NCBI RefSeq assembly: GCF_014633365.1
Contig: NC_068340.1
Location: 34,360,328-34,424,327 of the forward strand
DNA length: 64,000 nt
Direction: 5' to 3'
Source: Diospyros lotus
Taxonomy: Eukaryota > Streptophyta > Magnoliopsida > Ericales > Ebenaceae
This document shows, one piece after another, positions 1 to 64,000 of the stretch (its first letter is position 1; each line of letters opens with the position of its first letter). Below the pieces are notes generated by a model, which was given only the letters and a program-made list of their open reading frames with translations, had not been told where the DNA came from and ran no database searches. Made by a program: the position numbers and the translations under genes.

Positions 1-1813
1 GTATGCTTGTGCATGGCACCATTCGCTTTAACCTCTATTGTAAATGCTGCCAGATTTTGGTTTGTTTCGCGAGAGGCTGCCTTTTTCATGTCGAAATGTT
101 CCCTTTGACACAATTCACTCAGCTCCCTAATTGGATTCAATGGCAATGTTTCGGGTGTAACCAAAGGCTCCAGAAGAGGCCTTATGCTCTTGAAGACAGC
201 ATCTTTGTTGTACCCCGAATCAACAAGAATAGCCCCTGCAATAGATTCTATAATATCTGCAAGTACCTGCAACTCGTATCGTATGTATGGAATAAAACAT
301 TAAAAACAGCCTGCTAGATGTCAAGCTATGACAGAAAATGTAATCGAGATGTTTGCAAAAGTGAACACACTCTTTTACTCAAACTACTGTTCAACGAACA
401 TTACTTATATTTGACGAAAAACGTCATAAACACATGCTACATGTAAAACTTAACCTCCTTTTCATATCTACTTAGTATCCCTTTCTTCGCCTATAAAAAA
501 CTTCAATTAAGCAGTAAACAGTAGTTCAAAACTCTTTGGGACTTTTCAAGCGCCATCCCACTTTTACTAACATTTTATCATGTGACAAGATGGTGGGTCA
601 AAGCACTGTGTAAGTGTATTATAAACTCCATCTACAAGAAGAGCATAAGAGCAAAATGACCAAACATATATGTAATGAAGTATAACTTAATCTGAAATGA
701 AAAACAAAAGAAAGAAACTGAATTTGCAAAACAAAAACCAAAAATAAAAAATCGTTGTTTTAGGAGCTCCAACATCTTGACTTCACTTTTCAGAGAAATA
801 GCGAAAATAAGACATCATTTGATTATATCCTTTAATATAAATGTTGACACTGTACAGGCAAGGCAAATTTTACATACCAGGTTCACATCTTTTACAATGA
901 AATGAAACACACAGGTTACTAACCTATCAAGGTGCAAGCTCACTTTATTTAACAAACAGGCATCAATGCATCATCTTTCTTAAATATGAATTTAAAAAAA
1001 AAAAAAAAAAGATTGATGCCGATCAATGCGAGTCGTGCCATGCAATTCTGTTAGTATGATTTCCACAACTTAAGAAAAATTCTTCTCGAACAACCCTCTA
1101 AAATTAAAGGAAAGACTTTGGTCAGAAAAACTGAATGGACACAAAGATACTTCAAAAGTAACATGCGATTTCTAAATTCAGAAGTTGAAAGTTGGTGTGT
1201 GAAGTAAAGTTAATTTTGAAACCCAACTGGCACTAAACATCCCAAATTTCCTGGGGTTACATGATTAAATAATCAAATTAGCATCCACTTAAAATGACAC
1301 AATTTGAACTATTCCAAGTACTGAACTAAGTTAATCACTCCCAAAGATTTCAAATTTCCTAGGGTTCCATGATTAAGTTACAAAATTAACATATCCAATA
1401 ACATGATTTCAATTTATTACACAAGCTGCACCAAACTGAGGAAAATACAAGGAACAAATAGATTCCCAACACCAAAACTTGTTACCTTAGATCTGCTCAA
1501 ATATGAATTAACTGATATGTTTTGAAAGACTAACCTTTGGTAAAGTTGTTTCAGACTCCCATCCAAAAGTTGTTGCCGAAGATAACCGCTCAAAATTATG
1601 AGCCGCATTGTCTATCCGTCTGTGAAGCACTTGAGAGGAATGAAGAATGTGTCTGTGCAATCCAGCCTTGAGTGCAGATAGAGCGTAACAATCATTGTTC
1701 ACGGATGCTGATCTCAAATCAGTCAACAGCCCAGGTGACATTCCAGGATATTTCCGGTACATGTGCATGGTTATAAGATAATCCAACACTGAATCTCCAA
1801 GGAACTCTAGGCG
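1..1813 (-). other. Short DCL2 copy: RNase IIIb and partial dsRBD
   Basis: Exon 1813-1535 starts RLEFLGDSVLDYL (Glu601, Asp605). Exon 266 to the window edge starts VLADIIESIAGA (Asp695, Glu698) and enters the dsRBD at RELSELCQREHF. All four acidic residues of this RNase III centre are kept. The last codons and stop lie beyond position 1; this is truncation by the window, not by the genome. Confidence 0.8.
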
Positions 1814-4800
1814 CTGCTTCACAATGAAATTAAGAATTTAAAATATGATAAACCCAAATCAAACTACAGGATTGTATCATCAAAAGAAAGCGTCAATTGG
1901 AAATTAAAATATCACAACATCAAATAAACAAGCACCACAACCTCTGTCCCCATGCAGATAGGAACTATACACTAAGGGTTGAAGGTGATGTTGAAACAAG
2001 TGTGCCTGTGAATGTTACACTAATAGGAAACTCAGCGTGGATGTATCTGCTGTACAAATAGTTCAACGCAAAAAGAGAGAACTACCAATCATTCAATGCT
2101 ACTATTGCTTATAGTAATGTTCTTTAAATTTGTAATTAAGTCTACTAGATCATCAAATTGTCAGTGTCAATGAGTTGTTCAAACTTCAAATAGCACAGGA
2201 GCGAAGATGCTTTAAACAGTTCAGAAATGTTTGGTATATGTCATACACCCATACACCATTCAGAAAATCATAGAAATATTCAAACACAAACTGAAATATA
2301 TCTATTTAAATGTCTAAACGTGCAATAAATTTATAATATAAAAAAAGCTGAGATTTCCAAAGTTACTTGAAAACCAAAGGAAAACTTACAAAATAAAAAA
2401 AAAAAATCCAAATATAGCAAGTGTTTAAGATGCAAATAAAGTAGGAAATAAATTCTTTTATTTTCCAATTAGGTGAAGATTTGACAATCATATTTGCTAC
2501 ACGGTATCTAGTATTTCATCAAAATAAAAATAAAAATAGTAAACACCTTTACAAAGAATTCTAAATTCATAAAAACAACATATCAAGCCATTTATTCCAC
2601 TGCAAGGTTGACTACATGAATTCTAGCCTACAAATAATTTGTATCCCTTATAACTACCTAACAGTCTTGCACCAAGTTTTTCTTTGTTTCTATCTGCCTC
2701 TTTTGCTAAATACTTTCATTCCGTCCATTCTTCTCATAGGAGCCTCTATTCGTCTTCTCGTATAATCAAAATTCAAATTATCTTAACCATGTTATTCATT
2801 ATTTTCTCTCGATCTATTCTTTGTTCTTTATTTTCTTCAATTTGTTGTCACTGTGGAAACCTTAGATCCTTTTTTTCTAGAGTCAACACCTTCGATAACC
2901 ATCGCTAGTCCATTCAAAGTTCCATCCATGAAAATGCAAGAAACCTTTCGAAGTTAATACTATATTCGGAAGTTGATAGAGCAATTCTACTCAATTTTCA
3001 TTGCATTAGAGCAATGCAGCACATTGCTAAGAGTGTTCTGCCCAATAATCTGCTCATATGTCTAGAATTCATGTTGATTGATTCATCAAGATTTACTCCT
3101 GTTATGCCTACCTAACACCACCTTCCTCCTATCTAAATTCTTGTCAATAAAAATTATTATTTCAACACATTGTGCTGTATTCTATAGCACTTTACTATGT
3201 TTTTTAATGCTGCAACAGAAACATTAAAATTTCATTTCCTGACTAATTTTTCATTTTGACCTAAATAATGACATTAAACAATCAAAATGCCTGCATTCAA
3301 TGAATTAGCAAAGAGCAAAAAAAAGGATCATTGACGGTAAGCCACAACTAAGCAATAGAATGCTTTAAGGCGAATCTTTTTTACACACAATTTATGTTCA
3401 ACATAGGTGTAAAATTTAACTTAATGGATGAAGCACTAATACAAAGATACATTGTAAGAGTAAAGGCAAGTGACAGCATGTAAAAATATTTCCAAAAAAA
3501 AGGGCATCGATTTCCAACACCAATGACCTATCTTATGATTTACACAAAAATACCTGATAACATCTTGGAATGTAAGAGCCATGGGTTAGTGCTTCAACAA
3601 GCAAAGAAGGATCAAGGAATGAGTAGTTTAATAAGGATTCTAGACATTTGATATCAACATGCCTCTTGGGAACTTGAAATTGCCTCACATATGGTACATT
3701 GACTAAATCCACTTTTATACCCAGCCAATCCATCCATGACAAGGCTGCTTTTTCACCACCTGTGTTAAGGAATGCACCAATAAGTGCCTCCGCAGCATCA
3801 GCTACTTTTTTACTTTTTACTTTCCTTCTTCCCCGATTAAAGACTTTCATCCTTGCAGAAAGAAACTGTTCATCTAATGTATATTGTCCAGATCTATCAC
3901 CAGGAATTATCCACATTTTTGGATCAAAAGGTTCATTTCGAATGAATCCCTACGGTTAAAAGGTACAAAAGAAAAAACATAAGCTTACGAATCCTAGAAA
4001 ATACAAGATGAAAAACCCAAAATTAAAGTCAAACTGCAGGGGGAAAAAAAGAAGAAGCAAATCCAAGGAAATAGTTAAACTGATGGCACTTCTACCAAGC
4101 CCATCCATATTATGGACAGAAATAATTGGTAAAATATTACCGAAAGTTCGGAGTCACATCCAAGCCTGCACAGTACAGGATTAGAAATTATTTCCTTTCT
4201 CTTCTGACTGAGTAGTCCTTCATTTTGGTTTTGATAAGTTTTAAATAGCTGTTGACTGGAAGCATACTTAAGGAAAGAGTCCCCCAAAGTTGCCAGTGAT
4301 TTGAGATTAAATTCCTCTTGGCACTTTGCCGTTGTAATTGCTTCCAAGACCTACATGAATGTGTTAGGTGGGTTAGCAGAAGTGCAAGAGGAGATTCAGC
4401 AAAACAGAGGAAATTTAAATAATTAACCATATTATTAACCCAGAGAAAATTGTTGGTGATAACTAAGAAAACAGAAGTAAAACACAGCAGAGGGAATTCA
4501 CAAAATGGAGGCAAATCACAGATACTTTTTTATTGAGCTTGTTTAAATACATCAAACGTTAACTGAATTGCTACATAATTCATCCATAATGTCCTAAAGT
4601 ATAGGAACTAATTAACTGAAAAACTTCAACTACAGCTAAACAAAAAAACCATAACAGAAGCCTCAAACTTAGGACTGTAACTAACTATTTTATCAATTAA
4701 GTTAGCTACTTCTGCTCCTATTTTTCCTCTCTCAAAGCCAGCTATAAGAGAGATTTCCAGATTATCTTCAATTCTGCTTCAACGTCTTTACAGTTGCTGG

Positions 4801-7800
4801 GGCATTTTCAACATGAACAGTCAACAAGTCAAAAGAACACAGATCCTTGTTAATGAGACAAAAAGAAAAATGTACAGTAAGATACAGCAACAGAGTCAAT
4901 TCAAGGGAACCACATCATCTTGTATTATATACTAGTACAGGCACGACTTAGTCTGACCATATACGGACTCATTTCTTAATCATAAATCAAATCCAAAGCT
5001 TAAGAATAAGTCATCAATTTGTTAGAATAAGACCATTATTGTACATCAAGAACCAGTAAAATTGTCCCACCATACTTCAGCACGCCATAAGAGTTCAAAC
5101 ATCAATTGAAAAAGGGCATGTTATTTAAAGTGTGAACAGAGTAAAAACACATTGCTAGAGTGCATTTTTAGCGTTATTCAACAGTCACCGTAAAATAAAA
5201 TGGGACTTATAAAATAAGTCAGACCCAATACTTGAACAACTGTATGCAGTAATTGCCTTTTCATCGTCCGCACACAAGCATTGTACTGTCCATATGAAGA
5301 CACTGTGAGGTAACAGAGGAGCTTACCTTGGCAGTTGGAATAATAACATTTTGTGTGCAGCAATCTGCATACATCTTTTTCAAGTTGATAGCAAGAAGCA
5401 AACACTCGATCCGATGCATGATAGATGGCAGAAAAGAGAAAGAATATACGGTGCCAATGGATATAGGAGACATGATGACTACACAAAGTTCAGGAGGCAA
5501 TTCAACAAATGTGTTACTTGATCCTAGCAAAAAATAAAAATAAAAATAGAAGTTAGCCACAAATGAAAACACAAAATAATAACGATAAAAAAAAAAGAAA
5601 ACACAATAAAGAAATGAAAATGCATGAATTTCTTTGTGGGAAGATCTGGGCACTTATGTCAGAAAAAATTACAGTTTAATGGCACTCTTGACTTTTATTT
5701 GAATTTCAGTTTTCTTTGTTATCATTGCATAAAAATTTTCTTTTTTCTTTGACTCATGGAAGTTCATATATCTCACTTTGAGTTGTACTAATGGTCTCCA
5801 TAAATGATCCTCTGCATCTCTTGAACAAATGAACAAGCCAAATATGACTCTCCCTCCTTCACTTAAATACATGATCACCTGTCAGTGCACACCACCAAAT
5901 AACAGCATCTTCTACTCTCACAAGCAGCAACACCATCATTTCCTCTCCTTCCCTCTCCTAGCATACCCAACTAACACCACAAGAGGCCCCACTCTTTTTC
6001 CATCTTTGCAGGCACCACCCTCATCATCTGAAGTTCCCAACCACTATGCACTATTAGCAGAATCATATGGAATATACGCACCCACACACATTTATGTGGG
6101 TAAAACATATCCATTGCCACAGTTGGTAGCAACAAAATTTGAATGATCTTTTATCTAGGTCTACCCCCTGGGCTAATAATAGTGAGGACAATGTGATGCT
6201 AATAGTAACTACAACTTCAATCACCCTCCAAAAGGAAACGTCAGGTACTTCTGCACTCATAATTCAACCAAGCTTGCACTCACAATTCAACCCAACCACT
6301 GTGACTATAATCAACACAAGTTGTTAATACCGTCTAGGACTGGACTTTATACACAGGCAGGTAGATATAGATTAATTGACAATTGATTCATGTTGTGTTT
6401 TACTCATCAGGTAGAGGAGCTGGAGCAGCAGATGGACACATACAAGTTTAGGCGTGTCTATTTGTGACGGCCTATAAGACACATCACCATCATGTGACCA
6501 GTGGCAGTGACTTAAGTTCAGCCAACTGTCAATGCTTTTATTAGGCTTTTTTGTTTGGTGATTGGTACTTTTTAATTGTAATATGATTTATTAGCCAACC
6601 CTGCCTAGTGAGATCCTGTGATTGTGTTATTGTTGTAATATGATGTATTAGATCTATGACATTTTTTTTATTTATGAATTCATTCATTTTGCACGCTGAA
6701 TTATCTTTTTAATTTACTATATATGTAACAAATAAAAATACCATGTTTTGCACCCTTGATTCTATATTGCCATTTTTTACATGTCACATCTGAATCTACC
6801 ACCCCCATGACCATCTTTATCCATATCCACACCCATGTTTCTTTGGTGGAGATCCTCAACACAATGTGAGGGTGCCACCATACTTATTGTGGCAGGGGAT
6901 GGTGGCAAGGAAATGAAATACCAGCAGTGATCCCAAGGAATCGGTGTCCTCTACCATACAGCCACTTCCCTCACAAGCAGCCAATCCAATGCTTTAATGG
7001 CAATGATTGGAGTGTTGGTTGAGAGGAGTTAGTGGGTTGGCAGGTGGTTGCCAGCCAGGGAGATTGTGGATAGGGAAGTAAGCAGTTAGAGAGATGAGTG
7101 AGGAGTAAAGAGAATAAAATGAAAATACGAAAATATAAAGTGGCCAGTAGAGTGCAACCAATTGAATTAAAGCTGCCACATAGTTTACACAGACAAGAGT
7201 TAACCATAAAGCCTAGTGAAAAAAAGGCCCTTCGCATTCTTTCTTCACCCAAATACTAACAAGGGGTACAGATGTATTACCAAAAGGCCTCAGGAGAGAT
7301 GGTTGTAAATTATGCTATTTGATTAGGAAGAAGACACATGAAAAGTGAACAAGACCTTAGAGAAGCAAGAACAAAAAATACCATCATGCAAAATAAAATG
7401 CATCTCATAAAGAAGATCCAACATATATAATCTTCTTTCTTTTTCTTTTTTTGTCATGCTTCCTCCATAATGAAAAAAAAAGAATTATGTTCTCCAACAT
7501 ATCATACTAGATATCTTTAATTGCCTTGGGAAACTAAGACAATGTCCATAATACTACTTAATTGTGTTAGGCATCTTTGCAATATTAAAGAGGCGTAGAG
7601 TTACAACAGAGCATGTCAAGGTCTTATAATTAGCCTACAGACTTCTACTACCAATTTCCATTCGAGAAATGGCAACTACTTTATTGCGAGTGACGGTCTT
7701 AGTCCGAATGGTTGGTGAAAGTAGTGCAAAATATCAGGTCATGAGCAAGAACCCATCCTTTCATTCCTATAAAATCTTATTTATAAGATAATGATCAGAT

Positions 7801-9306
7801 AGATTCAATGGATAGATATAGTCTTTCATAGATAGAGAACACATAGAGTAAGGCAGAAAGCAATATAACCTCTCTCTTTGAGTTGCCCAAGCCTCTGAAG
7901 ACAATTTTTCACAGGAAATACAGGTTTTCCTTTAAGCAACAATTCCCCTTCAAAGCACAAGTCAATTCCATGCCTGTGATTAAGAATAGGATACAGTTAC
8001 TATTTTTTCTGTTCACTTAACAAAAATACCAGTTACCTGTTTCAGAGAAACTAACGAAGGCCATCATATCTATTAACAACAGAGACATTAAAATGAATAT
8101 TTTTCACAAACCGTAATTTATAGTGTTGTTTGTAAGTAATGGCTTTCCCATTCCGCATCCCAAGCAGCGAGTTCCCATCCAGATTATCTAAAGTTCCAGT
8201 GATACAATAAAGAGAACCATTATGAGGCGTGAGTACCAAGGAATTTTCCAACATGCAGCTGCACACCAAATCATTCTTAGTATGCACAAGGTGGCCAGAA
8301 CACTTGGGAGGATAACCGCATGTATGATTATCCCTGAATTTTGCCCATGGAAAAATCACAGAACACACACATTTCCAATTGATAATCGATGGATTTTGAG
8401 ATGGACCACTACAGGGGAGCAAGAGATAGTCTACCATAAATTCTTTCCCTTTCCCTGAATTAACTGCACCCAAAGCCTCCTTTAACTTATTCAAATTGTG
8501 ATCAAAAAGAACTCGGAAAAGGGTGATCTGAAACCTTTGGCATAGAAGCACCTGTCAAGAAAGTTCAATAATCAAAAAATAATCTATGCAAATATTTCTT
8601 CAGACAGATTAATTATCTCAAAAAAAGTCGCGAACGTACAATGTGTGCAGTACCTGTTCAGAACTAAGGCTTATAATGCCAAGATGTTTCACCCTCACAG
8701 ATAAAATGCCCTTATTAAGTTCTAAATCAAAGGCCACCTTTTCATCGTCAAACTCAAGCTCATTCATCACCGCAAGTGCAATATGATGAAGTGGGGCATC
8801 ATACTCAAAGTTCCTCTGTAACTCAATCAAGTACAAATGGAGTAACCTTGTAGAATTGTTTTCACAGTGACCAACCAATTCGGGCGGGAAGTAGTTAGCT
8901 TGATTATCAACATACAATTCACAACCTAGTACATCACGATATTCTTAATTAAAAGTTAAATTAAAAAGTTCATATAAGAATGAAAATAATACATTGAATA
9001 TTACAAATTACCCAAACCGCGTGCATCAGCTTCATCCGCAACAATATCTGGCACTAGATTATCAGTTGATGCACCACTCTGATGAAGCTTTTTGCCCACC
9101 TCTGAGCACGCAAGTTGGTTCAGAGTTCTGACAGTGCCTTTCACACTAACAGGTTGCAGGTTGAAACTATTAAGGAATCTCAATAAGGAAGCAAGGAATA
9201 TACAAGTTCATGGCAACACAATAGAAATTAGTTCAACCCAGCATACATAATTGAAAACAAACAAACTAGACTACTTTAAACCAAGAAAATAAACAAACCC
9301 ATCCAT
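1..9306 (-). CDS. Helicase-less DCL2 paralogue, open reading frame kept (3' end off window)
   Basis: Second DCL2 copy, in tandem behind the first. Proposed exons: 9306-9299, 9178-9012, 8925-8654, 8551-8112, 7973-7870, 5523-5327, 4350-4141, 3949-3554, 1813-1535 and 266 to beyond 1. Phases agree at every junction and no stop occurs, giving 779 residues inside the window and about 805 expected in total. Order: MDG fused to the C-terminal part of DUF283, PAZ, RNase IIIa, RNase IIIb, start of the dsRBD. The helicase is absent because the start codon is joined to the end of the DUF283 exon. Coding length differences from the full copy (-60, +6, -15 nt) are all multiples of three, which suggests a maintained protein. 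RNase IIIa looks inactive (Lys413, Ala416). Most likely a neofunctionalised or regulatory Dicer fragment; the alternative is a young pseudogene not yet interrupted. Confidence 0.85.
2572..3220 (-). mobile_element. RTE-type LINE 3' remnant in an intron of the short DCL2 copy
   Basis: The left edge is AACAACATATCAAG, the reverse complement of a TTG-rich LINE tail. It is followed by sequence matching the 3' end of the larger LINE in the corresponding intron of the full copy, at the same position relative to the exons. The insertion therefore predates the DCL2 duplication. The middle, including the reverse transcriptase, has been lost here. Confidence 0.55.
3554..5523 (-). other. Short DCL2 copy: RNase IIIa with altered active site
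   Basis: Residues 331-598. Exon 5523-5327 keeps VELPPELCVVIMSPISIG. In exon 4350-4141 the signature reads KSLATLGDSFLKY: Lys413 and Ala416 stand where the full copy has Glu, while Asp420 remains. Asp517 and Glu520 of VADAAEALIGA are present. The Glu to Ala change removes a residue that coordinates the catalytic metal in RNase III enzymes, so this half-site should be inactive. The exon also lost four residues (MLPE of the full copy) just before RNase IIIb and one in the PVQPERH stretch. Confidence 0.8.
5630..6385. other. Copy-specific insertion in an intron of the short DCL2 gene
   Basis: Between matching intron sequence (ATGCATGAATT before, TTGATTCATGTT after) the short copy carries about 750 bp that the full copy lacks. 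It has short open frames on the plus strand but no domain, terminal repeat or target duplication that I can recognise. Confidence 0.45.
6780..7260. repeat. Intron segment shared by both DCL2 copies
   Basis: Contains GGTGGAGATCCTCAAC and CTTATTGTGGCAGG, both matched at 19,310-19,370 in the same intron of the full copy. It is a conserved-by-descent intron block; I do not recognise a transposon family in it. Confidence 0.4.
8112..9178 (-). other. Short DCL2 copy: residual DUF283, platform and PAZ start
   Basis: Residues 3-295. The first sizeable exon (9178-9012) lacks the 60 nt that encode YFKPSP and the following residues in the full copy and starts at FLNSFNLQPVSVKG. The next exon (8925-8654) keeps NYFPPELVGHCENNSTR, and the PAZ exon (8551-8112) keeps VLLCQRFQITLFRVLFDH, DYLLLPCSGP and HTKNDLVCSCMLENSL. 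Dimerisation through DUF283 may be weakened because its N-terminal half is gone. Confidence 0.8.
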
Positions 9307-9920
9307 TCGTTTTTTCCTGTTTTTCCTTTTTCCTTTCGCGCGCTTCTTCCTCGGTGCGTGTCCCTTAAAAGACCACCTGTGAACACAAACATCAGAGCAG
9401 CTTTGGATAACATGGGACAAATTCTATCTAGTTTCCGTACAAAAACAAATGCATTTATACAGCATCTTTCTTCCCCTGCGTTGTAGGGTGGTTCGTCGTT
9501 TCCTAAGATCGCGTATCAAGAAAACCCAGCACTAGATTAATCCAATCCCAAAATGCATTTCCCAGGACAGGAAGAGAAATGGTTAAATGGAGAAACTCAC
9601 AGAGAGTACTCATACACTTTGGCGAGCACTCGGTAGTAGCACGTACTAGCACCAGAATACAACAATCTAAATGCTAACCCAACAGAGACAACTAGAGAGA
9701 GAGAGAGAGAGAGGGAGGGAGTGCGTGTTACTCCAACTGCGGTACTACGTACCGCTTGACGAAGAAAGCACAATTGAGGCCACTGTCGCAATGCTTCGCG
9801 ACCAAGAAACTTGCGAGAAAGCAAGAGAGAACTGCAAGTGGTAAGGAAGCTAAATCGTACAAACAAGGTTCAGCAACAATACTAATAATAATAATAATAA
9901 TAAAAGCAATGAAAAGACGC
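9299..9920 (-). promoter_or_regulatory. Retained DCL2 promoter, 5'UTR intron and reconstituted start of the short copy
   Basis: The leader matches that of the full copy, including a 224-nt 5'UTR intron (GTGAGT donor at 9600, TTCACAG acceptor ending at 9377) and a GA-rich run at 9,691-9,718. The coding start is the ATG at 9306, followed after only 8 coding nt by a GTTTGT donor that is the original donor of the DUF283 exon. The next exon uses a new TTATTGAG acceptor (9180-9179), which restores frame. An additional upstream ATG at 9613 is not present in the full copy. Confidence 0.7.
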
Positions 9921-11393
9921 GCTCCCTCTCTTTCTCCTGTAAATATCTGATCGAAACACGAAAGGGATCACGCGCGCGCACACCCACAAGTATATGTAAT
10001 TGTAGTACTATGTTATCTCAAAGTCAGTTTTGCCAGCCACTATTGCTGGCTGCAGAAACAGTTTCTTCTTCGTCTTCTTCACCGCACCCAATTCCACGTC
10101 ACACGCTACCTTCCCACTTCCAACAGCCAGCTTTTCAGGATGCTTCGCCTACACCTCCAAGTCTCTCTCTAATGACATGGTTTGATCGTAGTTACTTGAT
10201 GTTGTCATGTTCCTTTTTATTATCGATTTCATTACTATATATATATATATATATATATATTTAGGTGTGATTTGTATGTTACTCGCATCTTTTTAAATTC
10301 AATTCTACCAATAAACACACTATGTTGTTGCCTGCCTGCATCAACTCCGTACCCACCACATCCCCCCCCCCCAAAAAAAAAAAAAAAAAAAAAATTTATT
10401 GACATGAAATTTTATTACTTTAAAATCAAAATATAATGGCATGTTTAATTGTCAAAAATATTTGATATTTATTAATTCTAATTTTATATTGAATAATTAA
10501 ATCTCCATTGGAAAATAAAAAATTCAAATTTAATTTTATGTTATGAATTAATAAACATCATTTTTTAAATTTTTTCTTAAAATAAATGGTTTGATGTTTT
10601 CAAATTTTTAAAACATAAAAATGTTAAGATATTTTTAATTGTAAAAAATTAGAATAAAAAACTAAAAAATATTTTTTAAAATTACATGAACCCTAGGTTA
10701 GTCATTTTATCTTAGTGCGCCCCACCATCACCGTGGTTACAAGTTCTTTCTTGGTATAGATTTTCTTAGCTAGCCAATTACTCCATTAATTTAATTATTA
10801 TGCAAATTTGCATAAACATTGATTCAATTTATTATCATAAAAGTAATAAAATTACACTTCAATTTAATTAGTAATTACTACTTGTTAATGACAAGATAAA
10901 ATACGCATAAAAACTTAGAATGACCCTAATATTACTATAGTTCAAATGTCACCGAATTATACATATAGGGATTATTGTCAAAATACTATAAATAAATTAT
11001 TTTTATTGACAATGAGGTCAAGACATATTTTGAAATTTACTTTGTTCCTCCTAAATGATGCATAACTAATGGTAACAAGACGAATGTGTACAGTTAGTTA
11101 ATGGTTTAACTCACAACCACAATTGTTCCATCATGTACCATAATGAATTAAGACTTTCTATACACAAATCTGATAACAAGATACACCACACGTAACCCAA
11201 CCCGCGTAAGAGAATAACACCTTAGTGTAACTGCAATTCGATACAAGCGGCCACCCCACAGTTAAAAATCTATAATATATATATATATATATTGAGGAAA
11301 ACTGAACAATGTAACGGCAAGGCTTATAAATTTATTTATCTAAGAGCTCTGCTCTTAGTAAGTAAGAAATGTATGTATTATTTCAGCGTTGCC
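9921..11393. other. Intergenic spacer between the two DCL2 copies
   Basis: AT-rich DNA holding the 3' flank of the full copy (minus-strand AATAAA near 11,330, a (TA)n run at 11,273-11,291) and the distal promoter of the short copy. It includes a (TA)n run at 10,238-10,261, a C-run followed by an A-run at about 10,364-10,394 and a short CG-repeat near 9,971. No coding sequence is recognised. Confidence 0.6.
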
Positions 11394-13307
11394 TCAAGCT
11401 AAGCTTTTCTTCAAGGACTCGAGAACAGCTTTGGAAGCCATTTTCTTGGCCATCTTCGTATCCGGCGCAGTGCTAGTATGCTTGTGTAAGACACCGTTTG
11501 CATTAACCTCTACTGTAGCCGCCGTCACATTTCTTCCGCGAGAAACCACAGGCTTTTCCCTCGTGAAATGTTCCCTTTGACATAATTCAGTCAGCTCTCT
11601 CACCGGATTCAGCGTCAATGTTTCAGGTGTAACCAAAGGCTCCAGAAGTGGCCTCATGCTCTGGAAGACAGCATCTTTGTTGTATCCTGAATCAACAAGA
11701 ATACCCCCTGCAATAGATTCTATAACATCTCCAAGTACCTGCAACACATCATATGAACGCTCAGAACAACAAAATTAACTTTCAAGGGAAAATAGAGAAG
11801 AGGGAGGGTTATTGAGATCACTAAACAAGATGACGACGAGAAATTTATCCCAAATAACAATAATAAAAGACCTGTTATTGGATATCAACCAATAAAAGAT
11901 AGCAACCAAAATGTTAAAATATTTACCATTTTACTCAAACTAGCATACTGCCAACACTCCCCCAAGCACTACTACATATTTAACAAGGGCAAACCAGATG
12001 AACACGTACTGCAACCAAAGATTCGCTTCCTTTTCTAATCTACTTAGCAGTCCCTTCTTCGCCTATTAATAAATTTCCACCATCCTGCTTTTACTAACAT
12101 TTTGGTGAGTAGCAAGGGCGAAGAATAAGGTTCAATTTGGAAGGATGATGGACTTGAGCAAGGCAAGTCAAAGCACTAAATTTTATTACGCTTATCAACA
12201 CCAACGAAAAGGAAAGCATAATTGCAAAATACATAGAAAAAATGAAAAATAAAAAGAATAAGAAATAAATCATTGCTCTTGCAACTCCAACATCTTCATG
12301 TGACTTCACTCTTCAAGGAAATCAAGAAAATAACGCATCATTTGGTTATATATCCAACAACCAAAACATATAAAAATGTTATCCCCATAACGGTCATGCG
12401 AACTTTTCATAGTAAGATATCGACTGGATTTTCATGTCTTTTGCAATGAAAGAAGACCCACTGGTTATTAATCTACCAAAGGCCAAGCTCAACATATTTA
12501 AGAACAGACAAGTATCACCTTTTGTAATAAACAACCTATCAAGCTTTTATTCAGCAATGTGGGGTGGGCTACATAAATTCTAGCTCTCCATTCATTTCCA
12601 TCTATCCCCTTATCTTCTATAAAGACCTTATAACTCATATCCTACCTAAGTCGTCTCACACCAAATTTTCCTTGGTCTTCCTCTTTTACAAAAACTTGTT
12701 CCATTCTATCCACTCTCCTCTCCTCAAAAGAGCCTTTGTTGCATCATCTTTTAAAATACGGAAAAAAGTTCAAATTTTACCACCAAAACTCTTTAGATTT
12801 AAATTTTACAGCTGTCACCCTAATGCCAAGCAATTCTGGTAGCGTGTTTGCCACAAGCTTAAGGAAAATTTTCCATAAACAAACCTCTAAAACTAAAATT
12901 ACAAAAATTACATGGATATACAGATACATTAAAGGTAACATTTGCAATATATTGCATAAGATACTAAAAAAATAATTGTAACACGAGCAACATATAGACT
13001 TATTCAACAACCGGCGTCGAAGACTAACCTTGGGCAAAGTTGTTTCCGATTCCCATCCAAAAGTTGTTGCCAAAGATAACTGCTCAAGATTATGAACAGT
13101 ATCAGCTATACGTCTGTGGAGATCTTGTGAAGACTGAAGAATGTGTTTGTGTAATCCAGCCTTAACTGCAGATCGAGCATAACAATCATTGTTCACAGAA
13201 GCTGACCTTAAATCAGTCAATAGACCAGGTGACAATCCAGGATACTTCTGATATAGGTGCAAGGTTATAAGATAATCCAAGACTGAATCTCCAAGGAATT
13301 CAAGACG
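11394..13307 (-). other. DCL2: DCL2 copy 1: RNase IIIb and dsRNA-binding domain (exons 21-22)
   Basis: Residues 1194-1400. Exon 21 opens with RLEFLGDSVLDYL (Glu1196, Asp1200); exon 22 opens with VLGDVIESIAGG (Asp1290, Glu1293). The second RNase III centre is therefore complete. The rest of exon 22 is the C-terminal dsRBD, beginning RELTELCQREHF and ending with the usual helix TKMAKKMASKAVLESL before the TGA at 11396-11394. A poly(A)-signal-like AATAAA on the minus strand lies about 60 nt downstream, near 11,330. Confidence 0.9.
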
Positions 13308-16300
13308 CTGTGGGACAATGAAATGAAAAATTTTAAATATAACAACCTGAATTCAATCCACAAGATTGTATCTTCAAAAAAGTGTTAATTGGAAATTAAA
13401 ACATCACAACACCAAATAAACAAGTACTACAAATGTGCTCCCATGCAGATACTATACACCAACGGTTGAAGTTGATGTTGCAGCAAGTGAGCCAGTGCAT
13501 GTCCTTGTAGGAAAATCAGCATGGATGTATCTGATGTACAAATAGTTCAATGCAAAAGATAAAACTACACATCACTCAATGCTACTACGCTACTAAATCA
13601 TCATATCCTCATTTCAATGTGTTGTTCAAATAGCAGAGAGGCAAAGAAGCTTTGCAACAGTTCAGCAATGCTTCATACACATGGTAAGCCATTCATAAAA
13701 TCGTAGAAATATACAGACAAATTATAAAAAAAATGCTGAGATTTCAAAAGCTACTTGAAAACAAAACAAAACAAAAACTACAAAATGAAAAAAAGGAAAT
13801 ATTCATACAATTGAAAAATAGCAAGTGCTTAAGATGCAAATAAAGTACAGAAAAAAAAATCCTTTATTTTCCCAGTATTTGAAAAATCATACTTACTCCA
13901 TAACATCTAATATTTCTTCAAAAAGATAAAATAGTTGAGATATTTAAAAAGAGTTCAAAATTCATAAAAACAACATATCAAACCTTAATCACACCATGCA
14001 GGTCGTCTACATAAATTCTAACAAGCCAATCATTACTTTATGTTTTGTACTCATATCATACCTAAAACTTCCCCACCAAGTTTTTCTTGGTCTTCATCTG
14101 TCTCTTTTGATATAGACTTGTCTCATTCCATCCACTCTCAAAAAAGAGCCTTTATTGGTCTCTACTTCTCACCAATAATCTCATTTCTAATTTTATATTT
14201 TCCTATATCGCCACACATCCATCGTAACACCCTCTGTTGGTCTTTATTGCCCAACATTCTGTGCCAAATAAGAAAGTTGATCTTATATAGGCATTTAAAA
14301 ATTTTTCTATTGGCTTTAAAAGATTCTTACTAATGCATTTTTCATTTTAACCATCCTCCCTTAATTCCAGGAGTAAAATTTTCATTAATTTCCCCATCTT
14401 TTTGAATGATCAGTCCGAGGTATATGAACTAATCTTTTCATGATTTTGACCTTCAAGTTTTTATCATAACATTATCACTTGTAATTTTACATAACTAGAT
14501 CTATATGTCCTATTTAATTTCAATGTACTCAATTTGAAACCTTTAAATTTTAAAATTTTTCCATATCTCGAGTTTAGTATTTATGTACTCTTTATCTTAC
14601 CAATTAAGAACATGTCTTTTGCAAATAACATAAACCAAGGCACCTTTTCTTGAATATGCTTAGTGAGTTCATCCATTGTTAAGGCAAAGAGATAAGTGCT
14701 TAATACAAATCCCTTATGTAATCCAATTGTAATTGGAAAAGCTAATCAAGTTCTACACTTGTTTTGCCACATGTCTACCCTATTATACATCTCTTTAAAA
14801 GCATGAACATAAACAATTAGGACTCTTTTCTTCTTTAGCACCCTTGCGTAAATCTATAAACACCACCTATAAGCCCTTTTTCTTTTCTCTATATCTTTCT
14901 ATTAGGCATCTTAGGAAGTATGCAACTATCATTTTTTTCCCTACCACACATTAAACCCAATAGGTTTTCAAAAACCTTGGTTCTCTTCTTAATCTTTCCT
15001 CACTAACCCACTCCCAAAGTTTCATAGCGTAGCTCGTTAGCTTGATTCCTCTACAATTTCCCCAACATTGAACATATCAATTATTTTTTAAAAATTTGCA
15101 CAAGGATCACATTAAATAATTTCATAAAGTAAAAAATGCTCTCTGCTCCCATGCATTTCTATGCTTCTATTTGAGTATTATTGAGTCCAACAACTTTATT
15201 ACTATTCATCTTTTTCAAGACTTGTTTTTATTTCATTTGGACATATATGTCTATGGTATATGTAATTCTTATATTCTTCAAGAATTACTAAAATGCCCCA
15301 GCATAGCACTTGTTTCTTCACCTTCACTCAATGACTTTGAGAAACAAGTCTTCCATCTCTCCTTATTCACCTCCCTCATTTACAAGTACCATTTTGCTTT
15401 CATCTTTGATGCATTTCACTTGGCTCAAATCCCTAGTTCTTTCTCTTGCCTTAGCTAGTTTATACACATCTATTTCCCCATTTTTTGTATCAAATCATTG
15501 GTATGAATTAATATAAACTTTTGACTATACTTCAATAATTGTCCTCGTTGCTTCTTTTTTTTTTTTTTTTTTTTTTGTTGCCAATATCTACCTCATAACT
15601 TCTCATGGTTATGGCATTTTTGTAATTCTTGTAACAAGCTCCCATAGCTTTGATTTTTGGTTGTACTACTTCAATCCACCACCAAGACTCTTTTGGATAT
15701 GAGACCTTCCCCTTTTAACTCTTCAAACACCATTCTTGCCATATGTTGAATAGCAATAGATAGGAAAAATGAAATTTTCTAATCGTGGTTCAATGAAAAC
15801 ATTAAAATTTCATTACTCAACTACTTTTTTATCTTGACGAAAACGAAGACATTAGAAAATTCAAAATGCCTAAATTTCACAAGTACTAGCTAAGACCAAA
15901 AAAAAATATCACTAAATGTAAGCCCCATCTAAGTTAATAGAATGGTTTCAGGTGAATCTTTTCTCAGAACAATTTATCTTCAACATGAGTGGATTATGGA
16001 ACTACAATAATATTTCAGATAATGGCTGACAGACTAATGCAAAGATCCATAGCAGGTAAGATAAGTGAGAGCATGTAAAAATATTTGAAAAAAGAAAAAA
16101 TTTCCAACATCAATGACATATATCTTATGAATTACAGAAAGATACCTGATAACATCTCGGAATCTCAGGTAGCATATATGAACCATGGGTTAGTGCTTCA
16201 ACAAGCAAAGAAGGATCAAGAAATGAGAAATTCAATAAGGACTCTAGGTATTTGATGTTAACATGCCTCTCGGGTTGAACTGGAAATTGCCTCACATATG

Positions 16301-19300
16301 GTATGTTGATGAAATCCACCTTCATACCAAGCCAATCCATAAATGACAAGGCAGCATATTCCCCACCTGTGCTGAGGAATGCACCAATAAGTGCCTCCAC
16401 AACATCAGCTACTGTTTTACCTTTCATTTTCCTCATTCCCCGATTAAAGATTTTCCTCGTTCCAGAAAGAAACTCTTCATCTAATGTATATTGTCCAGAT
16501 CTATCACCAGGAATTATCCACACTTTTGGATCAAAAGGTTCATTTCGAATGAAGCCCTACAGTTAAAAGGTACAAAAGCAAAACGTATGCTTACAAATCC
16601 TAGAAAATACAACACAATAGAAACACAGAATTGAAAAATCATTTCAGTTATGCAACAACAGAACCCTGATGAGAGAATAAACATTTAACAGATATGTTGC
16701 CACTCCAAAGCACTATATTATTTTTAACAAAAAACAGATTTGTTAGCAATAGATCAAGTTCGAGAACTCAAACAAATCCATATGACCACCAATTTCACAA
16801 AGACTCAGTCCTAATCAATGATATTCAACAAAAATCTACACAAACATTCCAACACCAAAATGAGAACTTACAAGCATACAAATTCCAGCCACTTGGCATT
16901 GGCCCAAAAATCGTCTTTTCATCATGCCATTCAAAATCCTCTATAGCAATATTATAAGCACAGAAAATCAGAGAACATAGTGCCTTTTGAAACTTTAGGG
17001 GCTCAAACTTAGGATAACTGTTCAGTCCATATCATGTACCATTAATATAAACAACATATAAAGCAACTATCACAAATAAAACCAAAGTTGAATAATGATA
17101 ATGTTGCCTAGAATGTCATTATCAAGATGTAATTCCCTGAACAGATAACAAAAACCTGTTGAGAATCTTCTTTACATTCAGATATCAAATCGATGAAAAC
17201 CCAGAATATCCCACCTCTGTGTGGGACAAAAACTAATTTCCACAGAAAAGGGCATCCAATGCATTAGGCTCCAAAATTTCTGAGGATCAAGGGAGGGATT
17301 GTTTTTTATTGCAGCCTTTAACCTTGCTTTGTAAAAAGGTTGTTTCAACAATACAAATCCATAAGGACCTACCTTACACCCTCAGGTGGGGGGCACCAAC
17401 TTCTACAGAGGACTGAATTAAGAAAACAGCATGAAAGAATGTGACATGAATAAAATAGGCCTGCAAACTCATGCAAGTTGACATTCTAAAGATTACTTTT
17501 TAAGATAGAAGATTAAAGTCAGACTGCAGAAAAAGGGAAAAAAAACAAAAATACATGGAAATAGTAAAACTGAAGGCACTTGTTCCAAGTATTACAGCCA
17601 GATTATAATTAGTAAAAGCTTACCGGAAGTTTGCGGTCACATCCAAGCTTGCATAGTGCAGCATTAGAAATTAATTTATCTTTCTTCAAACTAAGCATTC
17701 CCTCATGTTGGATTTGATAAGTTTTAAATAGCTGTTGACAGACCGCATATTTAAGGAAAGAGTCCCCCAAGGTCTCCAGTGATTCGAGATGAAATTTCTC
17801 CTGGCACTTTTTGGTTGTAATTGCTTCCAAGACCTACATGAATGTGTTAGACAGGTTACCAGAAATACAAAGGGATATTCAACAAAATAAAGGAATTTTA
17901 AATAATTAACCAAATTATTTAACTCAAAGAAAATTAATAGTCAATAAGGCAAAAAGCATTGCCATAGATCCTCAAGAAAGAAAAATGTATTGTAAGACAA
18001 AGCAACAAAGTCTAATTCAGGTAAGCATGTCATCATGTATTATATAGTTGTATAGGAACAAGTCAGTTAAAACATTTACAGATGCATTTCTTAATCATAA
18101 ACCAAGTCTAAAGCTTAAGAATACGACATCCCTTTGTTAGAATCAGAAAACTATCATACATCAAGCTCCAATTAAACAATCCTCCACCATCCTGTAAAGA
18201 GTTCAAACATCACTTCAAATAGGGCAAGTTAGTTAAAAGTGTGAACCGATAGTCAAAACAGATTGCTAGAGCGCATTTTTATTGTTATTCCACATGGTAA
18301 TCATAAATTAGAATGGGACTTCATAGAGTGGGTTCAGACTCAACACTTGAACTAATGCATGCATAAATTGCCTTCTTCGCAACTTTTGAAGGCAAGCATT
18401 GTACAGTGCTTATTACGAAACAGTATGCCAAATTAAATAATTATTGGTTTCAAAGCAACAGATAGGGGAACATACCTTGGCAGTTGGAATAATAACATTT
18501 TGCGTGCAGTGATCCACATGCAACTTTTTCAAGTTGATAGCAATAAGCAAACACTCGATCCGATGCATGATAGATGGCAGATATGAGAAAGAATATATGG
18601 TGCCAAGGGATATAGGAGACATCACGATGACACAAAGTTCAGGAGGCAGTTCAACAGATGAGTTACTTGATTCTAGCCACAAAAAAAAAATAGTTATTAG
18701 CCACAAATGAAAACACAAAATAGTGAAACAAAAATGCATGAATTCCATTGACTCATGTTCTGTTTTACACATTGGTAGGCACTTCAAAATAGGTGACCAA
18801 TCTATATCCAATATAAAATTCATTTAACACTTCAAACTACAAATCTAGGCATGTCTATATATGACAGATAACCTATAAGACACATTGCTATCGTGTGTCC
18901 AGCAGCAGTGACAGCAGCAGTGACTTGAATTATGTTAACTGCAAATGCTTTCATAAGGATTTTGTTTGGTGTTAGTATTTTTTTTTGGGACCAAAAGGTG
19001 AAATCCCTCACACCCCGGGTCGGTGATTTGTATTTTTAAATTGTAATATGATGGATTAGACCTGATCCTGCCTAGAAGGATTAAGGCTTGTGATTGTTGT
19101 TCTTGTCTTTGTAATAATATGATGAATTAGATCTATGACCTTTTTTCTGGTTAATTTATTTATTTTTCATTCTGAAATATCATTTTTTATAAAAATACAT
19201 TTCTCATACCCCTACAATTCTACATTGACATTATTCCATATTATTGCATCCAAATCTAATCCAACATCCCTATCTATATCTTATCCATATCCACACCCCC

Positions 19301-22300
19301 ACACTTCTTTGGGTGGAGATCCTCAACAAGATGAGGGGGGTTCCACCACACTTATTGTGGCAGGAGATGGTGGTCAGAAAGAGAATCAAATAGCAACAGT
19401 GGTGCCAAGGGATTGGTCATATACCAACTATCCACTTCCCTCATTAGCATCCAATTCAATGCTTCAATGGATATGATTGGATCATTCAATGAGGGTACTT
19501 AGTGGGCTGATGGGTCATTTGGCAGCCATGAAGAGTCTGGGATGGGGAACTGAAAACAGAAAGAAAATGAGCAAAGATAAAGAGAATAAAACAAAAATAA
19601 AAATAGCCAGTTGAGTAAATTCACTATGTTAAACAGCCAAATAGTTTACATATACACACTGAGTTAACTACATTCTCCCTCTCAAAAAGATACATGATCT
19701 TACTCTTCCATCAGCCAACCTCTAACGACAGGTACAAATGCATTACATAAAAGCCACAGGAAAGATGGATGTAATTTGTGCTATTTGAATAGCAAGAAGA
19801 CATACGGAAAGGGAACAACATCGTAAAGAAGCAAAAACTTGAACTATTTGAATAGTAAGAAGGCATATGTAAAGGTAACAAGATCGCAAAGAAGCAAAAA
19901 CAGAAAATACCATCAAGTAAAAGAAAATGCATCTGATAACGAAGATCCAACATATTTAATCTTTTTTTTTTTTTCACAGTTCTTCCATATTAATGGGCAC
20001 AAACTATTCTCAACATATCATACCCAGTATCTAAATTGTATAGGGACAATAAGAAAATTCATAATGCCAATTTACTGCATTATGTAACTTCGCAAAATTA
20101 AAGAGCAAAAAATTGAAACAAAGAATGTCAAGTTCTAATAATTAGCCTACATTCTTGTACAACAATTTTTTTTCAGATTTCAGAAATGGCAAATAATCTA
20201 TTGACTGCAAAAGATGGTTTCAGTCCAAACAGTTGGTTCAAATAATGCAAAATATTAGAGCATGAACAAAGCACAGTCTTTCCTTACTACAAACTTTTAT
20301 TTAAATGACCATGACGAGATAAATTCCACGGGTAGATATAGACTTGCATATACATAGAACACATAGGGTAAGGTAAGGCAAGTAAGCAAACAAACCTCTT
20401 TCTTCGAGTTTTTTACGCCTCTGAAGGCAATTTTGCACAGGAAAAATATGTTTGCCTATAAGCAGTGATTCCCTTTCAAAGCACAAGTCAATTCCATACC
20501 TGTGATAAAGTTTAGGATAGAGTTACTGTTTTCTGTTCATGTAAAAAATATCAATCACTTCATTCCAAAAAACACCAACAAAGACCATCACATCAATTAA
20601 CAAAAGAGATATTAAAATCAATAGTTTTCACAAACCGTGATTTATAGTATTGTTTGTAAGACATGACTTCCCCACTCCTCATCCTCAGCAACGAGTTCCC
20701 ATCCAAATTATCTGAAGTTCGAGTGATACAATAAACATAACCATTATGAGGTGTGTATACCAAGGAATTTTCCAACATGCAGCTGCACACCAAATCATTC
20801 TTAGTATGCACAAGGCAGCTGGAACTCTTGGGACGGTAACAGGTAGTATTATGATCCCTGAGCTTTTCATAAGGAAAAATCACGGAACTAACGCATTTCC
20901 AATTGACAACCAACGGATTATGAGGTGGGCCGCTACAGGGGAGCAACAGATAGTCAATTGAATAACCTTTCCTTGAATTATATGCACTCAGAACCTCCGT
21001 CAGCTTAATCAAATTGTGATCAAAAAGAACTCTAAGCAGAGAGATCTGAAACCTTTGGCACAAAAGCACCTGTCCAAAAATTTGATGATCAAAAAATAAT
21101 CTATGCAAAAATGTCTTCATACTGATTAATTATCTATATAGCAAACAACTTACTTAATCCACAATAAAAACCAAAAAATAGTTCAGACCATAAAAAGTGT
21201 ACAGTACCTGCTCAGAACTAAGGCTCATTTCTCCAACATATTTTACCCGGACAGACAGGTTGCCCTTATCCACTTCTAAATCAAAAGTAATCTTCTCATC
21301 ATCAAGTTCAAGCTTAGTCATGATACCGAGTACAATATGATGAAGTGGGACATTATACTCAAAGCTCCTTTGTATCTCAATCAAGTAGCAACAGAATGAC
21401 CTTGTAGAATTGTTTTCACAATGACCAACCAACTCAGATGGAAAGTAGTTAGCTCGATCATCGACATACGGTTCACAGCCTAATACAGAAATATAGTCTT
21501 AATGAAAAATAAAAATAAGAAATGATGGAAAAGAAATAGTAACTTGAATATTATAAATTACCCAATTCCTGTGCATCAGCTTCCTCCACAACAATATCTG
21601 GCACTAGATTATCATTTAATGCCCCAATCTGATGAAGCCGTTTGCACGCCTCTAAGCATGCAAGTTGCTTTACAGTTTTGATGTTGCCTTTCACACTAAC
21701 AGGTTCTAAGTTGCAACTTTTAGGGAATATCAACGTGCAAAGTTGCAAATTCTTATCTATTTCAAACAAAGGAGAGGGTTTAAAATACCTGCAATCAGAA
21801 AACAAGGAATATACAGTTCATAGCTGCACACTACAAACAAGTTTAAGATTGCATGATGAAAAATAAACAAACTAGAGTACTATAAACAATGAGAAATTTA
21901 GTGCTTGAACAAACCCATCAGCCGGGAGCCGGGAGCAATAGAAATACAGCAAAGCCACGCTAGAACTTAGAGTTACAACTGCTCCTGTGCTTTCAACACG
22001 ATAAAAAGCCTCCTTAAACAATTCGCTGTTAGGATGTCCGCAAGGAAGGTGAGAATGGCACAGTGCTTCCTCCCTCATGATGTCTCCACTAGCAAGATAA
22101 TTCTGCATTCGATTGAGTGTAACAGTATCCCCACTACCAACCCAACCAGAAAAGAGAAAAATGATAAATAGCAACTTCACCAGTGAAATCTTTACCAATT
22201 CTAAGCAATCATAGTGACATCCACAGAACAGATAAAGTAGAAATCATTTCTTATGCATACCTCCTCACCATCAACAAAAAATCTGAGTTCTGCATCCGAG

Positions 22301-25300
22301 CACGACCCCGGGACTGAATAAAACTACAGACTGTAGCCGACGGATCAAATCTAATAACAAGATTGCAGCTTTGAACATCCAAACCCTCTTCAAGAATTGA
22401 GGTTGCAACAATAATGTTCACCTGCAAATAAGCCATGGCATATAAGCAGTATTAACTGGTGACATACAGATCATATTATTCAAATGAATTAAAACCTACC
22501 ATGCCCTTGCGAAATTCTTCAACAATTTCGTTTTGTATATTTCTACTCTGTGACTGGAAAACAGAGTGATTCCCTGCAGTATACTTTGTCTTCCAGCCAG
22601 TTAGTTTAGGCAGCAATTCACTCAACAGAATTTGAAGAACAACAGCAGTAATAACCCTTTCTACAAAAATTATACATCGCAAATCCTTCACAACCCTACA
22701 TAAAATAACACAAGAAATCTCATGTCATGACATGTAAATAAATGATGGAATATATTTGAACTGTTTAGTAAGATTTGTTTTGCTAATTTAATTTATCTTT
22801 TTAGTTAAACTTTAGACTATAAATACCCACATAGTGGGATAAAGGCTTGTTATGTTGTTATTTAGCCTATAAGTATGCATTAATGATGTACTCAGAGAAG
22901 GCAATTCATTTGATTATAATTGTGATTTCTTCCCTTTCTAAATTCACTCTCTCAGGTCTCCCAATCCCTCTCTACTTCTTCTTCCCCTTCCCTTTCTCTC
23001 CAACAGTTCTTCTCTTCCCTTCTCAAATTTTCTACAAATTCTTGTTGTCCCTCATAAATCCATGTCTTAGTTTTACATAGCAAACATGAAATAAACATGG
23101 TGAAATACTAAAAGCTCATGGTGAAAAGATTGAATATCTTGGATACAGATTGAAGAGTCAAATGATCATAATGCCAACAACATTGATGAGACATGGTGCT
23201 CACTCTTTCAAAGAGAGAATGTCCAGAAAAATATGAAAAGTTTCGCTCCCACAAACAATGAAAATGAGACAGGAATGGCCAACATTGATGTAACTAATGA
23301 GGAAAGTGGAAAAATAATCAAAGAATTAGAAGTGAAGACATTGAAATCAGAAGAAGTACAAGGGAAGCAGCTTTTTTCTGCCATGAAGCAAATAAACAAC
23401 AATGCTACCATGCATTCAATTTCCTTTCCCCTAAAGAAACTAAAGAATACAATGATAAGTTCATCAATATCATTGTTCAAGGAACTCAAATCTTTACAAG
23501 CTGGATATTGTAGATTCCTGAACAAAATTCATATTCATACATCTTTCGGCTTGTAGTCTTAGTTCATTCAAACCACCTCAAAATCGAGGCTACATAAGTA
23601 TCAGATAGAGTGCACAAGACAAATTGCAAAAATGTTGCAAAGAAAAATTTTGACCATGCAGGATACCTGTAATCAAGAAGATATTTAATGAGATAGATGA
23701 CTTTTGAGGATAGATATCCAGCAACCATATCAGCATTTAAGTCATCACCAATGGACCACCGCTGACCTATATTGTACCACAAAAGAAGAAGGGGAAAGAA
23801 TGAATAAGCGAGCAACAGGAGTTCAGCGATTTGAGACCAAGCATAGAACAATTCCATCAGTAAAAGTTGCAGAAATTACCTGATGGTATATAAGTAGAGA
23901 AAACCTTAGATACATCCAAGCTAAAATCCTTAACAATGGTCTCAGCGCACACATCTAATTTCCCCCATGAGAAAATGTCAGTTTCATCACATGACAAAGA
24001 TTCTGCTGCCTGTTACAAGACATCAAAGTTTCTGATGTTTACCGTATCATTTTTAAAGACAAATCAAGAAATTAGAACAAGAGAAAATACATACCTTCAT
24101 AGCCAACCAAACACCAAGCTCACTCAAACAAAATGAGAAGGTTGAAACCAGCTTTGATAATCTTCTCCTAGCAGCATCTGCTGCAGACTTTGCAATATAT
24201 GATTCTTGTAGGGCAGACTCATGCTGATAAAATATGCATGTGAAGTCAAATACTCAAAAAAATATAAGGAAAACATAACAAGATAAAAAAGAATACAAGG
24301 GAAAAAAACAAATATATATATATATATAAACACAAGGAAAAGCAGTATCTCATAAGTTCAAATCATACAAAAGCAAATAACTACGTATGTGGAAGTCTTC
24401 GCAAAGACAAAGATATAATCACATTAAGATTTGGCCATGCCCAGTTTCACCACAAAATGCAACAATAGCTATAACATGGCCATGAAAGATCGGAGTATAT
24501 AACAATATAAATCCATACTTCTATAAATCATTAACATATGATATTATATATTTCAAACACACGGTTATATCTTTGCAACCTAAACCCTATCATGGATGAT
24601 TACTACTCAGATAAATGGAATCCAACATTTGGCAGATCAAAATTTCTATGTTGCAAGAAACCTGAAATGATATTACACAAATATTGGAGTTTGTGGAGCA
24701 GAATGCATTACTCGCACATCATAAGGCCCCATCATTAAATTAAAAACAATAAGCAAAATAACACGGATAATTACGACAAAGATTTAATTTTATTAATAAA
24801 CGGCAAAGGGGACATGATCGGCTCAAGCCGGGAGTTATAAACACTCCCTCACAGCACTCACTACACAGGCAATGCCTGCACCTAAAGGCCCAGATCAACT
24901 GCAGGCCCAATGAAGGATGCAAACAAACAGGACACTCCTCGTCAAATTCCATTCCCAGACGTGTATGTGGGTCGAAGAACCATAGAACCACCAGTCTGTC
25001 AAGCCTTCGTGTCTGTAGAGGTCGTCATTACGGACATCCGTCACGGACAAGGGATAGTCCGGGGCGTCAACGAACGGGACCTCCCTAATCAAGTGGTAGC
25101 CAGGGAAGATGGAACTAGGGTTGGTCAGGAAGGAAGGAGCATAGTACCTGATACGCTCCGTGTGGACCACACCGCCGGAGTACCAAGTCACCCTTCCCCA
25201 GTGGAACCTAGCAAAGCCAATCTCATAGTGAGCCATGAGGACGACGAAGGACTCCACCGTGATGATGTGTGAGGCGAGGAGAACGACGAACACCATGTCA

Positions 25301-28300
25301 AAGAAAGGGTCCAGAGAGGGAGCGAAGGACGGGAAGGAAGGCATCCTCTCTCTTCATTATTGTTGTTGTTTTAGAATGGTCACCACATTCCTCTTTTATC
25401 TCCTAGTAATCAAACAAGGTTCACAATCAAACATAATGCCAACACGATTATCTCCCTTGAAACATGCATCATCCAAGGCACTTAACCAATTCATACTTGA
25501 GCTTGACTAGGGTTTGGAACCAAACCCCCTTGCCCACCCTATAAGACCATCGCCATCAATTATAAAAAATATAGGGTTTTCTATTTTTTTAATGCTTGTA
25601 ATACCTCTTCCCATCAACAGGATAACTATATGGTGGGGATTATAGTAGTGAAATCCTTTTTTGGTCATCCAATGGCATTTCGAGGGTCCTTCCCTTCCCT
25701 AGAGCTGTTTAGGCACATATATCCCAAGCACACCTATATTTATATTTGTTTTATAATAGCCAATTGCATTTCTTCACTTTGCACCCTCTCTCCAGCGGGA
25801 TTATGCCTATGAGCACAAAAATAGCATCCTCAATATCAACCCAAGGCTGGTCCTTACCAGATTTTTCATATAAACTAAAAACCCCCTTACCTTTTCTGGA
25901 AAAGATACATTTATTACTTTCCCAGCTTTTTCTCTTCTCACTTTTGTCTCCATTGCATGTAGTATTTGTCTAGAATTCTACACGCATGCCTCTAGAATAC
26001 ATGTCTCGAATACTTTTGTCTTCACTTTTTCTCTTCTCACTTTTTTCTCCATTACTTTCTCAGCTTTTTATCTACTCACTTTTGTCTCCATTGCAAGGAC
26101 TCCCCAAATGTCTAGAATACATGTCTAGAATTCTCTTCATCATGAGTCTACATTATATTAAAATTATGAGTTTAATACCATTTCCAAAGTTCTCAAAGTG
26201 GGCCTGAAATTTAAATTTGGCAAATTCTCCCAAGAACCGCTTGACAGCGACAGCAGGTGTACCCATAGTCAACTATGGCCTCCATAGTAAACCAAACATG
26301 ACTTATTGCAGTCCACTCTACTACCAATAACAGCTTGCCTATGCATTTTGCCAGCCTATTCAAGTCCCAATTATCCACAAATCACACAAAAGTAAATATC
26401 CATAATTAGGGAGATGGCATTACATGTCATTACATTCTATCACACTAGCTATGGCATTTTGGAACTTACTGTAGGATTTTCACAATTCAAATGGAGAATT
26501 AATGCTACTTGTGAGTTTTTAACTAATCAGCGACTCTATACAGGCAGAGTTTACATGGTTATATCATGTTAATAATGGAGATGACTATACCATGTAATTT
26601 GAAATCCAGTTACATCCATTACAATGCATCAACTAATTATTTTATATCAATAGAGTTCACCTTTATAAAATGGATAACAATCATTGTTGGTTTTGAGAAA
26701 CCAATGTTCATACATGAAGTATAATCCATAATCAAAATGCCTATTCCTTAAGCACAATACAATCTATTACTATGAGCTTGCTAGTTTTTCACTTGCTATT
26801 TCAAAATACTCTAAACCTTATTTTGACACAACAAACTCAAAAATCAAATTTAAATGCCAACAGTTTAAAAAAGTACCAAAGAGCAATATCATCATAATAA
26901 ATATAAATATGTGAGCAAATTCAATTAAACCCACCTCTATGCATTGGGCAATAAATATATGGTGAGATATATTTCTGAAAAGTAAGAAACTGGGTTGAAG
27001 AGAAATACAAACCTTCTTCTCTAAACTCTTCAAATCATTTGCTAAACCATTAAATAATGCATCAGGGATATCCAAGTGCTCATAGAACTTCAGCTTTGGA
27101 GTTGATAAAGGAATGTATTTAGCCAACACACTTTCATTAACAACTGTATAAACCTTCACAAGAGAATATATATTGGGATCATTAACTATCTATACAGAAT
27201 TTTTGGCTCATACTTCTACATAAAATGATCAACTAACTGGCAAAAGTCCGTTCCATCCCTCAGACAAAGAGATAGAAGGTTCAGAGGTAAAAACTGAATT
27301 CTCAAATGGCACAACCAGAAGAAGTTTTAGAAGGCATCATCATCTATTCATCTATTATTTGCAGAATAATATAATTATATATAACAGCCTGACATTAAAA
27401 CTTCTTTTTATTTTCTACGAAAAGTTTATATTCAATGACCAAACAAAAAGAATGTAACCAATATGTTGACATGGGAAGGCAAGTATCGTGTAACAGTTTA
27501 TTTGCAATGTTTTGTGTTAGAAGATACAGTTTCCTTATTCTAGGAAATCATATTTCAGTTTATTATATTACAGACTGTTAGGGACTTGTTTCAGTTTATT
27601 CCCTCTATTCTTAGGCAATTCCTACTTTAGAGATTAGTTTCCTGCTCTATTCTCCATCTACTAACTGTATATATTCGGGGAATGCTACCCTAAGAGAATA
27701 GATCGGATTACTGGTTAATTTTTTAGCATGGAATCAGAGCCCTAGGTTCCTATTCCTGGAATCGGGCACTGCTCTCATTCTTTCTCCTTGATTCTACAAC
27801 TTCGGTAACCAGTATCAATCTCCAATCTTCTTTAGTATCACACTTAAACCTCCAGAATCATGACAGACACAACTGAATCAAGCGGCACATCTAGAAGTAA
27901 CAACACGGCTTCAAGTGAGGAGTTGCAGAACATTTAGGTGGAATATAGGCTGAATGGAAAAAATTACTTGAAGTGGTATCAATTGATACGCACATTTCTG
28001 AAGGGCAAAGGGAAACCAAGTCACCTACTCAGAACCAGGCCTAAAAAGGAGGATGCTACATACGCAGCTAGGGATAAGTTAGACTCGTTGGTAATGTCTT
28101 GGTTGTGGAACTCCATGTTGCCAAAAATAAGCAACACAATTATGTTCATAAGCATTGCCAAGGAGATTTAGGACACAGTCTGTTGGAAAGATAAAGAAGA
28201 AGAATTCACATCTCCTGCGAGCAGACAGAGGAGAAGACTTCAAGATAAAGAGATAAGGATATTCCTTAAAATAGATAAGGAAATCCTATATAAATCATAA

Positions 28301-31300
28301 TTCTAATCTGAAAAAGTTGTTGTAATCTAGACCTAAATTTTAGGAGATTTTCTAGGAACTTTTGTCTCACATTAATGAAATTCATGGAAATTACTTCCTC
28401 CCATTAGAACTTCTACTCAGTTTATTTTTCATGGTATCAGAGCCACGGGTCCATGGCAAGTTTTCCTATCTTTTCTCCTCCTCCAAAGTCTTTAGACTCC
28501 TTTCAGCTTACAATATGGCTGAAAATCAAAAAATAAGCGATGCTTCGACCATTTTTCCTCCTCCAGCAAGGAATACACAAGTTCTATCATCTCCAATCAC
28601 TTTAGACAGCCATTCCCTTCAGATCACTCAGCATAAATTGAATGGAACCAACATTAGATAATGGTTACAGTCAGTTTTATTAGTGATCCTGGGAAAAGGC
28701 AAAGTTGGTTACCTAACAGAGACAGTCTCTAAGCCAAGCATAGATTCAGCTAACTACGGTGTGTGGGAGGCTGAAAACTCAATTGTGATGGCATGGCTGG
28801 TCAATTCTATGGAACCAAGGAATGGAATGACTTATCTATTCTATAGGACAGCTCAAGAGATATGGGACATTGTGTTAGAGATCTACTCAGACATGGTGAA
28901 TATAGCCCAAAATTTTCAGATTCGGTCTACAATTCGCTTAAGGTACTACCTTTTCGCTTAAGGCTAGTATTTGCTTAGAGTTTTCTTCTGTTCTAAGTTC
29001 CGTAGGTTTAGGATTATCAGGGTCAAATTTAATCTCTTCAATTAATATTTTAACCTGCTCTTTTAACCTACTCATCTCACCAATTAGCTCCTTATTTTGC
29101 TTTTTGGTATATTGATCAATAGCTTGTTTGATCTCTTGCAGACATCAAATTAATTAATTCCTGCTACACAATAAATGGCCACAACAGATAAGTATTGTGA
29201 CCTGTTTATTGAGGGTGAATAAGAAATTGAGGGAAATAAATTTTGCTTATATATATTTATTTCCCTCGAAATCCTCTGATGTAAATCTGGCAGTTGCATT
29301 TGAAGTGGTCAGCACAGTGCACCAAAGGGGCCAGTGCACTACAGCAGAAATTCAATATATATTTATCTGTTGTGGTTATTTGTTGTGTAGAAGGAATTAA
29401 TTAATTTGATGTGACCTGTGCAATTCAGCAAGATAATATATCTATATATATATATATATTGAATTATAATGCATGTGGTCATTTGGTGTAGCCTGCACAA
29501 AGGAATTTAACATATTTTAATGGCAGTGCATGAATTAATTACAAGGGCCGCCCACTGCCATTATGCAAATTGAATATCAAATATGCAGTGGCCATGCACT
29601 ATGTACATTGCCAATTCCAACCAGCCATCTATAAATTGGAAATTGCAACAGTTTGAGGTCAAGGACGTGTTCTTACATGGCCATCTTTAGCAGGAGATCT
29701 ATATGCAATTTCTAGCCTAAGTTGGCAGCCAAAGATAATAGCCCTCTCAGAGTGTTCATTTTAGCCACTGGAGCAGATGTCTCAAGATAATACACTCCAT
29801 ACGTTTTTGTGCATCCTTTAGCAACTAATCTTGCTTTCTACCTTTCTAATGACCCGTCTGATCTATACTTAAACATGAATACCCATTTGCATCCCATTGG
29901 GTTCTTCCCCTTCTTTGGATCAAAGACATGGGAAGATGTGGTGTGCAAATTAAAATAGGCCCCATATGGATTGAAACAGTCTTAGTCTCTAAGACAATGG
30001 TTTGGCAATTCACCAAGGTCATGTTTGGTATGGGATATAAACAGAGCTAAGGTGATCATACTCTGTTTGTAAACCACTCAGCCTCAAGGGGAGTGACTGC
30101 ATTGCTAGTAATGGTAACTGGAGATGATATAGACAAACAACAACATATCCAGCCTTTATTCCACTATGTGGGGTCGGCTACATGAATTCTAGACTTCCAT
30201 GTATTTCTGTCTTTTGTCATATCCTCATTTAGATCCATATATTTAGATGATATAGACAGAATGGGAAAATTAAAAAGCTGCTTGGTCAAAGAAGTTGAGA
30301 TTAAGGAGCTAGGCAGGTTAAATTATTTTTTGGGTATTGAGGTGGCACACACTAAGCAAGGGATCTTCATATCCCAAAAGAAGTACATCCTAGACTTGTT
30401 GACTAAAACTAGTAAATTGGGAAGTGAAGCTACTAATACGCCCATGGAGCCTAATCATCGACTTGGAGAAGTCCCAAAAGATGGCACAATGGATAAAGGT
30501 TCCTTTCAGAAACTTGTTGGGAGGCTTATTTATCTGTCACATACGAGACTAGACATAGCTTATGTCGTGAGTGTGGTAAGTCAGTTCATGCATAATCTTA
30601 AAGAAATACATCTCAAAGCAGTACCCAAGATCCTGCAATGTTTAAAGGGGATACCAAGCAAAGGAATCTTCTTTAAGAAAGGGGAAGAGTTGCCTCTTGA
30701 GGCCTATACTGATGCAGACTATGCAAGGTCAATTGTTAACAAAAGATCAATATCGGGCTACTAGACATTTCTAGGAGGTAATCTCATGACTTCGAGAAGT
30801 AAGAAACAGAATGTTACAAGACCGATCAAGCACAGAAGCCAAGTTCAGATCAATGGCCCAAGGAATATGTGAATTATTATGGCTCAAGATAATCTTGGAA
30901 GACCTAAAAATCAAGTGGAAGGAACCTATGAGGTTCAACTGTGACAAAAAGTCAGTTATCAACATTGCTCATAACCCTGTACAACATGATTGAAAAAAAC
31001 ATGTTGAAGTTGATAGACACTTCATAAAGGGGAGAAACTTGATAGCAGCTTAATTTGCACCCCATTTGTGTCCACCAGTGATCAATTTGATGACTCACAC
31101 AGGGACTTCCCAGCACCATGTGACAAAAGATTAATGTGCAAGATTGGAATGCAAGACATTCACTCACCATCTTGAAGGAAAGTGTTAAAAAATACAATTT
31201 TCTTATTGTAAGAAATCATATTCTATTAGGGATTTCATTCAGTTTATTCTCTCTATTCTTTGTTTCCTAATTTTGGTAGGCTTAATTATAGGAAATTAAG

Positions 31301-34300
31301 TTTAGGTAATTTCCTAGAGATTAATTTCTTGTTCTATTCTCCATCTACCAACTGTATATATTCAGGGAATTTTACCCTAAGAGAATAGATTGAACTACTA
31401 GTCCATTATTGAGCTTTTGCAAATCATTTTCTTCCAAAAAACAATTTATATATTTCATCAGAACTGCAAAAACATCATGCAAAATTTTCCAATTTCAATT
31501 TGCATGTGCCATTGACTTGAGGACTCTATTTTCCCCAATGCTATATACTACTTTCACAATCTTCATTGTTTGTAAGATTATTTGAAAGGGCAATTTATCC
31601 CCATTACCTCAAATACCCCAAAGACCAAGATTGGCCACTTATTGAGCTTCAAACTTCATCATTATAGTAGTAGTTATCCAACTATTTATCAGTCGACAAG
31701 TGATAAATTGCAAAGAAAAATATAAAAATCAAGGAATACTTTAATAGAGCTCTATGACTGAAATCAAAATGTTCCAAAATCCAATGGCAACCCCCTATGC
31801 ACAGGATGAAAAACTGAACTATTACAAGGCTAAATGACTAAGAGAGCAACAAAAGATGACATTATTTAAAAAAAAAAATAGACAATTAAATCAACACATT
31901 CTGAAAAAAAAAAAAAAAACCTTGGAATTCATAAGATTCTCAAGCTCAAGAATCTGACTCCGGTAGGTAGATGCCAAGCTAGACCCTAGATCAAAAACAA
32001 TTGTAAGCTTGGTTTCTCTAAATAAACAAGTAACAAAATGAACATGATGTCATTAACATCAACCTAGTGAACATTAAAATTAATTTAAAATTCAGGCTAT
32101 AGATCTTTCCGTACCTTTTGCTTTTACCGGGGAAGCAGTCATTCCAAATATCCGAGGCAGCTGGGAATTGTTATTTTGTAACTGCCGATGATAAAACTCC
32201 TGTAAATTCATTGGAATCTAACAAGTTACAAATACCACAAAGAGACTGAATTGAACTAATTGAAAAACATATAGGCCTAAAGAAAGAAGTATAAATGAAT
32301 AGAAACACTCATTGCTACAATATCCAATTTTAAACCACCATACACTGGTATGGATTTTCAAAACATGAAGCAGAAAACGCAAAGAAAAAGAATAGCTTGT
32401 AACATTACAAAAAAAATAACTTGTACCATATGGCCTAAGACTACGAAGGACAGACCAACGAGATCATGAGAGAGAACACCTAGTTGGCAAAAGTGCAACC
32501 GCCATGCCTCCATGATGAGGTAAGCCTACTCATTTGATTTACACCTTTGGGTGTATCCACATGGTCATGACCTGCCACCTCTTGTAGATCGACGTGGGTT
32601 GCAAAGCCAAGATACATCCTTGACTTGTGATGACATGAAAAGTCCTCCATTATGTAGGACTTGCTCTTACCATAACCTCCTCTTTAGAAGTGTCTCCTCT
32701 CATTTTATTTGTTTATAATTTCACTCTCTAATCAAACTTATTCATAAGAGATAAAACAGTAGAATCCCAAACATGATTCCAAAACTTAGTGTGGAACAAT
32801 CTCATTGAACTGGAAAATACATATATACACATAGAATGTCTCCTTAACTATGAAAACAAATCTCCTAATTGAGTAATATTCTATTTACAGTAACATAGAT
32901 ATGATCATATCCTAATTCAAGCCTTCAAATCTATAGAATATTTGACCAACCACACACATAGTCAAAGCCTTAATTCACGACACTTAGCATTTTATATCAC
33001 ATAATCAACTGAGTGCAACAGTGTTTAAGTTCTACAAAACATGCTTCCAAAAGTACATACATATGCCTTGCATATCTTCTCTAATCCTCCAACCCCTAGC
33101 TAGTATGTCTCCCCATCCCTTGCATGGTTTGGAATGTCAAAATGCAACACATGAGAATAGAATATTCAGTAAGGCGTGTCATGGCAATGCAATCATCATT
33201 CACCATTCATGTAGGCAGCCCCTAACCATAACCTTCTCCCACTCGCCGGGTGCACCTACTTCTAGGCTCAAGCCCATCCTTTATCCTTTAGCACCATTCA
33301 CACAACCTAAAGGCTCCACACTTGGCCAAACATTAACAACCACCATTACAACATATTTATGGCTTGAACCTTCATGTTCAATGTTGAAATAAAGAAAACT
33401 GATGATTTGACAGTAAAGAAATTACAGCCCATTCGAATAATCTGGAATAGCTGCAGATTTTCTCGATTAGATTGATTGAATATAGAAAATTACTAAAAAG
33501 ACCCATGTCAGCATGAATGTCGCTTTTCTGGAAAATCAACCCAATTTTAAAAATCATCTTCAGGGGCAGAATAATAAAAGGGAAGATAATGATTGGAACT
33601 CAGCATCAGCATTTCCAACCCCAACTCCAGTTTTCTTATATCATTACTTTGGGAAAGAACATGTTTCTAAGGATGGAAATCAGGAAGTTCCATCTCAACC
33701 AATGCCTAGTATTATTACATCATAAACAGAGGGAGAAAATCTACAACTGAATCAATCACATCTGTATCTTGAGCTTCAGGTTTATACTAGGAGAAAAACT
33801 CAGCAAAATACTACAAGTTTGCCTATCCCTCAAGCACAAGGACAGTCACAATCCTTACTCACTCTGACTTGCCTTGTTGGAAATGAGAAAGTAAAGGCCT
33901 ATTTAAAGGCATTCCTAAGCAGCCGAAGCAGCTAAATGTGTAGCAGCCCCAGTGGCTGCCACCTGGCCTTTATTTGGCGGCATCTTTCTTGTGCAAGGCC
34001 TACCTCCTTGCTTCAGCTGAAAATGCTGCTAGGGATCATTCCATTGTGCTGTCATGTATCAATCCCTTGATGGCATTGCTGCCTTGTGACACCTTTTGAG
34101 CTAACTCGGCTCTTCTCTAGCCAGAATAATACCTTCTAAAGGCCTCCAAAACTGTACAGAATCAGCTAGGGTTGCTCAACAGCTTACTAATCAAGATTAA
34201 CTAACTATTAATTCCTTAATTAACCACTAATCCCACGTTCACAAACTTTGACCAATAAAATGCTCTTAATGCCTCATAACATATTAAAAATGCAGATATT

Positions 34301-37300
34301 TATCTCTAAATTTAGTCCCAAAAACTGATTTTGAATCCAGCTTCTTACCTGAGGTTTTTCACCAACTTGGCTGCCACCTTACATATTTTGTTTCAGCAAA
34401 TTTCTACGAATAACTCCTTACCTTTTGGAGTCTCATATTTGTGACCTGCTTCTTTGCTTATTAATAAATTCATGAGATGCCACAAAAAGTGTCGAGGAAG
34501 CCCCAAAAGAACAAACTGGGAGACACGTAGATGTGATATTAAGTATACAAGTCTAACAAAAGAAAAGGCAATGGATAGAAATGAGTGGAAATCTAGAATT
34601 CATGTAAGCTGACCCCACTCGGCAAGTTCAAGACCCGGGCTTAGCAGATGCAGATACCTTAGTATAGTATCCTAACATATACATTTATTTGAGTAGCTAA
34701 AATAAAATTTTAAAAAAAATGAAGGTAGCAAAAACAAATAAATTTTAATAGAGTAACACGATATGTTGAAGAAACTTGTCCAAAAGTATAACCTATTAAA
34801 AAATAAATTTAGCTTCAATATAAATGAAATTAAAAGAGTATTAATAATCTGTAATACAAAGAATTATAATTAATTAACATTCTTTACACCAAAATAATTT
34901 AACTACAACATAAAGAGTGCTAATATAAAAAAAATAAAAAGTGAAAATTTTCTTTTTTACCTTATAAAAGTAAACTTGTCACACAATTGTAAAAGAATTT
35001 GATTTTTTTCTTCAATCAACTCTCCAAGTTCTCTCTTTGTTTTCCTATTTTCCTTTACTAAAGCAAAGCTCTCCCTAGAGATAGAGACTCTTATTGTTGT
35101 TACCAATGAAAAGAACAAAGAAAATTAATATTGATAACAGTTTGCTCTTTGGCATTTTTATTTTTCTGGTTGAAGTCTTCATCCTTGAGAAAGCAAGGAT
35201 TGAGGCAAGGAACAATTAAACAAAAAAATAAAGAATCTCATTGATTGTTCTGGGCTGCCGTAAAAACTAATTGTTATTTATAAAATTAAAATAGATACCC
35301 TTTAACTATCTTTTATTCTTCTAACATTTTATAAATTTCTCATATACTCTATTTTCAATACCTTTAAATATTTCAAAAATTAAAATATTTTTAATAATTT
35401 ATTATTTTTTTTTTTTTTTACTTCTAATATTATTTGTCTTTCTTTTCAAATTGACTGTTATATTTATAGAATTTTTTTTTTTTTTTGGGGGGGGGGCATT
35501 TTTGGGAAAAAAATATAAAACCTATGCACGTTGTGGGATAAAGGCATGATGCAATGATGTTTGTAAGGCCAATGAAAAGGACATATGACAAAACCATGTG
35601 TGGCGAGATTGAGGAGTTTTGAAGCTGATAAAGATAAATGAGATGGAAGATAAAGAGAAGATTTAAAGAACTAAATGGCAGATAAATCAAGATAAAGGGA
35701 TAGATAATCAAAAAAGGACACGAGATTAAGCAAAAAAAACTATTGCTACTATTTAGGAGATAAATGTTACAACCCTAGGGTTTGGCTAGGGTTTAGAAAG
35801 GGAAATTGGAAGAAATGGAGGGAGATTAGCCTGAAAGAGAGGTAGAGACAGCAAACATTGGAGAAGATTTACAGAGAGAGAGAGAGAGAGAGGAGGGAAA
35901 TTGAGAGAGGCAACGTTGAATTCAGTTATCATTCATGAGCATGCCATTTTCTAACTACTCAAGCCTATTTATAAACTTACAATTGGATATACTAACAGCA
36001 ATACAATCAAAATAAGAAACCTATAATTCGTATGACTATTATATCCCTAGGGATTCCTTGGGGTCATGACAATCCCTTCGAACAATTCTTACAAGAATTG
36101 ACAGCTGCTGACCCTGTTCTTCAGCCACTTCCAGCCTTAACAATCTGATATCTTCTTTATTTTTTTTTGTTCTCATCTCGTATCTTCCTTTTCTTTTACC
36201 TTTCCATTTCTTTTTCTCCAAAAGTAGCAGTACTATGATTTGTTGCAACACCTAGTTCAGCCACCCACCCATTCCCTATTGCTATCAAAATTAATTTTAA
36301 TTGACCGGTCATACCTTCCACCATATCATCTCCAATAGTAGAGAGGAATTCAAATTGCTCTGCAAGCCAAAACCAGATTCGATGTTGTCACTCTCCAACG
36401 GAAATTTGAACAAGCAAAACAACAAAAAACCCTTCCACAATCTTCCTAGACTCATCACATTTCTTCCATTCATCTTGCTTCAATTGAGTCATTTGTTCCT
36501 CCTGAGCTATTTCCTGCTTGCTTTCATTCACCAACGGTTCTTGAACTAGTTTCTCCTTCATTGGTGTCACCTTGTTATCTCCAGTATATGCCCCTCCTTC
36601 CTTGGCATCCAAAAGTGCCTGATTCACTTCAGTTGCTATATCAACTTCTTGCTACAAACTACGGTTAGCCATAGAAATACCTTTGTTCTGCTGGTTGCTC
36701 TTAAGGTAACTTCTAGGCGACATCCCATGCTTTCTGCAAATGGCATCCAGTGCCAATTCTTGCAGTCTCGCTTTCTCCGTCGCTTGTTCTATCGTAGTAG
36801 GACAACACATCTTCACCATAGGCCTCAGCGTATCATTGAGACCATTACTGAATTTCGACACAAAATAAGACTCATTCAAGGTCAGATGGGAGTTGAGAAT
36901 CAGCGCTTTCCATTCCTCAAACCTAACCTTATAATTTGTTATTGAGCCCTCTTGTTTTAGATTGAGTTCTTCATTGCATCTCTCACCTCCAGCCTAATTT
37001 AACTTTACTCCACCTGTCTGCCAACTATGAGCATTAGGTATGCTTGCAACGCTTGCTTGAATTGATCCTACTATGGATCATAAGCTTTCCTTTATCTCTA
37101 GAAGTTGACTCCATGGAAAAGTAACGTCAAGATCTCCTCCCATCACCGGCTCTAATCTCTTTCTTTGGATAATAGGGTCCAAATTCAGCTTGGAAAGTAA
37201 CTTCGCTAGAAGGCCAATCTGAAATCGGTTGGCCACCATAATCATAATTTCATCCAACTCTCTATTTATTTTAGTGCATGTTTCCTCAAATCTTGTGTCC

Positions 37301-40300
37301 ATGACTTGCTTCTGAACTACTTCCGCTGCGTAACTATGTTGAAGCTCTTGAATGCACTAAATTTGCCTAAAAATCACAGCTCGTTTACAATCTACTTTAA
37401 TGAAGTCAAAACTCTCCTAGCCAACGTCGTCTTCAATTTTGAGCCAAAGTTTGCTTCACACAGCTTCACCTTGCAAATTTGAGTTCAATTCCACCTCAAA
37501 CGAAATCCACTGAGATCTGGAGCAGGAGTCGCCTGTCAATTTGATGATCTAATCGCCATAGTTGTTGTGGAGAATCAACGGGCTCTTCATTGCCTTCAAG
37601 TCAAACCAAGAATCACTGTCACGAATCAAATTTATCACCATCGAGGATCACCGTCGAACCAAGCTAGAATTCGCCTTCAAATTCCGAACATAACAACGAC
37701 GGGTTTGCCCATTGTCGGACTTGCTTGCAGCAACTCGCAACCGTTACAGATTCAAGATCGCCGCAAGCCTACATTCACTTCTTACCCAATCACCGAGCAC
37801 AAGCTCCGAAATCACTGGCTTTGCTACAATCTTTTTGGAGTCCCTATCAGAACTCCCCTGCCCCGCTTCACCTTCAAGATCAAAACAAGAATTGCTCGAG
37901 CTTGGTCATTACCACCTGACGTTGCTCCGTCTTTCAATTTTGAACAGCTTCAGATTAAACAATGCAATTGTCGAGGCTTAGCAAAATTCACATCCACGAA
38001 GCTACCAACTGTTTCCCCTTCAAAATTTAAGTCGAATCGAAATACAGAATCGGCTTTGCCTACAATTCATTGGAATTCCGCCAGTCTTAGTTTCACTAAA
38101 TCGCCTTGGTTACTATTAAAAACTTTTGAATCACCGTCGAGAATTGTCGACTCTGATATCAAATGTTACGACCCTAGGGTTTGGCTATGGTTTAGGAAGG
38201 GAATTTGAAAGAAATGGAGAGAGATTAGATTGAAAGAGAGGAAGAGACAGCAAGTATTGCAAAAGATTTATAGAGAGAGAGAACGCGGGGAAATTGATTT
38301 AGGGAAAGTGGAATTCAATTATCATAAGCATGCCATTCTCTAACTACTCAAGCCTATTTAGGCTTACAATTAGATATACTAACTGCTATAACAACAATAT
38401 AATCAAAATAAGAAACCTATAATTCATATGACTATTATATCCTTGACGTTTCCTTGGGGTCATGACAATAAACACTCCTAATTTTTAGGAGATATGTAGT
38501 CTAATATTTCTTCTATTTTCTAGGAGAAAAGATAGCATGTATTGTATATATATTGATACCCTAGATCAATGTATTTTCTAAGTAAGCTTTCGAGATTTTC
38601 AAAGCTTGTTTCACTATGCAATTTGGAGTTTTTGATATCTATATTATATTCACTTGTGCTATGCATTGCAATATATGGTATTGATGTTTTGGATAAGTAT
38701 GTTTGGCATGAGAATAGGGTGAGTAATGAGTCAAGGAGGCTGCCTAATAAATGGTTTAAGTCAAAGCAAATGAAAGATAAAACATCATCGTAAAGGACTA
38801 AAGGGAACTCAAGTGGGGTGAGGATGGGCTAAAATGGATGGGCCAATGTAATGTAAGGTAGTACTGGGCAATTGAGATGGACAATTGTCAATAACCCAAT
38901 CTTAACTATGATTTCTTCAAAAATATAATTGAAAGAGAGAGGGAAATAAAAGAGGAACAGGGAGAAAATAGGGAGACAATTGAAGAGAAATAGAGAAACT
39001 TGAATTCTGATATTCAAATGATAATCCAAAACAGTGGTTGATATAGCCTTTGTTAGGTAGTGAAGTAGAGGAGGTAAAGGAAGTGGGAGTGGCGATCGCT
39101 GTTACCATACACAACTGCCAATTACCATGCATAACTGTTCGTTACTGCGTATGAAGCTACCCATAGTGCCGAAATATCAATCAAGAAAATAAAACTTTTA
39201 ACTAAAAATAAAAGTAATAATCTAGTGCATTCAAGGACTTGGATGTCTGCCTCCGTCCAAGTCAGGACAAGAATCAACTATGCGGTCGACTATGTTGTCT
39301 AAAGAGCTAAAAAGGTTGGCTGCCAAGACCAACTAAAGCAGAACTAATAACAATACAAGAACAAGTTCAAAGATCTGGAAATTATCAAATCAATGGCGTT
39401 GTGCCAACCACTGACAAAGTTGTTATACATTGGCCTAGCCAATAAAAAATCTTAGTTTTATGTTAATATATGAAAAAGAAAAAAAATTCTTAAAACAGAA
39501 AATTTTGGTTTAAAATTAAATTAAATTTTTCATTCATGCCATTGTAAGAAATCTTTTCTTTCTTAAAACCGAGTTTGTGTTGCTTGTTCACCGGGTTTTC
39601 AACTCATTTAGTGTTTATTTATGTTGGACGAGATCAAGAAGATTTGAAATTCAAATAGGAGATTGATAAGATAAGGATAATTCATTATCCTTGTAGAGTA
39701 GTTGTTGTAAATTTATATTTAAAGTTTGTATTTTAAGTTTGGTTTGTTCCTAGTTTTTAGGAGATGAATCATAAATCTTCTCCTAAATTATAGGAGATAA
39801 GATAAAGGGACCCTTTTGTGTATATATTCTTCCCTATTCCTCTAGAATTAAATAATCAAGCATTCTGTTTTTGCTGGTTTCAATTTATGCCTCTTTCATA
39901 TCACAAGTAGGCTACAGAACAACATATCCATCCATTTGAGGCATTCAAACAGGTCAATTCTGTTATATTTTCTTTGTAGGCCCCACATTTGTTCTTTTGT
40001 GAGTCTGGGAGATAGTTTTCCATTTACCTTGGACATTCTTATTAGTTACCTCGTTTGTAAAGAACATGTCATCACATACGATAACATTTCTTAGTTTTTT
40101 TTCATTGGTATCATAGTCCAAAAGGTCGACCAAAACTCACTAGGATAAGAGACAACATGGTAGATCACTAGAACTAGAAGTATTAGAAACAAAATACAAA
40201 TAGGTCACCAACACATAAGCCGTCTAGATTGTTAAATGATTATTTCATGTTAGATCATCTCATTTTTTTCTATAATTGGGTGTAAAGCCTCTAAAGTCAT

Positions 40301-41416
40301 TTTTGAAGACTAAATTAAAATCCATGCATGAGTATAAGACAAACTCAAAACAACAGGAAGTTGAAAGTTTAATTTTTAGCTCCCACCATCATCAGACTGA
40401 AGTGGAGTAAATAGCAATAAAGAATATAACGAAATAGCAACCCACCGTCATAATGCAAGTATAGGGATGTCTTCCTCTAGCATTATGGCATTCATCAAAA
40501 ATTAAAACCTTGATCATATCTAAGCTCAAAAATCTATGCCTCAAAGCATTGAGCAAGATCATGGGTGTCATCACAAGCACCTGAAATGTAAAACTACCAT
40601 GTTAACAAAAATTGACTATGAAACACACCTAAATATGATAAAATGACTATGGAAAGTATATGACTTCAAAATCTAAAACAAATTACAAAAATGATATGAT
40701 CCTTAATTAGCATTTGCACAGAGAACAAATAACATAGTAGATATGGTCTTAATAAACTTAAACAAACAAAAAGTCACAGAGCACTGAGCATATGTAAGTG
40801 ATAAGAACCACATAAAAAAGAAAAGGAAAGAAAAGACCAACTAACACCTCATAATTATCCACTTGTTGGCTCCAGATTCTGGCGTCCCAATAGTCAACTC
40901 CCATCTCTCCCCAATATTTGCCCACTTTGAGGTCTGTGTGCATCGCCACGGCTTCAGCTTGCTACGGGTATTGTTATAAACAATAACAAGGATCAGATGT
41001 ACAATTATTATGTCCGGTCTAAATCAATTACCCAAATAAATAACAAGGGTCCTAAACAAGAAAAAAGAACGGTTGACATACCTGGGGGACCAGAACAACA
41101 GTAGGCACCAAGAAAACCCCAATATTGCGCGAAGGCTTTCGGAGAAGGTATGCATAGCTGCGAAGAAGCATTATGGCAATCAACGTTTTGCCGGACCCTG
41201 TACCCAGGAACACAATCGTATTCTGCTTTATGGCTTTTGCCAATGCTTCCATTTGGTAACTGCAAAACAGATTGATAAGCCAAAGTTTGAAAACCAATAA
41301 TTTAAGTGAACCACCATTTCTTCAAGACACAACTCCAAGGATCACCTTCTAGCAAAAGGCAGTGGACCGGACAATATCTCTCGGCTTCCACTCGTTGCCG
41401 TTTCAACTTCCTCCAT
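11394..41416 (-). CDS. DCL2: Dicer-like 2, full-length copy (22 coding exons)
   Basis: Dicer-family RNase III that cuts long dsRNA into about 22-nt siRNAs in plant antiviral and transitive silencing (family knowledge). Proposed coding exons, each with GT/AG borders and continuous phase: 41416-41346, 41259-41082, 40961-40848, 40580-40446, 32199-32115, 31985-31921, 27153-27013, 24223-24095, 24009-23880, 23766-23667, 22695-22500, 22421-22261, 22133-21915, 21788-21562, 21479-21208, 21069-20636, 20499-20396, 18672-18476, 17833-17624, 16556-16146, 13307-13029, 11738-11394. They sum to 4,203 nt, i.e. 1,400 residues and a TGA, close to the roughly 1,390 residues usual for DCL2. The start was chosen because the ATG at 41416 opens a short leader ending in PLPFARS, the usual DCL2 sequence before the helicase. 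All family motifs are present and no internal stop was met. The gene spans 30 kb because introns 4 and 6 hold transposons. Exon borders are inferred by eye and not checked against RNA. Confidence 0.93.
12525..12835 (-). mobile_element. RTE/Au-type LINE 3' fragment in DCL2 intron 21
   Basis: Starts with AACAACCTATCAAGC and the block ATGTGGGGTGGGCTACATAAA, typical of the reverse-complemented 3' end of plant RTE LINEs and Au SINEs. The following 250 bp resemble the LINE tails at 2,572 and 13,968. The short copy has no matching insertion in this intron, so it is younger than those. Confidence 0.5.
13968..15795 (-). mobile_element. Degraded RTE-type LINE in DCL2 intron 20
   Basis: Minus-strand frames, broken by stops and shifts, spell reverse transcriptase and C-terminal blocks: VPWFMLFAKD (14,600-14,650, where the family has an FADD centre), VLRWMCGDIGKYKIRNE (14,180-14,240) and LARIYVDDLHG at the 3' end (about 13,990-14,030). 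The LINE ends in a TTG-rich tail at 13,968. It cannot be autonomous, as the FADD catalytic Asp is replaced by Lys. It shares its insertion site with the remnant at 2,572 in the short copy. Confidence 0.65.
16146..18672 (-). other. DCL2: DCL2 copy 1: RNase IIIa domain (exons 18-20)
   Basis: Residues 921-1193. Exon 18 has VELPPELCVIVMSPISLG, which leads into the first RNase III domain. Exon 19 holds the first acidic set in ESLETLGDSFLKY (Glu1003, Glu1006, Asp1010) and exon 20 the second in VADVVEALIGA (Asp1107, Glu1110). All metal-binding residues expected of an active RNase III centre are present. The end of exon 20 keeps GSYMLPEIPRCYQ, the linker into RNase IIIb. Confidence 0.9.
16640..17510. 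other. Copy-specific insertion in DCL2 intron 19 of the full gene
   Basis: The matching intron of the short copy is only about 190 bp, whereas here about 870 bp intervene before the shared AGATTAAAGTCAGACTGCAG. No coding or terminal-repeat signature was recognised. Confidence 0.45.
20396..22133 (-). other. DCL2: DCL2 copy 1: DUF283 and PAZ region (exons 13-17)
   Basis: DUF283 (about residues 515-650) is a dsRBD-like fold that pairs Dicers with partner dsRNA-binding proteins; visible blocks are CSRLPADGYFKPSP and LACLEACKRLHQIGAL. Exons 15-17 give the platform and PAZ domain (to residue 920), with VLLCQRFQISLLRVLFDH, DYLLLPCSGP, HTKNDLVCSCMLENSL and YTPHNGYVYCIT. PAZ anchors the 3' overhang of the dsRNA end and so helps set product length. 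The donor of exon 13 (GATGG, then GTTTGT) matters because the same exon edge is the fusion point in the downstream copy. Confidence 0.88.
22760..23600. other. Insertion-like segment in DCL2 intron 10
   Basis: Has a promoter-like CTATAAATACCC and a pyrimidine-rich leader near 22,930-23,060, followed by a 108-codon plus-strand frame (23,233-23,556) rich in Lys and Glu. It looks like a small non-autonomous retroelement, but no LTR pair or target duplication could be shown. Confidence 0.3.
24740..25344 (-). pseudogene. GC-rich ORF island with a RING-HC finger, in DCL2 intron 7
   Basis: A 150-residue frame (25344-24895, starting MPSFPSFAPSLD) overlaps a second frame (to 24740) that contains a full C3HC4 RING: ECPVCL, then FRCRHCLCSECCEG, then SCPLCR. 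The two frames differ by one base step, so either a frameshift disrupts one original gene or the RING part stands alone. RING-HC fingers usually recruit E2 enzymes in E3 ubiquitin ligases. GC content is visibly higher than in the surrounding intron, which suggests foreign origin: a retrocopy, transposon-captured host gene or integrated viral sequence. I do not recognise the N-terminal part (it has a hydrophobic segment near residues 17-36). It lies on the same strand as DCL2. Confidence 0.5.
25900..26140. repeat. Imperfect short repeats in DCL2 intron 7
   Basis: The block CTTTTTCTCTTCTCACTTTT and the block TCTAGAATACATGTCT recur two or three times within 240 bp, giving a diverged tandem structure. 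No coding function is visible. Confidence 0.5.
28181..28965 (+). mobile_element. Second copia element (5' LTR and gag) nested in the first
   Basis: A TG...CA 5' LTR at 28181-28431 is followed by the perfect primer site TGGTATCAGAGCC at 28432. The gag start is at 28515 (MAENQKISDAS), with one stop at 28659 before WLQSVLLVILGKGKVGYL and a UBN2-type gag region ending near 28,965. It interrupts the gag of the outer element after AKEI. Its 3' part and 3' LTR are not found, so it is truncated. Confidence 0.7.
28940..29141 (-). pseudogene. Coiled-coil-like ORF fragment of unknown retroelement
   Basis: The minus strand is open for 67 codons (LQEIKQAIDQYTKKQNKEL, then EMSRLKEQVKILIEEI, ending at a TAA near 28,940). 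It is rich in Lys and Glu with heptad-like spacing. It could be a piece of a retroelement or pararetrovirus gag-like protein; too short to assign. Confidence 0.3.
29142..29412. mobile_element. MITE with about 48-bp terminal inverted repeats
   Basis: The left end ACATCAAATTAATTAATTCC is matched in inverted form by the right end ending ATTAATTAATTTGATGT. The arms continue through TACACAA and CCACAACAGATAA with few mismatches. The 271-bp element has an inner palindrome AGGGAAATAAAT/ATTTATTTCCCT. No clear target duplication was found, so the superfamily is open. Confidence 0.65.
29646..29960. other. Internal inversion in the copia reverse transcriptase
   Basis: Plus-strand 29,646-29,735 reads QQFEVKDVFLHGHL, while minus-strand 29,935-29,690 reads PKKGKNPMGCKWVF, KYRSDGSLER, KARLVAKG and LETSAPVAKMNT, which belongs upstream of it in copia RT. 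After 29,943 the plus strand resumes with CKLK-APYGLKQS. The segment has therefore been flipped. Confidence 0.55.
30122..30258 (-). mobile_element. Au-SINE / RTE-tail insertion with 14-bp target duplication
   Basis: AGATGATATAGACA occurs at 30122-30135 and again at 30245-30258. The 109 bp between start AACAACAACA and contain TATGTGGGGTCGGCTACATG, the reverse complement of the conserved 3' end of Au SINEs and RTE LINEs. It splits a copia reverse transcriptase frame, so it is younger than that element. Confidence 0.7.
32200..35759. other. Left part of DCL2 intron 4, no intact gene
   Basis: AT-rich intron DNA. At 34,560-34,625 the plus strand encodes DRNEWKSRIHVS, the C-terminal end of an RTE-type LINE protein. 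Moderately GC-rich blocks at 33,050-33,350 and 33,930-34,150 are unassigned. T- and G-runs lie at 35,470-35,500. Nothing else could be identified. Confidence 0.4.
35765..36071 (-). repeat. 3' LTR of the gag-only element
   Basis: 307-bp terminal repeat starting TGTTACAACCCTAGGG and ending GGGGTCATGACA on the plus strand. It contains a (GA)n run at 35,875-35,893. Confidence 0.88.
36650..36950 (-). pseudogene. Retrotransposon gag domain fragment
   Basis: The longest clean part of the gag of the surrounding LTR element. It carries the retrotransposon-gag helical region (LNESYFVSKFSNGLNDTLRP) and the alpha-helical tail EQATEKARLQELALDAICRK. Stops upstream and downstream indicate decay. Confidence 0.65.
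38164..38467 (-). repeat. 5' LTR of the gag-only element
   Basis: 304-bp terminal repeat closely similar to the one at 35765. The differences by eye include the shorter GA run and several substitutions, so the insertion is not very recent. Confidence 0.88.
38473..40445. other. Right part of DCL2 intron 4, probable solo copia LTR
   Basis: A TGTTGG...TTTCA segment at 39,622-39,898 has the length and ends of a copia LTR and resembles the style of the LTR at 28181, but no target duplication was found. The rest is AT-rich with no recognised coding sequence. Confidence 0.35.
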
Positions 41417-42060
41417 TTTTTTCTTTTTCCTTTTTCTTTGCGGTTCTTTCTAGGTTTTTCTCTTAAAACAACGCCTGTGAACGCAAACATCACTTCAGCT
41501 TCGAATAACAGTGGGACGAATTCTATTTGGTTTCCACACACAACAAATGCATTCACAGAGCATCTTTCTTTCTTTGTGTTGTAGGGTGGTTCGACATACA
41601 GCTGAGGTCGCATATCAACAAAACCTAAATTGCAGATTAATCCAATACCCAAAATCAACGCACATCACAGCAAGAGAATCGAGAAACTCACAGAGAATAA
41701 TCGAAAGGTCTGGCGAGCCCTCAGTTGTAACACGTACTAGCACCACAAAACAACGACATCAAAAGTGCCGCTCTCTGTATCTCCAGCGCAACCCCAAACA
41801 CAGACAGCAGAGAGAGAGAGAGAGAGTAAAGAGCGAGTGTCCGTTACTCGGAACAGGCTGCCAAGAAGAACGCACTTTTAAAACCACTGCTCTATAGCAT
41901 GCTTGGTTACCAAGCAAGAAACCTGCGAGAAATACACAGAAAGCTGTAAAGCAATAAGCGAAAGCGCACAAAGTAGGGTCAGTCATTATAGTCAAAAAGC
42001 AATGAAAAGACGCTCTCTCACCCACTGAGAATGATATGTGTACTATATATATATATAGAG
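41346..42060 (-). promoter_or_regulatory. DCL2: Promoter, 5'UTR and 5'UTR intron of DCL2 copy 1
   Basis: A 217-nt leader intron is predicted from a strong GTGAGT donor (41691) to a TTCACAG acceptor (41475), placing the second leader exon at 41474-41417. A (CT/GA)n run lies at 41,811-41,831. A minus-strand TATATATA stretch at about 42,038-42,052 is a plausible TATA region. The stretch 41,346-42,010 aligns by eye with 9,299-9,920 in front of the downstream copy, so both genes inherited the same promoter. Confidence 0.6.
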
Positions 42061-43317
42061 AGAGAGAGAGAGATTTTGCTTAAGAGTTAAGATAGAAGAA
42101 AGAGGGGACAGAAAAACGGGGCCAGCGCAACACCGTCCCCCTTGCCAATTCTCATTTGAAACAGACAGGAAGACCGTGTTTGGATCGAATTAATTTGAGT
42201 TTTTATAATTCATTTCCAAATCAGTTCTAATCCTTGGTAGGATATAATTTAAAGGGTTCATTAAAAAAAAATTACCGCGTTTTATTGTATTTTTAATTAT
42301 GTATTCACTTTTTTATTTTTTAATATATCATCTAAACTTTTAATGTTATAATGTTATTCGTCTCTGGTAGAGATGAACAACGATAATATGGCAGTGTATA
42401 TGAATTGTATTTGTTAGGCGTCCTTTTATTTTTTTATGCAACTACACAGTTATGTACCAATAAATATAATTTATATAAATTATCACATCATCGTTATTTA
42501 TTTTCACTAAACATGAATAGTATTATTATTTTTAATTTACATGAAAACTATATTACTATTAATTTGTATTAAAAGGGATCTTGATTTTTAGCACGTGATA
42601 TTAATTAAATAACATGATTTAAAGTAATAAGTTGGCTATTAAATGAAAAGGATAAATTTCATCCACTACTTTAAAAGTGTGTTTGATTGGAAAAAGATGA
42701 AAAGGAAAATATTTTTCAGTTCCGTGGAAAACAATTCCCACATCTACCCTAGTTATAATTTTCTATGGAAAATTAGCCAAAAAATATTTTAATGTGTTGT
42801 ACCATAAAAAATTTTCATAAAAAATGTTAAGTAATCAAACGCGCAAGCATAGAAAATTTTTCATTGATGTGACATTTTTCATAAAAAATAATTCCAATCA
42901 AACACACCCTAAGATTTAGTAAAATATACAAATATTTTTTATATTTAAAAAATGACAAAAACCTCATTTGATGTCATTGACTATAAATATATATATATAT
43001 ATATCGATTTCTCTTTAATGTGAGAAAATTACAATTGTTTTTCTTTTCAAATAGGCAAAGTGCCATTTCTTTATTATTTCTCATCTATAGCAATAGTTGG
43101 TGGTAGGCTACCATGCCATCACCAGCTTTGAGAGTTCTCCATCACAAGAGCCTGTAATTGGGTTTCTTTGAGATGCACCACACCAGTCTAAAGGTGTCTT
43201 TGCAAGTTTTTATATATTTTAGGGTCAATTACTAAGTAATTTTTTACTTTTAATTATGTAATAAATTTTTAACTTTTTTAATACTAGGACTAAGGTTTTA
43301 ATTTATATGAAATGTGT
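42061..43317. other. Distal upstream region of DCL2, no gene seen
   Basis: AT-rich DNA with a (GA)n run at 42,056-42,073 and a (TA)n run at 42,988-43,003. The motif family TTTTTCATAAAAAAT recurs at 42,700-42,900. No open frame or domain was recognised. Confidence 0.4.
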
Positions 43318-43325
43318 ACTGTTAT

Positions 43326-44579
43326 CAGAGCCGGCTCAATCCATTTGGGGCTCTAGGTAAAAAAAAAAAAAAAATTGAGTCTTTTTCAAAAGTATTAATT
43401 TTTTTACCAAAAATAAATAATACATATTTTTTTAAAAAAAATCATCATTTCATTAAATTAAAAAAAAATTGAATTTTAATCAAATACAAAATTTATTAAT
43501 TTTTTATTTCAATCAATTACATAATTGATGTCATTTTTTTGTTAATTTATTAATTTTTAAAAAATAAAAATTGAAAACATCATTTAATTTTACTAAATTT
43601 GTATTCAACATCAAATACTATGGGTAAACAAATATTATTGGTAGAGATACGTTAATTCAATTATTACAATTATTAGTTATAAATTAGATGAGTAATTTAA
43701 TTAAATATTATAAATAACCTAATGATTTTTTTCAAAAAAATTACATTAGACCCATGAAAAATGTATTATAAATTTATATTAGACTACATCTCAAATCATC
43801 TATGCTAAATAAAAATAGTTGGAGATGCATATTGGTTGAAGAGTGACAAAAATAAAAGAAACATAGCTAGCTTAGCTGTTAATCAATAATCACAACATAA
43901 CAATCAACAAATTAAAGTTAGAAAAATACCCACACAAAAATATAAAAACCCAAAAAATAACATATGTTATACACCCAAAAACAAAAGTAGTAAAAAAAAA
44001 AAATCAAAGTTACCGAATATAGATGTTGTTGTTGCTGTCTACAGTATGTCGAAGCGGCAAACCTAGAAGATTGAAGTTGAAGGCTTGAAGTGAGGCTACA
44101 AATCGCACTGTGAGTTTGTGAAAATTGAGTCTGAAGCCTAAACTCTAAAGCAAGCAAACAAGTGTTCGCAAGACAGAGGGAGTGGCACTAAGAAGAGAGA
44201 AGAAGAAGTGAACTAAAGAAGTGAATAAGAAGAACACGCACAGAGCCAGTGAGCTAGATTGTAGGGAGATAGAAAATAGAAAAAAAATGAGTTTAATTGA
44301 GATTCTAAGAGTCTAAGAGAGAGAAAGAGAGAGGGAACATTGAAAAGTGGGTTTAATGAATAGGTTTAAGAATTAAGAATTATGAACACTACAAAATTAG
44401 GCAGAATAACGATACAAATTTGAACAAAGAGGGGGAGGGGAATATAAAATTAGTGTTTTGTATTTAATTTTTTAATAAAATATTTATTATTAAAAAATTA
44501 TGAATTTTTGAAAGTGGGATCTTTCAAAATTGGGAGTCTGAAGCAATGCCTATCTGACCTTACAGTTGGGTCGGCTCTC
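43326..44579. mobile_element. hAT-like non-autonomous DNA transposon
   Basis: The left end CAGAGCCGGCTCAA and the right end TTGGGTCGGCTCTC are inverted copies of a terminus typical of plant hAT elements. The flanking 8-bp sequences ACTGTTAT (43318-43325) and ACTATTAT (44580-44587) differ at one base, as expected of an old hAT target duplication. The 1.25-kb interior is AT-rich, with no transposase frame. Confidence 0.75.
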
Positions 44580-44587
44580 ACTATTAT

Positions 44588-47500
44588 AAGGTTACATTTA
44601 AAAATATAATGTTAATCGTCAGAATATCATTCTCACTTAAATTATATTATTTTAAAATAATGGACAAATGTCGTGTCTAGCCATGAGATAAGGTAAGTCA
44701 GTTGAGGTGTGGTAAGCTAAATAAAGATAGAAGTGAGTCTAATTAGATAAAAGTTATCAAGTTGAAGTGAGTTTTAATTATAACCAATTGGTAAAATGCT
44801 GAAGTTGAGTTAAATTAGAATGTTAAATAATTAAAAATTACATAAAACTGATAATTATATATAAATATATTAAAACTAAATTACATATAAAAATTAATCA
44901 TATATGTGTATAACTTATGATTACAAAAATGTTGTAATATGCCCTATACAAGGTTTCCTCCAAAGGGCCTCAAAGGGAGTTCTCCCGAATAAATTAATTC
45001 AAGCTCGAAAGAATGCCTTATCCCAAAAAGGGTATTTAGAAACCTCGTTCCCTCAAGAATTGAGTAGCCTTCCAAAGATACTAGTTTTCTCAAATACTTA
45101 CTTAGTCTTTCAAAGAGCTTTCAATAACTAACTTTCTCGTAAGCTTGCCCACCAAGGTCCTCTCGAAACCTAATCCATGAACAATGGGGCACCCTCACTC
45201 GAATAGTAGTGCCATGTGTTTTTGTGTGTGTGTGTGTCACGTGTCCTTATTGTTTTAAGGGTATAAACACCTGTAACCCTTCCCCACATGTTTTTTGATT
45301 GTTTATTAGCTTGTAGTTCGAAAGACCTTCAACTTTCTTGAAGACTCATTCAGAATACCTTTTCACACAACTCCTCCCTTGGATTCCTTTCGGCTTCTCA
45401 CACCCAAATACCCTTTTCTTTTCCAAGCCACCATTTTATGTGACCCCTTTTGAGTAACACATTTTAAGCAGACATTGTTCTTTCGCTTAGTTTCGTCAAC
45501 TTTTACTAAGTTTTTCCGAAACAAACAAATTTCAATTATTGTATTCTGACAACAACAAAAATATATTATTTAATAATTTTATTTTATTAAAATATTTATA
45601 AGTAATATGAAAATAAATATATTTTTAAATATATATGATTGTATGAATAAAAATCCTCTTTTGACGCACACAAAATCGAGGGACATGGCGTTTGCATGTT
45701 CAGATCCCAAAAAAAATCATACTCATGATAGAGATTTCACCCTTAGTCAATCCACTAATATGAGAGACAATAAATTTACAGAGAAAATATAAGAAATCAA
45801 AACCAGCAATCAGATCAAGAAGATGATACAAATGCAACACTTACATCAAACAAGCGATTCCTGCATTCTCAATACAATATTCTATAGATCTCTCACACTC
45901 AATCCCATGAAAATCAATAAAAAGATAAATACCTTTGAAAGATTAGGATTCAACAATGATTCTTTCTCTCATCTTTTGTTTTTGTTCATTAAATAATCTC
46001 TTTGCTTGCATTTCACTTTGCTTTATATACAAAAGGGCAAACGTTGACAACAGCTTAATTAAGGGTTTCAAAGAGAATATCAATGGCTTAGAGATTATAA
46101 GTCATTCAACATAATAATATAAAATGCCACATATTATATACCATAAAAATGAAATACGAATAAAATTCATGTATACGTGTTATTCGAAAATATCCTTATG
46201 TATCTTACTTAAAAAAATAAAAAATAATTACACTAACAATATTTGAACTAATGACCTTAGAATAGTAGTTGATTTTTTTTAAACAAATTTTCATCCACAG
46301 GAATGATCATTTATTAAAATCTTACTTTAAAAAATTAAAATATAAATTATAATTGTTAAATTTTATTCAAAGTGAATTCTCCCTAGATACATCTATTACA
46401 TCTATTCAATTAAATTCTGGATCGAGCTCGAATATATGGATTGTGCTAAAGATCTAAAAAAAACCCATTTTCATTTTTTTTTTAATAAATTTGTATTTAA
46501 ATTTTTTGTTTACACGTACGTACAAGGACACATCAAAGGGAGGGCTGACATGGGAATAGCTTCTTAAAGAAGCCAAAGTCAAAAGAAATTGAAGGGACGA
46601 TTGAGGGAGGAGCAGGTGGGAATGGGCAGAGAGAGGCCCATGGCACGGCGGCCGCATGATGGCATGACAGTTTTGTGCCCACCCCCGCATGATGGCATGA
46701 AACCACCCCCCCCCCCCCCCCCCCAACCAAATATCCGCCGGTCTAATTGGCATGAGAAAAAAAAAATATTAAAGCAAAAATTATATAATTTAATAATTAC
46801 AACAAATAAATATCACAATAAAAAAATAAAAAATAAATAAAATAATTATGTTACAATCATGAGAATACAACAAAAGAATTACAAATTTTGAAAGACTTCC
46901 TTATACACTACATTTGTCATCGAATTCGTTGGTCGTCCGTCTTTAATTATTTGATTGAAGATGTTTCTCACTCTATTTGCTATGATTTTTATATTGTGTA
47001 TGTTATCAAATTATAGCTGAATTATGACAAATTCTTGTGCAATACGTTGTTGAAATGAATAATTTGTATAATGAAAAAAAAAAGAATGTAGTTAGAAATG
47101 TACTTAAAAATGTTAAACACCCACTATAAATTAGTGGACTAAAAAATCATGCACAGATAAATAGAAGTGAAAGAATATAAAAAATGAATAAATAAATAAG
47201 TGTGAATCAGTAAAAAAAGAAAAAATACTAAATAATAAAAGAAAACAAAAACATGTAGATCAAACAAATTATCTAGACATAAATCCAATAACAACCAAAA
47301 TATTTAGAAATAAAAAATTAGCAAACCAAGTGTGCCTTGCATAAAAAATTACAATAAAAGCCAATAAATAAAATTCAGCGACAGTTAACAAAACAACCTC
47401 AAAAGTTTTATAGGAATAGGTCATAAAAAAAAAATATATATTGTAATCCAAAATCAATCAGATAAACTTTTTTCAATCATCGATCGAATCTTCTTAGTTG

Positions 47501-48072
47501 CATTAGTCGACAAATTGCCAATAAGAGCCCTATTGGGAGAACACCCTTCTTGGTTTTCCAATGTATCTGATAACTCAAGACTCGATTTTAGCGACGTAGT
47601 AACCTCATCATTAGATAAAGAAAACTATAATATAATGTCATTGATTAGAACTTATGACATACATATTAAGAACTCCCAAACTTATTTTACAAATATAGAT
47701 ATTAAATTTTGAAAATTAATGAAACACATTTTCCTTCTCAATTTCGATATTTTCAATATTTGAATAAAGATCACACTTTTGTTGTTAAGAAATGTGGGCA
47801 TCACGCATTAGAACATGTTTTAGCATATAGTAATTCTTAACACATTGCAAACCTTAAACACTATACTAACATGATTTGCTTATAACATACTCATGCACTT
47901 AGAGATCAAATTAGGGTTAACTGCCAACTTCATCACACTAAAAACTTAACTATGTTTGCAAATATTCTCAACTCGAACTTGCACCCTAAACAAAATTTCT
48001 TTCTCTTCAATGACTCAAACTCAATCGAGATACCTTTTTCATTCCCTTTGTAATAGTCCACTTATTCAGGGC
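44588..48072. other. AT-rich intergenic stretch
   Basis: Contains a (TG)n run at 45,220-45,236 and a C-run at 46,707-46,724. A segment at 44,930-45,550 has the look of an old LTR but no demonstrable partner or target duplication. No gene is supported. Confidence 0.35.
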
Positions 48073-50701
48073 GTGTTATGCCTTAGGAAATTTGGTTTAT
48101 TTTTTTATATATATATATATTTTTTTATCTTTACATTATCCCGAAATTCCCTAAGACCTTATCTAGTGCGAGATATCTACACTAGAAATAAATACAAAGC
48201 GGAAGCTGAATCGAACCTGCTCATATAATAATAACTAGACATGACATTCATTACAAAGTTAATTTATAAGCGTCTGACAATAAATACAATGTACATAATT
48301 CTTAGACTACTAACATAACATGGTACATTTACTCGCTTTTCGACGTCTCGCGTCACCACATATCACCAATTTCGGAATCATCTCTGCAAGTCCCGACTGG
48401 AACGTTGAATGTTCCAGGGGCGAACCCAAGTTAGATGATGAACCATCTAAGTAAGGGTACATAATGCTATGTTATGAGTGTATGCAATGTCTTTCATCGT
48501 AGGTGTCAACTGCACCCCTCATGCTACCTACCATTTTAGCGGCCACCTCTTTCGAAGCCGGGGTGTATGGGTGCACCCTTGGTAAGGCAGCGGCGCCAGT
48601 TCGTACTCCCTACGGCCTTATATGCGTGTGATCGATGATATCAACGTGTATTTATGCATTTTATAGTCATGTATGCAGTCTACGTGATGGATACATCTCA
48701 CGGCATGTCAATATGATGAAAACATTTTCGAGAAAGTACCACTTACCTTCTATAGCTTATTGGGCTACCTCGATATCCGTGTCTTGCCTCGTGCATCGCC
48801 TCGATTTGCGTGCCAACTTCAAAATTTGCACAAGTCTCTTCAACTTCAACCTCAAAGTACCCTAATCACCATAATTATTTAAATAAACATTAAAACATAT
48901 TTTTCCATAATTTCTAGCATTTTCTATCATTTTTTGTCTATTTCTTCTTAATTTTCCTTAATAAATCCAAACTAAATATTTCTAAAAATATGTTTTCAAA
49001 TATTCCACTACGACAATTCATAAAATAATATTCTAGAATTTTTGAAATCTTTTAAGGATTTTACTCACCTTAACTTAGCATCTCAGATTTTCTCGGTATG
49101 CGTGCCGTATTCTCGAAAAACGTGCTCGGGCCATTTTTCTTGCCAAAATCTTCGGGATATTGCTGGGACCTAATTTCCTACTTTTCGGGAATTTTCTAGG
49201 ATTTTTCCTATATTTTCTCTATTTTCTTTTTTTTTCTTTCTTTTTCTTTTCTTTTCTTTTCCTTTTTTTCTTTTATTTTTTTTCCTTACTTCTTCTTCAA
49301 CCTCCCGCTCCCCTGCTCCGCGCACTATTCCCTCTTTTCTTTTCTTCTTCCTTCTCTTCCTCATCTTCTTCTTCTTCTTCTTCTTCTTCTTCTTTTCTTC
49401 TTCTTCTTCCTTCCTTCCGTCCTTCCCCTGCAACTCCTCTGCTCGTTCTTCTTCTTCGTGACAGCCATGCCCGCGCACGGCCTCGCTCCGTCGGCCATCA
49501 CTATTGCCCCAACGGCCACCGCCGATGCTGTCGGCTGCTCCACGCTGGCCTCCGCGAGCCGTCATTGCTGCCGCACCTTGCTGCCATTATCGTGGTAGCT
49601 GCTCCAGCTCGGTGAGCTCGCGGCCATGGCTGCCATGGCCGCGAGTTTGCTGTTTCCAGACGCCTCTCGAGCCTCCATTGCCGTCTTCGGCCTTGCCGAC
49701 CACTGCCAAGGGCACCATCAACAGCCGTCCTTGCCTCCTCGCAAGCTTGCCCTGCTTCGCGACCAGCTCACTGTCGCGGCTGCCATAGCCACGACCCACC
49801 TTCTTCTAGCTCTCTCTCTCTCTCTCTCTCTCTCATTGCCCAGCCCGAACTCGATCTCTCCCTCTCGGCCCTCGCTCTTTCTTTCCCTGATTCCCACTTT
49901 CTTGCTGCTTTAAATTTGGGCCAAATGCATCTCAATTTATAGGCAGTGGCTTCACTGTTACAAGCTTGCCCACCACGCACATCATTTAATATGAAAATCT
50001 CCACAGATTTTGCTGCGATATTCTTAAATCTTGCTGCCACAATCTCCCTATTTTGCGGCCAAAATCTCGGCTATTAAAGCTTCACAGAAGCTTCGCGAAG
50101 CCATTACATTTGCAGCATGGGCAGCCTCACACCGCGCACAGCTCGTTTTATATACATATATATATAATCCTATATTATATAATAAAATTATATATTAAAA
50201 TTCTAAAAATTCATTTCCATTTCACTTAAATAATTATCTAATTGTAACTATGCCCTTAATTATCGAATTTATTTGCATTACAATACTGAAAATGCAAGAT
50301 TAATAATCCAATTCTTAGTTAAAAAGGACGATTTTGCCCCAGTGACCTTACCGGGCTATTGTTTCATCCCCAAACTACTGAAGGGTTGATCGTTATGCAA
50401 AACCGAAGCCCTCCTAGGGTTCCGTTGATTTTTTGAGAGTCTCCTACAACGATTCGGTTTTACAGCCTAAATGATAGCTGTATTTTAGCTGTACCGAAAA
50501 CTATTCCGAATTTGATTTCTTTCGCCACCATAAATCTTAACTTGGAACGCATATCGAGACTATATCATTTTTCTTAGACAATTTCACTCCGAGGCATTCC
50601 TTGTAGTTGATTTGGTACCTAAAATTGCAATAAAATCCATTTTTCGGTATTCTAAACTTATTAAAATTACGTGGCAGCCTTATCTAAACATGGGGTATTA
50701 C
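48073..50701 (-). mobile_element. Probable long solo LTR of a gypsy (Tekay/Del-type) element
   Basis: Read on the minus strand it begins TGTAATACCCCATG, a common start of long gypsy LTRs, and ends GGCATAACA. The length of 2.6 kb suits that group. Composition differs from the flanks: a T/C-rich tract at 49,200-49,450, a GC-rich part at 49,450-49,800 and a (CT)n run at 49,806-49,834. No second LTR, no internal region and no matching target duplication were found, so this is tentative. Open frames inside are low-complexity. Confidence 0.4.
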
Positions 50702-52394
50702 ACCCTTGCTGAAACAACAAAAGAACTTTGTTTTAATGCAAAAAAAATCAAGCACATGTTTGGGGGAAAATTTGTACACATTTACCAATACCTTACGCAA
50801 CTCATCATTTACATCGACCATAGTTTTCTCAAACAATTCCACACTCACGGTCTCATACCAAAAAGGTTGCATTGCTGCTTGAACCTGGCGTAAAATAAAA
50901 TTCAATTAAACGCATGGTACATTTGTTAGTACTCCTTCATCATGGTAAAAAAAACTTGAAACATGACAATTGAATGTAAATGACATTTCATAACCCGTCT
51001 TATCGTAGCAGTCACAATGCTTATAGTATAACTTTTTCTCAACAGAGTTAACTTTCTTAGGATATTTTTTGCAACGTAAATAGCACCATTCTCGATCAGT
51101 TTCAACCGCAACAATGGTGGCAAGTATCTAGAAACTTCCAAGCTAGGAAATAAAAAAAAAATACATTTAAAAATTTTGAGGAGGGAAAGAAGTCAATGCA
51201 CAAATTAAGCTATCAAAGACAAGGCAATATAAATCCAACATAGGCTACTGTCCCAGTCTCAATCAGTTGATTAATTATTTTTATGACTTCATTCCCACTA
51301 GCAAGCTAATCAGTAATAGTGTAGACTGATGATGAAGATAGATGATTAATTCTTTAGGAGCTACCATCCTTCTCAACATTTAACCTTACGTCCATTTAAA
51401 AAAAGCAAACATGAATTATCCACTTAGCTGTTATTATTTATTTTCTTTTCATACCAAAACAAAAAATATTTGTCATTAGAGAAGTCTTTTATAATAGAAA
51501 TAGAATATACTTTTTATGAAATTCATTGATCTTGTCAATCGACACATTCACCACTACCTTAGTTATGTGAAAGGTATTACAAACTCTTATAATCTTTGCA
51601 ATAAAAAATGTGATTTTTTAATGCACTTGAAAATCATAAAAAAACCAAATCAACAAAAATAATCTGTAGAGATAAAAGTATAAAGACCATTATATTTTTT
51701 CACACAACATAGTTGCATAATAAATACAACTAGTTCTCCATTAACAATATCTAAATGGGAACTCATCTTACATAAGTAGTCATCCCATAAGGTACATGGT
51801 AGCCGATTCCTCCTATAAGATAAAAATAACTTAGATTAAGGAACATAAAATACTAGAAAAAAATAATTAAATTGACCAGAACAAAACAATTAGACGGAGA
51901 TCTAACTCAAAATCCTGAACCACAATATTAATTAAATTAGTCTTTTGTCCAGATATTTCCTTAGTCTTAAGGTTCTCTTAGGCAACGACTTCACCAATTA
52001 GGTTTGGTAACAAAAGAAAAAAAGACGTATCATCAATAATTAAACGAATGATCACACATAAAATAGATTAAGATAATTCCTATAGTAAAATAACTGTCGA
52101 AGCCTACCAAATAACTCAATATTATTTTTTTTTAGTCAATGCAAGGATTTCCTTAAAAGGCTTGAACATGTATATCTGATTAGGAAATTTGTCATCAAAA
52201 AATTTAGTAACTTGTGTATTGTTTTGGAAAAATATTCTGTATTTACGAGTTATCGTCTTGAACAACATGCTATTTGAGGCAACAACGAAGCTACGCACAG
52301 CATATAGATTTCCTTCCTTGAGCAATGGCTTGAAAGTTTGAATCAAAGCTTGCCTAATAGTGGCGTGAATCCCCCCACCTTGCAAAAAAACCAT
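50684..52394 (-). pseudogene. Decayed RPA1-like single-strand DNA-binding protein
   Basis: 52394-52122 encodes an OB-fold start (GGGIHATIRQALIQTFKPLL, then EGNLYAVRSFVVA) typical of plant RPA 70-kDa subunit-like proteins. 51,120-51,020 encodes the zinc-ribbon region (VAVETDREWCYLRCKKYPKK, then YYKHC), with one zinc-binding Cys replaced by Tyr. 50,900-50,790 has VQAAMQ and VELFEKTMVDV, from the last OB-fold. The parts are in order but in different frames with missing sections. Such copies are often carried by Helitrons; no Helitron helicase or ends were found here. Confidence 0.6.
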
Positions 52395-52399
52395 ACATT

Positions 52400-53960
52400 A
52401 AGGAATTTTGTGGATAATAGAAACATTAATTAACAAATGAAAAGGTAAACAATAACTTAAAATCTAACTAAACCATTTAAAAAATTTAAAACAAAATCCA
52501 CACGAAAACATGCAAAAACATAAATTGCACTAAATACTAAATAAAAAAAATAGAAGATTAGCGAACAACTTAAAGCACACATCTTGAACCCGAAAGAGCA
52601 TCCGAAAATGGGGGCTTAAAACTAATTGACAGAATTTGTAGAATTAAATAAAGCAATAGTAACACACATGTATCAAAAAAACAACAGTAATATCTAGAAA
52701 CTAAATAAAGTAGAAAAAAAAAGGCTATCGAACAACTAAAACCACAAAATCCATAGCCAAAGGAATGTAAGAAAACAATAAATAAATAATACTAATCTAT
52801 ATGAAATAAAGACTAAGCAACAGAATCTATAAAAATTAAAGAAAATATTCTGTAAAGTAAAAAATTAAAGAACATATTTTGTAATACATATGTATCAAAG
52901 TAAACAACACTAATGTATAGAAATTTTTGAAAAAAATTACAAAAAATATTTTGTAATACAAAAAACAACACTAATCCACACAAAATAAATAAAAAAATTT
53001 ACAGAAACAATTAAGAGCACACATACAAAACACGAAAAATATTTAAAGGGAAAAACATAAAATATTTTGTAATACAAAAAACAACACTAATCCACACAAA
53101 ATAAAAAACAAATACAGAAATGATTAAAAGCACACATGCAGAACACGAAAAATATTTAAAAAGAAAAAAAAACTAAAATAACATGTATTCAAATAAAAAA
53201 ACACAAAAAATATAAAAATTGGACGATAACAGAAAATTAAAATAATAAAAGAAAGCTTAAAATAACTAAAGAAAGCAAACAACACTAATGTACACAAAAT
53301 AATTTTAAAAAAAATGAATAATTAAAAGCACATAACTTTATCCCAAAATCATGTAAAAAATAAACCTAAATTAACATGTAATACAATAAGCAATGCGTAA
53401 AAAAATACAAAAGTTACACAATAACAGAAAAAAAAAGAATAAATGATAACCAACCTCTTTATTCTGAAATATGCATTCAAGGTTATACGTTTTTTTTTTT
53501 ATTTTCACGTGCAGTTGTCTCATATGTGCGTATCACACGAACCCTCAAGGCTTAGTTTTTCTTAATTGCATTCACATCCCTCACTTGATAGAATAGTGGT
53601 GTTATGTTACACCCGAAGACCAAATTGGGTAAAAAAAATACGGTTAAAATTTACTGAATAAAAGAAAAGAAGAAGGGAAAATTTGAGAAGAAAAATTGAG
53701 GAAGGAGAAGAGAGGAAATGAAAGGGTTGAACAGGAATTGAGGGGAATAAGAGAGATATATATTTGCTTTTTTTTTATTAATTTTTTTCCTTCAAATTCT
53801 CCTATTTTTCTCAATTTATCAAATCACATGCCACTATTAAGTTTTTATTTTTCTCACGTTTTGCCACACAATCTGAATCTTACTCACTTAACATAATTTT
53901 CAAAACATAAATTTAATTTGTATTTAATTTCCCCAAGTCCAACATATAGCACATCTTAGG
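52400..53960. repeat. A-rich low-complexity stretch with 118-bp repeats
   Basis: AATATTTTGTAATACAAAAA with the following CAACACTAATCCACAC occurs near 52,944 and again near 53,062, giving a period of about 118 bp. The rest is A-rich with no gene signature. Confidence 0.5.
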
Positions 53961-55080
53961 AGTAGACTAATGGGAAAAATGAGAATTAAATAAATGATAA
54001 TAATCAATTAAGTTGAAAAATAAAATCATGATATTTAAAATTATAAAAAATAAATTTAAATTAATTAAATTGTATGTAAAATAAAGATAATTTAAATAAT
54101 CAATTAATTGTATAAATGATAATAATCAAAATTTTAAAATTAATTATTCATACATGACTTTACATATTTATTCTAGCAATCAATTATCACATTTAAAACA
54201 GATTAAATTTTTAAGGAAGTAACAAAAAAAATAAAAAATAAAATTTTAACATTTAAGTTATATATAAAATTATAATATTTAAAATTATAAGAAACTAAAT
54301 TTAAATTAATTAAACTATATATAAAATAAAAATAATTTAAATAATCAATTAATTATATAAATGATAATAATCAAATTTTCAAAATTGATTATCCATATAT
54401 GACTTTACATATTTCTCCTGGCAATCAATTATCACATTTAAAACAGGTCACATTTTTAAGAAGTAACAAAAAAAAATAATAAAGTTGAAAAATAAAATTA
54501 TAACATTTAAGTTATATATAAAATTATAACTTTAAAAATATACAAAATAAATTTAAATTAATTAAACTATATATAAAATAAGGATAATTTAAATAATCAA
54601 TTAATTATATAAATGATAATAATCAAATTTTTAAAATTGATTATCTATACATGACTTTACATATTTCTCCTGAGAATCAATTACCATATTTAAGACAGAT
54701 CAAATTTTTAAGAAAGCAACAAAAAAAGAAAAAAGTTAAAAAATAAAATCATAACATTTAAGTTATATATAAAATTATAAGAAAATAAATTTAAATTAAT
54801 TAAACTATATATAAAATAAAGATAATTTAAATAAATAAATAATTATATAAATAATAATAATCAAAATTTTAAAATTGATTATCGATACATGACTTTATAT
54901 ATTCCTCATAGAAATCAATTATCATATTTAAGACAGGTCACATTTTTAAGAAAGCAAGAAAAAAATAAAGTTAAAAAATAAAATTATAACATTTAATTTA
55001 TATATAAAATTATAACATTTAAAATTATAAAAAATAAAATTTAATTAATTAAACTATATATAAAATAAAGATAAAATAAA
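53960..55080. repeat. AT-rich tandem array, about 245-bp unit
   Basis: The marker ATGACTTTACATATTT and the block AAATTAATTAAACTATATAT recur with spacing of roughly 240-250 bp (markers near 54,154, 54,398, 54,650 and 54,889), giving more than four units. Units differ by small indels. No coding capacity is seen. Confidence 0.75.
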
Positions 55081-55724
55081 AAAATTACTTTTATTTTTTA
55101 AAAAAATTTACTTGGCGGTCAATTTTACCTGATATCTCAAGATTTCTCTCGATTTAAAAAAATCTCATTTTTAGGTAATTTTTTTCAATTAAAATTTTAT
55201 ATTAATATTTAAAAAATAATAATATAGATTAGATCTTGGCTCTACATTGATGCATGCTTATACATTCTCCAAACACTATTCAATTATGAAAAAAACTATC
55301 TACATGTTCCAAGAATTACACATTTTTCACAAATCTATACTTAATTAATGATCTATAAAAATTTTATTTCGAAAAAATAAAAAAATATAATAAAATATCA
55401 AAATAGTAACTGAAAATGGGCAAGAAAAAGATTTGACGGCTGTTTTATTATAATATATATATAGATGTAGTGTTTGTAAGATCATGCAATGAAGTAAAAT
55501 TTATTTTAATTATTATAAAAAATAAAATTAAAATATATATAAAATATACTATTTCAAACCCAACCCGAAACTTAATCTCACCAAAATTATGAGGTTAAAT
55601 AAACTTAAAAACTTCCCTCACTTTCCTATTGAATTAGATGAATTTGAGTTTTACAAATATAAAATTTGTGTGTTCAACAATAAACACATATCAACCATTT
55701 CTCGACTCAAGACTATGTAGGGCT

Positions 55725-55930
55725 TGCCTGAGGGTATAACTCAAATGACAAAGGATAGGCCATGATATGTCGATATCATCCCAGTGAGTCGCGTATTCGA
55801 ACCTTGGCTTTCGCAAAATCATCCCGTGACTTACCTCATCCAACAAAATCAAAGGATTGAGCGCACCCTCGCAAGGAATAATCATCGACCCAAGACTAAG
55901 TAGACCCTAACTTAGATATTGGGATGGTGT
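55725..55930 (+). mobile_element. Candidate tRNA-derived SINE
   Basis: GGTATAACTCAAATGAC resembles a pol III box A region, and about 55 bp later GTATTCGAACC resembles box B. The element is flanked by the related sequences CAAGACTATGTAGGGC and CAAGACTAAGTAGACC. No poly(A) or T-rich tail is obvious. Confidence 0.4.
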
Positions 55931-56845
55931 TGATAAAAAATTTGATATCTTTTACAAAAATAAATATACACAGCATTTAAAGATTATAATCTTTTAAAGC
56001 TACCTTATTTAAGTTTGATATCTCAAAAGGATTGTTCTTTTATTTTATGAAAATAAAATCATATGCAGTGGAACTTAGTATTTCGATTTTGAAGTTCAAA
56101 CTGAGTTTATCACCTAATGTAATATTAAAATATTTCATAAATATTACTTAGCACTATTATTATTGAGATTTGGTTTAAAAAACTGACTACCCCATATTTG
56201 CAATTAATCTAAAATTGACCCATCATTTTAAAATTGTTTAAACTGGCTATGATCGTCATCATTTGAAAGAGAGAAATTCATAAATAACCTAAAAAAAATT
56301 TAAAAAATTATTTTTAACCACTTTCTAGTAAAAAAAGTTTCTGACAAATCAAACAAACTAATTGCACTCTATATCCACTTTTATATGAAATGCCTAAAAT
56401 ACCCTTAATGAGATTTTAAATTAGAAAGCCCACATTGTCCTTATCTTCATTTACTAAAATACCCTTGCCTTTTTTATATTGCCTTTCTCATCTCTCTCAT
56501 CTTCCAACGTTCACAGTACTCTCTTTCTCTCCATTATCAAACCATCCAAACTCAGTCATTTATTATACATTCAATTGTTTTGCTTGTTGGGTCATTTAAC
56601 AATCTTCATCAATCACAGTGATCTCATTGAAATCTCATTAAACAATATTCTTTCTCTCTAACAAACAATTTCACTGACTGAATCTCTAAGGATTGATTTT
56701 ATTTCTATTTGTTTTGTTTTGTGATCACATTGCTTATAAAGGCTGTGTAGTATGTTTATGGTTGTAAATAAAACAAATTTTGATAGATATTATTCCAGAT
56801 CTATATTGATTTTCATGAAAAAATAATTTTTCAAAACTGCACAAC
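55931..56845. other. Spacer before the satellite, no gene seen
   Basis: AT-rich. A pyrimidine-rich patch lies at 56,470-56,680. Nothing recognisable. Confidence 0.4.
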
Positions 56846-59800
56846 GTCATCGGGTTTTGTGGGGCCATGAAACCTGATTTTTTAATAAAAATGATTTTTG
56901 TTTTTTGGCAATGGGAATTTTCAATGTTGCCCAATAAAAAATAATGTATTTTTACATTTGTTGACTTGATTAAATTTATAATTCACAAAAAATAACAATG
57001 GAATGATAATAAAACACAACCAATACATAATTAAGTGTTCTAACTACTAACAACATTAGATTAAATTGATGTAATGATTACAAAATTTATCCAAAAATAA
57101 AAGTATAATTTTTAAACAATAATTTATTTTTGGAACTATTGAATAACTTGGAAAACTCCCATGGCCAAGAAAAGAAAAAAATGATAAAAATAACCATTTT
57201 AATAAAAAAAATCGGGCTTTGTGGGGCCACAAAACCTGATTTTTTAATAAAAATCATTTTTTGATCTTTTTTTTTTTTTTTGGCCATGGGATATTTCAAA
57301 GTTACCCAATAAAAAATGATGTATTTTTACATTTTTTGGCTTAATTGAATTTATAATTCACAATAAATAACAATGGGATGATAATAAAACATAACCAATA
57401 CATGATTAAGTATTCTAACTACTAACAATATTGGATTAAATTGATATAATGATTATAAAATTTACCCAAAAATACAAGTATAATTTTTAAACAATAATTT
57501 ATTTTTGATACTATTGGATAACTTGGAAAAATACAATAGCCAAGAAAAGAAAAGAAAAAAATCAAAATAACCATTTTAATAAAGAAAATCGGGCTTTGTG
57601 GGGCCACAAAACCCGGCTCGGGTTTTGTGGGGCCATGAAATCTGATTTTTTAATAAAAATTATTTTTTGATATTTTTTTTTGCCATGGGATATTACAAAA
57701 TTATCCAATAAAAATAATGTACTTTTACCTTTTTTGACTTGATTAAATTTATAATTCACAAGAAATAACAATGGAATGATAATAAAACACAATCAATACA
57801 TGATTAAGTGTTCTAACTACTAACAAAATCGGATTAAATTGATGTAATGATTATAAAATTTATTCAAAAATAAAAGTATAATTTTTAAACAATAATTTAT
57901 TTTTGGGACTATTGAATAATTTGAAAAAATCCCATGGCCAAGAAAATAAAAAAAGGATAAAAATAACCATTTTAATAAAAAAAAATCAGGCTTTGTGGGG
58001 CCACAAAACCCAGCCCGGGTTTTGTGGGGCCATGAAACCTGATTTTTTAATAAAAATGAATTTTTTGATCTTTCTTTTTTGGGGGGCCATGGGATTTTTC
58101 AAAGTTACCCAATAAAGAATAATGTATTTTTATATTTTTTGACTTGATTAAATTTATAATTCATAAGAAATAACAATGGAATGATAATAAAACACAACCA
58201 ATACATGATTAAGTGTTCTAACTACTAACAATATTGGATTAAATTGATGTAATGATTATAAAATTTATCTAAAAATACAAGGATAATTTTTAAACAATAA
58301 TTTATTTTTTGGACTATTGAATAACTTGGTAAAATCCCATGGCAAAGAAAGGAAAAAAAAAAGGTATACAAATAACCATTTTAATAAAAAAAATCGGGCT
58401 TTGTGGGGCCACAAAACCCGGCCTGAGTTTTGTGGGGCCATGAAACATGATTTTTTAATAAAAATGGATTTTTTGATCTTTTTTTTTTCGGCCATCGGAT
58501 TTTTCAAAGTTAGCCAATGAAAAATAATGTATTTTTACCTTTTTTTGACTTGATTAAATTTATAATTCACAAGAAATAACAATGGAATAATAATAAAACA
58601 CAATCAATACATGATTAAGTGTTATAACTACTAACAACATTGGTTTAAATTGATCTAATGATTATAAAATTTATTCAAAAATAAAAGTATAATTTTTAAA
58701 CAATAATTTATTTTTGGTACTATTGAATAACTTGAAAAAATCTTATGGTCAAGAAAAGAAAAAAAATGATAAAAATAACCATTTTAATAAAAAAAAATCG
58801 GGTTTTGTGGGGCCACAAAACTCGGGCTCGGGTTTTGTGGGGCCATGAAACTGATTTTTTAATAAAAATGAATTTTTTGATCTTTTTTTTTTTTTTGAGC
58901 CATGGGATTTTTCAAAGTTACCCAATAAAAAATAATGTATTTTTACCTTTTTTGACTTGATTAAATTTATAATTCACAAGAAATAACAATGGAATGATAA
59001 TAAAACACAACCAATACATGATTAAGTATTCTAACTACTAACAACATTGGATTAAATTGATGTAAAGATTATAAAATTTATCTAAAAATAAAAGTATAAT
59101 TTTTAAATAATAATTTATTTTTGGAACTATTGAATAACTTGAAAAAATCTCATGGCAAAGAAAAGAAAAAAAAAGGATAAAAATAACCATTTTAATAAAA
59201 AAAAAATCGGGCTTTGTGGGGCCACAAAACCCGGCTCCGGTTTTGTGGGGCCATGAAACCTGATTTTTTAATAAAAATGAATTTTTTGATCTTTTTTTTT
59301 TTGAGCCATGGGATTTTTCAAAGTTACCCAATAAAAAATAATGTATTTTTACCTTTTTTGACTTGATTAAATTTATATTTCATAAGAAATAACAATAGAA
59401 TGATAATAAAACACAACCAATACATGATTAAGTGTTCTAACTACTAACAACATTGGATTAAATTGATGTAATGATTATAAAATTTATTCAAAAATAAAAG
59501 TATAATTTTTAAACAATAATTTATTTTTGAGACTATTAAATAATTTGAAAAAATCTCATGGCTAAGAAAAGAAAAAAATGGATAAAAATAACAATTTTAA
59601 TAAAAAAAATCGGGTTTTGTGGGGCCATAAAACCCGGCCCGGGTTTTGTGGGGCCATGAAACCTGATTCTTTAATAAAAATGTATTTTTTGATCTTTTTT
59701 TTTTGCCATGGGATATTTCGAAGTTACCCACTAAAAAATAATGTATTTTTACCTTTTTTTGATTTGATTAAATTTATAATTCACAAGAAATAACAATGGA

Positions 59801-62800
59801 ATGATAATAAAACATAATCAATACATGATTAAGTGTTGTAACTACTAACAACATTGGATTAAATTGATATAATGATTATAAAATTTATCCAAAAATAAAA
59901 GTATAATTTTTAAACAATAATTTATTTTTGGGACTATTGAATAACTTTGAAAAATCCCATGGCCAAGAAAAGAAAAACAAGGATAAAAATAACCATTTTA
60001 ATAAAAATAATCGGCCTTTGTGGGGACACAAAATCCGGGCCAGGTTTTGTGGGGCCATGAAACCTGATTTTTTAATAAAAATAAATTTTTTGATCCCTTT
60101 TTTTTTTTGTTTTTGGGGCCATGGGATTTTTCAAAGTTACCCAACAAAGAGTAATGTATTTTACATTTTTTGACTCGATTAAATTTATAATTCACAAGAA
60201 ATAACAATGGAATGATAATAAAACACAACCAATACATGATTAAATGTTCTAACTACTAACATTATTGGATTAAATTGATGTAATGATTATAAAATTTATC
60301 TAAAAATAAAAATATAATTTTTAAACAATAATTTATTTTTGGGACTATTGAATAATTTGGAAAAATTCCATGGCTAAGAGAAGAAAAAAAAAGGATAAAA
60401 ATAACAATTTTAATAAAAAAAATTGGGCTTTGTGGGGTCATAAAATCCGGCCCGGTTTTGTGGGGCCATGAAACCTGATTTTTTAATAAAAATGTATTTT
60501 TTGATTTTTTTTTTGGGCCATGGGATATTTCAAAGTTACCCAATAAAAAATAATGTATTTTTACCTTTTTTGATTTGATTAAATTTATAATTCACAAGAA
60601 ATAACAATGGAATGATAATAAAACATAATCAATACATGATTAAGTGTTCTAACTACTAACAACATTGGATTAAATTGATGTAATGATTATAAAATTTATC
60701 CAAAAATAAAAGTATAACTTTTAAACAATAATTTATTTTTGGAACTATTAAATAACTTTAAAAAATTCCATGGCCAAGAAAAGAAAAAAAAAGGGATAAA
60801 AATAACCATTTTAATAAAAAAAATCGGGCTTTGTGGGGCCACAAAACCCGACCCGGGTTTTGTTGGGCCATGAAACCTGATTTTTTAATAAAAATTAATT
60901 TTTTGATCCTCTTTTTTTTTTGGGCCATGGGATTTTTCAAAGTTACCCAATAAAAAATAATGTAATTTTACATTTTTTGATTTGATTAAATTTATAATTC
61001 ACAAGAAATAACAATGGAATGATAATAAAACACAACCAATACATGATTAAGTGTTCTAAGTACTAACAACATTGGATTAAATTGATGTAATGATTATAAA
61101 ATTTACCCAAAAATACAAGTATAAATTTTAAACAATAATTTATTTTTGGTACTATTGAATAACTTGAAAAAATCTTATGGTCAAGAAAAGAAAAAAATGA
61201 TAAAAATAACCATTTTAATAAAAAAAATCGGGTTTTGTGGGGCCACAAAACTCGGGCTCGGGTTTTGTGGGGCCATGAAACTGATTTTTTAATAAAAATG
61301 AATTTTTTGATCTTTTTTTTTTTTTGAGCCATGGGATTTTTCAAAGTTACCCAATAAAAAATAATGTATTTTTACCTTTTTTGACTTGATTAAATTTATA
61401 ATTCACAAGAAATAACAATGGAATGATAATAAAACACAACCAATACATGATTAAGTATTCTAACTACTAACAACATTGGATTAAATTGATGTAAAGATTA
61501 TAAAATTTATCTAAAAATAAAAGTATAATTTTTAAATAATAATTTATTTTTGGAATTATTGAATAACTTGAAAAAATCTCATGGCAAAGAAAAGAAAAAA
61601 AAAGGATAAAAATAACCATTTTAATAAAAAAAAATCGGGCTTTGTGGGGCCACAAAACCTGGCTCGGGTTTTGTGGGGCCATGAAACCTGATTTTTTAAT
61701 AAAAATGAATTTCTTGATCTTTTTTTTCTTGAGCCATGGGATTTTTCAAAGTTACCCAATAAAAAATAATGTATTTTTACCTTTTTTGACTTGATTAAAT
61801 TTATATTTCATAAGAAATAACAATAGAATGATAATAAAACACAACCAATACATGATTAAGTGTTCTAACTACTAACAACATTGGATTAAATTGATGTAAT
61901 GATTATAAAATTTATTCAAAAATAAAAGTATAATTTTTAAACAATAATTTATTTTTGAGACTATTAAATAATTTGAAAAAATCCCATGGCTAAGAAAAGA
62001 AAAAAATGGATAAAAATAACAATTTTAATAAAAAAAATCGGGCTTTGTGGGGCCATAAAACCCGGCCCGGGTTTTGTGGGGCCATGAAACCTGATTCTTT
62101 AATAAAAATGTATTTTTTGATCTTTTTTTTTTGCCATGGGACATTTCGAAGTTACCCACTAAAAAATAATGTATTTTTACCTTTTTTTGATTTGATTAAA
62201 TTTATAATTCACAAGAAATAACAATGGAATGATAATAAAACATAATCAATACATGATTAAGTGTTGTAACTACTAACAACATTGGATTAAATTGATATAA
62301 TGATTATAAAATTTATCCAAAAATAAAAGTATAATTTTTAAACAATAATTTATTTTTGGGACTATTGAATAACTTTGAAAAATCCCATGGCCAAGAAAAG
62401 AAAAACAAGGATAAAAATAACCATTTTAATAAAAATAATCGGCCTTTGTGGGGACACAAAATTCGGGCCAGGTTTTGTGGGGCCATGAAACCTGATTTTT
62501 TAATAAAAATAAATTTTTTGATCCCTTTTTTTTTTTTTGTTTTTGGGGCCATGGGATTTTTCAAAGTTACCCAACAAAGAGTAATGTATTTTACATTTTT
62601 TGACTCGATTAAATTTATAATTCACAAGAAATAACAATGGAATGATAATAAAACACAACCAATACATGATTAAATGTTCTAAATACTAACATTATTGGAT
62701 TAAATTGATGTAATGATTATAAAATTTATCTAAAAATAAAAATATAATTTTTAAACAATAATTTATTTTTGGGACTATTGAATAATTTGGAAAAATTCCA

Positions 62801-64000
62801 TGGCTAAGAGAAGAAAAAAAAAGGATAAAAATAACAATTTTAATAAAAAAAATTGGGCTTTGTGGGGTCATAAAATCCGGCCCGGTTTTGTGGGGCCATG
62901 AAACCTGATTTTTTAATAAAAATGTATTTTTTGATTTTTTTTTTGGACCATTGGATATTTCAAAGTTACCCAATAAAAAATAATGTATTTTTACCTTTTT
63001 TGATTTGATTAAATTTATAATTCACAAGAAATAACAATGGAATGATAATAAAACATAATCAATACATGATTAAGTGTTCTAACTACTAACAACATTGGAT
63101 TAAATTGATGTAATGATTATAAAATTTATCCAAAAATAAAAGTATAACTTTTAAACAATAATTTATTTTTGGAACTATTAAATAACTTTAAAAAATTCCA
63201 TGGCCAAGAAAAGAAAAAAAAAGGGATAAAAATAACCATTTTAATAAAAAAAATCGGGCTTTATGGGGCCACAAAACCCGACCCGGGTTTTGTTGGGCCA
63301 TGAAACCTGATTTTTTAATAAAAATTAATTTTTTGATCCTCTTTTTTTTTTGGGCCATGGGATTTTTCAAAGTTACCCAATAAAAAATAATGTAATTTTA
63401 CATTTTTTGATTTGATTAAATTTATAATTCACAAGAAATAACAATGGAATGATAATAAAACACAACCAATACATGATTAAGTGTTCTAAGTACTAACAAC
63501 ATTGGATTAAATTGATGTAATGATTATAAAATTTACCCAAAAATACAAGTATAAATTTTAAACAATAATTTATTTTTGGGACTATTGGATAACTTGGAAA
63601 AATCTCATGGCCAAGAAAAGAAAAAAAAAGTATCAAAAAATCCATTTTAATAAAAGAAATCGGGCTTTGTGGGGCTATAAAAGCTTATTTTTTAATAAAA
63701 ATGGATTTTTTGATTTTTTTTTTGGCCATGGGATTTTTTAAATTTACCCAATAAAAAATGATGTATTTTTACATTTTTTGGCTTGATTGAATTTATAATT
63801 CACAATAAATAATAATGGATTGATAATAAAACACACACAACCAATACATGTTTAAGTGTTCTAACTACTAACAACATTGGATTAAATTGATGTGATGATT
63901 ATAAAATTTATCCAAAAATATAAGTATAATTTTTAAACATTAATTTATTTTTGGGACTGTTGCGTAACTTGAAAAAATTCCATGGCCAAAAAAAGAAAAA
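56846..64000. repeat. Satellite array of about 405-bp units built on a long inverted repeat
   Basis: About 18 units run to the window edge; centres fall near 57,615, 58,013, 58,420, 58,821, 59,231, 59,636, 60,035, 60,447, 60,853, 61,253, 61,664, 62,064, 62,464, 62,875 and 63,283. Each full unit has the core TTTGTGGGGCCACAAAACCC and CCGGGTTTTGTGGGGCC. Outward from the core, TCCCATGGCC on the left pairs with GGCCATGGGA on the right, and CCATTTTAATAAAA pairs with TTTTAATAAAAATG. The arms reach roughly 100 bp each side. The remaining 160 bp or so is a unique spacer (AACAATGGAATGATAATAAA). Units near 57,225 and 63,670 carry one core motif instead of two. Short ORFs with similar peptides on both strands follow from the symmetry and are not genes. 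Confidence 0.88.
58700..63570. repeat. Higher-order repeat: six-unit, 2.43-kb block in two near-identical copies
   Basis: Unit variants recur in the same order 2,428-2,430 bp apart, for example starts of identical variant segments at 59,578/62,006, 59,928/62,356 and 60,758/63,188. The block boundary falls near 61,130. Within a block the units differ clearly from each other, so this is a recent segmental duplication by unequal exchange. Confidence 0.8.

Follow-up and report, generated by a model that had tools for sequence, protein, structure and literature searches.

Results

Four DCL2 copies at the locus

The locus lies on a contig (C3) of Diospyros lotus, whose genome comprises 630 Mb in 43 contigs, and it carries four DCL2 copies, A, B, C and D. 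The window, the whole stretch of DNA that was analysed, is 64,000 nucleotides long (C3:34360328-34424327). The copies are listed here in window coordinates except where the contig is named.

Copy A, 41416-11394, minus strand: full length, the annotated D. lotus protein P0015
Copy B, 9306 to 108 bp left of the window, minus strand: short, helicase-less DCL2
Copy C, about 12-30 kb left of the window start: full length
Copy D, near C3:34.69-34.74 Mb, plus strand: full length, the annotated D. lotus protein P0002

Copies A, C and D are called full length from the span matched in tblastn by P0001, a 1401-aa Actinidia protein: A and C match its residues 1-1398 and D its residues 24-1396, whereas B matches only 594-1398. 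In two trees B adjoins its own species' copies within the DCL2 tree, which places it in the DCL2 gene lineage.

The cluster contains broken pieces in addition to the four copies. Extra DCL2 fragments lie near copy D, at C3:34681940-34685651 (in both orientations) and C3:34754285-34768878, and an open reading frame at 30261-30764, inside the span of copy A, resembles by eye a Copia-type retrotransposon polyprotein. A tandem array with a 407-bp unit occupies 57212-63682 (16 copies, 90% matches), and AT-rich arrays are found also at 54000-55074 and 52921-53172. A search of the whole window with Rfam at gathering thresholds gave no match.

Structure of copy B and its junction

The features of copy B, all on the minus strand, are as follows.

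9307..9920, minus: 5' leader with an intron (9600-9377); blastn aligns 9310-9663 to 41417-41754 at 75%
9299..9306, minus: coding exon 1, ATGGATGG, the start codon joined to the last bases of the DUF283 exon; donor GTTTGT
9012..9178, minus: coding exon 2, late DUF283, 60 nt below the length in A, new acceptor (alternative in-frame start 9166)
8654..8925 (8943 with the alternative acceptor), minus: coding exon 3
8112..8551, minus: coding exon 4, PAZ region, with a 6-nt in-frame insertion relative to A and C
7870..7973, minus: coding exon 5, PAZ
5327..5523, minus: coding exon 6, linker from PAZ to RNase IIIa
4141..4350, minus: coding exon 7, RNase IIIa signature, with AAA (Lys) at 4302-4300 and GCA (Ala) at 4293-4291
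3554..3949, minus: coding exon 8, remaining RNase IIIa (D and E of the second motif kept) and the start of IIIb
1535..1813, minus: coding exon 9, RNase IIIb signature RLEFLGDS, intact
1..266, minus: coding exon 10, second IIIb motif (D, E intact) and C-terminus; continues 108 nt beyond the window start to a TAG stop

A sequence-only reading of this DNA had proposed that the start codon of B is read straight into the DUF283 donor, and across 9306-9298 this is what is found (ACGA-ATGGATGG at 9306-9299, then the donor GTTTGT from 9298). The counterparts in copy A are also as that reading described them, an exon 1 of ATGGAG (41416) and a DUF283 exon that ends in GATGG before the donor GTTTGT (21915). 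Approximately 19.5 kb of A is missing from B, and only the final bases GATGG remain of the DUF283 exon. The junction had been placed within four shared bases, ATGG; the strict overlap is two nucleotides, the GA common to the left side, ATGGA, and the right side, GATGG.

The reported loss of 60 nt from the following exon, with use of a new acceptor, is likewise borne out: the exon spans 21788-21562 in A (227 nt) and 9178-9012 in B (167 nt), with 60 nt (20 codons) and the old acceptor gone. The new acceptor is CTTATTGAG, so that the exon begins with the A at 9178, and a second in-frame AG lies 12 nt further (exon from 9166). Exon 3 probably starts at 8925 rather than at 8943, because the annotated proteins P0002 and P0015 use the acceptor at 8925. 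Depending on the acceptor, the open reading frame has 811-821 codons, with 815 aa the likeliest product. As had been claimed, the joined frame is open through PAZ and both RNase III domains; it begins at 9306, ends at a stop that lies 108 bp outside the left edge of the window, and is interrupted by nine coding introns, all GT-AG. Relative to A and C, B carries indels of +6 in exon 4, -3 and -12 in exon 8 and several in the last exon, and the frame stays open. Both exon 8 deletions (3 nt and 12 nt) are in frame, the 12-nt one, near 3572, removing MLPE.

B had also been said to keep its promoter, leader and leader intron. The leader and its intron (9600-9377) are common to B and A; the claim of a kept promoter holds for the leader only, because the similarity between B and A fades above about 9920 (alignment with copies A and D). 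An upstream ATG, read by eye at 9613-9611 in the B leader and not present at that place in A, opens a frame that, with the leader spliced by hand, overlaps the main start.

An assembly error at the junction, which had been named as a possible refutation, was checked. The DNA is continuous, with no N in 124 kb around the locus, and tblastn (E 1e-4) detected no helicase exon between the end of copy A and the start of B. Many of the short proteins that we compare with B below are gene models of uncertain quality, and some of the 57 look partial by eye, but given the intact DNA at B and the reported expression of short copies in coffee (PMC5407642), an artefact of assembly or annotation is hardly credible.

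Domains and catalytic residues of copy B

The helicase domains DExD/H (PF00270) and Helicase-C (PF00271) were not found in B by Pfam, nor did tblastn yield a helicase match near B. The description of B as a helicase-less DCL2 that has its own leader and arose when a deletion brought its start codon up against the DUF283 donor is supported. Dicer_dimer (PF03368) was found in P0015 (copy A) and P0001 and not in B at E 0.001; only the late part of DUF283 is encoded, half of the domain being gone. PAZ is recognised (PF02170, 2.8e-9, residues 252-376 of the 821-aa model), as is RNase III (PF00636) in two stretches. The Pfam dsrm domain was not found in B at E 0.001, and it gave weak matches, under the cut-off, in P0001 (4.4e-4) and P0009 (3.9e-4).

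The RNase IIIa signature reads KSLATLGD in B and ESLETLGD in A, C and D. At the AAA and GCA codons of B, the three sister copies have GAA and GAG (Glu, Glu), and the structurally solved DCL1, DCL3 and DCL4 carry both glutamates as well. These changes, at 4302-4291, were absent from the sequence-only reading. By alignment and RNase III numbering, we take the second of these glutamates to be the first residue of the acidic set EDDE; the labels 38, 41, 45, 114 and 117 follow the residue numbering of E. coli RNase III. In the RNase IIIa set of B this first Glu is Ala and the other three residues are kept; in the RNase IIIb set E, D, D and E are all present. The EDDE acidic residues are described as the catalytic set of RNase III (PMC5407642), and each RNase III domain, according to a review, cuts one strand (PMC7827160). 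With one site lost, B would be left with a one-strand cut at most, so that at most one of the two cuts would be expected of it.

The proposal that B is a natural minimal Dicer fares poorly in light of the Glu-to-Ala and neighbouring Glu-to-Lys changes in IIIa, the relaxed selection on that domain and the halved DUF283. A B that actively dices without a helicase, as Giardia Dicer does, is improbable. In its favour, Pfam recognises PAZ and two RNase III stretches in B, both sites are preserved by sequence in many of the other short forms, and a helicase domain is reportedly missing from Giardia Dicer (PMC7827160). Against it, the IIIa Glu that B lacks is present in 158 of the 159 long rows of our alignment that have a letter at that position; the exception, P0055, is a protein without either helicase motif.

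Selection on copy B

An alignment of 744 codons of A, B, C and D was used to estimate dN/dS, a check that had been suggested for the exons downstream of the junction. The branch values are 0.32 for A, 0.54 for B, 0.31 for C and 0.41 for D. The B value (95% bootstrap 0.39-0.75) reached 1 or more in none of 500 resamples and lies above the mean of the sisters, with 1.8% of resamples at or below that mean. Constraint is unevenly distributed along B. The PAZ part is as constrained as in the sisters (0.42 vs 0.31-0.43), whereas the IIIa part is relaxed (0.78, CI 0.43-1.61, vs 0.21-0.33). The IIIb and dsRBD part gave 0.58 in B (CI 0.33-0.96), 0.28 in A, 0.35 in C and a poorly determined 0.85 in D.

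These values bear on the possibility that B is a slowly decaying pseudogene, a tandem duplicate in which a deletion happened to leave an open frame and whose catalytic residues are being lost. The dN/dS of B exceeds that of its sisters, IIIa is indistinguishable from neutral, and the branch average blends the time before and after the deletion. Additionally, the leader carries an upstream ATG, and a protein search (452-1437 aa) returned no entry near-identical to B among the best 120 of 502 matches, in which A and D are present; copy C was also not recognised among the matches listed, although it is intact in the shared region. Decay is nonetheless at odds with a frame that is free of stops and frameshifts over all 744 aligned codons and has GT-AG introns; in simulation, a neutral B branch of 309 substitutions acquired a mean of 9.7 stops, and 0 of 2000 runs were stop-free. 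The constraint on PAZ, the loss of the same Glu in several lineages and the retention of Asp in 54 of 54 short rows, described below, are also unlike random decay. We consider the pseudogene explanation unlikely, while giving it real weight.

Over one stretch of 62 codons in the IIIb exon (1535-1813), B and C share 95% identity, against 81-91% in ten of the other eleven windows and 75% in the last, which hints at gene conversion between these tandem copies.

Helicase-less DCL2 forms in other eudicots

Three protein searches, with the best 120 matches taken from each, gave 221 distinct DCL2-like proteins, which were aligned with B (222 rows). The second search, with P0009 as the query, had a length limit that shuts out 1400-aa proteins; because of this exclusion and the limit of 120 per search, the counts of short and long forms are not frequencies. 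Short forms were defined as having fewer than 230 residues before the motif YFPPELV, and 57 rows qualified, of which P0110, P0161, P0189 and P0195 look by eye partial rather than fused. Rows were also classed by exact patterns for two helicase motifs (Walker A, DECH), under which variant motifs score as absent.

In several short forms a start resembling DCL2 exon 1 is followed by a jump to late DUF283 or beyond. By eye, the junctions are MESAGMENNGTQ-QELGNE in Cornus, MEVDRPQ-DNLVPD in Castanea, MENS-ALTDNLVPD in Penstemon and MEAPE-IVPD in Actinidia rufa; a similar start and jump are seen in Gossypium, Prunus, Lonicera and others, and the Carya and Juglans short forms have a different short N-terminus. 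Helicase-less DCL2 forms appear many times on the tree, and their junctions lie at different places in different lineages.

Trees were built from 139 and 43 of the 222 rows, hand-thinned of isoforms and near-duplicates, with P0011 counted as short although it keeps part of the helicase. In the 139-row tree, from which the catalytic columns had been removed, most short forms adjoin the full-length DCL2 of their own genus or family, and the state of the helicase switches 25 times when scored by length and 33 times when scored by exact motif. The exact number of changes is not firm, because FastTree is a quick method, some branches are weak and some gene models are partial. To judge from these proteins, helicase-less DCL2-like forms occur in many eudicots, and B is not unique.

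Recurrent loss of the RNase IIIa glutamate

Among rows with a letter at the position (3 short and 6 long rows are gapped there and were omitted), the IIIa Glu is lost in 12 of 54 short forms and in 1 of 159 long ones. The association follows the helicase motifs: 13 of 73 rows with neither motif have lost the Glu (12 Ala, 1 Gly), and none of 140 rows with a motif has (0/107 with both; 0/21 and 0/12 with one). Of the 222 aligned proteins, 13 (B among them) form the class that lacks both the Glu and the helicase motifs; their sources include Diospyros, Cornus, Coffea, Penstemon, Melia and Escallonia. The long member of this class, P0055, has no DEAD domain in the precomputed Pfam list. This protein is an Escallonia rubra gene model in which the first approximately 60 residues resemble by eye a Copia retrotransposon and the IIIa signature is NSLATLGD. 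All 54 short rows with a residue at the Asp of the same IIIa motif have retained it, and the Glu is still present in 42 of 54 short rows.

When the 248 columns with at least 90% conservation among long forms were scanned, two tied for the place after the Glu itself, the neighbouring Glu and P0001 position 1184; both depart in 6 of the 8 Glu-lost groups. At the neighbouring Glu the replacement is Lys in Diospyros, Cornus, Melia P0134 and Penstemon, Thr in Coffea and Asn in Escallonia, and this column departs in 2 of 45 short rows that keep the IIIa Glu. Position 1184 (Leu to Arg, His or deleted) was set aside as a third linked site, because Arg is found there also in full-length Paulownia and Erythranthe and in Glu-keeping short forms of Lonicera and Juglandaceae.

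Parsimony requires seven changes at the IIIa Glu in each of the two trees. The AU test rejected a single origin of the Glu-lost short forms, with p values against one clade of 2.5e-41 for the 10 Ala rows, 1e-90 for B and Cornus and 5e-72 for six asterid rows; the groups were chosen by the trait, and the trait columns were left out of the tree. The Glu-lost, helicase-less forms might still descend from one old shared paralog that gene conversion from full-length neighbours has disguised. KSLAT is identical in Diospyros, Cornus, Melia P0134 and Penstemon, and the stretch of 95% identity between B and C suggests that conversion may happen. Trees free of the catalytic columns, however, seat each form beside the full-length DCL2 of its relatives, the N-terminal junctions vary between lineages, and B and A can be aligned over long non-coding stretches at about 70-80%; together with the AU result, these observations make a common old paralog very improbable. 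As judged from the trees, the same IIIa Glu is lost independently in several eudicot lineages, B among them.

Rates of change are concentrated in the same domain. In five Glu-lost lineages, extra amino-acid change in the short copy amounts to 108:39 in IIIa, 173:110 in PAZ and 88:55 in IIIb (IIIa against the rest, p 0.009), and ten Glu-keeping lineages have no such concentration in IIIa (p 0.57); both sets were hand-picked after a first look at 26 triples. A sign test on independent pairs gave a median p of 0.22 by the length criterion, which counts P0055 as full length though it has neither helicase motif (5-6 pairs for, 1 against, 15-16 without difference). Classing by motif gave a median p of 0.0625, with 4-7 pairs for, none against and 22-25 showing no difference. 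Neither median is below 0.05.

The first IIIb motif is largely intact in the 57 short rows, with Glu in 57 and the first Asp in 56 (His in P0142). Five Glu-lost proteins carry changes in the second IIIb motif, E117K in Coffea P0183, P0199 and P0214 and D114N in Melia P0122 and P0127, so that retention of IIIb is not general. Some of these forms, changed in both RNase III domains, may be wholly inactive.

Discussion

We propose that B is a coding, helicase-less DCL2 paralog in which the IIIa half-site is off and PAZ and IIIb are kept, and for which a regulatory role is the likeliest; we give this reading an even chance. The gene appears real and coding, and a half-armed regulator or a decaying copy seems more likely than a minimal Dicer. 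Its origin can be read from the DNA: a large deletion in the tandem DCL2 cluster joined the start codon to the DUF283 donor, and a 60-nt loss moved the next acceptor. The predicted fold, PAZ with an RNase III pair, would bind dsRNA ends and cut one strand at most, or none, and without a helicase the protein should not travel along long dsRNA. B might then compete with full-length DCL2 for dsRNA or short duplexes, limiting the output of 22-nt siRNAs; alternatively, it might nick instead of dicing.

A wider and more tentative hypothesis, which we consider less likely than not, is that in eudicots DCL2 duplicates have repeatedly been turned into a regulatory half-Dicer, in which the helicase is lost and IIIa is then disarmed by the same Glu-to-Ala change. 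The helicase would often be lost by fusion of the start exon to late DUF283 or beyond, and the Glu-to-Ala change would often be joined by Glu-to-Lys at the neighbouring residue. Such replacement of metal-binding acids by neutral and basic side chains suggests that the protein may grip duplex RNA without a IIIa cut. A half-Dicer of this kind may brake full-length DCL2 or serve as its strand-nicking partner. Since the catalytic residues persist in many short forms, and the IIIa Glu is lost from none of the rows that retain a helicase motif, the helicase may have gone first, IIIa second and, in some cases, IIIb third. These patterns hint that shortened Dicers with one damaged site regulate RNA silencing rather than dice.

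Silencing is amplified by the 22-nt siRNAs that DCL2 makes, an activity that plants must keep in check. If the helicase-less, one-site copies do function as nickases or brakes, a modulator of silencing is built into many plants and may be filed by annotation among partial genes, and the repeated loss of one catalytic residue offers a direct handle for testing the half-Dicer idea. Furthermore, not every DCL2-like gene should be counted as a dicing enzyme. B appears to belong to a recurrent class that we did not find described as such: among the open-licence papers listed by our queries, some of them narrow, none has a title or abstract that describes a recurrent helicase-less, IIIa-damaged DCL2 pattern.

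Canonical DCL2 (A, C, D and P0001) is like B in its exon structure from late DUF283 onward, its PAZ and two RNase III domains and its position in the DCL2 tree; B differs in having no helicase, a halved DUF283, Glu-to-Ala and Glu-to-Lys changes in IIIa and four residues lost before the IIIb signature. In Giardia Dicer both RNase III sites are active. When B is compared with that type of minimal Dicer, in which both sites are intact, its sequence falls short by the IIIa Glu. Giardia Dicer shares with B the reported lack of a helicase (PMC7827160) and is not a DCL2 paralog. In common bean, three DCL2 paralogs are reported, two of them in tandem, with DCL proteins of at least 1388 aa (PMC8774654). 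The Medicago paralog MtDCL2c is, like B, a truncated DCL2, and it is reported to be expressed; unlike B, it has a stop in RNase IIIb and has lost its C-terminal end rather than the helicase, and its authors discuss regulation by truncated Dicers (PMC4833791). The closest counterparts are CcDCL2.2-CcDCL2.6 of coffee, described in 2017 as short DCL2 copies without helicase, DUF283 or a full EDDE, with DCL2.4 and DCL2.6 reported as expressed (PMC5407642). That account, as far as it concerns these copies, treats them as partial or incomplete genes of one species. By our tree their origin is independent of that of B, and where the letter is shown the Coffea IIIa signature is TSLATIGD, against KSLATLGD in B, with three of the coffee proteins carrying IIIb E117K as well.
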